Assembly (NCBI GenBank): GCA_026713545.1
Contig: JAPOOG010000132.1
Span: 1-64,000, forward strand
Direction: 5' to 3'
DNA: 64,000 nucleotides
DNA from: Bryobacterales bacterium
GTDB taxonomy: Bacteria > Acidobacteriota > Terriglobia > Bryobacterales > UBA6623
Below are positions 1 to 64,000 of the stretch, piece after piece (within the stretch, counting starts at the first letter, position 1; each line of letters opens with the position of its first letter). The notes beneath the pieces were generated by a model. It worked only from the letters and a program-made list of their open reading frames with translations, did not search any database and was not told the DNA's origin. Position numbers and translations under genes: made by a program.

Positions 1-83
1 CCTTGCTCGAGGAGCCGCATGGCTTGGAAACGGCGCTTCTCCAGCGCCTCAAAATCCCGCTTCACACCTTTCGGGTTGCCCAT
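1..83 (-). mobile_element. IS630-type transposase, N-terminal fragment (runs off window)
   Basis: Reading leftwards from ATG at 83 gives 27 residues beginning MGNPKGVKRDFEALEKRR and ending in RLLEQ before the window edge. The basic start followed by a DFEALEKRR..A.RLLEQG-like helix is what I know from the N-terminal helix-turn-helix of IS630-family transposases, which cut and paste DNA at TA dinucleotides. Only the first part of the recognition domain is visible, so neither the catalytic DDE region nor the far terminal repeat can be judged, and it is unknown whether the element is complete. No gene or clear feature was found between it and base 325. It could instead be another small HTH protein. 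Confidence 0.55.
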
Positions 84-324
84 ACCTATATAGACGCTAC
101 CAACTACCAAAAGGTGTCATAATATTTTGCGGGACTCAATAATCCCGCTCCGAAGAAATTCGGCGTCGACAACTTGGGCCTCTCCCATGATGGAATGTCT
201 TTCCATACGGAAGGGATCGAAGATTTCCGGATGCGCTCCGTGCTTCACCGCAAATCGGATTGCGAACTCCGACTCGTTGTGTCCGTAATATCATCACGGA
301 CTGTTGACGAGGCTGATAGGGGTA

Positions 325-894
325 TCAATCCAGGTGTTCGTCCTGGGATTGATGATGGTCGAGTCTGCCAACTGTCCGTAGACGCTGAAACATCTCCTCG
401 ACTTCACTCTCGTCTTCGGGCCGCAGCAGTCGATAACGCGGCGGACACTGAGGCTGCGGCTGACTCGACCCGGGGAGAACCTCACCCCAGTAATGACTGT
501 ACGACAGTCCGTCGATCAAGGCTTGACGAGCGGCGCGTCGCAGCTGGCGCAGCAGCCGGCCCGATGACTCGACATCCCCGGGATAGATGAGCCGAATCCG
601 TCTGCCGTCACGCAGACTGATCCGCAGCATCAACGGTGAGCTCCAGGCCGTCGAATCGATGCGTACGACTTCTCCCCATGCGAACCCCCGCGACCCCATC
701 CGGAGCTGTCGATCGTCCACTTCGATGGCCGGCCGTGTGCCGAGATAGCAAAGCACAAGCGAACTTGCAACGAACAATATCGCGGGAATCAGGGCCGCCC
801 ACCAGCGGGTTCCGCACCAAGCGGAAAAAAGCGCGAAGCAAGCAGCCACAACACCGGCCGGCAGATAGTGACGAGCTGGATGGTAACAGCTCAC
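325..894 (-). CDS. Hypothetical two-helix membrane protein with PH-like domain
   Basis: The 189-residue protein starts with GTG at 894, preceded by a GGGGA ribosome-binding site. Two hydrophobic segments lie at about residues 10-27 and 33-52. They are followed by a cytoplasmic part with alternating hydrophobic strands (IEVDDRQLRMGSRGFAWGEV) that resembles the PH-like domains of bacterial two-helix membrane proteins. The C-terminal third is rich in Arg and Gln and has no recognised motif. No function can be given. It stands alone, convergent to nothing obvious, with the rhomboid gene diverging 227 bp away. Codon use looks like that of its neighbours, and the plus-strand frames over it are poor in comparison. 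Confidence 0.6.
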   Translation of the reverse strand: MSCYHPARHYLPAGVVAACFALFSAWCGTRWWAALIPAILFVASSLVLCYLGTRPAIEVDDRQLRMGSRGFAWGEVVRIDSTAWSSPLMLRISLRDGRRIRLIYPGDVESSGRLLRQLRRAARQALIDGLSYSHYWGEVLPGSSQPQPQCPPRYRLLRPEDESEVEEMFQRLRTVGRLDHHQSQDEHLD

Positions 895-1121
895 GACAAA
901 TCCCCACTAAGCGTAGCGGTCCCCCTTTTTGCCGTCAACCAGTATCGAACCGTTTTGTATCGAAGAGCCAAGTCCGATCGGGACAGGCGCCTTTTTCGAG
1001 AGTGCAGACGGGATGCGATTCGATAGAGGGCCCATCGTGCACTTTTGCGCACTACCTGCGGTTTGACCCTCATCCCCGGCAGGCCCTATGCTGCTAATGA
1101 ACATCGCAGGATAGCGTCAGA

Positions 1122-1880
1122 GTGGGCGGTTACACGCAGTATTCACGCGCGCAGTTCGGCTTCGGCGGGATCGTTCCGCAAGGCATCAAACTGCTGTTGA
1201 TTTCAAACGGCGTCATCTTTGTCATCTACTTTCTCTGCTACCACACGGGCATCAATTCCCTGCTATGGGTATTCCACTTCCTCAGCCTGATTCCGGATTG
1301 GGTCGTCCGCGGCGCACTCTGGCAGCCATTCACCTACCTATTCCTGCACAGCCCCACCGGGTTCGGCCACATCCTCGTCAACATGCTAATGCTCTGGATG
1401 TTCGGCAGCGATCTCGAGCGTGACTGGGGCAAAAAGAGGTTCTTCCACTTCTACTTCGTCTGCGGCGCCGGCGCTGGCCTGCTCGATGTCACGGCGCGCT
1501 TCGCTATGGGGGAGAACACAGCGGGGGCGACGATCGGGGCGTCGGGAGCAATCTACGGAGTCCTGCTGGCGTTCGGGCTGCTTTACCCGAACCGGACCAT
1601 CTACGTTTTCCTGATGTTCCCGATTCCGGCGCGCATCTTCGTACTGATTATGGGCGTGATTGCCTTCCTCTCCGCCGTGGCAGGCTCCGGAGGCGGCATC
1701 GCTCACTATGCCCATCTCGGCGGAATGGTCTTTGGTTACTTCTATCTCCGTCACCGACCGAGGTTTCTGAATATCGATTGGATGGAAAGCTACAGACGGT
1801 GGCAAATGCGCCGGGCCCGTCGGCGTTTTCAGGTCTACATGAAGAAACGCGACGGCCGAGGGGGCGATTGGGTGAACTAG
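1122..1880 (+). CDS. Rhomboid family intramembrane serine protease
   Basis: A 252-residue polytopic membrane protein that should cleave single-pass membrane proteins within the bilayer. The family signature is complete: an HILVNMLMLWMFG helix near residues 83-95, the catalytic serine in GASGAIYG (Ser141) and the catalytic histidine in AHLGG (His198). About six membrane helices are visible, followed by a short, very basic tail (RRWQMRRARRRF). The start is a GTG at 1122. The gene is followed 104 bp later by tatA with its own promoter, so the two are probably separate units. Substrates cannot be told from sequence, but in Gram-negative bacteria rhomboids can act in protein quality control or, as in Providencia, in TatA maturation, which makes the neighbouring tatA worth noting. 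Confidence 0.9.
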   Translation: MGGYTQYSRAQFGFGGIVPQGIKLLLISNGVIFVIYFLCYHTGINSLLWVFHFLSLIPDWVVRGALWQPFTYLFLHSPTGFGHILVNMLMLWMFGSDLERDWGKKRFFHFYFVCGAGAGLLDVTARFAMGENTAGATIGASGAIYGVLLAFGLLYPNRTIYVFLMFPIPARIFVLIMGVIAFLSAVAGSGGGIAHYAHLGGMVFGYFYLRHRPRFLNIDWMESYRRWQMRRARRRFQVYMKKRDGRGGDWVN

Positions 1881-1936
1881 TCCAGAAGGCCGTTTCCAGG
1901 AGCACGATCGTGGCTCCGAGGCTCTCAAACCTCGCC

Positions 1937-1965
1937 TTGACGCTCCTTCCCGGTGTTCCTACAAT
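1937..1965 (+). promoter_or_regulatory. Sigma-70-type promoter of tatA
   Basis: TTGACG at 1937-1942 and TACAAT at 1960-1965 are separated by 17 bp, close to the vegetative consensus. The tatA ribosome-binding site AGGAGG (1973-1978) and ATG (1985) follow directly, so the 5-prime leader would be very short. Confidence 0.7.
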
Positions 1966-1984
1966 GATCCACAGGAGGCTTTGA

Positions 1985-2218
1985 ATGTCGCTAATGAATG
2001 CCTCACACCTGCCGTTTGGTCTCATCATTCCAACGTTGGGCGTGCAGGAACTGATCATCATTCTGCTCATCGCCGTGTTGATTTTCGGTGGCCGCAAGAT
2101 TCCCGAGATCTTCAAGGGATTCGGAGAAGGCATCCGTGAATTCAAAAGCGCGATGAAGAAGGAAGACAAGCAAACAGCGAGCACCGGGGAGAAGAAGGAA
2201 GCACCTCGACCTTCTTAG
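1985..2218 (+). CDS. tatA: Twin-arginine translocase subunit TatA
   Basis: The 77-residue protein has the TatA/E plan. A single N-terminal membrane helix (about residues 20-36, LGVQELIIILLIAVLIFGG) leads into the hinge FGGRKIPEI, an amphipathic helix (FKGFGEGIREFKSAM) and a charged, disordered tail. It forms the pore component of the Tat system, which exports folded proteins across the inner membrane. AGGAGG six bases before the ATG fixes the start. No tatB or tatC gene is adjacent, as is common in this kind of bacterium. At least six genes in this window encode twin-arginine-like signal peptides that could use it. A strong intrinsic terminator follows at 2268-2299. Confidence 0.92.
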   Translation: MSLMNASHLPFGLIIPTLGVQELIIILLIAVLIFGGRKIPEIFKGFGEGIREFKSAMKKEDKQTASTGEKKEAPRPS

Positions 2219-2267
2219 CCGTTCGTACCGTCATTCAACGGGCGACTCCAAGCAGACAGGCAAGAAG

Positions 2268-2299
2268 AAACCCCCTCCGGCCCGGCCGGAGGGGGGTTT
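2268..2299. terminator. Bidirectional intrinsic terminator between tatA and HU
   Basis: A nearly perfect GC-rich stem (AAACCCCCTCCGG paired with CCGGAGGGGGGTTT around a short CGG-containing loop) lies between the convergent tatA and HU genes. The A-run on the left and the T-run on the right allow it to act in both directions. Confidence 0.8.
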
Positions 2300-2326
2300 G
2301 TCCCTTTGAAAACTGCCGAGACGCTA

Positions 2327-2626
2327 CTACTTCGGAGGTACGATTGCGTCCTTCGCGGACTTGGCAAGTCGAAATTTGACGACATTCTTCGCCGGAATCT
2401 TGATCGCTTGTCCGGTCGCCGGGTTCCTGCCCATGCGCTCTTTCCGACGGGTTCGTACAAGGCGACCGAGACCGGGAACAACGAAAACGTCAGCACGCTT
2501 CGTTTCCTTCACGGCCAGTTGTTCCAATTCCTCGAAAATCTGTTTGACTTCCTTCTTGGTGACACCGACCTTGTCCGCCAAATTGGCAATGATCTGCGCC
2601 TGGGTAAGTTTGTTCCGTTCAGCCAT
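2327..2626 (-). CDS. hup: HU family nucleoid DNA-binding protein
   Basis: A 99-residue histone-like protein starting MAERNKLTQAQIIANLADKV. The helical dimerisation part (residues 7-45) is followed by the beta-arm region with the family motif RTRRKERMGRNPATGQAIKIPA (written here as RKERMGRNPATG), which grips the minor groove. HU bends and compacts DNA. I chose the ATG at 2626 because AAGGAGGAGC lies just before it. The reading frame extends 21 codons further upstream without coding character. The transcript should end at the shared terminator at 2268-2299. The protein is a little longer than the usual 90 residues, owing to a short N-terminal extension and the tail AKDAIVPPK. Confidence 0.93.
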   Translation of the reverse strand: MAERNKLTQAQIIANLADKVGVTKKEVKQIFEELEQLAVKETKRADVFVVPGLGRLVRTRRKERMGRNPATGQAIKIPAKNVVKFRLAKSAKDAIVPPK

Positions 2627-2720
2627 GCTCCTCCTTATAAATCCCAGCCGGACGAGTGTCCCGGCCGGACAGGTGCAAAGCATAAACACATAGAAATGTT
2701 TTATTCATGCCCGCTTCCCT

Positions 2721-2749
2721 ATCGTAAGCCACTCCGTGAGCGCTGTAAA
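2721..2749 (-). promoter_or_regulatory. Promoter of the HU gene
   Basis: On the minus strand TTTACA (2749-2744) and TACGAT (2726-2721) are 17 bp apart. The leader of roughly 90 nt contains an inverted repeat around 2645-2670 (CCAGCCGG against CCGGCCGG), which could form a 5-prime hairpin. Confidence 0.5.
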
Positions 2750-2949
2750 GTGCGGATCGGTTGTCGAAGCCCCTGTCCATAGGGTTTCGAGCGGACTGAA
2801 CGGCGGCACATCCGCCCCGCGCGCGTGCTTTGGCCCCTGGCCTTATCAAAGAGAACCAGACCTTTTCTGCGAGCAGAAGACATCCTGCGGAGGCGACGAA
2901 CGCACCAACACTGCCTACAATGGGAGTTCCAGCGTTTTCTATCGTCATC

Positions 2950-4296
2950 GTGAGGAGCGTAATTCACGTAGTCGGTGGCGGACTGGCCGGTCCCGAAGCG
3001 GCGATGCAAGCGGCCCGCTTGGGTCATCCAGTGCGACTCTATGAAATGCGTCCGGTCCGCCCGACACCGGCCCACCAAACGAACAACCTAGGCGAACTCG
3101 TTTGCAGCAACTCTCTCAAGACCGAGACCCCTTGTTCCGCTCCGTGGCTGCTCAAAGAAGAATTGCGTCGCATGGGGTCGCTGTGCCTCAACGTCGCGGA
3201 CGGTGTCCGTGTCCCTGGAGGTCATGCTCTTGCCGTAGACCGTCAGGAATTCGCCGAGGCCGTCACCGCCCGTATCGAGCAAGAGGCCCTCATTGAGGTC
3301 GTTCGCGATGAAGTCACCGAGATACCGCTCGACGCCATCGTTGTCGTCGCGAGCGGCCCGCTGACCAGCGATGCTCTTGCCGCATCCATCGTGCGGCTGA
3401 CGGGCCGCGAGCGGTTGTTCTTCTTCGATGCGATTAGCCCGATTGTCGATGCCGAAACAATCAATAGAGAGGTTGTCTTTCAGGCTTCCCGCTATGGCAA
3501 GTCAGTCAATGACGGAGGCGACTATCTCAACTGCCCGTTCACACGCGAGCAATATGAGCGGTTCTACATGGCTCTGACTGAAGCACAACAGCATCGCGGC
3601 CACGACTTCGACAACCCGAACTACTTTGAAGGCTGTCTGCCGATCGAAGAGATCGCGCGCCGCGGCGTTGACACGCTTCGATTCGGTCCGATGAAACCCG
3701 TGGGCCTCCGAAACCCGCAGACGGGCGAATCGTTCTACGCCGTGGTTCAACTTCGTCAAGAGGACATGCGGGCGGGTTCGTACAACTTGGTGGGTTTCCA
3801 GAACCATCTCAAGTACGGCGAGCAGAAGCGCATTCTGCGGTTGATTCCCGGCTTGGAACGAGCGGAGTTCCTGCGCTACGGTCAAATCCATCGCAACACA
3901 TACATCAATGCACCGGCTCTGCTCACCGGTTCCCTGCATCTGAGATCGCATCCGAATATCTTCTTTGCGGGACAGCTCTCGGGAGTGGAAGGCTACGTGG
4001 AATCCATCGCGACAGGACTGATGGCGGGCCGCAACGCCGCGCGCTTGGCAGACGGAGCGGACCCACTGACTTGGCCGCGTCCCACGGCCCACGGCTCGCT
4101 GGCCGCCTATATTTCGGGGGCGAACCCGGACAACTATCAGCCGGCCAACATTACCTTCGATCTTCTGCCGCCGCTTGCGCCCGAAGAGGCAAGCCGCTAT
4201 CGCCTCGACAAGAAGGCGCGGCGGCGCCGACAGTGTCAACGCGGACGCGAAGAGCTTTCCTGTTTCCTGGAGGCCCATGCCCCCGTCGCCTCATAG
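2950..4296 (+). CDS. trmFO: Folate/FAD-dependent tRNA m5U54 methyltransferase TrmFO
   Basis: TrmFO makes 5-methyluridine at position 54 of the tRNA T-loop, using methylenetetrahydrofolate and FAD. The dinucleotide-binding motif VVGGGLAGPEAA begins a few residues after the start. TNNLGELVCSNSLK, the FFDAISPIVD segment, CLPIEEIARRG and FAGQLSGVEGYVESIATGL are diagnostic family blocks. The start is uncertain. GTG at 2950 gives the usual short N-terminus (448 residues), while an upstream ATG at 2920 overlaps a TACAAT sequence that may be the -10 element. GAGGAG at 2952-2957 lies just inside the GTG start. The end overlaps xerC by 20 bases. The trmFO-xerC pairing is known from Firmicutes and other phyla. 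Confidence 0.92.
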   Translation: MRSVIHVVGGGLAGPEAAMQAARLGHPVRLYEMRPVRPTPAHQTNNLGELVCSNSLKTETPCSAPWLLKEELRRMGSLCLNVADGVRVPGGHALAVDRQEFAEAVTARIEQEALIEVVRDEVTEIPLDAIVVVASGPLTSDALAASIVRLTGRERLFFFDAISPIVDAETINREVVFQASRYGKSVNDGGDYLNCPFTREQYERFYMALTEAQQHRGHDFDNPNYFEGCLPIEEIARRGVDTLRFGPMKPVGLRNPQTGESFYAVVQLRQEDMRAGSYNLVGFQNHLKYGEQKRILRLIPGLERAEFLRYGQIHRNTYINAPALLTGSLHLRSHPNIFFAGQLSGVEGYVESIATGLMAGRNAARLADGADPLTWPRPTAHGSLAAYISGANPDNYQPANITFDLLPPLAPEEASRYRLDKKARRRRQCQRGREELSCFLEAHAPVAS

Positions 4297-5218
4297 GCCC
4301 CCTAGTCTTGCGGATCAGATCGGGCGGTTTCTCGATTCACTTCGACGGGCAAATCTCTCACAGCACACGATTCGAAACTACGGGGCCGATCTGGAACAGT
4401 TCCGTTCGTACCTGAGCCCTGCAGGAACCGAGCCTCCGACGGCTTCTGAAGTCGATCCGCTGCTTCTGCGGGAATTCATGGCGCACTGCTTTGATCGCGG
4501 CAATGCAAACCGCTCGGTCTCGCGGAAGCTATCGTCTCTGCGGGCCTTTTTCAAGTTTCTGCACCAACAGGGAGAAATCCCATCGAATCCAGCCAAGCTC
4601 GTTTCGATGCCAAAAACTCCCCAGAAGCTGCCGGCGGTCATGACGGCTGAGCAAGCCAACGCGCTCGTGGACTCGATTCCCTCGAGGCTCTCGGTTGAGC
4701 CGCCGGGCAAGACCAAACTCTCGGACGCTTCCGCCGCCCGCGACCGGGTCATCTTCGAGCTGTTGTATGGCTGTGGCCTGCGGGTGAGTGAGCTCGTCGG
4801 TCTGAACATCGAAGATCTGGACTTCTCCGAGCGCTGGATCCGCGTTCGGGGAAAAGGCCGCAAAGAGCGTTTGGTCCCCTTTGGTGAACGCGCCGACGAG
4901 GCTGTGCAAGCTTACCTGCAGGCCCGCGGTCATGTCGAACAACGAGCCCTGCTATTGAACACGCGGGTAGGGCGGCTGTCTTCCCGCAGCGTCGAGCGCA
5001 TCGTGAAAAGATATGCCCTGCTCTTTTCCGGCGACCCCGACTTGCATCCGCACTCTTTGCGGCATGCGTTTGCGACTCACTTGTTGGCCGACGGCGCGGA
5101 CCTTCGATCGATCCAAGAGTTGCTCGGTCATGCCAGCCTCTCTACAACGCAGAAATACACACAGCTTTCATTCAAAGATCTGATGGAAGTGTACGATCGT
5201 TCACACCCGAAGGCATAG
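4277..5218 (+). CDS. xerC: Tyrosine recombinase XerC-like
   Basis: A 313-residue site-specific recombinase with a SAM-like N-terminal DNA-binding domain (about residues 10-100) and a C-terminal catalytic domain. All catalytic residues are present: Arg169 (CGLRVSEL), Lys193 (RGKGRKER), His259 and Arg262 (HSLRHAFATHLL), His285 (LLGHASLSTT) and Tyr294 (KYTQL). XerC with XerD resolves chromosome dimers at dif. The start at 4277 is supported by TGGAGG just upstream and lies inside the end of trmFO, so the two are translationally coupled. The housekeeping context argues against a phage or integron integrase, and no dif-like site was recognised in the window. It might equally be the XerD paralogue. 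Confidence 0.88.
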   Translation: MPPSPHRPPSLADQIGRFLDSLRRANLSQHTIRNYGADLEQFRSYLSPAGTEPPTASEVDPLLLREFMAHCFDRGNANRSVSRKLSSLRAFFKFLHQQGEIPSNPAKLVSMPKTPQKLPAVMTAEQANALVDSIPSRLSVEPPGKTKLSDASAARDRVIFELLYGCGLRVSELVGLNIEDLDFSERWIRVRGKGRKERLVPFGERADEAVQAYLQARGHVEQRALLLNTRVGRLSSRSVERIVKRYALLFSGDPDLHPHSLRHAFATHLLADGADLRSIQELLGHASLSTTQKYTQLSFKDLMEVYDRSHPKA

Positions 5219-5335
5219 AGCGGGGCCGTCCGCGGTCACTTGGCGAGAGGCGTCGTCCGGCGCCTTATTCAAATGCTCCGCAAAAAAGCCGTCACCGGCT
5301 GGCGCAAACCAAGCGCCCTGCTACAACCTCCACGA

Positions 5336-6160
5336 CTACCCTCCATGGATTGTCACCTTGCGGACCATCAGATTCCAGAACCAGGCTCCGAAGACGGCTA
5401 ACGCGATGATCCACAGATACTGCAGGGCCAGGGCCTCATAGATCTCACTTTCGTTGAGCTTGCCGAGATAGAGGCGCAACGGTGTATACGCGATGTGCTG
5501 GAAAGGCAAATAGGCGACGATCTTCTGCAAAGTGTCGGGGAACATCGTCATGGGAACGAGCAGTCCCGACAATAGCTCGAAGACGAAGTACTTGGCGCGC
5601 AGCAAGCCCAGGATCGACTTCATGCGAATGGCGAACGTGCCGACGATAAAGTTCAAAGCGCCCGTCAGCAAGATGCTCGCGGCGAGCGAGATCAAGAAGA
5701 ACCCGAAGTGCGGTGCGCTTGCCGGCCCTTGCACTGGAAAAACGAGCGAGATCACGATGCCAGCCGGGATGGTAAGCATCACCAGGCGAAAGGCGGATTC
5801 GCCCAACGCGCGGCCCATCTGCATGCTCTGAACGCTGACGGGTTTCAACAGAGACAACGCGATCTTGCCCTCCATCACCTCATAGGAAATGTTCTGATCG
5901 ATGTTGTTGAAATAGACCGAACGGATCACCCAACCCACCGAAACGTATGTCACCATCTCGGCGAACGTGAACCCGGCGGCGAAGTCGGGGTCGGTGGCGT
6001 AGAGCGCCTTCCAAATGAAGTAATAGACCGTGACGTTGATCAGATAGGTGACGATGCCGGTGTAATAGCGCAGCCGGAACGCCAGGATGTTGACGAAGCC
6101 GATGCGCGAGAACTCCAGCAGGTCGCCCAGTTGTCGAGAGAGGGCGAGGGCAGCCGTCAT
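5336..6160 (-). CDS. ABC-2 family transporter permease
   Basis: A 274-residue integral membrane protein with about six hydrophobic helices and the motif MEGKIALSLLKPVS, typical of the ABC-2 permeases formerly called DUF990. Its start overlaps the end of the ATPase gene by four bases, so the two are translated together and form one exporter. In the family as I know it the ATPase usually serves two such permeases. Here only one is present, because the next gene downstream is the convergent xerC. It may homodimerise or have a partner elsewhere. The substrate is unknown. Confidence 0.82.
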   Translation of the reverse strand: MTAALALSRQLGDLLEFSRIGFVNILAFRLRYYTGIVTYLINVTVYYFIWKALYATDPDFAAGFTFAEMVTYVSVGWVIRSVYFNNIDQNISYEVMEGKIALSLLKPVSVQSMQMGRALGESAFRLVMLTIPAGIVISLVFPVQGPASAPHFGFFLISLAASILLTGALNFIVGTFAIRMKSILGLLRAKYFVFELLSGLLVPMTMFPDTLQKIVAYLPFQHIAYTPLRLYLGKLNESEIYEALALQYLWIIALAVFGAWFWNLMVRKVTIHGG

Positions 6161-7176
6161 CGCTGTTGCATCGCGGGGAGCGTGCTGCCGGTGTAGATGC
6201 GCTTGACGATCTCTTCGATCGATTCCTCCTCGATGAAGATATCCCTGATTTCAGCCGTGGAGACTACGCGGCGGATGACGTCACCCGAAGTGAAATCCTC
6301 GCGATCGAAAGAGAACCGGTAGGTGAGCTCGTCGAGGCGCTCCTTGCCGACGCCGGGCAACTCGAACGTCTCGATCGCCACTCCCTGCGCCACGTCCTTG
6401 AGCTCGAACTTGATTTGCGTTTGACGCCAGAGCATACGCTTCAGCTCGTCGAGCGGACCGTCAAACAGAATATGACCGTGATCAATGATCATCAGTCGGC
6501 TGCACAACTCCTCGATGTCGGAAAGATCGTGTGTCGTCAGCAGGATGGTCGTTCCGTATTCACGATTGACTTCTTTGAGAAACTGCCGGATGTTCTCTTT
6601 CGCGAGCAGATCAAGCCCGATCGTCGGCTCATCGAGAAACAGCAAGGGAGGGTTGTGGAGCAGCGCCGCCACCATGTCGCAACGCATGCGCTCCCCGAGA
6701 CTGAGCTTGCGGACGGGTTGATGCAGATAGCGATTGATGGCAAGAATGTCGTCGAACCGCGCCATGCGAGCTTCGTAGTCCGCGTCACTGACGTCGTAGA
6801 TACGCTTCAGCAAGCGAAAGGATTCGACGACGGCGATGTCCCACCAAAGCTGCGTCCTCTGGCCAAACACGGCTCCGATGGTGCGGGTATAGGCCGTACG
6901 CTCGCGGTAGGGAACATAGCCGTTCGCGCGCACTTCGCCCGAGGTCGGAACAAGAATGCCGGTGAGCATCTTGACGGTAGTGGACTTGCCCGCCCCATTC
7001 GGACCGATGTACCCGACCATCTCGCCGGGCGTGATCTGGAATGACACGTCGTTGACGGCGCGCAGCGTCGTGTACTCGCGGGAGAACAGGTCTTGAACAG
7101 CACCCCAAAGACCTTCCTTACGCTTGAATGTGCGGAATTCCTTGACGAGGTCGACCGCCTCGACTTGGCCGAGCAT
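6157..7176 (-). CDS. ABC transporter ATP-binding protein (ABC-2 exporter)
   Basis: A 339-residue nucleotide-binding subunit with Walker A GPNGAGKST, signature LSLGERMRCD, Walker B LLFLDEPTIGLD and the switch histidine in LLTTHDLSDIEEL. The N-terminal region VDLVKEFRTFKRKEGLWGAV and the long C-terminal regulatory portion match ATPases partnered with DUF990-type permeases, once grouped with NodI/DrrA-like exporters. It should power export of an unidentified substrate through the permease encoded by the overlapping next gene. It is the first gene of a two-gene minus-strand unit and starts 38 bp from the stop of the SelA-like gene, so a longer transcript from upstream is possible. Confidence 0.88.
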   Translation of the reverse strand: MLGQVEAVDLVKEFRTFKRKEGLWGAVQDLFSREYTTLRAVNDVSFQITPGEMVGYIGPNGAGKSTTVKMLTGILVPTSGEVRANGYVPYRERTAYTRTIGAVFGQRTQLWWDIAVVESFRLLKRIYDVSDADYEARMARFDDILAINRYLHQPVRKLSLGERMRCDMVAALLHNPPLLFLDEPTIGLDLLAKENIRQFLKEVNREYGTTILLTTHDLSDIEELCSRLMIIDHGHILFDGPLDELKRMLWRQTQIKFELKDVAQGVAIETFELPGVGKERLDELTYRFSFDREDFTSGDVIRRVVSTAEIRDIFIEEESIEEIVKRIYTGSTLPAMQQR

Positions 7177-7214
7177 GGCGCCTCATTCTAGCACCGGCCG
7201 GAGCAGATCACGGC

Positions 7215-8804
7215 TCAAGCGCGCCGCGCTTTCCAGGTGGCTTTACCGTATTCTCCGAGGCCCAAGTCGCCGCTCATCTCGTCGCCTCGCAAAGTTCCCT
7301 TGAAGAAGTACCGCATGGCAGCCGCTTCATACCTGCCGCGGCTATCGAACTCGACTTTGTCTCCGTCGATTTCGCCCTTCACCTTGCCCTGCGCGATGCG
7401 GCCGCGGTGGAGGCCGGTGATTTCGTTGCCCTTGTTCTGTAAATACATCGTGTGGCGCACCGTCGTTCCGATGTAGGAGACATCGACCTCCCAATGGCCG
7501 TCGAGACTTCCGAACGGCGCGGCGAGCTTGCGTGGCTGTTTCTTGCCGGGCGCGTTCTTGAAGACTTCGTAGAGTCGTTCGGCGACTACTTTATAGTCCT
7601 CAGGCCACATCGCCATCGGCCGGATCAGAAAGTGATTCGTCTCGGTCATTTTCGGGTCCAGCTCCTTTGGATACGCTGTGCTCATGATCCGCGGCTCGCC
7701 GTGCAGCAGTTGTTCGCCGATCTCCCGTGCGACGTAGCCGATCTTGTCCTGATCCCACTCGACACGCATCTCGGGGTAGTAGCCGGGACGCGGCGCTTCC
7801 ATGATCTCGGTCCGCACACCGGGAACCCGCGTTATGCGGTCGCTGATATGGCGATACCAGAACTTGAACTGGTTGTATTCCTCCTCCATATTTCGCTTCG
7901 TGACCAGATATTCGACCGCCGCGAGAATGCCCATGACCTCCTCTTTGCTGACTTTCATCGGGCGTGCGAACGTGTGATGCGGCGCGCTCGACCAGAAGGC
8001 GATCTCGGTCAAGTCTTTACGTCCCAGCAACAGCCCGGCGCTTTGTGGACCTTTCAGGCTCTTGCCGCCGCTGTAAACGGTGAGGTCCGCGCCGCGTGAC
8101 AGGAACGGGTCGGGCTTCAGCGGAAGTTCGTTGGCGGCGTCGATCAGCAACGGAACACCATGATCGTGAGCCGCCTTCGCGAGAGCTTCGAGCGGGATGC
8201 GGCTCGCGGCATCTTGGATGCGCGCTCCAGCGAAGGCCATGCACGTCCTTGGGCCGAAGGCTTTCCGGAGGTCGGCGACGGTCGCGACATTGATCATCTT
8301 CGCGCCGGTCATTCGAATCGCGTGATCGTAGATCGAGCTGGTTTCACGAAAAGCGACGACTTCATCGTTGAGACCGTCGGTGTTGGGAACTTGTTGCAAC
8401 GCCTCGATGTCGCCGCCGCACATGCAGGCCAGCGTCGCGCTTGTCAGGCATCCAGCCGCTCCCGATCCGATGAAAGCGCCCGGCACGTCGAGAAGTTCCG
8501 CGATACGGGACGCCGCCTTCTGTAGCAACTCTTGCAAATTGACGTGGTAGAACGACGCTTCGTAGATGGCTTCGGAAACCTCAGGCAACAAAACAGCGCC
8601 GCCGTTCATCGTGCGCGTCGAAGTGAGGTTGATGAACGGCTCGATACCCACGCTCTGATAGATATTCGGTCCCTTGCCGCGCTGAGGCAGCCGTGCGGCG
8701 GCCGATGCGCCGGGGGCCAGCAGTCCGGCTGCCGCCAAAAACGAACCGGCACGGAACACCTCACGCCGGTTGACGGTTCTCGAAGAATGTTTTGTCAATT
8801 TCAT
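7215..8804 (-). CDS. Exported SelA-like PLP-dependent protein with C-terminal beta domain
   Basis: The 529-residue protein has three parts. (1) A twin-arginine-type signal (NRREVFRAGSFLAAAGLLAPG, residues 12-32). (2) A fold-type I PLP domain of the SelA/D-glucosaminate-6-phosphate ammonia-lyase kind, with Asp222 (LLIDAANE) as the likely cofactor-nitrogen partner and Lys248 (VYSGGKSLKGPQSAG) as the Schiff-base lysine. (3) About 100 residues from 430 that look like beta strands (GHWEVDVSYIG, MYLQNKGNEITG, FKGTLRGDEMSGDL), like a small lipocalin-type barrel. It is not expected to make selenocysteyl-tRNA, since it is exported. The real reaction is unknown. The ATG at 8804 follows GGGAGGGAGC. A longer frame begins upstream but would put the signal peptide inside the protein. 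Confidence 0.78.
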   Translation of the reverse strand: MKLTKHSSRTVNRREVFRAGSFLAAAGLLAPGASAAARLPQRGKGPNIYQSVGIEPFINLTSTRTMNGGAVLLPEVSEAIYEASFYHVNLQELLQKAASRIAELLDVPGAFIGSGAAGCLTSATLACMCGGDIEALQQVPNTDGLNDEVVAFRETSSIYDHAIRMTGAKMINVATVADLRKAFGPRTCMAFAGARIQDAASRIPLEALAKAAHDHGVPLLIDAANELPLKPDPFLSRGADLTVYSGGKSLKGPQSAGLLLGRKDLTEIAFWSSAPHHTFARPMKVSKEEVMGILAAVEYLVTKRNMEEEYNQFKFWYRHISDRITRVPGVRTEIMEAPRPGYYPEMRVEWDQDKIGYVAREIGEQLLHGEPRIMSTAYPKELDPKMTETNHFLIRPMAMWPEDYKVVAERLYEVFKNAPGKKQPRKLAAPFGSLDGHWEVDVSYIGTTVRHTMYLQNKGNEITGLHRGRIAQGKVKGEIDGDKVEFDSRGRYEAAAMRYFFKGTLRGDEMSGDLGLGEYGKATWKARRA

Positions 8805-9000
8805 GTTTGCTCCCTCCCGCTGAGGAGATTGTACACGCTGTTGGGCGCAGCAGCCTGTTGGCAACGTTGGATATCGAGGGAAAAACCGAGAATGCGCATG
8901 TCGTATTCCGTCACGATTCAGGCAGGAAGGTCGTTCAGTGAAACATCCAGCTCCTTTCCGCATCCAAAAGAATAGAGGCACGATGCGACGAGGAGGGCGT

Positions 9001-12000
9001 ATGCCCGTTGATCTGGACTCCCGTATCGTCGAACGGGGCCGACAGCTCTACGAACGAATCGAAGAGGGCGAACCATCGTTCTTCGCAAAAGACTGGACGT
9101 CGAAGATTCTCGACCGGAGTATGAACGACAACGCATTCAAGGTCGAGATGTTTCGTTTCGTCGATGTGTTCCCGGCGCTGGACGAATCGAAGTCGGTGGC
9201 GCAGCATCTTCGCGAGTACTTCGCACGGCCCGACCAGGACTTCTCCAAGATTCTTCAGTGGGCGATCAAGTCGATTGACTCCGATTCGTTGGCGGCGCGC
9301 ATTGTAGCCCGGGGCATCGGAGCCAACATCCGGAGCATGGGGCGGCAGTTCATCGCAGGCGAGTCCGCCGAAGGTGCACTATCGGTCCTGCGCAAACTCC
9401 GCAAAAAAGGCCTCGCCTTCACTATCGACATTCTCGGCGAGGCAATAGTGTCGGAAACGGAGGCAGACGCATACGCGCGGCAGTATAGCGACTTGCTCGA
9501 GGTGATGGGTCGAGAGACCGCTTCGTGGGAGGGGCTTGCGCCGGGAATGGATGGTCTTGACTGGGGTTCCTCGCCGAAGATCAACGTGTCCGTCAAGGCA
9601 TCAGCGATGTATTCGCAAATGAACGCGCGAGCCTTTGACCATTCGATCGGAAAAGCAAAGGAGCGTCTCCGGCCGATTCTGCGGCGGGCAATGGAGGTCG
9701 GCGCGTTCGTGAACGTCGACATGGAGCATCATTCGCTAAAGAGCCTGACGCTGGCCCTGTATCGGAGTTTGATGGAGGAGCCTGAGTTCAAAGGTTATCC
9801 GCACACGGGTATTGCGATTCAGGCATACTTGCGCGAATCCGAACAGGACGTGTCGGACTTGATCGACTGGTGCCGCGCCCACAATCAGCGCATCACGATT
9901 CGGCTGGTGAAGGGCGCATACTGGGACACGGAAGTGATGACGGCACGGCAGAACAACTGGCCGGTACCTGTGTTTACCAACAAGCATGACAGCGACGCGA
10001 ACTTTGAGCGCGTTGCCCGGTTGGTGTTGGGGAATCATCAGCACCTGAGCCTAGCCTGTGGGTCGCACAACATCCGCTCGATCGCAGCGGTAATCGAGAC
10101 GGCTCATGAGATGCGGGTGCCGGAGGATCGGCTAGAGTTCCAGATTCTGTACGGCATGGCGGAGCCCATTCGCAATGCTCTGCTCGAGGAGGGTCTGCGG
10201 CTGCGCCTTTATGCGCCGATAGGAGACTTGGTGCCGGGCATGGCTTACCTCGTGCGGCGTTTGCTGGAGAACACGTCGAACGAATCATTCCTGCGCAAGA
10301 GTTTTTTGGAGTCCGTCTCACGCGACGAGCTACTGCGGGACCCGGCGAGTGTTGCGGCGAGCAACAGGACCCCGCTCGGAGTTTCGGAGACGGGTGATGG
10401 GGCTGAAGAGAGCGCGGCAAAGCAGAAGGATGAGATGGGACCGTTCCGGAACATCCCGCCTTTTGATTGGACGCTCGCCGAGCATCGGAACGGTATGGCG
10501 CGGGCGATCAAGAATGCTCGCGCAGACTTGCCCCTGCAGGTCCCTCTTCAGATCGAAGGGGAAGCGATCGAAACGGAGGACACGATCCGGTCGATCAACC
10601 CGAATCGGCCTGAGGAGGTCGTTGGCCTTGTTGCGTCGTCTTCCGCCGAGCAGGCGAAGAAGGCCATCGGCGCCGCGAAGGCTGCTTTTCCCGAATGGCG
10701 CGATACGCCGGCGGCGGAACGTGCCGGGTATCTGTTCAAAGCGGCGGAGCTAGCACGGAAGCGGCGCTACGAACTGTGTGCGCTGCAAATCCTGGAAGCC
10801 GGCAAGACTTGGAGCGAAGCGGACGGCAACGTCGGCGAGGCGGTCGACTTCCTCGAGTACTACGGACGCGAGATGCTGCGCCTAGGGACGCCTCGCCCTC
10901 GCGAGATGGGCGATGCACCGGGTGAGGACAGCCTGTTGTTCTATGAGCCGCGGGGCGTCGTCAGCGTCATTGCGCCTTGGAACTTCCCTTTAGCGATCTC
11001 GATGGGAATGGTCTCGGCGGCGCTGGTCACGGGCAACACGGTCGTCTACAAACCGGCCTCGGATACGCCCGTGACGGGGTGGATGGTCTATCAGGTGTTC
11101 CAGCAAGCTGGTCTGAAGCCGGGAGTGCTGAATTATCTTCCGGGTCCCGGCGGCGAGATCGGAGATTTGCTCGTGATGCACCAGGATGTATCGATGACTG
11201 CGTTCACCGGCAGCAAGGAAGTGGGGCTTCGGATCATCCGGCTTTCGAGCGAAGTCTCTCAAGGCTCCCAGGGAATGAAGCGCGTTGTCGCGGAGATGGG
11301 CGGCAAGAACGCGATCATTATCGACAGCGACGCCGATCTTGACGAAGCCATCCCGCACGTGCTGCATTCGGCGTTCGGCTACCAGGGGCAGAAGTGCTCG
11401 GCATGCTCACGGCTGGTCGTACGGGAGTCGGTGCATGACAAGCTGATAGAACGTTTGAGGGCGGCAGCAGAAAGCATCCACCTCGGGGCGAGCGAACAGC
11501 CCTGGACATACATGGGCGCGGTTATTTCCGCATCCGCCAAAAAGAAGATCAAGAGCTACATCGAAGTCGGGAAGCAGGAAGGGACGCTGGTGCTGGAGCG
11601 GCAGCCCACCGACACCTCGAGCTTCTTCGTTCCGTTGACGATCTTCAAGGACATCCTTCCCGAACATCTCCTCGCGCAAGAAGAGATCTTCGGTCCCGTT
11701 TTGTCGATCATCAAAGCCAAGGACTTCGACGATGCGCTCCAGATCGCAATTGGAACGGAATACGCCCTTACGGGCGGAGTGTTCTCGCGGAGCCCCGAGA
11801 ACATCGCCAAAGCGAGAAGACAGTTTCGGGTGGGCAATCTCTATATCAATCGAGGCTGCACAGGGGCGATCGTGAACCGGCATCCTTTCGGTGGTTTCAA
11901 AATGTCGGGCGTCGGCTCGAAGGCGGGCGGCCCGGACTACCTGATGCAGTTCATGCTCCCGCGCAACGTGGTTGAGAACACGATCCGCCGAGGCTTCGCG

Positions 12001-12027
12001 CCTGACGAAGGGTTCGAGACGGCCTGA
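9001..12027 (+). CDS. putA: Bifunctional proline dehydrogenase / L-glutamate-5-semialdehyde dehydrogenase
   Basis: A 1008-residue PutA-type enzyme that oxidises proline to glutamate in two steps. The N-terminal half is the FAD-dependent proline dehydrogenase barrel, including INVSVKASAM, the RLVKGAYWD motif near residue 301 and LYAPIGDLVPGMAYLVRRLLEN. The C-terminal half is an aldehyde dehydrogenase, with PWNFPLAI, FTGSKEVG, the glutamate in VAEMGGKNA and the catalytic cysteine Cys799 in GYQGQKCSACSR. There is no N-terminal ribbon-helix-helix DNA-binding domain, so it should not autorepress like the Escherichia coli protein. The ATG at 9001 is preceded by GAGGAGGG. It reads divergently from the SelA-like gene, with the promoters presumably in the 196-bp gap. 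Confidence 0.93.
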   Translation: MPVDLDSRIVERGRQLYERIEEGEPSFFAKDWTSKILDRSMNDNAFKVEMFRFVDVFPALDESKSVAQHLREYFARPDQDFSKILQWAIKSIDSDSLAARIVARGIGANIRSMGRQFIAGESAEGALSVLRKLRKKGLAFTIDILGEAIVSETEADAYARQYSDLLEVMGRETASWEGLAPGMDGLDWGSSPKINVSVKASAMYSQMNARAFDHSIGKAKERLRPILRRAMEVGAFVNVDMEHHSLKSLTLALYRSLMEEPEFKGYPHTGIAIQAYLRESEQDVSDLIDWCRAHNQRITIRLVKGAYWDTEVMTARQNNWPVPVFTNKHDSDANFERVARLVLGNHQHLSLACGSHNIRSIAAVIETAHEMRVPEDRLEFQILYGMAEPIRNALLEEGLRLRLYAPIGDLVPGMAYLVRRLLENTSNESFLRKSFLESVSRDELLRDPASVAASNRTPLGVSETGDGAEESAAKQKDEMGPFRNIPPFDWTLAEHRNGMARAIKNARADLPLQVPLQIEGEAIETEDTIRSINPNRPEEVVGLVASSSAEQAKKAIGAAKAAFPEWRDTPAAERAGYLFKAAELARKRRYELCALQILEAGKTWSEADGNVGEAVDFLEYYGREMLRLGTPRPREMGDAPGEDSLLFYEPRGVVSVIAPWNFPLAISMGMVSAALVTGNTVVYKPASDTPVTGWMVYQVFQQAGLKPGVLNYLPGPGGEIGDLLVMHQDVSMTAFTGSKEVGLRIIRLSSEVSQGSQGMKRVVAEMGGKNAIIIDSDADLDEAIPHVLHSAFGYQGQKCSACSRLVVRESVHDKLIERLRAAAESIHLGASEQPWTYMGAVISASAKKKIKSYIEVGKQEGTLVLERQPTDTSSFFVPLTIFKDILPEHLLAQEEIFGPVLSIIKAKDFDDALQIAIGTEYALTGGVFSRSPENIAKARRQFRVGNLYINRGCTGAIVNRHPFGGFKMSGVGSKAGGPDYLMQFMLPRNVVENTIRRGFAPDEGFETA

Positions 12028-12176
12028 CTGCCGGTTCGACTCGACGGCGCAGCCGTACATCACCGAGTGCGCCGTTCGTTGTCGAACGAGACAGTCGGGC
12101 AGAAGCTTTTATGGCTTTATGGTGACTCTCCTCTTGTCCGTAGGGTCATCAAGGCAGTGATACAATTGCAGCCAGG

Positions 12177-14705
12177 ATGCGGGCTCTTACTTTCTTGGCA
12201 GTTGCCTCGCTGGCCTTTATTGGCCCACTAGGCGCTCAAGAATCGTTGCCGGAAGCGACGCGGTTCTTCGAGGAAAAGGTGCGCCCTGTGCTGCACGCGA
12301 AGTGCTTGCTCTGTCACAACGACACAGCGAAGATGAGCGGGCTTTCGCTCGGCAGACGGGAGAGCACGCTACAGGGCGGCATGCGTGGCCCCGCGGTAGC
12401 GCCGGGCGACCCGCAAAACAGCCTGCTGGTCCATGCGGTTCGGTACAGCGGCGATTTGAAGATGCCGCCGACGGGCAAGCTACCGCAAGCCGAGATCGAC
12501 GCTTTGACCCGCTGGGTGGAAATGGGATTGCCGTGGCAGGAGGCGGACGTTGCGGACGCCCCCAAGGCGGGGCTTGGTCACTGGGCTTTTCAGGCTATCA
12601 AGAAACCCGAGCCGACGCGGGTCAACAACACAGGCCGGGTTCGCAATCCGATCGACAACTTCATCCTGGCGCGCCTGGAAAAGGAAGGCATCGAGCCGTC
12701 TCCGGAAGCTGATCGAGAGACGCTGATCCGTCGGGTCAGTCTCGATCTGACCGGACTCACTCCTTCACCCCAAGAGATCGACCATTTCGTCAATGATCCG
12801 AGTCCGGATGCCTACGAGAAACTCGTCGAGCGCTTGCTGTCATCCCCCCACTACGGTGAGCGTTGGGGACGTCACTGGCTCGATCTGGCGCGATATGCCG
12901 ACACCAATGGCTACAACATCGACGGCCCCCGCGAGATCTGGATGTATCGCGATTGGGTGATCAACGCGGTGAACAACGACATGCCGTTCGACCAGTTCAC
13001 GATCGAGCAAATCGCCGGCGATCTGTTGCCGAATCCGACCGAGCAGCAGATCGTGGCTACGGGGTTTCATCGCAATACACTGCTCAACCTGGAAGGAGGC
13101 ATCGACTTCGAGCAATACCGCGTGGAGGCCGTTGTCGACCGAGTCTCCACGACCGGGGCCGGATTCCTGGGGTTGACGCTGGGTTGCGCCCGCTGCCATT
13201 CCCACAAGTACGACCCGATTTCGCAGAAAGAGTTCTACCGGATCTATGCCTTCTTCAACAACATCGATGAGCTGAGCGGCGAGTTTAAAGATGCCGCGGG
13301 CCGTGCGCGGGCTCATGAACCGATCCTCGAGTTCGGCCAGCCTGAGGAGTTCACCCGCCGCGACGCCGCGCGGCATCAGATCAAGCTGCTTGAGCAGGAA
13401 CTGAAGGAATACGAGAAGTCGATCGAAGACGGGCAGACGGCTTGGGAAGCCTCACTCACAGAAGAGCAGATCGAGGAGATGGGCCCGCGTGTCAGGGAAG
13501 TGCTGGTTGTTCCTGCGAACGAGCGGAATGAACAACAGCAGCGCGCCGCCCTGAACGCATTCAAGCAGGCGGATCCGGGCTGGTCGGCTCGCAGCAAGGG
13601 GATCGACGCCTTGCGAAAGGCCGAGCCCAAACTCAAGAGCACGCTCGTGATGCGCGAGCTGGCAAAGCCTCGCGAGGCGTATATCCACCTTGGAGGAGAT
13701 TTCCTTCGCAAGGGCGAAACGGTGGAGCCGGGCACTCTCGCCTTGCTACCGCCCCTGAAGCCCGAGGGTCGGACGAACCGCCTTGATTTCGCGCGTTGGC
13801 TCGTCGACCCCGAGAACCCTCTGACGCCGCGCGTCACGGTAAACCGCATATGGCAACGGTATTTCGGACGCGGCATCGTCCGTACCGAAAACGATTTCGG
13901 GAGCCAGGGTTCCCCTCCATCTCATCCGGAGCTTCTCGATTGGCTGGCATCGGAATTCATCACGAGCGGCTGGAGCATGAAGACGATGCATCGGCTGATT
14001 GTGAGTTCCGGCAGCTATCGCCAGTCGTCCGCGATGAGACCGGAATTGCTGGAGTTAGACCCGGACAATCAGCTCCTGGCAAGGCAATCCCGCCTGCGGC
14101 TCGAGGCCGAGATCATCCGCGACGCAGCCCTTTCGGCGAGCGGTTTACTGACGCCCTCCATCGGAGGCCCCAGCGTATTTCCGCCGCAACCGGCCGGAGC
14201 GGGACGAGTGACCCAAGTCAATCGCAAATGGGAAGAGGACACCGGCCCCAATCGCTTCCGACGGGGTCTCTACACCTACTTCCGGCGTTCCGCGCCGCAT
14301 CCGGGGTTGATCGTTTTCGACGGGCCGGATTCGATGATGACCTGCACGCGCCGCAATCGATCGAACACGCCCCTGCAGGCTCTCACGCTTCTGAACGACG
14401 AAGCTCATGTCGAGTTTGCTCAGGCGCTGGCGCAGAGGGTTCTCAACGAGGCGTCCGAGTCCCGTGACGAGCGGCTGAATCATGCTTTCCGGTTGTCACT
14501 GGGACGTACACCGAAAGCGAGTGAGCGGGAGCAACTCTCCCTTTTTCTGGCCAATCAACTCGACGAATTCCGCACTCACCCCGACGAGGCCGCGTCCGTA
14601 CTTCCGATGGAAGTGGACGGGGGCGCAGACGTACCGCTGCTCGCCGCCTGGGCATCGACGTCCAGAGTCTTGCTGAACCTCGACGAATTCATCACGAGAG
14701 AATAG
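12177..14705 (+). CDS. PSD1-type protein: PSCyt1 haem domain, DUF1549, DUF1553
   Basis: An 842-residue exported protein. A signal peptide (residues 1-20, ending PLGAQ) is followed by a Planctomycete-type cytochrome c domain with one CLLCH haem-binding site, then DUF1549 (PIDNFILARLE, SPHYGERWGRHWLDLARYADTNG, and a CARCHSHKYDPI stretch that contains a second CxxCH), a helical linker and DUF1553 (NPLTPRVTVNRIWQRYFGRG, PSHPELLDWLA). The family occurs in Planctomycetes, Verrucomicrobia and Acidobacteria and is usually paired with a DUF1501 gene. The biochemical role is unproven, though links to polysaccharide breakdown have been suggested. Here DUF1501 is absent and an exported isomerase-like gene follows. 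A TACAAT sequence lies 11 bp before the ATG. Confidence 0.85.
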   Translation: MRALTFLAVASLAFIGPLGAQESLPEATRFFEEKVRPVLHAKCLLCHNDTAKMSGLSLGRRESTLQGGMRGPAVAPGDPQNSLLVHAVRYSGDLKMPPTGKLPQAEIDALTRWVEMGLPWQEADVADAPKAGLGHWAFQAIKKPEPTRVNNTGRVRNPIDNFILARLEKEGIEPSPEADRETLIRRVSLDLTGLTPSPQEIDHFVNDPSPDAYEKLVERLLSSPHYGERWGRHWLDLARYADTNGYNIDGPREIWMYRDWVINAVNNDMPFDQFTIEQIAGDLLPNPTEQQIVATGFHRNTLLNLEGGIDFEQYRVEAVVDRVSTTGAGFLGLTLGCARCHSHKYDPISQKEFYRIYAFFNNIDELSGEFKDAAGRARAHEPILEFGQPEEFTRRDAARHQIKLLEQELKEYEKSIEDGQTAWEASLTEEQIEEMGPRVREVLVVPANERNEQQQRAALNAFKQADPGWSARSKGIDALRKAEPKLKSTLVMRELAKPREAYIHLGGDFLRKGETVEPGTLALLPPLKPEGRTNRLDFARWLVDPENPLTPRVTVNRIWQRYFGRGIVRTENDFGSQGSPPSHPELLDWLASEFITSGWSMKTMHRLIVSSGSYRQSSAMRPELLELDPDNQLLARQSRLRLEAEIIRDAALSASGLLTPSIGGPSVFPPQPAGAGRVTQVNRKWEEDTGPNRFRRGLYTYFRRSAPHPGLIVFDGPDSMMTCTRRNRSNTPLQALTLLNDEAHVEFAQALAQRVLNEASESRDERLNHAFRLSLGRTPKASEREQLSLFLANQLDEFRTHPDEAASVLPMEVDGGADVPLLAAWASTSRVLLNLDEFITRE

Positions 14706-14761
14706 CCGTTCGCCTCGGGCGCCCAGGACAGCCGCGCAACGCCGCGGCATCGTTGCGCATC

Positions 14762-15634
14762 ATGAAATCACCTGCTTGCGTCACACGCCGCACCCTGCTT
14801 CAGGCAGTGGCCCTTGGTACAGCCCGCGCGGGTTCGGCAGCGGCTGTCGAGGAGGAATGGGCCGTCAAACCGGATGGCCCCGACTTCGGCGGCTTACGAG
14901 TCGGCCTCACGACTTTCAGCACCAGGGAGCTCACGCTCGATCAGACCATTGCTCTGCTCAAACAAACCGGCGTTCGAAATATCGCTCTGAAATATTTCCA
15001 TCTGCCTCTGGACAGCACGAAAGAGGAACGCCGGCTGACCATCCGCAAGATCCACGATGCGGGCCTCACATTGGCGGGCTGCGGTGTGATCGGCCTGAGC
15101 GGTGACGATAAGTCTGTCCGAGACCGCCTCGATTATGTGCAAGACATCGGTTCTCCCTCGGTCACCGCCACGACGACCGCCGAGCGGTTGGAGCAGCTTG
15201 ACCGCATCATCAAGGACTACGGGGATATCAAGATCGCCATCCACACCCACGGACCCGAAGACGACTTGAGTTATTGGCGCTGGTGGGCGGCCAAGATCAT
15301 CGACAAGATTCGGCATCTCGATTCCCGTATCGGCGTCTGTGTTGACGTCGGACATACTTTCCGTGTGCCCATCGACCCGTCAGCAGCAATTCGCGCCTGC
15401 GGCGATCGTCTGTATGATGTGCACCTCAAGGATCTGAAGGAAGCCAGCCGGCGCCGGCTTGATGTCCCCGTCGGTCGCGGCATTGTCGATATACCCGCTA
15501 TCATGCGCTCCCTGCGAGATGCGAACTACCGTCATCACGTCGCACTGGAGTACGAGGCGGAGCCCGAAGCTCCCGAGTTCGGCATTGCCGAGAGTTTCGG
15601 TTACTTGCGGGGACTTCTGTATCCGAGGGCCTGA
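14762..15634 (+). CDS. Exported sugar phosphate isomerase/epimerase-like TIM-barrel protein
   Basis: The 290-residue protein opens with a twin-arginine-type signal (TRRTLLQAVALGTARAGSAAA). It continues as an AP endonuclease 2/xylose isomerase-like barrel: VGLTTFSTRELTLDQTI at the first strand, IAIHTHGPED, the probable metal-binding CVDVGHTFR, YDVHLKDLKEAS and the glutamate in HVALEYEAEPE. These supply the His/Asp/Glu set that normally binds a divalent metal for ketose-aldose isomerisation. I chose the ATG at 14762; a TTG nine bases earlier is also possible. It follows the PSD1 gene by 56 bp and may be cotranscribed. Exported isomerase-like proteins beside PSD1 genes are common in this kind of genome, suggesting work on imported or periplasmic sugars. 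Confidence 0.78.
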   Translation: MKSPACVTRRTLLQAVALGTARAGSAAAVEEEWAVKPDGPDFGGLRVGLTTFSTRELTLDQTIALLKQTGVRNIALKYFHLPLDSTKEERRLTIRKIHDAGLTLAGCGVIGLSGDDKSVRDRLDYVQDIGSPSVTATTTAERLEQLDRIIKDYGDIKIAIHTHGPEDDLSYWRWWAAKIIDKIRHLDSRIGVCVDVGHTFRVPIDPSAAIRACGDRLYDVHLKDLKEASRRRLDVPVGRGIVDIPAIMRSLRDANYRHHVALEYEAEPEAPEFGIAESFGYLRGLLYPRA

Positions 15635-15904
15635 TCGTATACCCATCATGAGTAAACCCTCAAGACTGACTGCGACAGTGCTACGAAAAAGACCGGCGTC
15701 GCGGATCTAAGCCCGAACTCTTCCTGACATCCACTCCATCCGACGCTGGACGACGGAGACCCTACCTCCTGGAAATCACGGAAATCAGCCGACCAGATTC
15801 CTTACAGAGGGGATGAGAAAACCCAGACCTGCCTGCAAGGTGTGGTATCTTGGCGATTCGTGTCGAACCCGGCGGGTTCGATAGCCAGTTAGAGGGATGG
15901 TCGG

Positions 15905-17260
15905 TTGGAGCAACGCGCACACTGGGGTTCAAGGCTAGGGTTTATCCTGGCTGCCTCCGGTTCCGCCGTGGGCCTCGGCAACATCTGGAAGTTCCCCTAC
16001 ATCACGGGTGAAAACGGCGGCGGTGCTTTCGTCCTCGTATATTTGCTCTGCGTAGCCTTGGTCGGGCTGCCGGTGATGGTGGCCGAAGTACTGATCGGGC
16101 GAGCGACGCAAAGCTCACCGGTACGAGCCTTCCGCAAGCTTGCCGGCGGGGGCAGCGGTTGGGTCGGCATGGGCTGGCTGGGAGTGGCCGCCTCGTTCGT
16201 CATCCTCTCTTTCTATTCGGTCGTTGCCGGTTGGGCCCTCCACTATACCTATCTCTCCTTGACGGGCTCTCTCATCGACCTCGAGCCGAGTCAGTTCGAG
16301 TCCTTGTTCCAATCCGCGTTCTCGTCTCCGACTCTGAATATCGGCTGGCATGCGGTTTTTATGGGCCTCACGATGGCGGTCGTGCTCGGGGGCGTCTCCA
16401 AGGGGGTCGAGCGCTGGTCGCGAATCTTGATGCCGGGCCTTTTGCTCATGATGCTGATTTTGCTCATCAACGGACTCACCCTGGACGGCTTCGGCAAGGC
16501 TGTGGATTTCATGTTCGGCTTTCGGACCGACAAAATGACGGCATCCGGTGCGTTGCATGCACTGGGCCAAGCCTTCTTCAGCTTGAGTCTGGGCATGGGC
16601 TCCATGCTGACCTATGGCAGCTACCTCCGCAAAAACGATGACATCATGGGCGCTTCGATCACGATTACGGTGCTCGACACGGCCATCGCGATCGCGGCCT
16701 CGATGATTCTCTTTCCGCTCTTGTTTACTCAAAACATGGAGGCGTCTCAAGGTCCCGGACTCGTTTTCATCAGTATCCCGATAGCCTTCGCGCAAATGCC
16801 CGGCGGTGCGTTCCTGGCTCCGGTTTTCTTCGGGTTGCTGGTTTTCGCAGCTCTCACAAGCGCGATCGCGATGCTCGAAGTCACGACATCGTCATTCATC
16901 GACGTCCAGAACTGGACGCGCAAGAAGGCGACACTGTTCGCCGGAGGTCTGATCTTCGTGATCGGCATTCCTTCGGCATTGAGCGGCGGCACGGACTTGT
17001 TCGGCGCGGATCTCGCGGCGGTGATCGGCAAGAACTGGTTCGATGCCTTCGACTACCTGGCGAGCAACTTGATGTTGCCGCTCGGCGGTCTCGGCATCGC
17101 CATCTACACGGCGTGGCGCATGAACGAAGCGATCCGGCACGACCACTTTCTCGCGGGCTCGAAACTCCAGGTCTTCTATAAGACTTGGCTTTTTCTGCTG
17201 AAGTTCCTAGTGCCCGTCGGCATCATTCTGGTCTTCCTACAGGCGGTTGGCCTGATTTAG
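15905..17260 (+). CDS. Neurotransmitter:sodium symporter (NSS) family transporter
   Basis: A 451-residue polytopic membrane protein. The family signature GSAVGLGNIWKFPYITGENGGGAF lies within the first 45 residues (quoted here in part as AVGLGNIWKFPY) and forms the Na+- and substrate-binding unwound segment of helix 1. About 11-12 helices follow. The bacterial relatives MhsT and LeuT import amino acids together with sodium. The substrate cannot be read off, but the downstream position after putA suggests an amino acid. The start is a TTG at 15905, chosen because GAGGGATGG precedes it and the signature begins soon after; the ATG at 15897 is in another frame. It converges with the second PSD1 gene, with only 51 bp between them. 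Confidence 0.9.
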   Translation: MEQRAHWGSRLGFILAASGSAVGLGNIWKFPYITGENGGGAFVLVYLLCVALVGLPVMVAEVLIGRATQSSPVRAFRKLAGGGSGWVGMGWLGVAASFVILSFYSVVAGWALHYTYLSLTGSLIDLEPSQFESLFQSAFSSPTLNIGWHAVFMGLTMAVVLGGVSKGVERWSRILMPGLLLMMLILLINGLTLDGFGKAVDFMFGFRTDKMTASGALHALGQAFFSLSLGMGSMLTYGSYLRKNDDIMGASITITVLDTAIAIAASMILFPLLFTQNMEASQGPGLVFISIPIAFAQMPGGAFLAPVFFGLLVFAALTSAIAMLEVTTSSFIDVQNWTRKKATLFAGGLIFVIGIPSALSGGTDLFGADLAAVIGKNWFDAFDYLASNLMLPLGGLGIAIYTAWRMNEAIRHDHFLAGSKLQVFYKTWLFLLKFLVPVGIILVFLQAVGLI

Positions 17261-17311
17261 CCAGTTATCGACTCGACGGACTGCCTGATCGAGTGCTGCT
17301 GGGGCAAGATT

Positions 17312-20278
17312 CTAGTCCACGTAGAGGAACTCATTCGAGCTGATGAGCATGTGGACGAGGTTCCTCAGCGATTTTTGGGAAGCTTCCTCGGGGGTCGCGT
17401 TCGCTTTGGCGTAGAGCAGCCGTTGCGTCTCGAGGTGTTCAAGGGCGATTTCGGCCTCTTGCGGTGAGGGCTTACGGGAGAAGAGCAATCCGTAGGCCGT
17501 GTTGACCAAGCCGTGCGGATCGGAACCGCCGCCCGCCAGCGCGGCGACCCGGCGCGCTGCCTCGCGTGCATTGCCGGTGACGAACTCGCTGTTCATTACG
17601 GTCAAGGATTGCAGCGGCGTGGCGGAGGGGACGCGTCGCGTGCAGGCCGTATCGATGATCGGAAAATCGAAGTTTGTCAAGAATGTCAGAGGCCAAGTAC
17701 GCCGAGCGAGCAGGTAGACGCTACGGCGTTCCGAGCCATTTGTGGACTCCGCGCCGGAAACGACTTGCAAGCCGTCAGGTCGGGGCGTGAGCCCGACCGC
17801 CGGTCCACCGACAGTATCGTCAAGCCGGCCGGACACGGCGAGGATCGAGTCGCGTAGGGCTTCCGCTTCCAGACGCCGTATCGGCATGCGCCACAGCAGG
17901 CGGTTGTCGGGGTCCTCGGCGTCGGCTCGTTCGTAGCTCGGGTTTCTCGATCGGCGTGAGGACTGCTGATAGACCGCCGACAACATGATCATCTTGTGCA
18001 GGCGCTTGGTTTTCCAGCCGTTGTTGACGAAGTCAATAGCCAGCCAGTCGAGCAGCTCGGGATGAGAGGGCGGCGAGCCCGTGCTGCCGAAGTTGCCCGA
18101 GGTCGCTACGATTCCAGTACCGAAATGGTGCTGCCAGATTCGGTTGACGATGACACGCGCCGTGAGCGGATGGTTCGGGTCCGTGAGCCATTCCGCCAGG
18201 GCAAGACGATAGCCTTGGGTCGCTCCCACACGGTTCGGTGAAGACTTGGCGCTGCAATCCTGGTCCGCATCACACAAGACGGTGAGAAAGCCGGGAGTAA
18301 CTTTAGGGCCGGGCGATTCCACGCTGCCTCGCTGCAAAAGACGGATCGTGGGCAGGCCGTCGCCATCCCACAAAGCCTGGATCTGGTACAGACCGCGGCG
18401 ATAGCTGTTCCAGGTGGCTACCTTCTGTTGTAGTTGCAAAAGCGCTTCCCGGTCTTCACCGGTGATCGATTCTCCCAGTTCCTTTTCGGAAATCTCGACC
18501 AGCGGGCCGAACTTCTCGACCAGGTATTTCTGAATGTCGTCTCGTTCTTCGGCCTCAGTTTCAACGGCGAGCTTGGTGTCAGCGCGAACGACCTCCGGTA
18601 GTTGTTCGAGCTTCTCGGCAAGCAGCCGTTCACGATAAGGTTCTCGAATCTGCCCGATGTCTTCGGCGAGTTTGTCGACTGCCGTGTCGATCTCTTTGTT
18701 GTGGGCCTCGATCTCTTCCCGCTCGGACTCCGACACGGTGTAATGAAGTCGTTTCTTGGGCTGAATCCATGCGGAAGGATTGTACGCAGCGGTGAACAAG
18801 GCAAGGAAGCGGTAGTAGTCGCGTTGGGGGATGGGATCGAACTTGTGGCTGTGACAACGGGCGCAGGTGAGTGTCATTCCCAGCGCGCTGGACGACACCT
18901 TGTCGAGAAGCCCGAACAGGGCATCGTAACGGTCCAACGGACGGTCGGAGATGTCTTCGTTGGTGACATCGAGGATGGTTCGCAGATACCCCGTGGCCAC
19001 GAGCGACTCGACGATCTCGGGCGCATAGGTCTCGGCGGTTCGCCAGTCGACCAACTCGTCGCCGGCGAACTGCTCGGTAAGAAAACGGTCCCACGGCTTG
19101 TCGTTCTCAAACGACCGGATCACGTAGTCGCGATAGCGCCACATGCCCTCGGCTAGCTGAACGACATTCACCGCGAAGTCTTTTCCTACCGTGTCGACAT
19201 AGCCGACGGCATCGAGCCAGTGCCGGCCCCAGCGTTCTCCATACTTGGGGGAGTCCATCAGGCGATCGATGAGCCGCTCGTAGGCGTCGGACCTTGCGTC
19301 CTCGATGAATGCCTGCGCTTCCTCCGGCGTGGGGGGAAGTCCCCACAGGTCGAAGTACGCTCGCCGCAGCAGGGTCTGCCGCGAAGCTGGCGGAGACAAC
19401 TCCAGGCCACGGGCCTCCAACGCAGAGAGGATGAATGAATCAATCGGCGTCTGCATTCGGTCCTTGTTCCTGACCGTCGGCTCGGGGGCGGCAACCGGCT
19501 TGAGAAAGGCCCAATACTGCCGATCTTCAGCAGTCACTTCGGGTGCTTCCGCCTCGGTGAAACCGCGGTCGAGGTGGTTTTCCACCGCAACGTAGTCGGC
19601 GAAGTTGCCCGCGTCGATCCACTCCCGAATGAGTTCCAACTCCGTTTTCTGGATCGGATCACCCGCTCCGGCCGGGGGCATGACGCCGTTTTGAAGCTGC
19701 CGGATCAGAATGCTCTTGTCGGAGAAGCCCTCCGAGATCACCGGTCCGTGCTTGCCACCCTTCAAAGCAGCGGCGAGGGAGGTCAGGTCGAGTCCCGATT
19801 GAGGAGCCTCGCCACTGTGACAGCCGGTGCATCGGGCGTTGAAGATCGGCTGGATCTCTTTCTCGAAGCGGCTGATCTGCCGGCGGGCCGCTTCGGGGAT
19901 CTCGTCGGCGGTTTGCGATGAGTGCGCCCCGGTCTCGATCCAGCGGCGGATCGTCTCGACTTCCCTTTCGGGAACGATATTCTTGAAGGCAGGTGGGGGC
20001 ATCAAGCGCTTCGACACGAGTTGGAAGAGCCAGCTGCTGTCGGGCGAGCCCTTCTCGATGACAGGCCCGTTGTGGCTGCCTCGCAGCACGGACGCCGAGG
20101 TCCGCAGGTCCATGCCGAGCTCGGGCGAACTCTTGCCGTGACAGGTAAAGCAGTATGTGGAGAAGATCGGCAGGACGTCTTGCTCGAATACCGTCGTGGA
20201 GGCCGTGCTCTGACCGCACAGGCTTACGGGAAGGAGAATGATCAACGCTTTGCATCGAGCGAGCATATCGATCTTCAT
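17312..20278 (-). CDS. PSD1-type protein with two PSCyt1 haem domains, DUF1549, DUF1553
   Basis: A 988-residue exported protein. After a signal peptide (CKALIILLPVSLCGQS) come two successive Planctomycete-type cytochrome c domains with CFTCH and CTGCH haem sites, each ending in the MPP..(E)..I..WI.(T/A)G pattern. Then DUF1549 (PIDSFILSALEARG, SPKYGERWGRHWLDAVGYVDT, CARCHSHKFDPIPQRDYYR), a long charged coiled-coil-like insert (about residues 540-650) and DUF1553 (VNRIWQHHFGTGIV, SHPELLDWLA). The start at 20278 has GGAGGTGGAG before it and lies 17 bp after the stop of the DUF1501 gene, so the two form an operon. The function is unknown. The first PSD1 gene in this window has only one N-terminal haem domain. 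Confidence 0.85.
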   Translation of the reverse strand: MKIDMLARCKALIILLPVSLCGQSTASTTVFEQDVLPIFSTYCFTCHGKSSPELGMDLRTSASVLRGSHNGPVIEKGSPDSSWLFQLVSKRLMPPPAFKNIVPEREVETIRRWIETGAHSSQTADEIPEAARRQISRFEKEIQPIFNARCTGCHSGEAPQSGLDLTSLAAALKGGKHGPVISEGFSDKSILIRQLQNGVMPPAGAGDPIQKTELELIREWIDAGNFADYVAVENHLDRGFTEAEAPEVTAEDRQYWAFLKPVAAPEPTVRNKDRMQTPIDSFILSALEARGLELSPPASRQTLLRRAYFDLWGLPPTPEEAQAFIEDARSDAYERLIDRLMDSPKYGERWGRHWLDAVGYVDTVGKDFAVNVVQLAEGMWRYRDYVIRSFENDKPWDRFLTEQFAGDELVDWRTAETYAPEIVESLVATGYLRTILDVTNEDISDRPLDRYDALFGLLDKVSSSALGMTLTCARCHSHKFDPIPQRDYYRFLALFTAAYNPSAWIQPKKRLHYTVSESEREEIEAHNKEIDTAVDKLAEDIGQIREPYRERLLAEKLEQLPEVVRADTKLAVETEAEERDDIQKYLVEKFGPLVEISEKELGESITGEDREALLQLQQKVATWNSYRRGLYQIQALWDGDGLPTIRLLQRGSVESPGPKVTPGFLTVLCDADQDCSAKSSPNRVGATQGYRLALAEWLTDPNHPLTARVIVNRIWQHHFGTGIVATSGNFGSTGSPPSHPELLDWLAIDFVNNGWKTKRLHKMIMLSAVYQQSSRRSRNPSYERADAEDPDNRLLWRMPIRRLEAEALRDSILAVSGRLDDTVGGPAVGLTPRPDGLQVVSGAESTNGSERRSVYLLARRTWPLTFLTNFDFPIIDTACTRRVPSATPLQSLTVMNSEFVTGNAREAARRVAALAGGGSDPHGLVNTAYGLLFSRKPSPQEAEIALEHLETQRLLYAKANATPEEASQKSLRNLVHMLISSNEFLYVD

Positions 20279-20294
20279 CCCAACTCCACCTCCA

Positions 20295-21734
20295 CTAAGC
20301 CGCATACAGGTCGTTGGACACTAGATCGCCTATGACGCGGGCGCCGGTGACGGTGACGTCGGAAGGTGTTTCCATGCGTCCGCCATGGGGATACTGCGTC
20401 CTACGGTGATCGAGCCCGAGCTGGTGCAGGACGGTGGCGATCATGTCCGGGACGCTGACACGATCGACAACGGACTTGTATCCCAAGTCGTCCGTCTCCC
20501 CGTAGATGAGCCCCGCCTTGAATCCGCCCCCGGCGAACCATAGCGTGAAGGCGTTGCGGTTGTGGTCGCGTCCGTCGGCGTTCTGCGTGGTGGGGAGGCG
20601 TCCGAATTCACCCGCCCACATGACGATCGTGCTATCGAGAAGGCCGCGCTCTTCGAGATCCCGGACCAGTGCCGCGGTGCCCTGATCGGTCTCAGTTGAA
20701 ATCTTCGTTAGAGCTTTCTTCAGATTGCTGTGCTGGTCCCACGGCTGGCCGGGGCGTGTGGTGACTTGAACGAACCGCACGCCGGCCTCGACCAGGCGGC
20801 GCGCCATGAGGCAACGCATGCCGTAGGCGCCCCGCACGGGGTCATCGACGGCGTAGAGCTTTCGCACCGAGGCCGGCTCGTTGCTGATGTCGAGGACGTC
20901 CATCGCCTCGACCTGCATGCGCGCGGCCAGCTCGAAATTCTCGATCCGCGATTCCAGCTCGGTTTCACCCGGGCGGCTGTCGCTGTGCATGCGATTGAGA
21001 CGCGCCAAGTAGTCGAGATTACCTCGCTGCACTCCGGGCGGCGGCGGTTCGGGGGGCTCCAGATGGTGAACCGGCGACCCGCTCATATTGAATTCCACGC
21101 CTTGATAGAGCGCCGGCAAGTAGCCGTTGGCCCAGAGCTGCTTGGCGCCGATGGTGTAGCCCTTCGGGTCGCGCAACACCACATACGCGGGAAGGTTCTG
21201 GTTCTCGGTTCCCAGCGCGTAGCTGATCCAGGCGCCCATTACCGGCCGGCCGGGGAAGATCTTGCACGTGAGCAGCATGTTCAACCCCTCGAGGTGGTTG
21301 TTGTGCTCGGTGTGCATCGACCGGATGAAGCAGAGCTTGTCGACGATCTCGGCCTGATGCGGCAGGGCCTCGGATATGTCCATTGCGCATTGACCGTACT
21401 TGCGAAACTCGAACGGCGTCGGCATCAGGGTGTTCTCATTGCCCGGCTGGTGAATCTCGACACCATCGGGGTGAGGCTTGCCGGCCATTTTCGACAGCAT
21501 CGGTTTCGGATCGAACAGATCCATCTGACTCGGGCCGCCGTTCTGAATGAGCTGGATAACGGCCTTCGCACGGCCGGGGAAATGGCCTTTGCGGGCACGG
21601 AGGTTGTTGTAGACGGGGACGGGAGCGTTCGACGAGACGGCTGCGCCGGAGTCCGCCAGCAAGTGCGAAAGCACCACTCGGCCGAAGCCCAGGGATGTGA
21701 GCTCCAGGATGTTACGGCGAGACAAGATCGGCAT
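20295..21734 (-). CDS. DUF1501 family exported protein
   Basis: The 479-residue protein begins MPILSRRNILELTSLGFGRV, a twin-arginine-type signal. The body has the DUF1501 features, relatives of sulfatase/alkaline phosphatase folds: KAVIQLIQNGGPSQMDLFDPKP near the N-terminus, FIRSMHTEHNNHLEG, RFVQVTTRPGQPWDQHSN, and VMWAGEFGRLPTTQNADGRDHNRNAF, which carries the acidic and histidine residues likely to bind metal (quoted in shortened form GEFGRLP and GRDHNRNAF). Such proteins are almost always encoded next to a PSD1 gene, as here, and the pair is thought to act together in the periplasm. GGAGGATGGAGC precedes the ATG at 21734. Two in-frame starts upstream would displace the signal peptide. Confidence 0.87.
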   Translation of the reverse strand: MPILSRRNILELTSLGFGRVVLSHLLADSGAAVSSNAPVPVYNNLRARKGHFPGRAKAVIQLIQNGGPSQMDLFDPKPMLSKMAGKPHPDGVEIHQPGNENTLMPTPFEFRKYGQCAMDISEALPHQAEIVDKLCFIRSMHTEHNNHLEGLNMLLTCKIFPGRPVMGAWISYALGTENQNLPAYVVLRDPKGYTIGAKQLWANGYLPALYQGVEFNMSGSPVHHLEPPEPPPPGVQRGNLDYLARLNRMHSDSRPGETELESRIENFELAARMQVEAMDVLDISNEPASVRKLYAVDDPVRGAYGMRCLMARRLVEAGVRFVQVTTRPGQPWDQHSNLKKALTKISTETDQGTAALVRDLEERGLLDSTIVMWAGEFGRLPTTQNADGRDHNRNAFTLWFAGGGFKAGLIYGETDDLGYKSVVDRVSVPDMIATVLHQLGLDHRRTQYPHGGRMETPSDVTVTGARVIGDLVSNDLYAA

Positions 21735-22162
21735 GCTCCATCCTCCGTTCATCGCAAAAGACAACCACAATCAGCGGCTCGCCCTCGGATTTCGGAGTGC
21801 TTCACCCCCCGACCAATCCGCACGCCACGATTCTACCGAAGCCTGCGTGCTGTTGTGAGGCCGCTCGTGCCGTTTTACTGCCAGGCTATGGAGCAGTCGC
21901 CTTCACTGGGAAATGGCAAGTCGTTGGTTCTGTACAGGTACATGGATTATTCCGAGCAGCACAGGGCATGGATTTGAGCAACTCCAGGTGTATCGGTTGT
22001 CTGATTCGGGGTGCATCTTTCTATCTTCCTAACGGCGGAATCGAAACGGAAGGCATCTTATACGGCCCTCCGTGAGAGGACGGAGCTTCGCAACGGTCAT
22101 GCACCCATCGGCTGCGGCGTAGAAGTGACTCGGTAGAATGAAATTTTCGCTGGCCGTAGTCG
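21735..22162. other. Divergent intergenic region between DUF1501 and ypdA
   Basis: No coding frame with convincing composition was found. A TAGAAT at 22134-22139, 24 bp before the ypdA ATG, could be a -10 element, but I see no good -35. No repeat or RNA gene was recognised. Confidence 0.4.
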
Positions 22163-23173
22163 ATGTCGAGTCCCCACCCGCCACAGAACCGTCCTGTTGA
22201 TGTGGCTGTCGTCGGCGCCGGACCGACCGGCCTGTCATGCGCCATCGAGCTCAAGCGGCGCGGGGTCAGCGCCGTCGTATTCGACAAGGGGTGCGTCGTC
22301 AACTCCCTGTACCACTACCCGACGCACATGACCTTCTTCACGACTCCGGAGCTGCTCGAGATCGGCGATCTGCCAATGACCGCCGTACGCGAGAAACCGA
22401 CGCGGGCCGAGGCCCTCAAATACTACCGCCGCGTTGCCGGTCACTACAGGCTCGATATCCGCCAATACGAGCGTGTCGACGATATTCAAGGAGCGGACGG
22501 CGGCTTTTCGGTGGCCACCACCAACCGCAAAGGCAGATCCAGAGACTACGAGGCCCGCAAGATCATCATTGCCACCGGTTACTACGACGTTCCGGTCTTG
22601 ATGAATGTTCCGGGAGAGGATCTTCCTAAGGTCCTGCACTACTACAAAGAACCCCACCCCTTCTACGATTGCGATGTGACCGTCATCGGAGCGAAGAACT
22701 CTGCGGCGATTGCCGCTCTCGAGGTCTATCGCGCCGGCGGGCGGGTGACGCTGATCTATCGCGACGCGGAACTGAGCGACAGAATCAAGTACTGGATCCT
22801 GCCTGACATTCAGAACCGCGTAAAGAATGGCGAGATCAAGGCCTACGCGAAAACGAGCGTTATTGCTATCACGGAGGACACGATCCGCATCGCGACACCC
22901 GACGGCGAAAAGGTGCTCAAAAACGATTTCGTGCTCGCGATGACCGGCTATTCACCTGATCTTGCATTCCTGCGCCGTTGCGGCATCACGCTGGAGCCCG
23001 AAACACAGAAGCCGCGCACCAACGCCGAAACCCTCGAGAGCGAGCGGCCCGGAGTCTATCTCGCCGGGGTGATCGTTGCCGGCATGCACACGAACGAGAT
23101 TTTTATCGAAAACGGCCGCTTCCACGGCATTGCGATCGCGGACGACGTAGCAAGCAAGTTGAACACGGCATAG
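22163..23173 (+). CDS. ypdA: YpdA-family bacillithiol disulfide reductase (putative)
   Basis: A 336-residue FAD/NADPH flavoprotein. It has the N-terminal FAD motif VVGAGPTGLSCAIEL and the YpdA hallmark KGCVVNSLYHYPTHMTFF, which contains the conserved active-site cysteine. A second dinucleotide motif reads VIGAKNSAAIAALEVYRAGG, and the C-terminal FAD-binding stretch is PGVYLAGVIVAGMHTNEIFIENG. YpdA (Bdr) reduces oxidised bacillithiol with NADPH in Firmicutes. The assignment here is reinforced by bshA, the first bacillithiol-synthesis gene, starting 208 bp downstream on the same strand. BshB and BshC are not in the window. Among relatives the closest alternative would be a generic thioredoxin reductase-like protein, but the CxxC redox pair of thioredoxin reductase is absent. 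Confidence 0.88.
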   Translation: MSSPHPPQNRPVDVAVVGAGPTGLSCAIELKRRGVSAVVFDKGCVVNSLYHYPTHMTFFTTPELLEIGDLPMTAVREKPTRAEALKYYRRVAGHYRLDIRQYERVDDIQGADGGFSVATTNRKGRSRDYEARKIIIATGYYDVPVLMNVPGEDLPKVLHYYKEPHPFYDCDVTVIGAKNSAAIAALEVYRAGGRVTLIYRDAELSDRIKYWILPDIQNRVKNGEIKAYAKTSVIAITEDTIRIATPDGEKVLKNDFVLAMTGYSPDLAFLRRCGITLEPETQKPRTNAETLESERPGVYLAGVIVAGMHTNEIFIENGRFHGIAIADDVASKLNTA

Positions 23174-23381
23174 AATCAAGCCCTCGATCCTGCGCAGCCC
23201 GTGAAAAAGTCTCGGGGGCCGGGTTACGCGCCTTGAATCCGATAGGCCTGAGCGGTCGTCGGCTCCTTGTCCGTCGGATCGGATCGACCCGCATCGTTTC
23301 CTGCACAGTCCGCGCCGAGCAGCCACGGAAACCCGCCGCTCCTTCCCCGTGACTTGCGCCACGGGCTGTTAGTCTCAAGAA

Positions 23382-24533
23382 ATGCGTATCGGCATCACCT
23401 GCTACCCGACCTATGGCGGCAGTGGAATCGTCGCAACCGAACTCGGCATGGAACTGGCCGAGCGAGGTCATGAGGTGCACTTCATCACTTACGCCAACCC
23501 GATTCGGCTCAGCTCCGAATCGCTTCGGCTGCACTATCACGAAGTCGAAGTGACCAACTACCCTCTTTTTCAATATCCGCCCTATGCGCTGGCGCTGGCC
23601 TCGCGGATGGTGGAAGTCGCCGAGTCGGCCCAGCTCGACCTACTGCACGTACACTACGCGATTCCGCATTCGATCAGCGCGATTCTAGCGAACGACATGC
23701 TGCAAGGCCGGCTGCCGTTCATCACGACTCTCCACGGAACCGACGTGATGCTGGTGGGCAACGATCCGTCCTACTTTCCGATCACCTCCTTTGCCATCGA
23801 GCGCAGCCCAGGAGTTACGACCATTAGCGAATACCTGCGGCAACGCACCGTCGATGTCTTCGGCACGCAGAACCCCATTCGTGTCATTCCGAATTTCGTG
23901 AACTGCGATCTCTATCAAGTCGTCGATGATCCCCGTCTACGCGCCCGCTACGCCGCGGCCGACGAGAAGATCCTCATTCACCTGTCGAACTTCCGCGCGG
24001 TCAAGCGCCCACTTGATTGCATTCGCATCCTGGCCCGCGTAGCCGAGCACCGTCCGGCACGACTTCTGATGGTCGGGGACGGCCCAGAGCGCGCACCCTG
24101 CGAGTCACTAGCGCGCGAATTGGATGTTGAGGACCGTGTCGCATTTCTCGGCAAACAACTTCAGGTCGCTCCGGTGGTGGCCCTGGCGGACCTTCTGCTT
24201 TTGCCCAGCGAACTGGAAGGTTTCGGCCTGGCAGCGCTCGAGGCTATGGCCTGCGGCGTGCCCGCCGTCGCTTCCCATGTCGGCGGCATTCCGGAATTGA
24301 TCACCGACGGGCACGACGGCATTCTGTGCTCGGTCGGCGACATCGACGCCATGACGCAAGCCTGCGATACCCTGCTCGATGACGCCGAGCACTACCGAAT
24401 CGTGGCCGCCGCCGCCCGCGAGACAGCACTGACACGCTTCTGCGCGGCGAAGATCATTCCCCAATACGAAGACTACTATCGGGAGATCTGTGGGGCGTCA
24501 AAGCCCAAAAACGCTTTGGTTTCCCCAGTTTGA
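23382..24533 (+). CDS. bshA: N-acetyl-alpha-D-glucosaminyl L-malate synthase BshA
   Basis: The 383-residue GT-B glycosyltransferase begins [20 protein letters not shown], the BshA hallmark. Further blocks are [58 protein letters not shown] and, in the UDP-sugar half, [27 protein letters not shown] (shortened: [17 protein letters not shown]) with the GT4 glutamates. BshA joins GlcNAc from UDP-GlcNAc to L-malate, the first step to bacillithiol, the low-molecular-weight thiol that replaces glutathione in some bacteria. The upstream neighbour ypdA would keep that thiol reduced. Its stop codon overlaps the -35 element of the tRNA-Phe promoter. Confidence 0.9.
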
Positions 24534-24559
24534 CACCCTTTCGCCGCGGTCCCTACAAT
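24530..24559 (+). promoter_or_regulatory. Promoter of tRNA-Phe
   Basis: TTGACA (24530-24535) and TACAAT (24554-24559) are 18 bp apart and 10 bp before the mature tRNA. The -35 hexamer shares bases with the bshA stop codon TGA at 24531-24533. Confidence 0.75.
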
Positions 24560-24569
24560 CGAAGACTAC

Positions 24570-24645
24570 GGCGAGGTAGCTCAGTCGGTAGAGCGCGGCC
24601 CTGAAAAGGCCGGCGTCGGCGGTTCGATTCCGTCCCTCGCCACCA
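24570..24645 (+). tRNA. tRNA-Phe (GAA), CCA encoded
   Basis: A full cloverleaf can be drawn by hand. The acceptor stem is GGCGAGG/CCTCGCC, the D arm GCTC..GAGC, the anticodon stem CGGCC/GGCCG with loop CTGAAAA (anticodon GAA at 24603-24605), and the T arm GGCGG-TTCGATT-CCGTC with one G-T pair. The discriminator is A, and CCA is encoded at 24643-24645. The length is 76 nt. The gene decodes TTC and TTT. No integrase gene or duplicated 3-prime end was seen nearby, so it is not evidently used as an attachment site here. Confidence 0.97.
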
Positions 24646-24889
24646 CAGGCATTCCACCAACTCCTCCAGAGGGGTTCCAGCGAGCCGTACACCTCGCGAA
24701 CGGGCCCCGCAACAAGCGCCTTCGGAAGTGGAATAGCCATTGCCTCATGTGCTGGCCGCGCGCCGCCTCTGCTCTGTTCTGGCCGTACCTTCGCAGGATG
24801 CTTTGCGGGCACAACATTCTCTTTATTGACTAAGGCCTGCCCGAGGCTAACCGCAAGGTCATGAAGTGTGCCTCCGCTTCGCGTTCTCC

Positions 24890-25840
24890 TCAAGCAGCCT
24901 CTGGGAATGGCCAAAGCCGCTCGATCGTCTTGCTCAGGATCCACTCGAGATCCTCGTCGTTGAAGAAGTCCATCTCGTCGCGGACAATTTCGAGCGTCTT
25001 GACGTAGTCGATCTTCCTTTTCGATACCGGCCAATCCGTGCCCCACATGATGCGATTCGGGCCGAACGCGTCATAGACGGTCTTCACTTGATCCCAGGTA
25101 TCGCGATGCGGATAGGGTTCGTCAGAGATGCTCCAAGTGTGCGAGATCTTGCAGTAAACCCGCGGGAACGTTGCGAGGGTCAGCAACTTCTGGAGTTCTT
25201 CCGGCGGATCTGTCGTCTTGCAATCAGCCATGTGGTCGATCACGACATCCATGTCGGGGTGCTTTTCGATGTGCTTCTGCACATCGGGCAGACGCCCCGT
25301 CTTGGTCAGGATCAGCATCGGGACTCCGAGTTGCTCGGCTCGGTCCCAGATCGGATCCATTAACTCGTTGTTCGTGATCCAATTGCCGACTTCCGACACG
25401 GACGGACTCAGGCGCACTCCCTTGAAGCCCCATTCTTCCGTCCACTTCGATAGCTCGTCCGCAGCATCTCTCGCCTCAGGGTTGACGCGGCAGACACCTT
25501 GAAACTTGTCGGGATACTTCTTCATTACGTCGCCGACGTAACGGCAGTCCCAACGGTAATGAAAGGGGTGCACGATCACCGTGTGAACGACGCCATGGGT
25601 GGCCATCAAGTCGAGCAGCATTTCCGCCGTGGCGTCTTCTTTAGGGGGATTCTTGTTCTCCTCCGGCCAAGGGTAAGCCGGATCGTTCACCCAGACGTGG
25701 ACATGAGGATCGATAATCTTCAGCGGTTTTGATGCAGCCTGTTCGGGCTCAGGCGGCTCGGACCCACAACCGGAAGCACCGGCGATAGCCCCTGCAGCCA
25801 GCAGACCGGCAAATCCGCGGCGCGACAATGACGTGGACAT
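24890..25840 (-). CDS. Amidohydrolase-2 family lipoprotein
   Basis: The 316-residue protein starts with SRRGFAGLLAAGAIAGASGC, a twin-arginine signal ending in a lipobox, so it should be exported folded and lipid-anchored at Cys. The rest is a metal-dependent amidohydrolase barrel: IIDPHVHVW with the HxH metal pair after the first strand, KGVRLSPSVSEV, DVVIDHMADC and MWGTDWP with the late aspartate. Relatives hydrolyse lactones or decarboxylate aromatic acids, and the substrate here is unknown. I chose the ATG at 25840; the frame runs 24 codons further upstream. Beyond it lie about 500 bp without a gene, then the divergent sigma factor. The 245 bp towards the tRNA hold no recognised feature. 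Confidence 0.82.
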   Translation of the reverse strand: MSTSLSRRGFAGLLAAGAIAGASGCGSEPPEPEQAASKPLKIIDPHVHVWVNDPAYPWPEENKNPPKEDATAEMLLDLMATHGVVHTVIVHPFHYRWDCRYVGDVMKKYPDKFQGVCRVNPEARDAADELSKWTEEWGFKGVRLSPSVSEVGNWITNNELMDPIWDRAEQLGVPMLILTKTGRLPDVQKHIEKHPDMDVVIDHMADCKTTDPPEELQKLLTLATFPRVYCKISHTWSISDEPYPHRDTWDQVKTVYDAFGPNRIMWGTDWPVSKRKIDYVKTLEIVRDEMDFFNDEDLEWILSKTIERLWPFPEAA

Positions 25841-26337
25841 GGAAGGATTGTAGAACACGAAACGGCGTCCTGGTTCAGCATAGAGCGGCGCGAACTGGAA
25901 GCAGAGCGTCATGGTGTTCCCACGCCCCCTCTGACAGCCTTAAGGATAGAAGTCGAACGTAGCAGCGTCGGGCATCAAGGGTCCATAGAACACGCGTCTT
26001 GGAAAGGACAGGTGCAGCCGGCCGACTCGCGCCGCCGGGCTTCATGAATTGCATGGTCATGTGGGATGAACCTGGCTTCGAACAGCCTGTCGATGCTTTC
26101 GGCAACCACATCCCACCAAAAAGATCCTTCCTGCTCACTGACCGCGATCTGCGCCCGACCGCAGGCCCTACAATCCCGGCATCCTCATAAGCGTTCTATA
26201 ATCACTGCCTTCCGTGTTGCCGGCGATGGGAAGAGGGTACAGGTTCCATCCTGCACCGAAACCACGCCGGTCGCCGGACGAGCCCTACTGCAATTTGACT
26301 GAAACCAGTCCCTTTACCAATACGTCGAACAGGATGC
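25841..26337. other. Divergent intergenic region between amidohydrolase and sigma factor
   Basis: No convincing coding frame was seen in about 500 bp. A TATAAT at 26197-26202 and a TACAAT at 26169-26174 face the sigma factor, but neither has a good -35 partner. If the sigma factor controls itself, its operator-like promoter should lie here. Confidence 0.35.
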
Positions 26338-26988
26338 ATGGCCACCGCTACCGCCACGCTACCGATCGATGTCGTTGTCGGGGCTAGGACTCGATCTAAG
26401 GTGGCATTCAAAGACAGCCCCGAAGCCGAAATCGTCCGTCGTTGTCAGGCCGGCGATGAAGATGCGTTCCGGCAGATTGTCGAGAAACATCAGTCAAAGG
26501 TGTTTTGGATCATCTACGGCATCATCCGAAATCGCAACGACGCCGAGGACATTGCCCAGCATGTGTTCGCAAAGATCTACTTTTCGATCAAGGGATTCGA
26601 CTTCCGGTCGTCTTTGAGCACATGGCTGTACAAGATCACGGTCAACGAATGCTACGACTACCTGCGTAAAGCGAAGGTGCGCAAGTTGGTCTATGAGAGC
26701 AACCTTGGCGAAGATGATCAGCGGTCGATGGAGAATTCGCAACTAGCGGTCGATAGGCGTGCATCCATCGACGTCAAGACAGAGAAGCGGGACTATTTAC
26801 TGAAGATCCTTTCCAAGGTTTCTGAAGAAGAGAGACTTCTACTGATCCAAAAAGAGGTGGAAGGGCATACCGTCGAAGAACTGGCCCGCATGACAGGCCT
26901 CAACGAGAACACCATCAAGGTAAAGCTGTTCCGCGCCCGGCAAAAGTTGGTGAAAGCCGCGGCGAAGTTCGGTAAGGTAAGGGCGTAA
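26338..26988 (+). CDS. ECF-type RNA polymerase sigma factor
   Basis: A 216-residue sigma-70 family factor with region 2 (EIVRRCQAGDEDAFRQIVEKH, then RNRNDAEDIAQHVFAKIY and FRSSLSTWLYKITVNECYDYLRK) and region 4 with its helix-turn-helix (HTVEELARMTGLNENTIKVKLFRARQKL). A 30-residue N-terminal extension precedes region 2. ECF factors direct polymerase to stress promoters and are held by an anti-sigma factor. The next gene encodes a single-pass membrane protein in the right place for that role, and the third a Spy/CpxP-like periplasmic protein. The three-gene order resembles envelope or metal-stress ECF systems such as cnrYXH, so I infer a signal from the periplasm. The ATG at 26338 follows a weak AGGA. 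Confidence 0.9.
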   Translation: MATATATLPIDVVVGARTRSKVAFKDSPEAEIVRRCQAGDEDAFRQIVEKHQSKVFWIIYGIIRNRNDAEDIAQHVFAKIYFSIKGFDFRSSLSTWLYKITVNECYDYLRKAKVRKLVYESNLGEDDQRSMENSQLAVDRRASIDVKTEKRDYLLKILSKVSEEERLLLIQKEVEGHTVEELARMTGLNENTIKVKLFRARQKLVKAAAKFGKVRA

Positions 26989-27023
26989 GGGTCGCCCGCC
27001 GGTTGGAAACGGGGGACGGGACA

Positions 27024-27509
27024 ATGGATGAGCTGATAAAGGAAAACCTAGAGGACCACCTTTCGGGGGTGCTCACCGGACAACGGAAGAAGGAGTTCGA
27101 GGACTACTTGGCGAAACATCCCAAGGAGGCTGAGGAATTAGTTCGGATGGAGGAGTGCTCAACTCTGTTTGCAGTGTTGCGCCCGGACGAAGAGGAGAAG
27201 GCTTTAGCTCAGCTCGCGCCGGGTTTCTATGGCCGCGTGATGAGAAAGGTCGAACAGGAGCAAAAAGAACCATTCTGGATGGTCTTCCTCGAACCCTTCT
27301 TGCTACGCCGACTGGCGTTTGCCAGCCTGATGTGGCTGGCGCTGCTGGGTTCCTACATTGTTGTGGCCCAAGGACCCGATACGCGCGACCCTCAGGTGAT
27401 GGCGCGTATCCTCACGCATCCGCCCTCTCCGGAGTACCAAGTGCGGTTGGGTGGAGATCTGGACAAGAACCGGAATTCGATGCTGAATGTTTTATTGGCA
27501 TCCAAGTAA
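27024..27509 (+). CDS. Putative membrane anti-sigma factor
   Basis: A 161-residue protein starting MDELIKENLEDHLSGVL. The N-terminal 85 residues are acidic and helical with the EDHLSG..T...R..FE.HL.. pattern seen in anti-sigma domains of the zinc-finger-like group, though the zinc-binding His/Cys set is not complete (only one Cys, in EECSTL). One membrane helix spans about residues 98-118 (RLAFASLMWLALLGSYIVVA), and the remaining 40 residues would be periplasmic. The ATG at 27024 is preceded by GGGGGACGG; a TTG seven codons upstream is less likely. It follows the sigma gene by 35 bp and precedes the Spy-like gene by 21 bp. The anti-sigma role is inferred from context and topology. Confidence 0.65.
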   Translation: MDELIKENLEDHLSGVLTGQRKKEFEDYLAKHPKEAEELVRMEECSTLFAVLRPDEEEKALAQLAPGFYGRVMRKVEQEQKEPFWMVFLEPFLLRRLAFASLMWLALLGSYIVVAQGPDTRDPQVMARILTHPPSPEYQVRLGGDLDKNRNSMLNVLLASK

Positions 27510-27530
27510 TCAAGATCCAGGAACGGTCCG

Positions 27531-27911
27531 ATGACGAGTGCTCACGTCGCATTCTATAAAGGCAAGATCTTCGGAGTCCTCTTCGTCGTATTCATCTGCG
27601 GCGTCGCAGCGGGCGGTGTGGGCATGAAAGCCTATCTCGAACACACAGCAGCATCCCGGACCCAAACAGGTTTTCACCCGGACAGCCCCCGCTTGGCGAT
27701 GGAACGCCTGAAGGAAGAACTGGGGCTCGACGACAAACAATTCTCCGAAGTCCATAGCGTCTTGGATGAATGCATCATGCAGGAGGCGGACATGTTTTCC
27801 CGTATCGAGAGTCTTCGCTCGGATGGCCGTGCCCGTATCGAGATGATCCTCAACGACCAACAGCGGGAAACATTCCGCAACATTCTTCTCAAAGCCTCAG
27901 ATCGCCAGTAA
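27531..27911 (+). CDS. Spy/CpxP/CnrX-like periplasmic helical protein
   Basis: The 126-residue protein has an N-terminal membrane anchor or signal (KIFGVLFVVFICGVAAGGVG, about residues 12-31) and a helical periplasmic part. LKEELGLDDKQFSEVHSVLDEC and IEMILNDQQRETFRNIL follow the spacing of the LTxxQ-type repeats of Spy, CpxP and the metal sensor CnrX. Proteins of this fold act as periplasmic chaperones or as sensors that release an anti-sigma factor. Its position as third gene after an ECF sigma factor and a membrane anti-sigma candidate fits the sensor idea. Two methionines and one cysteine (DECIMQEADMF) might bind metal, but that is speculation. Confidence 0.65.
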   Translation: MTSAHVAFYKGKIFGVLFVVFICGVAAGGVGMKAYLEHTAASRTQTGFHPDSPRLAMERLKEELGLDDKQFSEVHSVLDECIMQEADMFSRIESLRSDGRARIEMILNDQQRETFRNILLKASDRQ

Positions 27912-28034
27912 ACGGGCTTCTCGCCTCTTTTCACATTTGGCTTTCGTTCCACTGGAGTGGATGCCCATTCGCCAAGTGCAGGTGGCAACGAACTTCCCAT
28001 ATGGATCATCGACCGGGCATTAGACTTGTACACG

Positions 28035-28496
28035 ATGAAGCCCGAACCCGCTCCCTTCGATCCGTCCCGTCTCCCGGAACTGGCGATGAAAGTCATGTCG
28101 AACGCCAAGTTCCCGATGCTAGCAACGATGGACGGCGATCAACCGCGCCTGCGTCCTGTATCGCCGGTCAGAACGGACGGATTCACGGTCTACGTGGCAT
28201 CACTGCGGCGCTACCACAAGACCACGGAACTGGTGTCCAACCCCAAGGTCGAGCTCTGCTATCTGGACGAAGGTCATGACCAAGTTCGGATTACCGGGAC
28301 GGCCGAGGTTCTTACCGACCCACTGGTGAAGCAATCGATTTGGGACGAGAACGGGCTGATAAGGCAGTTTCTGGGAACGCTCGACAACCCCGAGCTGATC
28401 ATCTACCGTATCAAGCCCCACAGCGTCCGCTACATGCAGGAATGGGCGCTTGCATACCACGAAGTCCCTTTTACGGAGCGTGCTGACGAAGTATGA
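28035..28496 (+). CDS. Pyridoxamine 5-phosphate oxidase-like flavin-binding protein
   Basis: A 153-residue protein with the split-barrel fold of the PNPOx family. AKFPMLATMDGDQPRLRPVSPVRTDGFTVYVAS gives the first strands (shortened: MLATMDGDQPRLRPVS), KTTELVSNPKVELCYLD the typical N-P-[KR]-[VA] turn, then VRITGTAEVLTD. Members bind FMN or F420 and reduce small organic molecules; true pyridoxine oxidase is longer. The start at 28035 is chosen because the fold begins directly after it, but no strong ribosome-binding site is visible, and an ATG exists 26 codons upstream. It lies 124 bp after the Spy-like gene and is probably transcribed independently. Confidence 0.75.
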   Translation: MKPEPAPFDPSRLPELAMKVMSNAKFPMLATMDGDQPRLRPVSPVRTDGFTVYVASLRRYHKTTELVSNPKVELCYLDEGHDQVRITGTAEVLTDPLVKQSIWDENGLIRQFLGTLDNPELIIYRIKPHSVRYMQEWALAYHEVPFTERADEV

Positions 28497-28579
28497 CACG
28501 GCCCCGTCTTAGGAACCGGTAGCGCAAACCTCCTTCGAGATCCGCGCCGTGTTCTTGTAGAGACCACAGGCCCGGAATG

Positions 28580-29389
28580 TCAGTGTGTCATCGAATAGAC
28601 GATGTAATTGATGGCCAGCCGATAGGCCATCGCCGTGTAGCGCTCTGGGTAATGCGGCCAGTCGGCGTGTTCCCAAGCGTCGCCGAGGTCCATGTTGTGG
28701 TTGATCAGAATCATCAGTCGTCCATCGTCGTCGTACACGCCGCGCCACTGCGGAATGATGCCGTCGTTCTCGTGCGTGCGTCCGGTATACAGCATTTGGA
28801 CGCCGGGAATCTGCTCCCCAGGCTCCAGGTCGTAGAGAACGTGGAAAACCTCGTCAGCCGGATCGAGGTCAACGACCGGCCGGTCCGGGAAGATCTTGCG
28901 CAGGCCCCGCATGAACATGGCCCACTCGTAGGTGCCATGGAAATCGTCGAAAATGATGAATCCGCCGCGCAGCAGATACTCCCGCAGACCGTCCGCCTCC
29001 TCATCGGTGAGCGCCCAATGGCCCGGCTCCACGACGTAGATCCACGGATACTCGAACAGACCCTCCGAGGCCGCGTGCACATAGACTTCCTGCGAGCGTG
29101 AATCGATGTTGGAAAGCCTTCGCAGCCCCTGCAGGAAGTGCCTCTCGGCCGCGGGAGAGTCGATCATCCACGGCCGATCACCCTCGATCCGCATTCCGTA
29201 AGGGTCGGAGTAGGCCAGCCGGGCGAAGTAGAATTCCGCAGGCCTATCGCCGTCCGCGGGCGGCTCGATCAGCGACATCTCAGGAGGGAAAGGAACACCT
29301 CGATAGCTTCGTTGAGCCAGCAGAACGCATCCGGCACACAGCAATCCGGCGAGTCCCCAAGACACCCAGCGGAACTGTAAGACAGCCAT
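28580..29389 (-). CDS. DUF4159 domain membrane-anchored protein
   Basis: The 269-residue protein has one N-terminal membrane helix (WVSWGLAGLLCAGCVLLAQ) and an outside domain. EFYFARLAYSDP, FLQGLRRLSNIDSR, YPWIYVVEPGHWALTDEEADGLREYLLRGGFIIFDDFHG (shortened: LREYLLRGGFIIFDDFHG) and GRLMILINHNMDLGDAWE match the ThuA-like DUF4159 domain, a class I glutamine amidotransferase-like fold lacking the catalytic cysteine. The role is unknown; related genes often sit near MoxR/VWA gene clusters, but none is here. Both GTG at 29413 and ATG at 29389 are possible starts; the ATG is taken. It is convergent with the flavin-binding gene. Confidence 0.72.
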   Translation of the reverse strand: MAVLQFRWVSWGLAGLLCAGCVLLAQRSYRGVPFPPEMSLIEPPADGDRPAEFYFARLAYSDPYGMRIEGDRPWMIDSPAAERHFLQGLRRLSNIDSRSQEVYVHAASEGLFEYPWIYVVEPGHWALTDEEADGLREYLLRGGFIIFDDFHGTYEWAMFMRGLRKIFPDRPVVDLDPADEVFHVLYDLEPGEQIPGVQMLYTGRTHENDGIIPQWRGVYDDDGRLMILINHNMDLGDAWEHADWPHYPERYTAMAYRLAINYIVYSMTH

Positions 29390-29525
29390 CGCGTTTTCAA
29401 GAATAACACGCACCCTTCATGGCTTATGACGTGTGGATGTGCGCTTTCGTGCATGCGGGGCCGAGTTGATCCAGCATGACATCGAGCCATCGACATCGAT
29501 CGGGTGGACTCTTTGGTTGTTTGGT

Positions 29526-29555
29526 TTGACTAGCCGGAGCCGTTACGCGTAGAAT
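29526..29555 (+). promoter_or_regulatory. Promoter of the dtxR-feo operon
   Basis: TTGACT (29526-29531) and TAGAAT (29550-29555) are 18 bp apart. The expected start of transcription falls at about 29561-29563, at the left edge of a DtxR-like operator. Confidence 0.65.
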
Positions 29556-29560
29556 GTCTT

Positions 29561-29579
29561 TTAGGGCTGTCTAAATTAA
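29561..29579 (+). promoter_or_regulatory. DtxR/IdeR-like operator over the transcription start
   Basis: The 19-mer TTAGGGCTGTCTAAATTAA matches 13 of 19 positions of the DtxR consensus that I recall (TTAGGTTAGCCTAACCTAA), including the outer TTAGG and TAA blocks. Inside it TTTAG (29560-29564) and CTAAA (29571-29575) form an inverted repeat. Binding here would cover the start site and the region just before the dtxR ATG at 29589, giving metal-dependent repression of the whole operon. Confidence 0.6.
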
Positions 29580-29588
29580 ATATTCAAT

Positions 29589-30278
29589 ATGCCTTCAGAA
29601 GCCGTCGACGACTACCTCAAGGCGATCTACGAGATCGCAGGCGACGACGGGCGCGCTTCAACAGCATCGCTGGCGCGCAAGCTGAGCGTGGCCCCGGCGT
29701 CCGTCACCGGTATGCTCCAAAAGCTCGCCGTGCGTAATCCCGCGCCCGTGGAGTACGAGAAGCACCACGGGGCACGGCTGAGCGATCACGGCAAACAACG
29801 AGCACTGGAGGTCATTCGCCATCACCGACTGATCGAGCTGTTCCTCCATCGCATGCTCGGCTATAGCTGGGACGAAGTGCATGACGAAGCCGAACGACTG
29901 GAGCACGCCATCTCCGAGCAACTCGAGGATCGCATCGCCGAACGGCTCGGCGACCCCGAAGTCGATCCTCACGGGCATCCGATTCCGCGTAAAGACGGCA
30001 CGATCCCACCAAGGCGCGACCTGAGCCTGCTGGACCTTTTCGTCGGTGCGAAGACGACGGTCTCGAGGGTGTCGGACAACGACCCGGAGATTCTGCGCTA
30101 TCTCTCCGAACTCGGCATTACGCCAGGAACGACGCTGCACCTTACGGAAAGAGCGCCGTTTGACGGACCACTGATGCTGGAAGTCGGCCCCGACAATGAG
30201 AAACAAGTATTAGGTCCCCGTGTCGCCGGCGAGATTCGCGTCTTGCCGCCCACAGCGAACGGGGAAACGACGGGCTGA
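29589..30278 (+). CDS. DtxR/MntR-family metal-dependent repressor
   Basis: A 229-residue regulator with a winged helix (residues 1-70: ASTASLARKLSVAPASVTGMLQKLA), a metal-binding and dimerisation domain (70-140) and an SH3/FeoA-like C-terminus (about 150-222). The metal ligands fall exactly at DtxR numbering: His79, Glu83, His98, Glu105 and His106. Cys102 of DtxR is Glu102 here, and Asp8 takes the place of Met10-region ligands, as in the manganese regulator MntR, so metal preference cannot be settled from sequence. Context (feo genes 6-1900 bp downstream) favours iron. An operator-like site at 29561-29579 suggests autoregulation. It is the first gene of a four-gene unit. Confidence 0.88.
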   Translation: MPSEAVDDYLKAIYEIAGDDGRASTASLARKLSVAPASVTGMLQKLAVRNPAPVEYEKHHGARLSDHGKQRALEVIRHHRLIELFLHRMLGYSWDEVHDEAERLEHAISEQLEDRIAERLGDPEVDPHGHPIPRKDGTIPPRRDLSLLDLFVGAKTTVSRVSDNDPEILRYLSELGITPGTTLHLTERAPFDGPLMLEVGPDNEKQVLGPRVAGEIRVLPPTANGETTG

Positions 30279-30283
30279 CTGCG

Positions 30284-31336
30284 ATGACCGACTCAATCTC
30301 GGTATGGCTGCTGTCGCTTCTGCTCCTCGCTCTCGCAACGGCTTGGCCCAACGTGGGTTTGTGGGCTCAATGGAAGCGAAGCCTTGGGCAGCGGAACCGG
30401 CGGTTGTTCGAGGATGCGCTCAAACACATCATCACTTGGGAACACCGCAGCCAAGCCGCCACGCCGGAATCCCTTGCCGGTGCGCTGGCCCTCTCACAGC
30501 GGCGCACGCTCGATCTGATCGTGCTCATGGAAACGCGCGGACATGTGTGCAGTGACACCGGCGGATTGACCCTCACGCCCGAGGGCGAACGCTGGGCACT
30601 GCACGTCGTGCGGGCGCATCGACTCTGGGAGACCTACCTGACCGATGACGCAGGCATGCCGATGGAGAGAGTGCACCGGGCGGCCGAGATCGCCGAGCAT
30701 CAACTGTCGGAGGAGAACCTTGACCAGTTGGATGCGCACTTGGGCCATCCCGAGAGTGACCCGCACGGCGATCCGATCCCTACCGTCGAGGGTACCGTCA
30801 AGCCGCTGGACGCGGTGGCCCTCACAGAATGGCCGCAGGGCGAACCGGCCCGCGTCGTTCACATTGAGGACGAGCCGGATGTCATCTTCCGCCAAATCGT
30901 CGCCGCCGATCTGCGTCCGGGTTCGACGATCCGCATTCTGGAAAACTCGCCGCAGCGGCTTATCGTCAGCGACGGCAGCGCCGAACACCGCTTGGCGCAT
31001 GTCGTCGCCGCCAATATTCAGGTCGCCGAGGCTCAGCGCGCAACAAGGCCGACAGGCACACGGCGATTGTCGGAACTGCGGGCGGGCGAGGCCGCCGAGG
31101 TCTTCGAGCTTGATGTTTCGTGCCGTGGATTCAGCCGCCGCCGTTTGCTCGATCTCGGTCTGACCCCCCAAGCCCGTGTCGAAGTCGCACTGGACAATCC
31201 CTTCGGCGATCCACGCGGTTTTCGCGTGCGCGGCACGACCATAGCGCTCCGCAAACAGCAGGCCGACCAAGTCTGGATCAAGACACAGAAGACCTCCCAT
31301 GAACCAGAGATCGCAGCCGAGGTGACTCACGCATGA
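30284..31336 (+). CDS. Membrane-anchored DtxR-like protein with two FeoA domains
   Basis: The 350-residue protein has an unusual order. A membrane helix (residues 6-24, SVWLLSLLLLALATAWPNV) is followed by a winged-helix domain (about 42-108), a DtxR-type metal and dimerisation domain keeping His112, Glu116, His131, Glu135, Glu138 and His139, a first SH3/FeoA-like domain (about 177-247) and a clear second FeoA domain (about 260-333: LSELRAGEAAEVFEL, FSRRRLLDLGLTPQARVEV, FRVRGTTIALRK). FeoA partners FeoB in ferrous iron uptake, so the protein could act as a membrane-tethered iron-sensing FeoA rather than as a DNA-bound repressor. It begins 5 bp after the dtxR stop, and its end overlaps the FeoB GTPase gene by four bases. 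Confidence 0.8.
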   Translation: MTDSISVWLLSLLLLALATAWPNVGLWAQWKRSLGQRNRRLFEDALKHIITWEHRSQAATPESLAGALALSQRRTLDLIVLMETRGHVCSDTGGLTLTPEGERWALHVVRAHRLWETYLTDDAGMPMERVHRAAEIAEHQLSEENLDQLDAHLGHPESDPHGDPIPTVEGTVKPLDAVALTEWPQGEPARVVHIEDEPDVIFRQIVAADLRPGSTIRILENSPQRLIVSDGSAEHRLAHVVAANIQVAEAQRATRPTGTRRLSELRAGEAAEVFELDVSCRGFSRRRLLDLGLTPQARVEVALDNPFGDPRGFRVRGTTIALRKQQADQVWIKTQKTSHEPEIAAEVTHA

Positions 31337-32163
31337 CACCCACAGCCGCTGCGCACTCGAATTGCGAAACCTGTCCCGCGCACGCCCAGCTCGCGCAGAT
31401 GGGCGTTTCGCTCGGAAAATTCGACTACTTGGTCGCCCTTGCCGGGAATCCGAACACCGGCAAGTCATCGGTTTTCAACGCGCTCACCGGCCTGCGGCAG
31501 CACGTCGGCAATTGGACCGGCAAGACCGTCATGCGCGCCGAAGGCGGCTACGCCTTCCAAACCCTTCGCTACAAGCTCGTCGACCTCCCAGGGACATATT
31601 CGCTGCTCTCGGCTTCCGAGGACGAGGAGATCAGCCGCAACTTCCTCCTCTTCGGGCGACCCGACTGCACCGTTGTCGTCGTAGATGCTACGGCGCTCGA
31701 GAGAAACCTGAATCTCGTACTTCAGGTGATGGAAATCACCGATCGAGTCGTCGTCTGTGTCAACTTGATGGACGAGGCACAGCGCAAAGGTATCGAGGTC
31801 GATGTCCGAAGCCTTTCTCGTGATCTCGGAGTGCCCGCCGTCCCCACTGTCGCGCGTACGAAGGAAGGCCTGCACGAATTGGTGCAGACCATCGCCGACC
31901 TGATTTCCGGCGCCGTCATCTCGAAGCCGGTCCATCCGAGTCACCCACCGGAACTCGAAAGCGCTGTCGATGAACTAGTCCCGCTGATTGAACAGTCCGC
32001 GCCCGGCCTCCCAAACGCCCGCTGGGTTGCGCTGCGACTGCTCGATGGTGACCACAAAGTCCGGCAGGCGCTGTTGTCGGGCGAGTTGGCCGATCTCGAA
32101 TCCCAGCAATCAGCCCCTATAGAAGAGATCAGCAGCGTAGTCGCCCTCCAAGGACGCCAATGA
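31333..32163 (+). CDS. feoB: FeoB GTPase domain as a separate protein
   Basis: A 276-residue protein equal to the cytosolic half of FeoB. The G motifs are GNPNTGKS (38-45, G1), a threonine in GNWTGKT (G2), DLPGTYS (84-90, G3) and NLMD (144-147, G4), followed by the helical GDI-like region (about 200-276). It ends where normal FeoB would enter the membrane. Before the G domain lies a HxxCxxCxxH cluster (His8, Cys11, Cys14, His17) that could bind metal. It overlaps the preceding gene (ATGA-type, four bases) and the permease gene (four bases), so both FeoB halves are made in step. This is not a frameshift: each half has its own start and stop. Confidence 0.88.
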   Translation: MTPTAAAHSNCETCPAHAQLAQMGVSLGKFDYLVALAGNPNTGKSSVFNALTGLRQHVGNWTGKTVMRAEGGYAFQTLRYKLVDLPGTYSLLSASEDEEISRNFLLFGRPDCTVVVVDATALERNLNLVLQVMEITDRVVVCVNLMDEAQRKGIEVDVRSLSRDLGVPAVPTVARTKEGLHELVQTIADLISGAVISKPVHPSHPPELESAVDELVPLIEQSAPGLPNARWVALRLLDGDHKVRQALLSGELADLESQQSAPIEEISSVVALQGRQ

Positions 32164-33554
32164 CAGCGAAGGTCGCCGATCCGAAGACCGTCCTGCTTCG
32201 CGCAGACCACTTGCGCCGCCAGATCGGCGATGACTTCCGCGACCGCATCGTCTCATCCCTCTACGCCGATGCGCGGCGCATCGCCGATCGATCGGTCCGC
32301 ATCGGCGCGGATCAGAAATGGGATTGGGATCAGAAAGTCGACCGCATCGTCACCTCTCCGGTACTCGGGCTGCCCATCATGCTCGGCATCCTATCGCTCG
32401 TTTTCTGGATCACGATCGTCGGTGCGAATTACCCGTCACAGATGCTGGCTGAGTTCTTCTTCGTGGTGGAGAGCACGGCGGTTGATCTCTTCACCGACTG
32501 GGGCGTGCCCGACTGGATAACGGGTTTTATCTGGAATGGCGTTTTTCGCGGCCTCTCGTGGGTAGTGAGCGTGATGCTGCCGCCGATGGCGATCTTCTTC
32601 CCGATGTTCACCATCCTGGAGGACCTCGGCTATCTACCACGCGTAGCCTTCAACCTGGACTGGCTCTTTCGCAAATCCGGCGCCCACGGCAAGCAGGCGC
32701 TGACAATGGCGATGGGCTTCGGCTGCAACGCCGCAGGCGTCACCGCAACTCGCGTGATCGATTCTCCTCGCGAGCGGCTGATCGCCATACTGACGAACAA
32801 CTTTGTTCCCTGCAACGGCCGCTTCCCGACGTTGATCATGCTCGCGACGATCTTCGTGGCGGCTGCGTTCCCGCCGGCGTTCGCATCGTTTGCTGCGGCT
32901 GGAGCGGTCGTCGGGGTAGTCCTGATCGGAGTCGGCTTCACGCTGCTCGCTTCCTGGCTACTCGCGCGGACCGTCTTGCAAGGCGAAGCCTCGGCATTCA
33001 CCTTGGAACTGCCTCCTTACCGCCGTCCGAGCATTATGCGTATTCTCTATACGTCGCTGATTGACCGCACCATTTTTGTGCTCTGGCGAGCGATCATGAC
33101 CGCTGCCCCGGCGGGCGCCGTGATCTGGATACTGGCCAACATCAATGTAGCCGGCGTCAGCCTGGCTCAGCGTTCAGCCGATTTTCTCGATTTGCTCGGT
33201 TTTGCCATCGGTCTCGACGGCGTAATCCTGCTGGCATACGTCATCGCCATTCCGGCTAACGAAATCGTCGTCCCGACGATGCTGATGATCTACATGGGTG
33301 TCGGCATGATGTCGGACGTCACATCGTACGACGAGATCCGCGCGCTGCTCGTCGAGCAGCAGGGTTGGACCATGCTGACAGCCGTCAACCTGATGCTCTT
33401 CTCGCTCCTCCACAATCCCTGCGCGACTACGATCATCACCATCTGGAAAGAGACACGTAGCACCAAGTGGACCACCATCGGCGCCCTGATGCCGCTGTTC
33501 TTCGCCTTCGCCGTCACCTTCGCGGTGGCAACCCTTTGGCGCATCATCGCCTGA
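32160..33554 (+). CDS. feoB: FeoB permease domain as a separate protein
   Basis: The 464-residue membrane half of FeoB has about ten helices with two Gate-type repeats. The conserved cysteine motifs are GFGCNAAGVTATR (Cys189) and VPCNGRFPTL (Cys218), variants of the GFGCNVP and PCSARLP motifs of classical FeoB. With the GTPase encoded just upstream it should form the ferrous iron channel in the inner membrane. The first 60 residues are hydrophilic (KVADPKTVLLRADHLRRQIG) and correspond to the linker normally joining the GTPase to the membrane part, so the break lies before that linker. No FeoC gene follows. The next gene on the strand is 127 bp away. Confidence 0.88.
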   Translation: MTAKVADPKTVLLRADHLRRQIGDDFRDRIVSSLYADARRIADRSVRIGADQKWDWDQKVDRIVTSPVLGLPIMLGILSLVFWITIVGANYPSQMLAEFFFVVESTAVDLFTDWGVPDWITGFIWNGVFRGLSWVVSVMLPPMAIFFPMFTILEDLGYLPRVAFNLDWLFRKSGAHGKQALTMAMGFGCNAAGVTATRVIDSPRERLIAILTNNFVPCNGRFPTLIMLATIFVAAAFPPAFASFAAAGAVVGVVLIGVGFTLLASWLLARTVLQGEASAFTLELPPYRRPSIMRILYTSLIDRTIFVLWRAIMTAAPAGAVIWILANINVAGVSLAQRSADFLDLLGFAIGLDGVILLAYVIAIPANEIVVPTMLMIYMGVGMMSDVTSYDEIRALLVEQQGWTMLTAVNLMLFSLLHNPCATTIITIWKETRSTKWTTIGALMPLFFAFAVTFAVATLWRIIA

Positions 33555-33681
33555 CCGACTGCGACATTCCCGCTTCTCCTCACCGCACGCGGAAAGAGTC
33601 GGGGGGTAAATCTGCGTCATGCACCGAAAGGGCGGCTTCACTTGTTAAACTCTTCCTCGCAAACCACCAGCGAGGAACTCC

Positions 33682-34857
33682 ATGTCCCCCTCAACCAAAA
33701 CACGTCGTGACCTGCTCGGTACCCTGATCGTCGCCGGTGCACATGCCACAGCGCTGCGCCCCCGCGCCGCCGCAGCCAAAGCCAAAGTCGACGACAGAAA
33801 GATCATCAGCATGCGGCCTCATCTCTACCACGGCTGGCCAACGCTGGCGCGGCGTAAGGACGGCGAGTTGCTCGTTGTGTGTTCCGGAGGCCGGGAAGCG
33901 CACGTCTGCCCCTTCGGCTGGGTCGAGATCATGCGCTCGAAAGACGACGGACAGACCTGGGGATGGCCCCGCGTCCTGATGGACACCGCGATCGACGACC
34001 GCGACGCCGGCGTGTGCGAGACTCAGCAAGGATCGCTGCTCGTCACGACGTTCACCTCGCTCGCCTACATCAGCTATTTCAAGGAGGCCAAGCCGGGGGC
34101 CAGAGGCCGCTTCACCGATTGGACCAAGGAGAAGATGGCAGCTTGGCAGGCCGCGCATGCGCGCACGTCCGCTGCCGATCGCGAGCGTATGCTGGGGACT
34201 TGGATGCTGCGGTCGAGCGACGGCGGCGTGACATGGTCCGCGCCATTCCGTGTGCCGGTGAACAGTCCGCATGGCCCAATCCCGCTGTCCGACGGACGGG
34301 TGATCTACGCCGGAAAGCGGCTCTGGCATGAGAAAAAGCGAATCGGTGTCGCCGAGTCGCACGATGATGGAAAGACTTGGCGCTGGCTCGCCGAGATCCC
34401 CACGCGCGACGGCGATGACTTCACCGAGTACCACGAGCTTCACATCGGCGAGGCGGCCAACGGACACCTGATCGCGCAGATCCGTAACCACAACAAGAAG
34501 AACGAACGCGAGACGCTGCAAACCGAATCCGACGACGGCGGCCGGACATGGTCCACTCCGCACTCCATCGGCGTGTGGGGACTGCCATCACACCTGCTGA
34601 GTCTCCGCGACGGGCGCATGCTCATGACGTACGGCTACCGCCGCGAGCCCTTCGGCAACCAAGCACACCTGAGCAGGGACAACGGCAGAACCTGGTCTGA
34701 AGCCATGACCATCTCCGACGACGGCGACGCAGGCGATCTCGGCTACCCGTCAACCGTCGAGCTGGGTGACGGCTCTCTCGTCACCGTCTGGTACGAGCGC
34801 CTGAAAAGCTCACCGTACGCCGTCCTGCGGCAGGCTAACTGGCGGTTGCCCGCGTAA
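33682..34857 (+). CDS. Exported sialidase-like (BNR/Asp-box) protein
   Basis: A 391-residue protein with a twin-arginine-type signal (TRRDLLGTLIVAGAHATAL) and a six-bladed propeller carrying at least five Asp boxes of the S.D.G.TW type: SKDDGQTW, SSDGGVTW, SHDDGKTW, SDDGGRTW and SRDNGRTW. The fold is that of sialidases and related exo-glycosidases. The arginine triad that binds carboxylate cannot be confirmed by eye, and many acidobacterial and planctomycete members are not proven sialidases. GCGAGGAAC lies before the ATG at 33682. It follows the iron operon by 127 bp and has no obvious partner. Confidence 0.8.
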   Translation: MSPSTKTRRDLLGTLIVAGAHATALRPRAAAAKAKVDDRKIISMRPHLYHGWPTLARRKDGELLVVCSGGREAHVCPFGWVEIMRSKDDGQTWGWPRVLMDTAIDDRDAGVCETQQGSLLVTTFTSLAYISYFKEAKPGARGRFTDWTKEKMAAWQAAHARTSAADRERMLGTWMLRSSDGGVTWSAPFRVPVNSPHGPIPLSDGRVIYAGKRLWHEKKRIGVAESHDDGKTWRWLAEIPTRDGDDFTEYHELHIGEAANGHLIAQIRNHNKKNERETLQTESDDGGRTWSTPHSIGVWGLPSHLLSLRDGRMLMTYGYRREPFGNQAHLSRDNGRTWSEAMTISDDGDAGDLGYPSTVELGDGSLVTVWYERLKSSPYAVLRQANWRLPA

Positions 34858-35395
34858 TGTCTCGATGGGCTTGACAGTCTCGACAATCGCAAACTTTTTT
34901 TCTGAAGCTTGCAGGCACCCGGCTTAAAGGGAGTAATCGGCTGGGCTTATTATCAAGTGTAGCTGCATTCTTCTAGCATTGAGACAGCTATAGCAAGCCC
35001 CAAAAACCAACTCCACCGTTGAAGAGGGTAACGGCAATGACTTTCCGTTCATGGCCCTCCCCTTCACAGTCTTGTAAGTCCTTGTAAATCAGGTAGACCC
35101 TCCTTCGTGTCTACCTGGGAACGAGGGAGGCGGGGATTGTTCGCGAGCCAGTGCATCGAAGAAGCTCACAGTCATCGCGTAGAGGGCTCGAAAAGGTGGT
35201 TCGCCTGCAGCTCCCTCCTGCCGCAGCAGGCTTTCTTATTTTTCTACTTGATATCGAGTTGCATGTTTGGTAGCTTGGACAACTCGGGTTCGTGTGGGCC
35301 ATCCGGCTTGTATGTTCCCGAATACCCTTGAAAACAGGCATTGGAGAATGATTATGGTCAGACACTGCGTCTCTGGGCAAGGAGCACCAAGTGAC
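34858..35395 (+). other. Non-coding stretch with a terminator-like hairpin
   Basis: I see no convincing gene in about 540 bp. At 35217-35230 CCTGC and GCAGG pair around CGCA, followed by a T-rich run (35231-35245), which may be an intrinsic terminator on the plus strand. A 74-codon open frame crosses this hairpin and has no coding character. Confidence 0.4.
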
Positions 35396-36130
35396 ATGTA
35401 TCGCAGTCAGGTTGCATTTCCCAAGCAGATGAAACGTCCCCTTCGAGGGCTCCGCCTAGCCGCGATGGTTGCCGTCTCGGCAGCCTTGCCCGCTACCGCC
35501 GAACCGCCCAAGTTCGAGCCGAGCCAGGACGCGTCCGCGCTACTGGAAGCGGCCCGAGAGCATCGTGAAGTCTTTCACGAGGACTTCCCGGGCTGCAGGG
35601 GCGATCTGCTGATCCACGTCGACGGAGAAGTGCATCGCGGGTCGATGCTATTCAAGCCGCCGATCACACTCGAAGTGCAACTCGACGACAAAGAGTTGCG
35701 CAAGGAAGTGAAACGCACGATCAAATCCATGCTGTCGCATCGGATGGCGTCGGACGATTCCTCCCGGCAAAAGAAGCCTGTGGCTTTCGGGCCGGAAGAC
35801 CACCATCCACTGGGCCGTAAGATTCTCATCGGCGACAAGTATTCCTCGAGCTATCGCATTCACGACAATCAGATCCTCGAAGTCGACCGCCAGATGGATG
35901 AAAAGCGGTTGTTGATCAGCGTTCTCGATACGGAGAAGACCACCACGGGACGCTATCTGTCGCGCCACTTTTTCGTAACCGTGTTCGATCGCGCCAGTGG
36001 ATCGGTCGAGACGGCGTCAGCCTACACGGACGCTTATCAGAAGCTCGGGAACAGCTACTTTCCGAAAGGGAAGACCAGAACACTGCAGATTGATTGGTTG
36101 AATGTGCAGCTTCTGCAAGGCGAGGAATGA
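35396..36130 (+). CDS. Exported DUF3386-like protein
   Basis: The 244-residue protein has a signal-peptide-like region (KRPLRGLRLAAMVAVSAALPATAEPP) and a body resembling the DUF3386 family known from cyanobacteria and plants: SALLEAAREHREVFHEDFPGCRGDL at the start (shortened: REVFHEDFPGCRGDL) and YQKLGNSYFPKGKTRTLQ near the end. The function of the family is not known. The start is unsure. ATG 35396 has AAGGAG 11 bp upstream; ATG 35429 would trim the N-terminus to the signal peptide but has no ribosome-binding site. It precedes the TonB receptor by 243 bp, in which nothing was recognised. Confidence 0.62.
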   Translation: MYRSQVAFPKQMKRPLRGLRLAAMVAVSAALPATAEPPKFEPSQDASALLEAAREHREVFHEDFPGCRGDLLIHVDGEVHRGSMLFKPPITLEVQLDDKELRKEVKRTIKSMLSHRMASDDSSRQKKPVAFGPEDHHPLGRKILIGDKYSSSYRIHDNQILEVDRQMDEKRLLISVLDTEKTTTGRYLSRHFFVTVFDRASGSVETASAYTDAYQKLGNSYFPKGKTRTLQIDWLNVQLLQGEE

Positions 36131-36373
36131 TAGCGTCTTGCAACTGAGGCGAAGACGCTGCGGCCTCGATTGCCCGTCTTAGACGCAGCGCCTCGCCTCC
36201 TTTGGCTCAGCCGCGAGGATGGTCCAGGCGACCGGAGCTTCAGTCGATTATAGCGAATGCCCTCCGGACTCCCCGACGGCTGAATGAATAGGCGTGGCTT
36301 TTGCGCCGCGTGGGATTGTTCAACAAAAAACCTGTGGCGGCTCGTCCACCACAGACAGACGACGGAGGGTGTG

Positions 36374-38638
36374 ATGAAGAAGGTTTATTGTATCTGCGGG
36401 GTGCTGCTTCTCTTGGTTTTGCAAGCACTCCCGATGTGGTCCGCGCCGGCGGAAAGCCAAGTGATCGCGGGCCGAGTCATCGACGAGACCGGCGGCGCTC
36501 TCGCCGGCGCTAACGTTTTCATCAGGGATCTCAAGACCGGGCTGGAGTTTGCGACGGTCGCCGACGCCGAGGGCGCTTTTGAGGTCGAGGTTCGCCCCGG
36601 GAAGTACCGTGTCACGGCAGCCCGTGCCGAGTTTGCCAATCAAACCCAGATCGTAGAGGTTCCGTCGCCGGAGGCGCAGGATCTGCTGGCAAAGCTCACA
36701 CCGGCGCCGCTGGCGCAACAGGTCATCGTCAGTGGTTCACGAGAAGAGGAACTTATCGAGAACTCGGTGACGAAAGTCGATGTCGTTTCCAGCACGATGA
36801 TCAAAGACTCGGGTTATGAGCGTGTCAGCGATCTGCTCTCCGAAGAACCCGGAGTGATCGTTCGAAGCGGTTCGTCCGGCAATCGCTCGGAAACGCAGAT
36901 TCAGGGCATCGATTCCCGCCAGTCGCTTGTGCTGATCGACGGCTATCCCGTCGTAGGGGCGCGGGGCATCAAGCGCGGGATCCTCAACATGGACCGGCAG
37001 TCGGCGGGCCGGCTGGAGCGCATCGAAGTGGTCAAGGGCGCCTCTTCAGCGCTCTTCGGTTCCGAGGCGATCGGCGGGGTGATCAACATGATCACACGCG
37101 AAGCGAAACGAAAGTTTGACGGCAACGTCACGACTTCGGCAAGCAGTTTCAGCGGAGTGGACCTGCGCGGAGATGTGGGTTTCCGGCATCAAGGATGGCA
37201 CGGCTTCTTCGACGTCGAGCGCCACAAGCGCAATCCCTACCGCCTGATCCCCGACAGTTTCGATACGACGGCAGCGGGCTTCCACCGCTACGACTATTTC
37301 GGCAAGATGGGTTACGACTTCTCGGAGCGGATCAAGGTGGGGCTGATGGCGAATGCCTTCGACAACGACGAGCTCGGCAGGTTCTACGGCGAGTTCGGGC
37401 CGCAGACAACCGCAACGAAAGACAGCGCCCAGAACTACGGCCTCAACCTCGACCTGGGACTGACCCCGGTCACGCAGTGGACCTTCCGCGGCTACTACGG
37501 CAAGTACGACGAAAGCTCGAAGATCGCCGTCCTTGCGATGCCCGGACACATCGACACGAACGCGAACCTCAATCAGCGACTCTATCGGCTTGAGACGAAC
37601 ATCTCGCACGTCTGGGGTTCGCGGCAGCTTGTTCAGGGCGGCTTGGAGTGGAACCAGGACAACTATCGCGGCTACAACCGAGTGGTCGGTGACAACGCCG
37701 GGCAGCAGATCTCGATGGTCGACACCTGGTTCAACGACCGCATCGAACTGCACCCGCGCGTCAGCTTGACGCTGGGCGCCCGCTGGAACGATCACTCGCT
37801 CTACGGGGATAAGTTCGTGCCGCGTGCGGGCACCCTGGTGCGGGTTACCGACAACCTGCGCCTGCGAGGCTCTTGGGGCCGCGGGTTCCGCGCCCCGGAT
37901 CTGGGTCAGCTCTATTTCCGCTTCCTCAACCCGACCAACTTCTATCAAGTGATCGGGAACCCCAGCCTGGTTCCGGAAACATCGACGACGAATCAGATCG
38001 GCTTCGACTACCGGCTGGACCGTATCCGCTTCAGCGGCACGTATTTCCGGAACGACATCAAAAACTTGATTCAGGCCGACCTGATCGGCAGACCGAGCAC
38101 GCCCCAAGCCCTCCGAGGAATACTCAACGCCTTCAACATCGATTCGGCTTTCCATCCGGGGTTGCACCGGCTGTTTTTCCTCTACCGCAACGTGGACAAC
38201 GTGTACACCACAGGGCTCGAAAGCAAGGTGGAAGTGAATCTGACGCGCAATCTGATCGTATCCTCCAACTACACCTACCTCGATGCCCGCGATAAGGAAA
38301 CGAAGGCTTTCCTGAGTCAACGTCATCGTCACCACGGCAACTTCCGCGTGTGGTGGTCGACGAGCCGTTGGGGCGGTCTGCGGACCAACTTCCGAGGCAC
38401 GTATTTCAGCAAGTGGCCGATCGCGGGGCGCAGCGGCAGCTTCATCGGCGACGCATATCAGGTATGGGACTGGTACATCGCCAAGCCTGTGGCCGCCGGC
38501 AGCGAATTCTACTTCGCGCTGGACAACCTGTTCGATTCGACAGACTCCAATCTTCAGGCCGCCGATCCGTCGTTCTTCCGGGCGGACCCCGGCCGCACAT
38601 TCCGAGTCGGAATGCGCTGGAACTTTGGGAGGGACTAG
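36374..38638 (+). CDS. TonB-dependent outer membrane receptor
   Basis: A 754-residue receptor with a signal peptide (KKVYCICGVLLLLVLQALPMW), a carboxypeptidase-regulatory-like domain (about residues 28-105: VIAGRVIDETGGALAGANVF), a plug domain (SDLLSEEPGVIVRSG, SLVLIDGYPVVG, RLERIEVVKGASSALFGSEAIGGVINMIT, shortened here) and a 22-strand-type barrel ending FRVGMRWNFGRD. It takes up siderophore, cobalamin or similar ligands with energy from TonB-ExbBD, which are not in this window. The plug and barrel are of the siderophore/cobalamin class rather than the large SusC-like or acidobacterial fusion class. GGAGGGTGTG before the ATG at 36374 sets the start. A 44-codon membrane protein gene follows 8 bp after the stop. 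Confidence 0.9.
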   Translation: MKKVYCICGVLLLLVLQALPMWSAPAESQVIAGRVIDETGGALAGANVFIRDLKTGLEFATVADAEGAFEVEVRPGKYRVTAARAEFANQTQIVEVPSPEAQDLLAKLTPAPLAQQVIVSGSREEELIENSVTKVDVVSSTMIKDSGYERVSDLLSEEPGVIVRSGSSGNRSETQIQGIDSRQSLVLIDGYPVVGARGIKRGILNMDRQSAGRLERIEVVKGASSALFGSEAIGGVINMITREAKRKFDGNVTTSASSFSGVDLRGDVGFRHQGWHGFFDVERHKRNPYRLIPDSFDTTAAGFHRYDYFGKMGYDFSERIKVGLMANAFDNDELGRFYGEFGPQTTATKDSAQNYGLNLDLGLTPVTQWTFRGYYGKYDESSKIAVLAMPGHIDTNANLNQRLYRLETNISHVWGSRQLVQGGLEWNQDNYRGYNRVVGDNAGQQISMVDTWFNDRIELHPRVSLTLGARWNDHSLYGDKFVPRAGTLVRVTDNLRLRGSWGRGFRAPDLGQLYFRFLNPTNFYQVIGNPSLVPETSTTNQIGFDYRLDRIRFSGTYFRNDIKNLIQADLIGRPSTPQALRGILNAFNIDSAFHPGLHRLFFLYRNVDNVYTTGLESKVEVNLTRNLIVSSNYTYLDARDKETKAFLSQRHRHHGNFRVWWSTSRWGGLRTNFRGTYFSKWPIAGRSGSFIGDAYQVWDWYIAKPVAAGSEFYFALDNLFDSTDSNLQAADPSFFRADPGRTFRVGMRWNFGRD

Positions 38639-38646
38639 AGAGCGGC

Positions 38647-38781
38647 ATGAAGATACTACTTGATGACCGAAACTATCTGTACGTTCTGCTCGGCTCACTG
38701 CTGGTTCAGGCCGTGGTGATGGTTCTTCTGGTGTCACTGGGACATCTTCAATCTTCGACGACCTTGCTTGGCGTGTTTTGA
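38647..38781 (+). CDS. 44-residue single-pass membrane protein
   Basis: A small frame, ATG to TGA, encodes a short polar start (MKILLDDRNY), one strongly hydrophobic segment (LYVLLGSLLVQAVVMVLLVSL, about residues 11-31) and a short polar tail ending LLGVF. It begins 8 bp after the TonB receptor stop, with GAGAGCGG just ahead of the ATG, so it is very likely cotranscribed with the receptor. The next small gene starts 7 bp after it. No family is recognised. The composition (a clean helix without charges) and the tight spacing argue that it is real, but no homologue check was possible. Confidence 0.55.
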   Translation: MKILLDDRNYLYVLLGSLLVQAVVMVLLVSLGHLQSSTTLLGVF

Positions 38782-38788
38782 AAGCATC

Positions 38789-39004
38789 ATGCAGCTAAAA
38801 CCCGTTGTTCTCGCACGTTATGACGGCCTCGGTTCCGTGACCCGCTGCTTGCACGGCTGTATCCATGTGCAGCTCGGGGTCACAAGCTTGACGCTCACCG
38901 AGGAGCAGTATCTGCGCTTCGCGGCAATGCTCAACGATAGCGCCGCCAACTTCGAGCTCTTTCGTCACGCACAATCCGAAATCGACCTTGCTGGAGGCGG
39001 ATAG
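38789..39004 (+). CDS. Hypothetical 71-residue protein
   Basis: A soluble-looking 71-residue protein starting MQLKPVVLARYDGLGSVTRC. It has alternating strands (CIHVQLGVTSLTLTEEQYLRF) and a helix (FAAMLNDSAANFELFRHAQSEI). Two cysteines (in TRCLHGCIH) sit five apart with a histidine between them and another after, a possible metal site. No family is recognised. It follows the 44-residue membrane protein by 7 bp and precedes the propeller gene by 47 bp, so it appears to be part of the receptor operon. A weak GAAAG stands before the ATG. Confidence 0.55.
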   Translation: MQLKPVVLARYDGLGSVTRCLHGCIHVQLGVTSLTLTEEQYLRFAAMLNDSAANFELFRHAQSEIDLAGGG

Positions 39005-39051
39005 ACGCTGCAACAAGCAGAGGGTCGATAGAAGAAAGGACAATCCCTCCG

Positions 39052-40293
39052 ATGCAAGTTCCCGGTTCCCCATGCACTTTCTCTCGTCGGTCGTTCCTCG
39101 GCGCAATCTGCGGTCCGGCCGCCGTCGCCGGGACCCGCTGGACGCAATTCCGAGGTGACGGAGCAAGTTCCGTGGACACTGACCAGAGGCTTCCGCTGGA
39201 ATGGTCCGACGATAAGAACGTCGCGTGGAGTGTTGCCACTGCGGGTTACGGCCAATCGAGTCCGGTCGTCTATGGAGACAAGGTCTTCGTGACAAGCGTC
39301 GAAGGGGCTCATAAGGAGACACTCATGCTGGCCGCGCACAATCTCTCTGCCGGCAAGAATCTGTGGATGTATCACGGCAGACCGGGGCAGTCCATCGAAG
39401 ACTCCAATATGATCAGCAAGGCTGCGCCTACTCCGGCGGTGGACGCGGATGCGGTCTACGCGTTTTTTGAAACCGGAAACTTAGCGGCCATTGATCACAT
39501 TGGAAAGCTCAAGTGGGAGCGGCAACTTACCAAGGAGTTCGGGGAATTCGGAGGACGCCACGGGATCGGCAGCTCGGTCCGCCTCTGTGACTCGGGCGTG
39601 TTAGTGCTGGTGGCTCACGACGGGCCGTCTTACCTGCTCTGCGCCGATCGCGGAACCGGCGAAACCGTTTGGAAGGCGGATCGCCCGAAAGGCGTTACGT
39701 GGAGCACACCCAGCATCGCCAAGCACGATGGCCGCGAGATCGCGCTTGTCAGTGTGGGAAGTCGAGTCGACGCCTACGATATCGCCGACGGCTCGTTGCT
39801 GTGGACCCTGGACGGACTCGAAGGGGCGTTCATCGCCTCTCCGACCCCCATCGCCGGCGGAGCGATCATCGGATCGAGCCGTAAGGCGCATACCGTAGCC
39901 ATCCGTTTCGGCCCGGACGCGAAAGCGATGCCGGAGATCGTCTGGCGGACCACGGAGGCTGCCTCGTATTTCAGTTCTCCGCTTGTACATCAGTCGCGGG
40001 TTTACATGGTCAGCAAGGCCGGCGTGGCCTTCTGTCTCGATATCGAATCCGGAGAGGAGATCTGGCGTTCCCGACTCGAAGGACCAAATTGGGCCTCTCC
40101 GATCGGCTTGAAGGATCGAGTCTACTTCTGCGGCGTCAACGGCGTGACAGAAGTCATCGAGGCGGGCGCTTCATTCACACGGATCGCCAGAAACAACCTG
40201 TCTGAAGAGAGTCGCCTCTACGGGACGGCCGTAGCCGAGGACTGCCTTCTACTGCGCTACGGTCGGCGATTGATCAAAGTATCAGCTGGCTGA
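39052..40293 (+). CDS. Exported PQQ-like beta-propeller protein
   Basis: The 413-residue protein carries a twin-arginine-type signal (SRRSFLGAICGPAAVAG) and then repeated blades of the PQQ/BamB kind: WTQFRGDGASS at the start, AHNLSAGKNLWMYHG, IDHIGKLKWERQL, ADRGTGETVWKAD, YDIADGSLLWTLDG and LDIESGEEIWRS. Such repeats build an eight-bladed propeller. Without the cofactor and calcium ligands of alcohol dehydrogenases it is more likely a binding or scaffold protein than a dehydrogenase. The acidobacterial and planctomycete branch is uncharacterised. A Tat signal on this fold suggests export in a folded state. Confidence 0.75.
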   Translation: MQVPGSPCTFSRRSFLGAICGPAAVAGTRWTQFRGDGASSVDTDQRLPLEWSDDKNVAWSVATAGYGQSSPVVYGDKVFVTSVEGAHKETLMLAAHNLSAGKNLWMYHGRPGQSIEDSNMISKAAPTPAVDADAVYAFFETGNLAAIDHIGKLKWERQLTKEFGEFGGRHGIGSSVRLCDSGVLVLVAHDGPSYLLCADRGTGETVWKADRPKGVTWSTPSIAKHDGREIALVSVGSRVDAYDIADGSLLWTLDGLEGAFIASPTPIAGGAIIGSSRKAHTVAIRFGPDAKAMPEIVWRTTEAASYFSSPLVHQSRVYMVSKAGVAFCLDIESGEEIWRSRLEGPNWASPIGLKDRVYFCGVNGVTEVIEAGASFTRIARNNLSEESRLYGTAVAEDCLLLRYGRRLIKVSAG

Positions 40294-40365
40294 ACAAGCC
40301 ACTGGACGTCTTCACTTCCGGGGTCAACGTCAAACTGAACCACGATCCAGACGGAGGGAGACTTC

Positions 40366-40638
40366 ATGCAGTTCTACATTGATTGCATTCTCGAATTGTT
40401 GGAGGCCCCCAATCTCAGCGACAAAGACTGGCAGGACCTAGATGACTTGTCCCAACGGCTTGTTGATGGTTTCGAGCGAGTGCGCTCATTCAAAGAACGG
40501 CGACAAGGTCCGTCCGCGGCGAGTTTGCTGGACGGTATCTGCGAAGCGTCAGTGACCCTGCGAGGCAGCATCGCTGAGAGAGACGCGAACGTTGCTTTTC
40601 GCAACGCAATCTCACTCAGAGCACAGGTGCCCGTGTGA
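40366..40638 (+). CDS. Hypothetical 90-residue helical protein
   Basis: A 90-residue protein beginning MQFYIDCILELLEAPNLSDK, with a strong GGAGGGAG ribosome-binding site eight bases before its ATG. The predicted content is helical and charged (DWQDLDDLSQRLVDGFERVRSF). It has two cysteines, no signal peptide and no membrane segment. I recognise no family. It lies 72 bp after the propeller gene, and no partner is obvious. Confidence 0.5.
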   Translation: MQFYIDCILELLEAPNLSDKDWQDLDDLSQRLVDGFERVRSFKERRQGPSAASLLDGICEASVTLRGSIAERDANVAFRNAISLRAQVPV

Positions 40639-40921
40639 AGGAGAAGCGCTGAACAGCACACTCCCGAACGGTTACCAATAGTCTGGAATACACTCGAAAC
40701 CACATCGGTAGCCACACGATCTAGACGGTGTTTCAGGCAAAACTAGGTTCACACCAAACGTGCGAACAAAGAGCGGGCTCGGATCGAAGACGCGATGCTG
40801 GCGCTGGACACTTCGGGGGACTGCCGCCGAACAGGACTCACGGCAGCCATTCCGACACAGGGCGCCACTGGCGCGGCCCAGTCGCTCCTGCTTGAGGACG
40901 GAATAGAAGAGGCGGCTTCTC

Positions 40922-40951
40922 TTGCGTTTCGAGAACGGCGACCTCTACAAT
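40922..40951 (+). promoter_or_regulatory. Promoter of the rimP-nusA-infB operon
   Basis: TTGCGT (40922-40927) and TACAAT (40946-40951) are 18 bp apart. A small hairpin (AAGCC/GGCTT, 40953-40967) and then the terminator-like hairpin at 40985-41009 follow before rimP. The rest of the 395-bp gap (40639 onward) holds nothing I recognise. Confidence 0.65.
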
Positions 40952-40984
40952 AAAGCCGAAAGGGCTTACTGGGGGCGTGTTTCC

Positions 40985-41009
40985 AAAGTGGGCGAATGCC
41001 CACTTTTTT
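40985..41009 (+). terminator. Leader hairpin before rimP, possible attenuator
   Basis: AAAGTGGGC (40985-40993) and GCCCACTTT (40998-41006) form a perfect 9-bp stem with loop GAAT, and the T-run continues to 41009. It is placed between the promoter and rimP, like the leader terminator through which NusA is thought to limit its own operon in several bacteria. Confidence 0.7.
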
Positions 41010-41033
41010 ATTGCGCCCAAAAGTGGCGTACCC

Positions 41034-41501
41034 ATGACTTGGGCGCACGGGCGGGTTCAGCAGGAGATTTACAAGATTGCGGAAAGGGTCGCCTCGTCGA
41101 AGGGGTTGGAAGTTGTCGATGTCGAACTGCGTGGGGGGCTGAGAAACGGTGTCCTCAGAATCTTCATCGACTGTCCGGAGGGGATTACCCATATGGATTG
41201 TGAGGAGGTTTCACGGCAGATCGGGCCGATTCTCGATGTGGAGGATCTGATGCCCGGACCCTACCGGCTCGAGGTATCGTCTCCAGGACTGGATCGCAAG
41301 CTGATGAAGCAATCCGACTACGAGCGCTTCGCCGGAAAGAAGGCACGGATCAAGCTTCGGCGCCCGATGGAAGGACGGAAGCAATTTACGGGCCGCCTGC
41401 GAGGCTGCATCGAAGGTGCTGTGACCGTGGAGAGCGCGGGAAACCTAATGCAGTTTCACTTGGAAGATATCGAACAAGCGCGTCTTGTCGTGGAACTCTG
41501 A
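41034..41501 (+). CDS. rimP: Ribosome maturation factor RimP
   Basis: The 155-residue protein has the two RimP domains: an alpha/beta domain with EVVDVELRGGLRNGVLRIFID and the strongly conserved SSPGLDRKL in its core (EVSSPGLDRKL near residue 80), then an SH3-like domain (KKARIKLRRPMEGRKQFTGRL, shortened to RRPMEGRKQFTG). It helps assemble the 30S subunit. I took the ATG at 41034, because the codons upstream overlap the leader hairpin. nusA starts 28 bp later. The order rimP-nusA-infB is the usual one in bacteria. Confidence 0.92.
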   Translation: MTWAHGRVQQEIYKIAERVASSKGLEVVDVELRGGLRNGVLRIFIDCPEGITHMDCEEVSRQIGPILDVEDLMPGPYRLEVSSPGLDRKLMKQSDYERFAGKKARIKLRRPMEGRKQFTGRLRGCIEGAVTVESAGNLMQFHLEDIEQARLVVEL

Positions 41502-41529
41502 AGGCCGATTTTTTCTTTTCGAGGGCAAA

Positions 41530-43155
41530 ATGGAGAACCTTTTCGGTCAAATCGAGGATTTGAGTCATGCCAAGGGGATCGATCCCAAAGTCGTGATCGA
41601 TGCCCTCAAGGACGCGATCGTAGTCGCGGCGCGTAAGTATTACAAGGCGGGCGAAGAGTTGGTCGCTGATTATAACGGCCACTCGGGCCAAGTCGAAGTG
41701 TACGCCGTCAAGATCGTTTCCGAGCTCGTGGCCAATCCGGCTCGGGAGATCAGCGTGAGCGCCGCCCGCCGCTTCCGGCCCGACGCCTCCATCGGAGAGG
41801 AGATCCGATTCCGAAAAAAAACAGATGGTTTGGGACGCATCTCCGCCCAGCTTGCAAAACAAGTGATTTTTCAGAAAATCCGCGAGGCCGAGCGGGAAAC
41901 GATCTTTAACGAGTTTTCGGGTCGCATTGGCGAGATTGTACCGTGCACCGTCAAGCGCATCGAAGGGCCGGACCTGATTGTTGACATCGGGCGGACCGAG
42001 GCTCGACTTCCACGGCGCGAACAGTCGCGGCTTGAAAGCTTCTCTCCCGGTGACCGGATTCGCGTCGTGATCAAAAATATTGAAAAGGCAGGCCGTGGAC
42101 CGGCCGTCATCGTCTCACGAGCCTCCGAAGAATTGGTCAAAACGCTCTTCGAACAGGAAGTTCCTGAGATCTACGACGGAACGGTCAAGATTATGGCCTG
42201 CGGTCGCGAAGCAGGCGAGCGTACCAAGATCGCCGTTCAGTCGAGCGATCGCGATGTGGACGCTGTCGGTGCCTGCGTCGGCATGAAGGGCATGCGCGTG
42301 CAGTCGATCATCCGGGAACTGCGAGGCGAGAAGATCGACATCATCGAATACTCCGAAGAACCGGTTGAAATGGCGACACGCGCACTGAGCCCGGCGAAGA
42401 TCAGCCGTGTATCGGTCATCGACCCCCTCGCACGCCACCTTGAAGTGATCGTCGAGGAGACCCAACTCTCGCTGGCCATCGGTAAGAAAGGCCAGAATGT
42501 TCGCTTGGCTGCCAAGCTGATGAGTTGGAGGATCGATATCAAGAGCGAAGACGAAAAACGCCAGGAAGTCGAATCCGCTATGGCCGCGATGGCGGGTTCC
42601 GGTACGCCGGTCAGCATCTTGATCGAACACGGCTTGGGCGAGAATCTCGTGGACAAGCTTCTGGAAGCGGGGTTAGCAACAGTCGAGCGGATCGCCGACA
42701 TGACGCCCGAGCAACTCGAGGAGATCCCTGGCATCGGGCCGGAAATGGTCGAGAAAATCACGCTCTCCGTTGGGGCTTATTTTGGGCAGTTCGAGTCGAG
42801 CGAACTGAGCCTCACGCCCTCCGAACAGGAGACAGCCCCTGAAGGGCCAGTTGTAGCTCAGGAACCAGAGCTAGCCATGGCGGACTCTACGACGGAGACC
42901 GCTGCCGTCATGCCCGGCTTGCCGGTTGAAGGTGCGGATGGGGACGATGACGGATTTGAAGACGACGACATTGATTTTGATAACATGGACGTGGATTTGT
43001 CCTTCACTACCAACAAAGTGAAGAACGAATTCACCCACTCCGACACGGAGAGTGGCAAGACCCAACTCCAGTACTCCCCGGTTGTCGAATCAAAACCACC
43101 AGTCGAGGATGATGTCCATGACAAGCTAACGGCGAAGGAGTCCGACCGGTCTTGA
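41530..43155 (+). CDS. nusA: Transcription termination/antitermination protein NusA
   Basis: A 541-residue protein with the N-terminal RNA-polymerase-binding domain (DPKVVIDALKDAIVVAARKYY), an S1 domain (EIVPCTVKRIEGPDLIVDIG), two KH domains (VGACVGMKGMRVQSIIREL; LSLAIGKKGQNVRLAAKL) and one helix-hairpin-helix stretch (TPEQLEEIPGIGPEMVEKI). It controls pausing, termination and antitermination. The last about 110 residues are low-complexity and very acidic (DGDDDGFEDDDIDFDNMDVD), unlike the AR2 repeat of Escherichia coli. GAGGGC precedes the ATG at 41530. Its stop overlaps the infB start (TTGA). Confidence 0.94.
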   Translation: MENLFGQIEDLSHAKGIDPKVVIDALKDAIVVAARKYYKAGEELVADYNGHSGQVEVYAVKIVSELVANPAREISVSAARRFRPDASIGEEIRFRKKTDGLGRISAQLAKQVIFQKIREAERETIFNEFSGRIGEIVPCTVKRIEGPDLIVDIGRTEARLPRREQSRLESFSPGDRIRVVIKNIEKAGRGPAVIVSRASEELVKTLFEQEVPEIYDGTVKIMACGREAGERTKIAVQSSDRDVDAVGACVGMKGMRVQSIIRELRGEKIDIIEYSEEPVEMATRALSPAKISRVSVIDPLARHLEVIVEETQLSLAIGKKGQNVRLAAKLMSWRIDIKSEDEKRQEVESAMAAMAGSGTPVSILIEHGLGENLVDKLLEAGLATVERIADMTPEQLEEIPGIGPEMVEKITLSVGAYFGQFESSELSLTPSEQETAPEGPVVAQEPELAMADSTTETAAVMPGLPVEGADGDDDGFEDDDIDFDNMDVDLSFTTNKVKNEFTHSDTESGKTQLQYSPVVESKPPVEDDVHDKLTAKESDRS

Positions 43156-45884
43156 GTAAGACGAAAAAAACGCGGATCAACGAGTTGGCCCGCGAGCTCG
43201 AAGTCAAAGCACAGGCGATACTCGATATCCTACCGAAGGTCGGAGTCGTCGAGAAGAAGACCCATTCGAGCTCCATAGAAGAGGATGCCGCCGATAAGAT
43301 CCGCGAGCACTTTCGCCAACAGAATCAAGCTCGTCAACAGGCCCAAGAATCGAGGGACGAGCCGCCGCCCGCCAAGAAAGCAACCCCCAGACGTTTCGTG
43401 GATGCGCTACCGGCAACACATCGGTTTGCTTCGCGACCCGCGGTTTCGCGACCTGTTAAGCCTTCGATTCCGGCCGGATCGCGAGCCACGCCCCTGCGCC
43501 CACCCGTGCAAGCCTTACGGCCGCCTCTGAAACCGGTCCGCCCGGTGATTCCTCCCGTTACTCCGATCAAGCCCGTGACGCCTTCGCCGGCAAGCGCCAC
43601 GCAACAAAGACCGGCAGGGGGCCCAGGGCATCCGGTCAAGCCGATTCCGAGACAGGTGCCGAGTGCGGCGGTTCCACAAGGTCGCAGTGCTCCGTTCAAA
43701 CCGGAGACCAGTGTGACAGCCTTACCCGGCGCACCTCTTCGCCCGCCCGTAGCAGGAGTTTCACCCGCGCCGTCACAGCCTCTAGCGCGGCTCCCGACCA
43801 AGCGAGCAGTGCGGCCACCCCCAGCCAGGCCACAACCGCAGACGCCTACGCCGCAGAAGCCGGTACCCGGAAAGCCGATCTATGCGCGTGCGCGACGACC
43901 CGGTGTTCCCGGTGTACCCGGACCGATGCCGGGAGCGCGTTTCCCTGGCCCCCGAGGACCTCATCCGGGAACCCTAGCCCCGCCCGGCCAGCCTGCGCGC
44001 CCCGCCGGACGCAGGCCTCCTCGGCCCGCTCAGCCGAGGACAGTCCGCGATCGCGAAGCGGAACGCGAAGCGAAGGTGCTTCGACGTCAGGCTAGTCGAG
44101 CACAGGCCGCTCCTCCGAAGGCCGTCCATACGGAGGTCACCGTCAGCGCCGGTACGACCGTCAAGGAGCTGGCGGAGAAGCTAGGTATCAAAGCCAACTT
44201 GATCATCAAGACTCTTGTCGACCGTGGCCTGTTCGCGACGATCAACCAGACCCTCGACATGGAGATGATTCAGGATCTCTGTAAACACTTCGGCGCCACC
44301 GCCACCGAATTGAGCTACGAAGAAGAGACGATGCTCGAGTTGGAGGAGTCCCAGGAGACGGCCGACCTGCAAGAGCGTGCTCCCGTCGTCACGGTTATGG
44401 GTCACGTCGATCACGGAAAGACATCTCTGCTGGACGCCATTCGTGAGACCAACGTCGCCGAGCGCGAGGCGGGTGGCATCACCCAGGCCATCGGCGCCTA
44501 CCATGTCGAGCATGAAGGCCACCGCATTGTGTTCATCGATACACCAGGCCACGAAGCGTTTACACGCATGCGCGCGCGAGGGGCGCAGAGTACCGATGTC
44601 GTCATCTTGGTTGTAAGCGCCGACGATGGTGTAATGCCGCAAACGATCGAGGCGATCGATCATGCCAAGGCAGCAGATGTCCCAATTGTGGTTGCGATCA
44701 ACAAGATCGACCTTCCCGGCGCCGACCCAGACCGTGTGAAGCAGCAACTGGCCGACAGAGGCTTGTTGCCGGAAGACTGGGGGGGCGACGTCGTGATGGT
44801 CCCGGTTTCCGCGTCCGAGAAGACGAACCTGAACCAACTCCTGGAGATGGTCCTTCTTGTTGCAGACCTAAGAGAGTTGAAGGCTAACGCGAATCGGCCG
44901 GCTGTCGGCTTCGTTCTCGAGGCCAAGCTTGACCGTGGTCAGGGTCCGGTCGCCACTGTTCTGGTTCGTAACGGCACGCTGCGCAAAGGAGATCACTTCC
45001 TCGTGGGATCCGTATTCGGTAAAGTGCGCGCCATGATCGATGACCGCGGAGCCAAGGTCAAAGAGGCGCCTCCGTCGACAGCCGTCGTGGTGCTGGGGCT
45101 CGAGGGTCTCCCGGATCCCGGTGACTCTCTCCAAGTTGCAACGGATACGGATAAAGCGAGAAAAATCGTCGAGTACCGCGAAGACAAGGCCCGCGAGCAG
45201 GCTCTCGCGAAGTCATCCCGCTTGTCACTGGAACAGTTCCAGGAGCAGTTGCGCTCTGGCGATATCAAGGAACTGCCGCTGGTGCTGAAGTGCGACGTAC
45301 AGGGCTCCATGGAGGTGCTTACCGACGCACTCAAGAATCTCGCTAACGAGAAGGTCAAAGTCAATTTGATCCACACCGGGGTCGGCGCGATTTCGGAATC
45401 CGACGTGCTGTTGGCCACCGCAGCGAACGCTGTCATTATCGGATTCAGCGTACGCCCCGAACGAACTGCGGCCGTTGTAGCGGAACACGAGGGTGTTGAT
45501 ATCCGCCTGCACACGATCATTTACGAGTTGATTGACGAGGTCAAAGCGGCAATGACGGGGCTGCTCGAGCCGATCATCAAAGAAACGATGCTCGGCCGCG
45601 CCGATGTCCTCGAGACCTTCCGTGTCAGCAAGGTCGGTACAGTCGCCGGCTGCCTCGTTCAGGATGGGCGCTTTACGAACAAGGCCGAGGTTCGTCTGTT
45701 GCGGGACAATGTAGTCGTTTACACAGGCAAGGTCGGTTCGTTGCGCCGCTTCAAGGATGAAGTCAGCGAAGTCCGCTCGGGACAGGAATGCGGCCTGGGT
45801 ATTGCGAACTTCAACGACCTCAAGAGGGGCGACGTCATCGAGGCGTTTGTCACCGAGAAGGTGGCGCAAGAAGTCTTTGCTTGA
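43152..45884 (+). CDS. infB: Translation initiation factor IF-2
   Basis: The 910-residue GTPase delivers initiator tRNA to the ribosome. An IF2N domain (residues 1-55: [20 protein letters not shown]) is followed by a 250-residue proline/arginine-rich linker, a second IF2N-like domain ([23 protein letters not shown]), the G domain ([25 protein letters not shown]) and the C-terminal initiator-tRNA part ([20 protein letters not shown]). The start is TTG, overlapping the nusA stop as TTGA, with GAGTCCG-like bases ahead. The long linker is low-complexity and rich in PxxP-like units, and homologues vary most there. The stop shares one base with the next start. Confidence 0.94.
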
Positions 45885-46168
45885 TGTCCGTCGTCGGACT
45901 GCTGACGCTTCAACTACACATCGAGCACGCTCATTCGCTTAAAGAAAAGCGGCACGTTCTGCAGGGGCTCAAGGACCGCTTGCGGAAGCGCTTCAACGTT
46001 TCCGTCGCAGAAGTGGGTGGTCAAGACACCTGGCAGGCGTCGGTCGTCGCCGTCGTCATGGTCTCCAGAGATCGGCAGCGCGTGCAGAACCAGCTCGCGA
46101 AAGCCGAGAGAGAAGCAGAGCGGTTCCTCGGCGCTGACCTCATAGGTCGCGAAGTGGAGTTCCTTTGA
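45884..46168 (+). CDS. DUF503 (YlxP-like) protein
   Basis: A 94-residue protein beginning [20 protein letters not shown], followed by EKRHVLQGLKDRLRKRFNVSVAEVGGQD and the DLIGREVEFL end (shortened). This is the DUF503/YlxP pattern. Firmicute genomes carry it in the same place after infB, before rbfA, and a role in ribosome assembly or in translation is suspected but not shown. It overlaps infB by one base (TGATG) and the apbE start by four bases, so the three genes are coupled. rbfA is missing from this position and was not found elsewhere in the window. Confidence 0.85.
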   Translation: MSVVGLLTLQLHIEHAHSLKEKRHVLQGLKDRLRKRFNVSVAEVGGQDTWQASVVAVVMVSRDRQRVQNQLAKAEREAERFLGADLIGREVEFL

Positions 46169-47160
46169 CGCGCATTGCTGCTCTTCTCTTGGTTTACTTC
46201 GTTTCTTTTATCGATCGGCCATCCCTTGTCGCCGGATCGGACGAACCAACTCCGCTTCAGCGCTACGAAGCGAGTGCGTCGATCATGGGATCGACGTATA
46301 CCATTGCCGCTTTCGGAGAGCACCGCGGCAAGCTCGCATCGGCTGTTCAGGCGGCCTTTGATGAGGCACGCCGCATCGACGATTTTCTGAGCGATTACAA
46401 GCCGAACAGCGAACTGAGCCGCATGAACCGCGATGCAGCGAGGAGCCCCGTTATTGTTTCGCAAGAAATGGCCGACCTCCTTTCACGCTGCTTGGAGTAC
46501 AGCCGTGCGAGTGACGGTGCTTTCGACGTCACCGTCGGCGCCCTGATGAAGGTTTGGGGATTCTATAAGGGTAGCGGTGCATTACCGGATGCATGGCAAC
46601 TCGCCGCAGCGCGCCGCAAGGTTGGTTTCCGGCATATCGAATTAGACCGTAGGAACTCAACTGTGCGCTTTCTGAAGAAGGGAATTGAACTCGATCCCGG
46701 CGGTATCGGTAAAGGCTACGCCGTCGACCGGATGGCTGACATCCTTGGCAAGGCCGGCGTGTCCGCGGCTTTCATCAGTGCGGCGGGCAGCAGCATGTAT
46801 GCGATCGGCGCGCCTCCTGACGAGCCTGATGGTTGGCCGGTCCGAATTCGCAACCCCGAAAATCCCGCTGCAACGTTGGGGGACATCCATCTCAGAGATC
46901 AATCGTTTTCAACGTCGGGCGCGTATGAGAAGTTCTTCGAGGCTGATAGCCAGATCTACAGCCACATCATGGACCCCCGCACGGGAATGCCCGCTCGAGG
47001 TGTCGTGTCCGTGTCCGTTCTCGCGCCTTCTACTCTTGACAGCGAGGCCTGGACAAAAGCGTTCTTCGTGAATGGCCGAGATTGGTCGGTGCAGAACAGC
47101 CCTGAAGGCTTCCAGGTGTTCTTGTGCCAGGAAAGTCGGCCCTGCGGATGGCTACCGTGA
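46165..47160 (+). CDS. apbE: Exported ApbE-family FMN transferase
   Basis: A 331-residue protein with a signal peptide (RIAALLLVYFVSFIDRPSLVAG). The ApbE domain includes MGSTYTIAAFG, AFDEARRIDDFLSDYKPNSELSRMN (shortened), SRASDGAFDVTVGALMKVWGF, the nucleotide-binding ELDPGGIGKGYAVDRM and SHIMDPRTGMPA with the metal-binding Asp/Thr. ApbE attaches FMN from FAD to threonine of periplasmic redox proteins. The start is TTG at 46165, overlapping the DUF503 stop as TTGA. Finding a periplasmic flavinyl transferase as the last gene of a translation-factor operon is unexpected. No NqrBC, RnfG or other flavinylated target is in the window. Confidence 0.88.
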   Translation: MTRIAALLLVYFVSFIDRPSLVAGSDEPTPLQRYEASASIMGSTYTIAAFGEHRGKLASAVQAAFDEARRIDDFLSDYKPNSELSRMNRDAARSPVIVSQEMADLLSRCLEYSRASDGAFDVTVGALMKVWGFYKGSGALPDAWQLAAARRKVGFRHIELDRRNSTVRFLKKGIELDPGGIGKGYAVDRMADILGKAGVSAAFISAAGSSMYAIGAPPDEPDGWPVRIRNPENPAATLGDIHLRDQSFSTSGAYEKFFEADSQIYSHIMDPRTGMPARGVVSVSVLAPSTLDSEAWTKAFFVNGRDWSVQNSPEGFQVFLCQESRPCGWLP

Positions 47161-48067
47161 ATAACAAAGAGGGCGGGTCGGATTGTTTTGCTCACATCAC
47201 GTGGGTCGTCCAGCCGGATGGAAAGGACGGAAAACCTTCTTGACCAATCGAGTGCACAGGACGGTTCTTGCCGCCTTTGGAAAGCGCTGCCGCAATTCTC
47301 ACATTCCCACAGCCACGACAAAGACATTCCTCTCTAGACGAGCAAGGGAGAAATTTCTACTGGGCAATCCAAGGGAACATCTCTAATAAGCCTTGACACG
47401 GTAGGCATCCCAGGATTGACAATCCTGAAGTAAGACGTTAGCTTACCTGCGATGAAGACTGTCGCCTCATCGAAGGGTCAGATCGTCATACTAGCCGAGA
47501 TGCGCAATCAGGAGAGCATCGAACTTGGCCAAGCGTTTGATATAGTTTGATACGGAACAAGTAGATTGAGGCGAATATCGACCTGCACAGTCAACCCCTA
47601 TAGAACCAAGTCTGATAGACAAGCTCCTATGCCGTGCTCTGAAGGCTTGGTTCGTGCCGGTCGAATCGGAGTCACTAACTCACTCGGATTACCATTTGCG
47701 TCTCGTCTATGCCAAAGCGCAGTGAGAGGCTGTCAAGCCGAGACCGGATCTGAGGGTGATCGAGTGGTTAACGCGTACCGCACGCAAGCAATTGATCCGG
47801 CAATTCTGGGGAAAACTCGCTTCGGGACCTTTCTGATTCCATCCGAGCGAGGGGGCCTGATTCTCCAGCCCTCCAGCCGCTATGGCCAGACCGCGCGGAG
47901 TCCCGGCCGCAGCCGTCCCATGTCGTCCAAGCCCATCACGGCAACACTCCCGAGTCGTATCGCACCTCTGCGGTCGTCGGGAAGCAGTGCGCATCCTTCT
48001 GATCCTGTCACCAACTCGCGGAGCATATGACCACTCCAATACAAGAAATGGAAAAAGGGACAACACC
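47161..48067. other. Long non-coding stretch with a short perfect inverted repeat
   Basis: About 900 bp without a convincing gene on either strand. At 47411-47427 CAGGATT-GAC-AATCCTG is a perfect 7-bp inverted repeat, overlapping a TTGACA (47416-47421) that lacks a good -10 partner. Local composition is lower in GC than in the flanks between 47340 and 47600. It may be a decayed gene or a regulatory region for the following porin. Confidence 0.4.
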
Positions 48068-48862
48068 ATGACCACGGGAAGGTTTGTCCGGGGCCTGCTG
48101 CGATACGCAGTGGGCGCGTGGCTGGTTTTGGGCACGGCGCCTACAGCAGCTGCACAACTCGATTTTCAATATCAGTACGGCAACCTCGCGAACCCGTTCT
48201 CAGGTGAGAGGTACTATACATCCATCCTAACCATCCAGCATGCAACGGGCTGGAAGTTGGGAGACAGCTTCTTCTTCATGGACATCATCGACGATGGCGG
48301 AAATGACGGTTTCAACGACAAGGACCTCTATGGCGAATGGTATCCAACCTTGAGCTTCGGCAAGATGACTGGCAAGGAGGTCAAGCTGGGGCCGATTCGA
48401 GACGTCGCGCTCATCGGCGGTATCAACTTCGATGCAGACGCCAACTTCTTCAAATACCTGCCCGGCGTGCGGCTGTCCTGGAAGGTGCCGGGCTTCTTGT
48501 TCCTCAACACCGACATAACCGCCTTCATCGACGCCAACAGCGGCGCCGCCTCGGGCGGGGCTCCCCGTACGAGCAACAGCTTCATGGTCGACGCCAATTG
48601 GGCGCTCCCCTTCAAGATCGGAGGCCAATCATTCTCGGTGGCCGGTCATGCCGAGTACATCGGCGGGACGACCGACGAATTCGGCAACAAGAACCGGTGG
48701 TGGATTCTCGCTCAGCCGCAATTCACCTGGGATCTGGGCGCGGCGTTGTTTGGAGAGGCGAATCAACTGATGGTCGGGACGGAGTACCAGTTCTGGCGGA
48801 ACAAGCTCGGCACGGCTCACCACGACAACGTATTACAACTGCTGGTGATCTGGCGAATCTGA
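48068..48862 (+). CDS. Tsx/OmpK-like nucleoside-channel outer membrane protein
   Basis: A 264-residue protein with a signal peptide (RYAVGAWLVLGTAPTAAAQ) and a beta-barrel of about twelve strands. LDFQYQYGNLANPFSG, LTIQHATGWKLGDSFFFMDIIDD, DLYGEWYPTLSFGKMTG (with the DLYGEW block), VDANWALPFKIGGQSFSVAGHAEY and GTEYQFWRNKLG follow the Tsx-family layout. Tsx passes nucleosides across the outer membrane; the substrate of this distant member is unproven. AAAAGGGA lies ten bases before the ATG at 48068. An unusually long non-coding region precedes it. Confidence 0.8.
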   Translation: MTTGRFVRGLLRYAVGAWLVLGTAPTAAAQLDFQYQYGNLANPFSGERYYTSILTIQHATGWKLGDSFFFMDIIDDGGNDGFNDKDLYGEWYPTLSFGKMTGKEVKLGPIRDVALIGGINFDADANFFKYLPGVRLSWKVPGFLFLNTDITAFIDANSGAASGGAPRTSNSFMVDANWALPFKIGGQSFSVAGHAEYIGGTTDEFGNKNRWWILAQPQFTWDLGAALFGEANQLMVGTEYQFWRNKLGTAHHDNVLQLLVIWRI

Positions 48863-49255
48863 CGTGCTGTCCCATGGACTGCAAAGCATATGTGCCCTAC
48901 AAGGGAATCATTCCGACCGACTGCGGACACAGAAACATGTCGTCCGCCGAACGCGAATGACTCGAAGCGGATTTCTTACAGTACATCCTCGCTCAGCATC
49001 ACTTACCGGCCGACGCCTTCGGCGATGGACGCGCCGCCGCCGAAGGCCATTTTCTGAGCAAAGGTTCGCCTTGCCTCCTGGATGGTCGAGACCGCAAGCG
49101 GCCGATAGCCGAAGCGAGCTATGCTATAGAACATCCGCGACCGCCTGTGCCCTGTATGCGGTAGGTCGACGGCGTCATAATGTTTTGCCGCAATGAAAAA
49201 ATCATGACACGCAGGACTCGTTCACCAGAGCCTGCGGACGAGAGGAGAAGAAAAG
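48863..49255 (+). other. Intergenic region before the ammonium transporter
   Basis: No gene is seen in about 390 bp. Short inverted repeats occur (GCCGACGCC..GGCG around 49010-49040). No sigma-54-type GG/GC promoter was found, and no adjacent glnK gene exists. The strong ribosome-binding site GAGGAGAAG (49239-49247) belongs to amt. Confidence 0.35.
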
Positions 49256-50659
49256 ATGAATGATACTCGGAACGGACCGCGGGGTCGTCGGGCGCGCGGG
49301 TCACGCTGTGGCACCACAGCGCGCACCGCGCTCGCGATGCTAGTGCTGCTGATGTGCGCCCCGGCACGCGCACAGGCGGCGAGCGACGAAACACAGTTCG
49401 TCTTCAACACGTTATCCTTCCTCCTCTGGGGCGGGCTGGTGATGTGGATGGCCGCAGGCTTCACCATGCTCGAGTCCGGATCGGTACGCACCAAGAACGC
49501 TTCCGTCATCTGTCTGAAGAACGTTGGTCTTTATTCGATCGCGGGGATCGCTTATTACGTCATCGGGTACAACCTGATGTACAGCGATGTCCAGGGATGG
49601 ATCGGTTCATTCACGTTCCTCTACGGCCCGTCGGCCGACGAGATCGCGCTGCTGGGTGGCCAGCAGGAGGCACAGGCGGCCGTGATCGAGAATGGCTACT
49701 CCGTGATGTCCGACTGGTTTTTCCAGATGGTCTTCGTGGCGACCGCCGCCTCCATTGTCTCCGGTGCGCTGGCTGAGCGGGTCAAGCTGTGGTCCTTCTT
49801 CATCTTCACGTTGGTGCTGACGGCGTTCATCTACCCGGTCGTCGGCGCCTGGACGTGGGGTGGTGGTTGGCTGAACGAACTCGGGTTCCAGGATTTCGCC
49901 GGGTCGAGCATCGTGCACGGCACCGGGGGATGGGCGGCGCTCGCGGGGGCACTGATCATCGGACCGAGGCGAGGCAAGTTTAAGAGCGACGGGACTGTCC
50001 GGCCGACTCCCCCATCCAGCATCCCGGTGGTGACACTGGGTGTTTTCATCCTATGGTTCGGCTGGTTCGGCTTCAACGGCGGGTCGCAGCTCGCGCTGGG
50101 AACCGCAGCTGACGTGGTGGCGATGAGCCACGTGCTGGTCAACACGAACTTGGCGGGTGCGGCCGGGGGCATCGCGGCCATCGCCGTGTCGCGGCCGATT
50201 CTCGGGCGAATCGACCTGCTCGCCGGGCTGAACGGCGCCATTGCGGGACTCGTCTCGATTACCGCCGGTCCCGATATCGTCGAGCACCATTGGGCGATCA
50301 TCATCGGAGCCATCGGCGCCGTGATCTGCACCGCCAGCATGAAGCTGCTGGAGAAGGTCAGAGTGGACGACGTGGTAGGCGCGGTCCCTGCCCACTTGTT
50401 CGCCGGCGCGTGGGGCACTCTCGCCACGTGCATCGCTGCCGGCGCCAATATCGGCGTTCAACTGCTTGGCGTGGGCGCCATCGGGGTTTTTGTGTTCGGA
50501 ACCTCATTTCTGCTGTGGAAGGGGCTGGAGATGACGGTCGGGGTCCGGGTGTCGCAGCGGGTCGAGCAGCTTGGTCAGGATGTCGCGGATCTCGGGATCG
50601 ATGCATATCCGGAGTTCGTGCTCATGCCGGAGCCAGACGACGATCCCGACGCCGCATAG
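49256..50659 (+). CDS. amtB: Ammonium transporter
   Basis: A 467-residue Amt/Rh channel with a cleaved or long N-terminal leader (residues 1-42, ending AQAASDE) and about eleven helices. The pore histidine pair is present as His221 (SSIVHGTGGWAALAGA) and His380 (VPAHLFAGAWG), and AGFTMLESGSVRTKNA is the typical second-helix stretch. It moves ammonium or ammonia across the inner membrane. The C-terminal tail is acidic (EPDDDPDAA) and longer than in Escherichia coli AmtB. The usual glnK companion is missing from this locus, so control by a PII protein, if any, comes from elsewhere. It converges with the STAS gene at 50686. Confidence 0.94.
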   Translation: MNDTRNGPRGRRARGSRCGTTARTALAMLVLLMCAPARAQAASDETQFVFNTLSFLLWGGLVMWMAAGFTMLESGSVRTKNASVICLKNVGLYSIAGIAYYVIGYNLMYSDVQGWIGSFTFLYGPSADEIALLGGQQEAQAAVIENGYSVMSDWFFQMVFVATAASIVSGALAERVKLWSFFIFTLVLTAFIYPVVGAWTWGGGWLNELGFQDFAGSSIVHGTGGWAALAGALIIGPRRGKFKSDGTVRPTPPSSIPVVTLGVFILWFGWFGFNGGSQLALGTAADVVAMSHVLVNTNLAGAAGGIAAIAVSRPILGRIDLLAGLNGAIAGLVSITAGPDIVEHHWAIIIGAIGAVICTASMKLLEKVRVDDVVGAVPAHLFAGAWGTLATCIAAGANIGVQLLGVGAIGVFVFGTSFLLWKGLEMTVGVRVSQRVEQLGQDVADLGIDAYPEFVLMPEPDDDPDAA

Positions 50660-50685
50660 TGACGCATCGGGGCTTGGTCAGAAGA

Positions 50686-51024
50686 TCAGAACACGGCCGT
50701 GGCGGACTGACGTGAGTCAAGGATCGGGATGATCTGATCGAAGCCACTGATGTGGAAGACTTCATGGATGTGGTCCTGCATCTCGCACAGGACCAGCTTC
50801 CCCTTGCTCGCGTTGAGTCTCTTCGCAGCGATGAGAAGCACCCGCATGCCGGAACTGCTGATGAAGGCCAGTCGGCTGAAATCGACGATCAGGTGTTGTT
50901 CACCATTCCCGATGTGATCCATGATGATCGATTCGAACGTGCGCGCGTTCGCACTGTCAAGACGTCCGACAGGCAGCAGCACCAGAACCCCGTTATCTCG
51001 TTCTTCCGCGACTTCAATATTCAT
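50686..51024 (-). CDS. STAS-domain anti-sigma factor antagonist
   Basis: The 112-residue protein has a single STAS domain (VLVLLPVGRLDSANARTFE, HLIVDFSRLAFISSSGMRVLL). The SSSG motif near residue 57 supplies the serine phosphorylated by an RsbW/SpoIIAB-type kinase, and when unphosphorylated it binds the kinase and frees a sigma factor. The kinase (51066-51497) and the phosphatase (51592-54069) lie immediately upstream on the same strand, completing a partner switch. No sigma-B-like gene is present, so the output could be a sigma factor elsewhere or a different target. Confidence 0.88.
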   Translation of the reverse strand: MNIEVAEERDNGVLVLLPVGRLDSANARTFESIIMDHIGNGEQHLIVDFSRLAFISSSGMRVLLIAAKRLNASKGKLVLCEMQDHIHEVFHISGFDQIIPILDSRQSATAVF

Positions 51025-51065
51025 CGATATACCTCTTCCTCGGGTCGGACTCGCTTTCGTCTCGG

Positions 51066-51497
51066 TTATCCCGATGCCGGCTTGAGATCGTGCTCCAACG
51101 TCAAACGGTTCTTGCCTCCCACGAATTCGTAGGAAACGCGGTCGGCGAAGCTCTTGACCAGATGCAGCCCCAGGCCGCCCACCTCGCGTCTATCCAATGA
51201 AGACTCGGTGTCCGGTTCCGTGTCGATCGTCGGATCGAACATAGACCCGTTGTCCTCTATTGTCAAGATCAAGGTATCATGATCGACCCTCAGATGAACC
51301 TCTATCTTGGGATCAGACGCGTTCTCGAAGCTGCCGTGGGTCACAGCGTTCGTGATGAGCTCATCCAGCGCCAAGTTGACAACAAAGACTTTCGGTACAG
51401 GCAGCCCGTGCTCGTCCCCGAACTCTTCCACCATGGCCGACAGATCATGCAGCTTAGACAGCCTGGGCGATAGTGTGACGTGCAAATCCTCGGGCAT
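51066..51497 (-). CDS. RsbW/SpoIIAB-type serine kinase (HATPase)
   Basis: The 143-residue GHKL ATPase has an N box (LALDELITNAVTHG), a G1 box with DNGSMFDP and a G2 box (VGGLGLHLVKSF). Such kinases phosphorylate STAS antagonists on serine and bind the sigma factor. It lies between the phosphatase (94 bp before it) and the STAS gene (41 bp after it), so the three are probably one transcript. The motif set without a histidine phosphorylation domain separates it from sensor kinases. Confidence 0.9.
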   Translation of the reverse strand: MPEDLHVTLSPRLSKLHDLSAMVEEFGDEHGLPVPKVFVVNLALDELITNAVTHGSFENASDPKIEVHLRVDHDTLILTIEDNGSMFDPTIDTEPDTESSLDRREVGGLGLHLVKSFADRVSYEFVGGKNRLTLEHDLKPASG

Positions 51498-51591
51498 GAG
51501 TATGATGATCCTTGGCGGCTACGAACCGATTTCTTTCAATAACAATCGGAGGAGCCCACAGCGTGAAGAAGCCTGCTCGGCCCTCGCAATC

Positions 51592-54069
51592 TCATCGTCG
51601 GTGAAGCACGAGACAGGTCATGTCGTCCGCAGCCGCAGTGCCAGCCGAGAAGTTCCCGATCTCTGACCAGACGTGGTTCACGATGTCTTCAGGTGATCGC
51701 TCCGCGGAACCATTCAGTGTCCCCTCCAGCCGCTCCTTGCCGAACAACTCCCCTTTGCGGTTTGTCGCATCGGTCAGTCCATCAGTATACAGAAACAGGG
51801 TTTCTCCCGGCTGAAGGATCTCACGCCTGCTCGCATAGCCGAAGTCTTCCATCAGGCCCATCGCCAGTCCGCCGGTCATCGGGAGTGGCCGCCTGGAGTC
51901 GTCGGGACTTATCAGATACGCAGGCTCGTGTCCTGCACAGACGTAGTCCACCACGCCGTTATTGAGGTTGACCCAGGCGAGCACGCAGGTGACGAACAGA
52001 CCCATCGGATTCTGGCTGCACAGCCGGCTGTTCGCCTTCTCGGCGATCGCGTCGATCGCGGCGTGCTCGGCGGACGCAGACTTGACCGCCGCCTGGGACG
52101 CCGCCATGAAGAGTGCGGCGGCAACGCCCTTGCCAGAGACATCGCCGACCGCCAGGAACAACATCCCGTCCGACGGCTCCGCGATATCGACGAAATCGCC
52201 GCCGACCTGCTGCGCCGGAGTCATCCGCGCGTACGCCGAGAAGGTCCCCAAGTCGGCGCTCCCTTCCCGCACCAGCGCAGCTTGCACGACCTTTGCCATC
52301 TTCAGATCCTGATCGATCGCTTCCTGGGCGAGACGCAGGTGCTGATTGGTGGTTTGCAGCTCCTTTGTTCGTTCCGACACCAGTGTCTCGAGCTGCTCCT
52401 CGCGATTGAAAACCTGAACCGTCATGTCCGAGAAGACACGCGCCAAGCTGCCGATCTCGTCCGATCTACGAGTTACGGAATCCATGGCTCCACGGTCCGG
52501 TGGCTGCCCCGACTCCACCTTCCGGGCGGCATCAGCGATGATTTCGATGGGGTGCGTCAGCAATCGCGTGCCGAAGAGTGCTGCAACGGCGGTGAGACCG
52601 AGCAGCAGGAACGCGATGAGGGCTGTGTTTCGCGCCTCGCCTTGCACCTTCAGTGCAATCTCGTCCAGGCTGACAGCGATGCCCAGACCGCCGATCAGGA
52701 TTCCGCCGGCGTTGACGATCGGTGAGGCAACCCAGATACCACGATCATCGGGCGACAAGAGACTCAAACTCGCCGAGCTGACCACGCGCTGCTGGTCCAT
52801 TGCATCCTTCATGTAGGCTTCGGCGCGTTGCTCGAAGATGCGTTGTACATCCACCGTTTCGTCACCGGTTTGAAACTCTGGGCGTGGCGCGGCCGCCGCC
52901 AGCTCACGTTCGAGGTTGATGATCCAGAGTGCCTGAAGATTCCGGGAGCGGACCAGGATGTCCGCCTCCTTCTGGTACACGGAATAGAGCAGGTTGCCCG
53001 TACTGCTTTCGATAGGAACGCCGACCTGCACCAGGCGCGGGGAGTTCTTCCTGGCAACCGTAACGTACTTGTAAGCACTGCCGTCAGAGGCGTGCGGCGC
53101 TGTCGGGTGCTCCACGACCTGTTCCGATCCGTTCAGCAACACACCGAGATCCTCTGCATGCGGAAGGTCGACCGTAGCCGTGCTGCCCTGCGTGAGGCTG
53201 GAATAAATGGCGTAAACTCCGCTCGCGTCAGTAACGCGAATCTCGCCAATGGCGGTGAAATCGATGATACGCCTCAACCGGAGATCGACGTCCTCCTTCG
53301 TCCAAGCAGCTGCCTCCGCGGCAGAGACGAAGTGATCCAACATCGTGGCTTGCACCTTCATATGCTGGCCCAGGATGCCCTCAATGACTGCCGAGACGTC
53401 TGCCCGCTGCGAGGCATAGACGTTGGTCAGAATCTCCTGTTCGCCGAACGCCAGCGCATTACCGACCTGCACGATCCTCGGCTTGTCGACGCCGCCGACG
53501 CCGACATACTTGTAAACCTGCTGGTCGATCTCCCGCACCTGCGCCGGCTGCGTGATGAAATCGTCGCCGTCAAGAGGGGCATCGAGTAGAACGTAGAACT
53601 TCGACGCCTGCGGCTGCACGGCGGGATCGGGATCGAAACGGAAGGGCACCGGAACGCCAGCTTCGTCCCGCACGTTGGTGAGATAGGAAAAGCCCTCCTC
53701 GTCGGTGATCCAGAATTCGTCGAGCACCGTCTCCTGGGTGATTTCATCCAGAATCCTGTTGATGCGGGGCGGGTTGTACCCCGCGGCTTCAGCAGCTTCC
53801 GTGAGATGGGCGGCGATGCGCGCTTGCGCCGTCATCGGGCCGTCAAGCGTCGCATCCAACGTGCGCGCAACGTTGGCCAAAGAGATTTCGCCCATTTCCG
53901 CGAAGCTCCCGGAAAGCAACTCCGCCAGATGCACCGCTGCGGCTTCCGCCTCATCACGCAAAGCCGAGGCTGTGTTATAGAGAAGAGTCGCCGACGTCGT
54001 CAGGACCGTAACGGTCAGTATTCCCGCAAGCGCAATAAACACACGGGCTGCTAGGCGTAACCGCTTCAT
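51592..54069 (-). CDS. Membrane-sensing SpoIIE/RsbU-type phosphatase with duplicated sensor
   Basis: An 825-residue PP2C-type phosphatase. It has TM1 (about residues 12-33), a large extracytoplasmic sensor (about 35-475), TM2 (TALIAFLLLGLTAVAALFG), a HAMP domain (PIEIIADAARKVESGQPP), a coiled coil (LETLVSERTKELQTTNQHLRL, shortened) and a SpoIIE catalytic domain with GGDFVDI, GDVSGKGVAAALFMA, LYTDGLTDATN and the final DDMTCLVL. The sensor contains two similar units. Both carry YKYV..V....PR.VQVG (YKYVGVGGVDKPRIVQVG and YKYVTVARKNSPRLVQVG) and an aligned DE/DA-S-GV block before it, so the sensor arose by duplication, Cache-like. It dephosphorylates the STAS protein of this cluster when a periplasmic signal is bound. 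Confidence 0.9.
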   Translation of the reverse strand: MKRLRLAARVFIALAGILTVTVLTTSATLLYNTASALRDEAEAAAVHLAELLSGSFAEMGEISLANVARTLDATLDGPMTAQARIAAHLTEAAEAAGYNPPRINRILDEITQETVLDEFWITDEEGFSYLTNVRDEAGVPVPFRFDPDPAVQPQASKFYVLLDAPLDGDDFITQPAQVREIDQQVYKYVGVGGVDKPRIVQVGNALAFGEQEILTNVYASQRADVSAVIEGILGQHMKVQATMLDHFVSAAEAAAWTKEDVDLRLRRIIDFTAIGEIRVTDASGVYAIYSSLTQGSTATVDLPHAEDLGVLLNGSEQVVEHPTAPHASDGSAYKYVTVARKNSPRLVQVGVPIESSTGNLLYSVYQKEADILVRSRNLQALWIINLERELAAAAPRPEFQTGDETVDVQRIFEQRAEAYMKDAMDQQRVVSSASLSLLSPDDRGIWVASPIVNAGGILIGGLGIAVSLDEIALKVQGEARNTALIAFLLLGLTAVAALFGTRLLTHPIEIIADAARKVESGQPPDRGAMDSVTRRSDEIGSLARVFSDMTVQVFNREEQLETLVSERTKELQTTNQHLRLAQEAIDQDLKMAKVVQAALVREGSADLGTFSAYARMTPAQQVGGDFVDIAEPSDGMLFLAVGDVSGKGVAAALFMAASQAAVKSASAEHAAIDAIAEKANSRLCSQNPMGLFVTCVLAWVNLNNGVVDYVCAGHEPAYLISPDDSRRPLPMTGGLAMGLMEDFGYASRREILQPGETLFLYTDGLTDATNRKGELFGKERLEGTLNGSAERSPEDIVNHVWSEIGNFSAGTAAADDMTCLVLHRR

Positions 54070-54363
54070 TGTTTCAGTCCGAAGAAGACATGGCCGGTAG
54101 GCCTTCGGTCATGTCGCTTCCGAGAATAGATGTCCTCCTCCAGGTTCGCCGCAATTTCCCGGAGCCGTTCTGTAGAGATAACCATTGTATACGCAAATCT
54201 TTCGTTGCGCTTGACCTAGCGGGCAGCAACCAATCGGATGCACGCTACAACATCTCAGGCAAAATCCAAGGAGTCACAGCCCAATGGAATTGGTATTAGA
54301 CATCCCTTGTCACCGGATCTCCTCTGTCGGCGGGTAAGGACAAGTCACCGCTAGCCGATCTAC

Positions 54364-56640
54364 TCATTTGGGCGTACTTCCGTACCGCAGGACATCAGAA
54401 ATCCGGATTTCACCGATCTGTCCAAAGAAGTTCCCAAAGCCCAGATAGTTGAAGCCTCCGCCGTATTTTGCATAACCATCCAAACGCGTGGTGATACTGA
54501 ACTGGGCGTCGTGCTGACGGTTGTTGATCAATCTCCGTCCGTCCGGGCTCTTCATCCGCCAGATGAGTCTGCCATCCAAGAACAGTTGGTGCAAATCATC
54601 GTCGTAGTTATATTGCCACGCCACGTGATGCCACTCGATATCCGAAATCCCGGCATCGGTCAGTTCACCGACGACGCCCTCGGGACGCTTCCACGGATGC
54701 AGATCCATCAACGCCTGATCCGGTTCGGCACCCAGGAAGTGAATCCCCACAGCCATGCTTCCGTCGGGCGAGTCGCTGTCGGACAAATAGAGTTCCCACA
54801 CGCCGCGTTCCGTGTTGTCATATGAACCCATGATGTGACCGTAGTCGAACGGCTGATTATGTTCCCGTAGTCGATCGCCGAACGCCCGAAACGGTCCACC
54901 GCGCCGCACCCAGGCCTCGACCGTCCAGGCCTCAGTGCAGGTCTTCAAGTCGAGCTTCGGGTTGCCTTTCCCCGTTATGACGAAGCCATGCTCTCCATGC
55001 CCGACAAACTGCGGAAAGCGGCCTTCGCGACCCGGCCACGATATGCGGCGATCGCCACCCATATTGGTCCAAGTCAGAGTCAGATCTTCATCGCCCATGA
55101 GGTCTTTGATGAACCGGCCATTCGGGCCCTGCCAGTCATAGAAGACAACCGTGTTCTCATCGGGCTTGATTGTTCGTAGCTTCTTTGGCAGCACCTTGAG
55201 CACCAGGGCCTGCCGCAGTTGCAGCCCGTTCGCATCGGTAAGTTGAACAGCAAACTTCGCCCATTCTTGTCTCAAAGGCATTCCCGACAGGATGCCCGTT
55301 TGTGCATCAAGGGAAATTCCTTCCGGCAGGTTGCCCGCTGAGACCTGCCACCGCAGTGGTTCAGCAGCGTGTATTGTTTGCAGAGACGCTCGATATGCCG
55401 AGCCTGAGAACGAGGGGGGCAGAGACTCCGTCACGATCTTTCCGGGAGCCACGGTGATCGCGAAAGTGTGTTGATCGGTCTTACCCGAAGAATCCTCAGC
55501 TTCGATCGTCGCCTTGCGGTCTTCGACGATTTCCTGTGGGTGTCCCTGAATCGCACCACGTATAGCGTCGAGAGTCAACCCTCGCGGCAAAGCACCTTCG
55601 ATCAGCTTCCAGGCCACCTTGCCCTTGGCCTCGTCAGTTGCCAGTTGAAACTTATAGGGCAGGTTCAATCCCGCCTTGGGAGGAGTCTCCCTCACAATGG
55701 CCAGTTCATGCGCGACGGGATATCGCATGATGCTCGAGATGCGCAACTCATCAATCTCGCCTTCGAAGTTGCCGAACTCCGGATAAAAAGGAGGATCTTG
55801 GGAATGGATGAAGCCGCCCACCACAAAAGGAACGACGACGTCTGTGGCGTCGTTGATGACCTTCCCTTGCTGGTCTCCTGGAAATGGAAGCTGGACCGTT
55901 CTAACGACCTGTCCGTCGAGATGGAAGAAATGTGTCTGGTCCCGGTAGCGAAACTGCCAAGCCACATGGTGCCATTGCTGATCGGTGATGTGTGCAGGTT
56001 GGGAGCCGGTATACCCCCCGCCTCGTTGATGAGGAAAGAGCAAGCCGCTGGTGTCATGGTTGGGGTCTTTCCTGCGCAGAGAGCCAATGAAACGCGCGAC
56101 AGGGGTAGTCCCTATTGACAAGGTAGGCCGATTCCAGAGGGCAAAGTTCCAGCCTCCACGAAAGCCGATCGGCAGGCTGAATCCTTCATCATCTGTGCCG
56201 GCGATGTTGGCGTAGGTGTCCCCGCCGTCCTCTCCGACGGGACCTGTGTAGCGCACCCAGGCCTCGATCGTCCATTCCCTGGTACAGCTGCGCAGGTGGA
56301 GCTTGTCGTTGTCGACCGGCCCCACGAGGACATTTCGGTCGTCCGCATGGCGTTCAAAGCGCGCAGTCGATCCAAAACCCGCGCGCGCGCCCCATAGCCC
56401 CCGTTTTGCCCGAAGAGTCAGTTCCGGGTCGCCGAGAGCATCGTGCGTGACGTTCCCGCCGGCCTCATCGAAATGGTAGAGCACGACGGTGTGCTCATCT
56501 GGAGTAAACGGAAGCCTCCACTCGCTGTCCGCTCCGGCCATCGAGCAAGCAAGAAAAACAGCAAGCAGATAGCGGGAGTAGTTCTGACTCAATAGTCTGA
56601 CGAAGGTCCTATATGACTCAACAGCGGCCGGGGCTGGCAT
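54364..56640 (-). CDS. Exported protein with two LamG-like and two Ig-like domains
   Basis: A 758-residue exported protein. After a signal-like segment (YLLAVFLACSMAGADS) comes a LamG/concanavalin-like domain (TVVLYHFDEAGG, REWTIEAWVRYTGP, HVAWQFRYRDQTHFFHLDG) of about 280 residues, two Ig-like repeats of the putative He_PIG kind (GLNLPYKFQLATDEAKG with LPRGLTLDA..GAIQGHP, and LPEGISLDAQTGILSGMP) and a second LamG domain (TVVFYDWQGPNG, EAWTVEAWVRRGGP, HVAWQYNYDDDLHQLFLDG). The two outer domains are clearly duplicates. Carbohydrate or protein binding at the cell surface is likely. The start at 56640 is chosen for the signal; the frame is open to 56751. The 294 bp towards the phosphatase gene hold nothing recognised. 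Confidence 0.75.
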   Translation of the reverse strand: MPAPAAVESYRTFVRLLSQNYSRYLLAVFLACSMAGADSEWRLPFTPDEHTVVLYHFDEAGGNVTHDALGDPELTLRAKRGLWGARAGFGSTARFERHADDRNVLVGPVDNDKLHLRSCTREWTIEAWVRYTGPVGEDGGDTYANIAGTDDEGFSLPIGFRGGWNFALWNRPTLSIGTTPVARFIGSLRRKDPNHDTSGLLFPHQRGGGYTGSQPAHITDQQWHHVAWQFRYRDQTHFFHLDGQVVRTVQLPFPGDQQGKVINDATDVVVPFVVGGFIHSQDPPFYPEFGNFEGEIDELRISSIMRYPVAHELAIVRETPPKAGLNLPYKFQLATDEAKGKVAWKLIEGALPRGLTLDAIRGAIQGHPQEIVEDRKATIEAEDSSGKTDQHTFAITVAPGKIVTESLPPSFSGSAYRASLQTIHAAEPLRWQVSAGNLPEGISLDAQTGILSGMPLRQEWAKFAVQLTDANGLQLRQALVLKVLPKKLRTIKPDENTVVFYDWQGPNGRFIKDLMGDEDLTLTWTNMGGDRRISWPGREGRFPQFVGHGEHGFVITGKGNPKLDLKTCTEAWTVEAWVRRGGPFRAFGDRLREHNQPFDYGHIMGSYDNTERGVWELYLSDSDSPDGSMAVGIHFLGAEPDQALMDLHPWKRPEGVVGELTDAGISDIEWHHVAWQYNYDDDLHQLFLDGRLIWRMKSPDGRRLINNRQHDAQFSITTRLDGYAKYGGGFNYLGFGNFFGQIGEIRISDVLRYGSTPK

Positions 56641-57198
56641 GTCGTTCCCGGTGACTCTAATGGAACGATCGGTGAAGATCTTGGCGGCGCCAACGCAAGG
56701 CATCAACTCTACCGGAGACGGAATACTAAGCGCCGGGTTTGAACAGCCCACTTGAGCTGGGCGGGCTTGTCCACTCGCTGCATCACCACTGCAACAGGAT
56801 ACTGTTACTCATAGTTTTTCTCAATAGAGATACCAGCGGTGCTTTTTCTGTCTGTCGACCTCCACCCTAGACACTTAGTCCAACACGATCCGGCATGTTC
56901 CGCCACTCGATGGCAACAACTCGCCAGGAAACTTGATATTCGTCTTCGTGGATGACCGTCAGTGTGAGGCATCCGGCCTTGATGATACGACTGAGGTGAA
57001 TCCGATCAGACCGTGCGGACCAGCCCAATGCGCCTTTGCTCATGACGTGAACGCCGGTCTGGCCAAGTGTCTTAGCTGCAACGAGCGCTTGAGACACTGG
57101 CGGGTGAGCTTCAGTGATTGGGCCACGCAGGCGATCGCTCGAAGTTGCTCCGCACCGAGGACTGGAGATGGTGCGAGCGGAACACCAACTCCCTGACT
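56641..57198. other. Intergenic region, no clear gene
   Basis: Two overlapping open frames (76 and 87 codons, opposite strands) lie here but neither has a ribosome-binding site or a recognisable product. No RNA gene, repeat or terminator was identified. Confidence 0.35.
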
Positions 57199-58536
57199 CT
57201 ATTGTTCTCCGAGAAGAGTAAAAGAACTGATACGACTCAGGAGATCGCCTCTACTCCGCGATAAACTGCTGATCTCACGTCCCGGCGACAGGCTAGTGAT
57301 GACCGACTTGCCGATCAGGTATCGGCCGGACTGCGACTCATCCGCGGACTCCGTCCTTAGTCCCCAAATTGTGTGAAACGCCACGGGAGAACCTTCAAAC
57401 GTTCCCAAATAAAGCATGTTGTGGCCGCTCAGGTTAAGTATTGTGCGGAAGGGTACAGCCGTGGATACAATGCGCTCTCGCTTTTCTGCAAGCGAGAGTT
57501 TCTCAATAATCACATTTCTCCCTGCGCCAGCCTGTTTCCTCGAATTGCGAGGAAGCGGTAAAGCAAACGGGAGGAAGACATCCAGGATCGTGGACGAGCA
57601 GTCGCGATACCCGCCCAATCCACCCCATCCATAGGGCTGCCCGAGTATTTCATTGATCAACCGGGCGAGTTGATCCTCAGAGAACGGAAGAGGAAATGGA
57701 GCGGCATCCCGGTCCAGCAGACTAACGCGTGTCAGCAACGCGCGACGGCTTACGTCCGCCACTGGAACCAATAGACTTACTTCAGATTCGACTCTTGCAG
57801 CCACAGGCAAAATCATGCCGATCCGGCCCAGGAACAGGAAGCCCCCCTCGTTGCTTGAGATGGGTATCCGATCTCGCCGTATTGCAGCTAAGTTCGCAGA
57901 ACGGTACTTCGCGACGAACTCCTCGTCTACATACGCGATGTCGCCCGAATCGATCCAGCCGCAGGTATAGGGTGATTCCGCAGCAAGAAATCGTCCGTCT
58001 CGGGAGATGTGCGACAGGAACAGAGGCGTTCCCGCCCACACCGCCGAATTCTGGTTGTAATCGAACGGATATCCTTCTCCCGCCTTGCGGAAGTCATGGA
58101 AGAACGGGTCGGTTGAAGGCAGCGCGCGCATCGATGTGTTTCGGACTGTGATCCCGTAGGCCGCTCGACTGGGATATTGACTGAGTTGGGCGTTCGCCGT
58201 GACTTCTTCAACATAGGAGGTGGAGACTTCCAACAGGTTGGGACCAAAGATCGACTGTTTTGGAAATGATTCTGCAGCCCAACCGAACTCCTCAGCAGTA
58301 CAGACCTCCGGCTCGGTTCTCTCCCATGGACCGTACCAGTAATCTTCAAACTCCCCAAGCCGACGCTCATCGACTTGGAGAATCGGAGAGCCTCCGGTTT
58401 CCGCAAATGCCGTGGCATCCTGCGGAATTTTTTCCAGGTCATCAAGAGGACCGGTCGATACCAGCGGTATTTCATCAGGCGAGCAGCCGATGATCGACAA
58501 GAGTGCAACTGCAACCACAAACCTACCTGAATCCAT
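57199..58536 (-). CDS. NlpC/P60 lipoprotein with N-terminal SH3 domains
   Basis: A 445-residue cell-wall hydrolase-like protein. A lipoprotein signal (AVALLSIIGC, Cys18) is followed by an N-terminal stabilising domain and two SH3-type units (about residues 125-270, with VRNTSMRALPSTDPFF and DSGDIAYVDEEFVAKY). The NlpC/P60 catalytic domain starts near residue 288 (QPYGWGGLGGYRDCSSTILD, Cys313; GHNMLYLG, His372). The architecture matches the YkfC-like gamma-D-glutamyl-diamino acid endopeptidases, which trim murein peptides in the periplasm. It stands alone. A minus-strand terminator lies 26 bp upstream of its start, so it must have its own promoter in that short space or be read through. Confidence 0.82.
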   Translation of the reverse strand: MDSGRFVVAVALLSIIGCSPDEIPLVSTGPLDDLEKIPQDATAFAETGGSPILQVDERRLGEFEDYWYGPWERTEPEVCTAEEFGWAAESFPKQSIFGPNLLEVSTSYVEEVTANAQLSQYPSRAAYGITVRNTSMRALPSTDPFFHDFRKAGEGYPFDYNQNSAVWAGTPLFLSHISRDGRFLAAESPYTCGWIDSGDIAYVDEEFVAKYRSANLAAIRRDRIPISSNEGGFLFLGRIGMILPVAARVESEVSLLVPVADVSRRALLTRVSLLDRDAAPFPLPFSEDQLARLINEILGQPYGWGGLGGYRDCSSTILDVFLPFALPLPRNSRKQAGAGRNVIIEKLSLAEKRERIVSTAVPFRTILNLSGHNMLYLGTFEGSPVAFHTIWGLRTESADESQSGRYLIGKSVITSLSPGREISSLSRSRGDLLSRISSFTLLGEQ

Positions 58537-58561
58537 GAGCTGACCCTACATCGTACACTGC

Positions 58562-58607
58562 AAAAAAGGGACTACCGGATCGTCGACCAAGTCGTCCGGG
58601 TAGTCCC
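58562..58607 (-). terminator. Intrinsic terminator on the minus strand without an assigned gene
   Basis: On the minus strand a 12-bp stem (58607-58595 with 58579-58568, one bulged base) is followed by six T (58567-58562). It would end a leftward transcript beginning somewhere in 58608-59100, where I recognise no gene. Confidence 0.65.
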
Positions 58608-59081
58608 TCGAGCTGCTCCATTCCGGGGACAGCTTGAGCCCAAGTCACTCGACTTCCAGCGCTGGTTCGTGCGCAACAGGGAGATCACAGGCCGCCACAG
58701 GTGGAGATTCATCGAGACAGAATTAGGCGGCAGAAGCATTTTGAAAGAATAGTCACTTCAGCGCAACCCGGTAAGTAGTGAGCCAGGGGAGTTGGCTCCG
58801 CAGAGTTCAATACGTCTGAAGTGGACGGAGACCCGCAACCCAGCGGCGAGGAGAGGATGGGGGTGCTCAGGGATCTGGCATGAGAGGAGAGGGTGAACAT
58901 GGGAGTCCGCTTGCAGTACGCTGTGCCGGGCAGATAGTGAGATCGACTGGGGAAAAGAGGCTTCGGCTGAACGCAAGCTCTCGACCAAGACCTCAAGGCA
59001 GAGCAATTCAAGGTCGGAATTCCAGCCATCCAATGCCCCTCGTGAACCTTGCATGACTAACTTTGTGGGCATCGATCACTT
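58608..59081. other. Region upstream of an orphan terminator, no recognised gene
   Basis: About 470 bp with no recognised protein or RNA family. Minus-strand open frames (107 and 105 codons) lack ribosome-binding sites. If the terminator at 58562-58607 is genuine, a short RNA or a decayed gene is transcribed leftward here. Confidence 0.35.
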
Positions 59082-59792
59082 GTGTTACCGCATAACTTAT
59101 CTGAACTTGATGCGAGAGGCTGTGTCAAATCCATCAGCGCCTTGCCCTTCTCCTGCGGCGACGCTCCGACGAGTCGAGCGTTTTCCGCTCTTGCGCTGAT
59201 CCTCCTGACTCTGCTTATGCCCAGCGAGTTCGGCGGGGTGCTGCCTGTTCAGTTCGATGCGAACCTGGGCCGCATCGTGGGCTTCCTCACCAGCCCCGAT
59301 GGCGGACCCATTGCTGAAGCGGAAGTGCTCTTCAGCGGCGCCGGGAGCGGTCTCGAACGCTTGGTCCGAAGCAATGCATGCGGATGGTTCCAGGCGGGGT
59401 CGTTGCAGCCGGGACCGACTTGAACGGGGATCAAGTTCGCATTCGACCGAGCGCTGCAGGCAGCGGGCCAATACTTCGGGCGCAACGTGTTCCGTAACCG
59501 GGGGATGCGCAACCTGGATATGCGCCTGATGCGTCGATTTGCCAGTTCGAAGGGCTCGAGATTGGAACTGTCGGTCGAGTTGTTCAGCGCGTTCAACCTC
59601 GATAATGTCGAGTACGCGCGCTTCAACGCGATCTACTGCCCGGGTCTTGACCCTGCGACGGGAGAACCGATAGGTCCAAACCCTTCGTTCCGCCGCTTGC
59701 GCGGCGCGGACGGCAGATACGACCGCAACAACACGCAGGTCCTTGGAGTCGGGCCCTTGCAAGCACAGATTGGCCTTCGGTTTTTCTTCTGA
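59082..59792 (+). pseudogene. Remnant of an acidobacterial TonB-dependent receptor
   Basis: Two parts of one reading frame are separated only by a TGA at 59421-59423. The first (114 codons) has a signal-like helix (SALALILLTLLM) and the start of a carboxypeptidase-regulatory-like domain (LGRIVGFLTSPDGGPIAEAEV, shortened, then GWFQAGSLQPGP). The second continues in frame with the last strands of a receptor barrel (AAGQYFGRNVFRNRGMRNLDM, shortened; SVELFSAFNLDNVEYARFN; ALQAQIGLRFFF-like end). Everything in between, normally some 700-900 residues of plug and barrel, is absent. A large internal deletion with a stop codon at the junction is the simplest reading. It is therefore not functional. Confidence 0.75.
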
Positions 59793-60236
59793 CTCCGGTC
59801 GCTTTTCGAGCGGCGCAACCGCTCGCCAGAGGCCGGCTCTCCATGCCATCTGAAGTGATTTCCGAAGCAATTCGGTCAGGGCAGATGTGGCAAAATGGAA
59901 CGAGAAAATGCGCATAAGCATGTTTTGCTGTGGACCTGCCGCCAAAAGAAAGCGAACTCAAGACTTGCAGGCACTTGAAACACCGCCTGTAAGGTGCCTA
60001 TTCGCCGGGAGATGCCCGGTAAAGTTTGATGCTCCGGACTCCGGATTGTCGTAGGCTTGCTGCCAGAAGGGTTTCTTGCCCTACGGTATAGGCCAGAGAA
60101 CAGGAATCGAGCCACTACTCCCCAAGTGGAAATACCACTGCCAAGCTCCGTCCACGCAGGGAGCTAATGAGGTGAAAGTCGGGTTCGGCTCGACACCCGG
60201 CGGATCAAGGACTGACAGGCAAAGGACGAACATCCG
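59793..60236 (+). promoter_or_regulatory. Structured leader before the polyamine-type ABC operon
   Basis: Several inverted repeats crowd this region: GGCACTT/AAGGTGCC (59970-59998, one bulge), CCGGG/CCCGG (60005-60019), and a helix pairing CACC and GGAT (60194-60197, 60202-60205) with ATCCGGTG (60232-60239), which includes the GTG start codon of the ATPase gene and places its AAAGGA ribosome-binding site (60221-60226) in the loop. No known riboswitch was recognised. This could be a regulatory leader or chance pairing. Confidence 0.35.
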
Positions 60237-61349
60237 GTGAATCCAAACGGCAACGCACACGTAGAATTCGAGGGTGTCAACAAAAGCTACGACGGGCAGA
60301 CGGATGTGGTGCGGAATCTGAATCTGAGGGTGCAGAAGGGGGAATTTCTAACCCTGCTAGGGCCGTCCGGCTCAGGTAAGACCACGTGTCTCATGATGCT
60401 CGCCGGCTTCGAAATGCCCACGACAGGCACGATCCGCATTGACGGACGCTCCGTTCACAATCTGCCACCTCACAAGCGCGGCATGGGTATGGTTTTCCAG
60501 AACTACGCGCTGTTTCCTCATATGTCAGTGGGCGGGAACCTCTCTTTTCCTCTGGAGGTGCGCGGGCTGAATCCGGAGCAGCGCCGCGAGCGGATAAGAA
60601 AGGCCCTGGAAATGGTTCGTTTAGACGGACTGCAGGAGCGGCGTCCCGCTGAACTTTCCGGTGGTCAGCAACAGCGAGTGGCCATAGCCCGCGCACTCGT
60701 ATTCGAGCCCAGTCTCGTTCTGATGGATGAACCCCTGGGCGCCCTTGATCGCCGCCTGCGGGAGGAACTGCAATATGAGATCCGACGCATCCAGCGCAGC
60801 CTGAAAGTGACCATCGTGTATGTCACCCATGACCAGCAAGAAGCGATGGTGATGTCGGATCGCGTAGCCGTCTTTCAACAAGGGCGCATCGAGCAAGTGG
60901 CTTCACCCGAAGCAATCTACGAAGAACCGGAACGCCGATTCGTCGCCCGCTTTATCGGTGAAAACAACCTGCTGCCTGGAAAGGTCACTGCCGTTGAAGG
61001 TGATCTCTGCCAAGTGGAGATCGAAGGCGCTATCGTCAAGGCGTTCCGCGTGGCCCCGTGTCGTCCCGGCGACATGGTGACACTAGCCATTCGTCCGGAG
61101 CGAGTGTGCGTCGCTCCCGATCCACAGGTCTACAGCAACGAGCTGGAAGCCAAGATCGAGGACCTCGTTTTTCTGGGCGACCATCTCCGGCTGCGCATGA
61201 ACGTGCACGGCAGATCGGACTTCATCGTCAAAATTCCCAACATTGTGGGTCACGGCGCGGTGTTGGAGGGGGACCGGGTACGCATTGGTTGGACACCGAC
61301 GGATTGCCGGGCTCTGGAACCTATTGGGGAGATGGGAGTCACCCTTTGA
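60237..61349 (+). CDS. potA: Polyamine-type ABC transporter ATP-binding protein
   Basis: A 370-residue PotA/CysA-like ATPase with Walker A GPSGSGKTT, Q-loop VFQNYALFPHMSVGGN, signature LSGGQQQRVAIARAL, Walker B LVLMDEPLGALD, the switch histidine in VTHDQQEA and a C-terminal TOBE domain (FVARFIGENNLLPGKVTA onward). It energises import together with the permeases encoded downstream. The start is GTG at 60237, with AAAGGA ten bases before it. The stop overlaps the next start as TTGA. The gene organisation and permease types favour a putrescine/spermidine-like substrate, but related importers take other cations or organic acids. Confidence 0.9.
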   Translation: MNPNGNAHVEFEGVNKSYDGQTDVVRNLNLRVQKGEFLTLLGPSGSGKTTCLMMLAGFEMPTTGTIRIDGRSVHNLPPHKRGMGMVFQNYALFPHMSVGGNLSFPLEVRGLNPEQRRERIRKALEMVRLDGLQERRPAELSGGQQQRVAIARALVFEPSLVLMDEPLGALDRRLREELQYEIRRIQRSLKVTIVYVTHDQQEAMVMSDRVAVFQQGRIEQVASPEAIYEEPERRFVARFIGENNLLPGKVTAVEGDLCQVEIEGAIVKAFRVAPCRPGDMVTLAIRPERVCVAPDPQVYSNELEAKIEDLVFLGDHLRLRMNVHGRSDFIVKIPNIVGHGAVLEGDRVRIGWTPTDCRALEPIGEMGVTL

Positions 61350-62503
61350 CTGCTTGTCCCAACGCGGGGCGGATGCGCCGTGAGAGCGGCGCTCGATCCC
61401 GCGCAACGCCGCTCGGAGCCGCCCCCCGAACACCGCCGGTCATCCTCTTGATCTTCCTGCTGATCTGGAGCCAACCACCGACAAGCGCCGAATCGCTGAC
61501 CGTCGTTTCCTGGGGCGGCTCCTACGCCCGGGCATGCACGAAGGCCTATCACGAGCCCTTCACCGCCAACAGCGGGATCAAAATTCGCTTGGAGGACTAC
61601 AACGGCGGCCTAGCTCAGATCCGCGCCCAAGTCGAGACCGGCAACATCCACTGGGACGTCGTGGATTTGGAAATAGCAGACGCAGTGCTGGCCTGTGACG
61701 AAGGACTGCTGGAATTCATCGAAGCCGGCGATCTCCCACCGGGTCCGGACGGCACACCCGCCGCTCAGGACTTCCTTCCTGACACGTTCACCGAGTGCAG
61801 CGTAGGAACCACGTTCTACTCCACGATCTTTGCCTACAACCGGGAGAACTTCTCCGGCGGCGAACCTGCCACGATCGAAGACTTCTTCGACATGAAAAGA
61901 TTCCCGGGGCGCCGCGGGATGCGGCGCACTCCCCAGGTCAACCTCGAGTTTGCGCTGATGGCGGATGGCGTGCCTCTGGACCAAGTGTATGCCACGCTCA
62001 GCACGGCGGAGGGCGTAGACCGGGCTTTTCGCAAGCTGGATACGATCAAGGAACACATCGTGTGGTGGACCGCCGGAGCACAGCCGCCGCAGATGCTGGC
62101 AGACGGTGAGGTGGTGATGAGCACGGCCTACAACGGCCGTATCTTCAACGCCCAGGTACTGGAGAATCAGCCCTTCACCGTGGTTTGGGATGGTCAGGTC
62201 CTGGACAAGGGGCAACTGGCCATCATCTACGGGACACCGAGGCTGAAAGCCGCACGAAGATTCCTTGCCTTTGCGGCGAAATCCGAGTCCATGGCACGAC
62301 TTGGCCGCTATATCTCCTACAGTCCGGTCCGGCGGTCCGGATCAGCATTGATCACGACTCACATCGAGACAGGCGTAGACATGAAGCCACACATGCCGAC
62401 CACTCCCGAGAACATGACTCGCGCCCTGCACAATGACTGGGAATGGTGGAGCGATCACGTGGACGAAATGAACGAGCGGTTCAGCGCATGGATGGCACGC
62501 TGA
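61346..62503 (+). CDS. ABC transporter substrate-binding protein (polyamine type)
   Basis: A 385-residue periplasmic binding protein of the PotD/family 1 kind. An N-terminal signal (TPPVILLIFLLIWSQPPTSA) leads into LTVVSWGGSYARACTKAYHEPF, followed by QIRAQVETGNIHWDVVDLEIADA (shortened), the hinge region FYSTIFAYNRENF and RRFLAFAAKSESMARLGRYISYSPV near the end. The start is taken as TTG at 61346, overlapping the ATPase stop, because GGGAG lies 6 bases before it; ATG at 61373 is the alternative. It overlaps the permease start by 16 bases. Similar proteins bind polyamines, and the binding-site acids cannot be confirmed by eye. Confidence 0.87.
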   Translation: MTACPNAGRMRRESGARSRATPLGAAPRTPPVILLIFLLIWSQPPTSAESLTVVSWGGSYARACTKAYHEPFTANSGIKIRLEDYNGGLAQIRAQVETGNIHWDVVDLEIADAVLACDEGLLEFIEAGDLPPGPDGTPAAQDFLPDTFTECSVGTTFYSTIFAYNRENFSGGEPATIEDFFDMKRFPGRRGMRRTPQVNLEFALMADGVPLDQVYATLSTAEGVDRAFRKLDTIKEHIVWWTAGAQPPQMLADGEVVMSTAYNGRIFNAQVLENQPFTVVWDGQVLDKGQLAIIYGTPRLKAARRFLAFAAKSESMARLGRYISYSPVRRSGSALITTHIETGVDMKPHMPTTPENMTRALHNDWEWWSDHVDEMNERFSAWMAR

Positions 62504-63687
62504 AGACAGTTCGGCTGCGGGCGGCAGTACCGGTACTGCCGCTGGTGGCCTTCATCCTGGTGACCTTCATCGCTCCACTGGCGACCATGCTGGTGCGTAG
62601 CGTCTACGACCCTCTAGTTGCCGGAGCGATGCCCGAAACCCTCTTCCTGTTGAGTGAATGGGATGGCAAGAGCATCCCAAGAGAGGCCGTGTTCGAGGCG
62701 GCTGTGCGTGAGTTGTTGGGGGCTCGCCAAGCACGAAATCTAGGACGGGTCGTAACCCGCATCAACCGCGTTCAGCCGGGGATGCGCAGCGTAATCATGA
62801 AGAGCGTGCGCAAGCTGCGCAGGATATCGGGCAGCGATTCCTGGCGTGACACTCTGATCGACATGGATCCCGCCTGGGGCAAAGCGCAAACCTGGCAAGC
62901 GATTCGCCGCACGGGAGAGCGTTTCACGATGAGGCACTACCTGCACGCGCTGGATCTGGATCGCGGCCCTGGCGGCGGTATCGTCCGGCAAAAACCCGAG
63001 CGGCGCATCTACATGCCCCTGCTCGGGCGCACGCTGGCGGTGAGCCTGAGCATCACAGCGCTGTGCCTGCTACTCGGCTATCCCGTGGCCTATCTTATCG
63101 CGCATGCACCTCACCGATGGACCAACCTGCTGTTGCTGTTGGTGCTGGTTCCCTTCTGGACTTCGTTACTGGTGCGGACAACTTCCTGGATCGTGTTGCT
63201 GCAAACACGAGGAGTGATCAACGATGCGCTGGTGGCGCTCGGACTGATTGCTGAAGAGAACCGGATCGCCATGATCTACAACATGACCGGCACGGTGGTG
63301 GCTATGACGCACGTACTACTACCCTTCATGGTGCTGCCGCTTTATTCGGTCATGCGCACCATTCCGCCGCTCTACATGAATGCGGCGGCTACCCTGGGGG
63401 CGAGCTTCCCGAGGGCATTCTGGCGTGTTTACTGGCCCCAGACGCAGCCCGGCGTGTTTGCTGGATCACTCCTCGTATTCATTTTGGCAATCGGGTACTA
63501 CATCACTCCCGAACTGGTGGGCGGACGAAGTGGACAGCTCATCTCCAACATGATCGCGTACCACATGCAACAATCGCTCAACTGGGGACTGGCCGCGGCG
63601 CTCAGCGGCATCCTGCTGCTGTGCGTGTTCGTGATCTATCTGATCTACGATCGCGTCGTCGGAATCGAACGCATGAAATTGGGTTGA
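62488..63687 (+). CDS. potB: ABC transporter permease PotB-like, with long periplasmic insert
   Basis: A 399-residue inner-membrane permease, about 110 residues longer than typical PotB. TM1 (PVLPLVAFILVTFIAPLATM) is followed by roughly 130 hydrophilic residues (about 45-170, with VTRINRVQPGMRS and YLHALDLDRGPGGG) before TM2 (LLGRTLAVSLSITALCLLLGYP). The EAA loop AAATLGASFPRAFWRVYWPQTQPG (shortened: LGASFPRAFWRVYWP) that docks on the ATPase is intact. The inserted segment lies on the periplasmic side and might contact the binding protein. It overlaps the binding-protein gene and starts at ATG 62488. Alternative longer starts exist in frame. Confidence 0.88.
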   Translation: MDGTLKTVRLRAAVPVLPLVAFILVTFIAPLATMLVRSVYDPLVAGAMPETLFLLSEWDGKSIPREAVFEAAVRELLGARQARNLGRVVTRINRVQPGMRSVIMKSVRKLRRISGSDSWRDTLIDMDPAWGKAQTWQAIRRTGERFTMRHYLHALDLDRGPGGGIVRQKPERRIYMPLLGRTLAVSLSITALCLLLGYPVAYLIAHAPHRWTNLLLLLVLVPFWTSLLVRTTSWIVLLQTRGVINDALVALGLIAEENRIAMIYNMTGTVVAMTHVLLPFMVLPLYSVMRTIPPLYMNAAATLGASFPRAFWRVYWPQTQPGVFAGSLLVFILAIGYYITPELVGGRSGQLISNMIAYHMQQSLNWGLAAALSGILLLCVFVIYLIYDRVVGIERMKLG

Positions 63688-63688
63688 A

Positions 63689-64000
63689 ATGGCAACCATC
63701 AGAGGGCGATGGGAGAACGTCGGCCGACTTTCCTATCTGATTTTCTGCACGGCCGTGCTGCTGTTCCTGGTCGCGCCGATTCTAGTCATCGTCCCGCTCA
63801 GCTTCAATGTGGAACCGTATTTCACCTTCACCGAGGGGATGCTGGCACTGGACCCTCAAGCCTATTCGCTCCGCTGGTACCGGAGCGTTTTCGGAGATGA
63901 ACAGTGGTTGTTGGCGATGGTCAACAGCTTGACCATCGGGATCTCGGCGACCGTGCTGGCAACCACTCTGGGCACCCTGGCGGCGCTGGGACTGGCCAAC
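63689..64000 (+). CDS. potC: ABC transporter permease PotC-like (5-prime part)
   Basis: 104 codons are visible before the window ends. They begin MATIRGRWENVGRLSYLIF, have a first membrane helix (CTAVLLFLVAPILVIVPLSF), then YFTFTEGMLALDPQAYSLRWYRSVFGDEQWLLAMVNSL (shortened: YSLRWYRSVFGDEQW), typical of PotC permeases, and the start of TM2 (TIGISATVLATTLGTLAALG). It is one base after the potB stop (TGA-A-ATG) and completes the importer with the ATPase, binding protein and first permease. The EAA loop lies outside the window. Confidence 0.9.
   Translation, partial: MATIRGRWENVGRLSYLIFCTAVLLFLVAPILVIVPLSFNVEPYFTFTEGMLALDPQAYSLRWYRSVFGDEQWLLAMVNSLTIGISATVLATTLGTLAALGLAN

Follow-up and report, generated by a model that had tools for sequence, protein, structure and literature searches.

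We found that the gene at positions 7215..8804 on the minus strand of the window (the whole 64,000-nucleotide stretch of DNA analysed here) encodes a 529-residue protein that combines a predicted twin-arginine (Tat) signal, a PLP-dependent enzyme of the SelA/DgaE fold and a C-terminal beta domain, which confirms the architecture proposed in the original prediction. On the best reading of its sequence, this protein would work most like a DGL-type lyase that has been moved outside the membrane. We consider it moderately probable that the exported enzyme belongs to an extracytoplasmic route in which deacylation is followed by PLP-dependent beta-elimination/deamination and then by hydrolysis through RidA. 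Computation shows the gene, the fold, the conserved lysine, the Tat-like signal, the paralog expansion, the export signals of the partners, the gene linkage and the joint expansion; export itself, the reaction class, the substrate and the role of the beta domain are inferred.

Translation of the open reading frame (ORF) places the ATG at 8804 and the stop codon at 7215-7217. A longer ORF starting with GTG at 8981 was discarded, because GGGAGG stands immediately 5' of the ATG at 8804 and speaks for the shorter start. The ORF is not a chance one, because full-length homologs without frame breaks are present in related genomes at 98%, 84% and 61% identity. Matches to the target protein were found in 38 of 41 related genomes, most of which contain far fewer than this genus.

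The target begins with MKLTKHSSRTVNRREVFRAGSFLAAAGLLAPGASA-A, in which the twin-arginine motif N12-R-R-E-V-F17 (8754..8771, minus strand) is followed by an uncharged stretch and a cleavage-like ASA-A site. The predicted signal peptide covers residues 1-35 (8700..8804, minus strand), with cleavage expected after ASA (33-35), and the RR motif, the moderately hydrophobic stretch and the cleavage-like site are those of a putative Tat substrate. Homologs look alike at this end, and the Tat-type signal of the original prediction is supported. An RR-plus-hydrophobic N terminus was present in 67 of 73 non-redundant beta-domain members versus 231 of 1045 control ORFs, the simple rule used here thus being positive for 22% of controls in these genomes. 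RR signals are likewise present on almost every one of the ~23 exported-type paralogs, and the genome encodes the Tat translocase component TatC (205.6 bits). Export is well supported by sequence. The assumption that PLP enzymes work nowhere but in the cytosol found no support: PvdN and PtaA, both PLP enzymes, are exported by Tat in folded form and with bound cofactor (PMC6206403). It is the scale and the setting, rather than Tat export of a PLP enzyme as such, that are unexpected here.

To define the catalytic domain, we examined an AlphaFold2 model built from an alignment of 64 homologs as a single chain without PLP (pLDDT 92.9, pTM 0.90), in which a PLP domain is followed by eight beta strands. 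The PLP-dependent domain spans residues 46-418 (7551..8669, minus strand), and its profile match to DGL (7LC0) reaches E=6e-66. The nearest solved structures, with TM-scores normalised by target length, are Cap15 (8T7J, 0.87) and DGL (7LC0, 0.86), followed by SelA at 0.56-0.66; the SelA fold originally assigned was thus the right fold, and it can be sharpened to the nearer DGL/Cap15 type. The target scored 20.8 bits with the SelA model TIGR00474 (cutoff 267.9) and 17.8 bits with the SelA Pfam model PF03841 (cutoff 22.8). Aminotran_5 was the sole Pfam model above its cutoff, and that match spans 67 residues near the lysine.

Lys248 (8061..8063, minus strand), within YSGGKSLKGPQ, is the predicted Schiff-base lysine: it aligns with the lysine of the DGL SGAK motif and is Lys in 64 of 64 aligned homologs, in line with the original placing of the active site around it, and its predicted place in the pocket rests on this alignment together with the overall fold match. 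The DGL lysine is residue 213 by chain counting and is named Lys-217 in the text of the paper (PMC9529869). Asp222 (8139..8141, minus strand), which aligns with DGL Asp189 and is Asp in 64 of 64 homologs, is predicted to pair with the pyridine nitrogen of PLP.

The target thus shares with DGL the whole-domain fold, the SGxK lysine, the PLP aspartate and an alignment that takes in almost all of the catalytic domain. However, DGL works in the cytosol on a substrate phosphorylated by the PTS, whereas the target has a predicted Tat signal, a GPQ insertion and the added beta domain, and it lacks several DGL residues. The counterpart of DGL His162/163 is Ile196 plus a gap, and the His-His pair occurs in 0 of 64 homologs. 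DGL Arg301 corresponds to E345 (Arg in 13 of 64 homologs), Arg332 to T376 (Arg is outside the five commonest residues there among the 64), and Arg346, in an alignment judged by eye, to about M397. The carboxylate-side Arg226 corresponds to R262, a position that is Arg in just 46 of 64 homologs. With the NCBIfam DgaE models the target scored 129 and 124 bits, far under the cutoffs (385 bits for TIGR01437). Given scores below the curated cutoffs and the loss of both His162/163 and the phosphate arginines, we do not class the target as DgaE.

These losses bear on the probable chemistry. In the DGL reaction the C3 hydroxyl is eliminated first and the amine leaves afterwards, so that water and ammonia are lost; His-163 of DGL protonates the intermediate, and the H163A mutant lets free enamine go (PMC9529869). 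Because the His-His pair and the phosphate arginines are absent in the exported beta-domain family, a non-phosphorylated substrate and some release of enamine are plausible, and such release would explain an exported RidA partner. However, the conserved His pair 276-277 (His in 63 of 64 and 59 of 64 homologs) could act as an alternative proton donor, and the enamine-release step is for this reason not established.

The C-terminal domain, residues 435-529 (7218..7502, minus strand), is an eight-stranded antiparallel beta domain in the AlphaFold2 model and is recognised by its own HMM. The eight strands comprise mature residues 401-493 (precursor 436-528), with 10-residue blocks at pLDDT 92-98, which bears out the earlier view that the last ~100 residues form a separate domain. 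Within the genome, its profile matches exactly the 12 beta-domain paralogs and nothing else, and no relatives were found in Pfam, in the PDB by sequence or by a barrel-HMM search. Weak viral fold matches, one to a phage protein of uncharacterised function (TM-score 0.77, normalised by target length) and one, under significance, to an avidin-family protein, were not accepted as homology. The domain is a family-specific addition, with a probable extracellular role in binding, stability or assembly. At locus L130 (2248-3942), it forms an ORF of its own with its own signal peptide directly 3' of a Tat-PLP ORF; because L130 nests within the beta-domain clade in the catalytic-domain tree, this split arrangement reads as fission.

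The fusion is not confined to one gene: it recurs in relatives and in the paralogs of its own genome. Among 26 matches to the target in that genome, ~23 are DgaE-like proteins bearing an RR signal (paralog p4, in this set, has a short and unclear one), one is DgaE-like without a signal and two are other fold-type I enzymes; 12 of the ~23 exported paralogs carry the beta domain. In a catalytic-domain tree of 104 rows, made by a quick method with SH-aLRT as the sole support measure, a split divides the exported proteins from DGL, Cap15 and two proteins without a signal (support 98), and all beta-domain members fall into one clade (support 100), pointing to a single origin of the fusion. Two proteins labelled as lacking the domain inside this clade (L108 and L135) have incomplete C termini, L108 lying at a contig end. 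Cap15 falls together with DGL (support 83, long branches) and not within the exported clade. The clade of the target is spread over several phyla, and RR-plus-hydrophobic N termini persist across three of them. Neither the ~23 exported paralogs, nor the multi-phylum clade, nor the linkage described below had been noticed in the original prediction. Four members, mostly from Latescibacterota (L111, L119, L141 and L143), carry the beta domain without an export signal, and RidA and amidohydrolase genes are absent within 3 kb of them.

We further examined gene neighbourhoods. The target is flanked by genes for PutA, an ABC-2 transporter and a PSCyt1/DUF1549 protein, which were discarded as operon partners, G002 and G005 having different ones. 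Among 80 loci from named genomes, an EF_0837-type amidohydrolase lies within 3 kb in 17 (at most 1.5 expected) and RidA in 14 (at most 1.6 expected), the expectations being taken at the highest genome-wide densities seen and the loci being partly non-independent. By a simple hydropathy rule, 26 of 27 linked amidohydrolases and 14 of 16 linked RidAs carry Tat- or Sec-like signals. The amidohydrolases adjoining exported PLP genes exceed the cutoff of NF006689, which they fit among the EF_0837-type models (NF006689, TIGR03583), and differ in that nearly all bear export signals. This linkage, which answers in part the earlier interest in the neighbours, is seen in relatives (Acidobacteriota, Bacteroidota and Streptomyces) but not at the target itself. 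The full triad of PLP gene, RidA and amidohydrolase occurs in Streptomyces niveus (L144), S. camponoticapitis (L133), Chitinophaga (L142) and Solibacter (L120); the two Streptomyces loci also contain a KDG-kinase-like PfkB and an RraA-like aldolase, and that of S. niveus a D-galactonate-type MFS carrier. On contig 132 of the target's own genome, two amidohydrolases adjoin two exported PLP genes. Over 20 genera, with kinship ignored, copy number of the PLP genes correlates with that of the amidohydrolase (rho 0.90) and RidA (0.72), compared with 0.35 for genome size.

Several further arrangements were observed in these regions. Beside the KDG-kinase-like gene of S. camponoticapitis lies a Tat-like homolog of UxuA, of the mannonate dehydratase family (L133:13230-14489). 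Five tandem EF_0837-type amidohydrolase genes occur elsewhere in the target's own genome (L167, contig C74:58000-72000), with no family PLP gene among the contig's matches. Exported-looking tandem RidA proteins of two or three domains are present at L149, L150, L068:1-1019, L097:5204-6397 and L130:418-1644. PQQ quinoprotein dehydrogenase-like genes stand near exported PLP genes at L127:5632-7800, in a cluster also found at L059, L101, L107, L109, L118 and L128; they are a possible source of aldonic acids.

In the pathway that we propose, the target would acquire both its fold and its PLP in the cytoplasm and would then be carried by Tat, PLP-bound, to the periplasm or the surface of the cell, where the DGL-like domain would strip off water and nitrogen. 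The substrate is most likely a 2-amino-3-hydroxy carboxylic acid, with a non-phosphorylated D-glucosaminate-type amino sugar acid and a beta-hydroxy amino acid as candidates. An exported enzyme acting on an amino sugar acid or amino acid, close to what was originally suggested, is plausible. An enamine/imine would arise, and then a 2-keto-3-deoxy acid and ammonia. In relatives, the exported amidohydrolase would act beforehand, deacylating the substrate so that its amine is free, and the exported RidA would hydrolyse the reactive enamine/imine; in the target's own genome both steps would probably depend on unlinked genes. The keto acid would then be imported and metabolised.

The best functional analogue appears to be the cytosolic ong cluster of Pseudoalteromonas, in which N-acetylglucosaminic acid is deacetylated, deaminated by a PLP enzyme to KDG and phosphorylated, and in which a RidA protein is essential (PMC9537276). 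Likened by activities alone, OngB, OngC, OngD and KdgK give the same order of deacetylase, PLP deaminase, RidA and KDG kinase. However, the ong enzymes act in the cytoplasm, following uptake; OngB belongs to the D-aminoacylase/N-acetyl-D-glutamate deacetylase type, and OngC carries the annotation D-amino acid deaminase.

Several observations count against the extracytoplasmic lyase pathway: the target's own neighbours are not the triad, R262 is incompletely conserved, the DgaE models score far below their cutoffs, four beta-domain members lack signals, the RR rule fires on 22% of controls, and substrates probably differ among the ~23 paralogs. Cap15, an equally close structure, counts against it as well, being an O2- and PLP-dependent monooxygenase-decarboxylase. 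An exported oxidase or monooxygenase-decarboxylase of the Cap15 or PvdN kind, modifying an amino-acid-bearing natural product or an envelope compound, is in our judgement unlikely, albeit the most serious competitor. The substrate of Cap15 is a beta-hydroxy-alpha-amino acid, its structure shows 27% identity to the target over the structural alignment, and the required lysines of its RxMKVxKE motif seem to match K284 (Lys in 64 of 64 homologs) and K287 (Lys/Arg in 64 of 64); PvdN is itself a PLP oxygenase exported by Tat. However, Cap15 is a biosynthetic enzyme on the DGL side of the tree with neither signal nor beta domain, the KDG-kinase-like, RraA-like and EF_0837-type neighbours suggest catabolism, and 23 paralogs per genome suit scavenging more than a single tailoring step. 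PvdN and PtaA of Pseudomonas share with the target the export of a folded PLP enzyme, but their role is pyoverdine tailoring, and no PvdN chain was found among the target's PDB sequence matches. We know of neither a RidA/amidohydrolase linkage nor a large paralog expansion for them.

PtaA, a Tat-exported transaminase, and the Aminotran_5 match would also fit an exported fold type I aminotransferase or racemase whose substrates are amino acids of the cell wall or the extracellular space. This is rather improbable, as that match is short, the proteins matched over the whole domain are DGL and Cap15, neither of which is a transaminase, and the linked RidA hints at enamine/imine release. We give still less credence to a decorative RR motif, or to a protein that remains and acts in the cytosol: the four signal-less members are presumably cytosolic, but RR-plus-hydrophobic N termini are kept in nearly all paralogs and in three phyla, the linked RidA and amidohydrolase have export signals too, and so does the detached beta domain at L130. 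It is very improbable that many paralogs are non-catalytic binding proteins that merely retain the fold. Paralog p3 (L011:4701-6260, contig C61 of the same genome) has SGGM where every other exported paralog has SGGK; however, its ortholog in a sister genome (L164) has SGGK, the lysine is kept in 64 of 64 homologs across species and the target retains Lys248. The change in p3 looks like a recent event or a sequencing error, and lysine loss as a family trend was dropped.

PLP and RidA chemistry is usually regarded as cytosolic, and to our knowledge the few exported PLP enzymes come from siderophore tailoring. The occurrence of ~23 exported paralogs in one genome, 12 of them with the beta domain, and of exported partners in relatives is unexpected; in the literature searched, which included few subscription journals, no account of SelA-like exported enzymes accompanied by RidA and amidohydrolase was found. 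If such a large family and its partners are exported as proposed, abundant soil bacteria would run entire nitrogen-releasing pathways beyond the membrane, and a testable role would follow for the exported RidA and EF_0837-type proteins; the absent proton-donor histidine combined with a RidA partner makes a specific prediction on enamine release. A bolder form, to which we give somewhat less than even weight, is that a radiated multi-phylum family carries out PLP chemistry, deacylation and RidA quenching entirely outside the cytoplasm, so that reactive enamines, which are toxic to cytosolic PLP enzymes, would be both made and destroyed there. Elsewhere in the window, RR signals were also observed on a xylose-isomerase-like TIM barrel protein (14753-15634) and on a protein that is amidohydrolase-like from its sequence (24890-25912).
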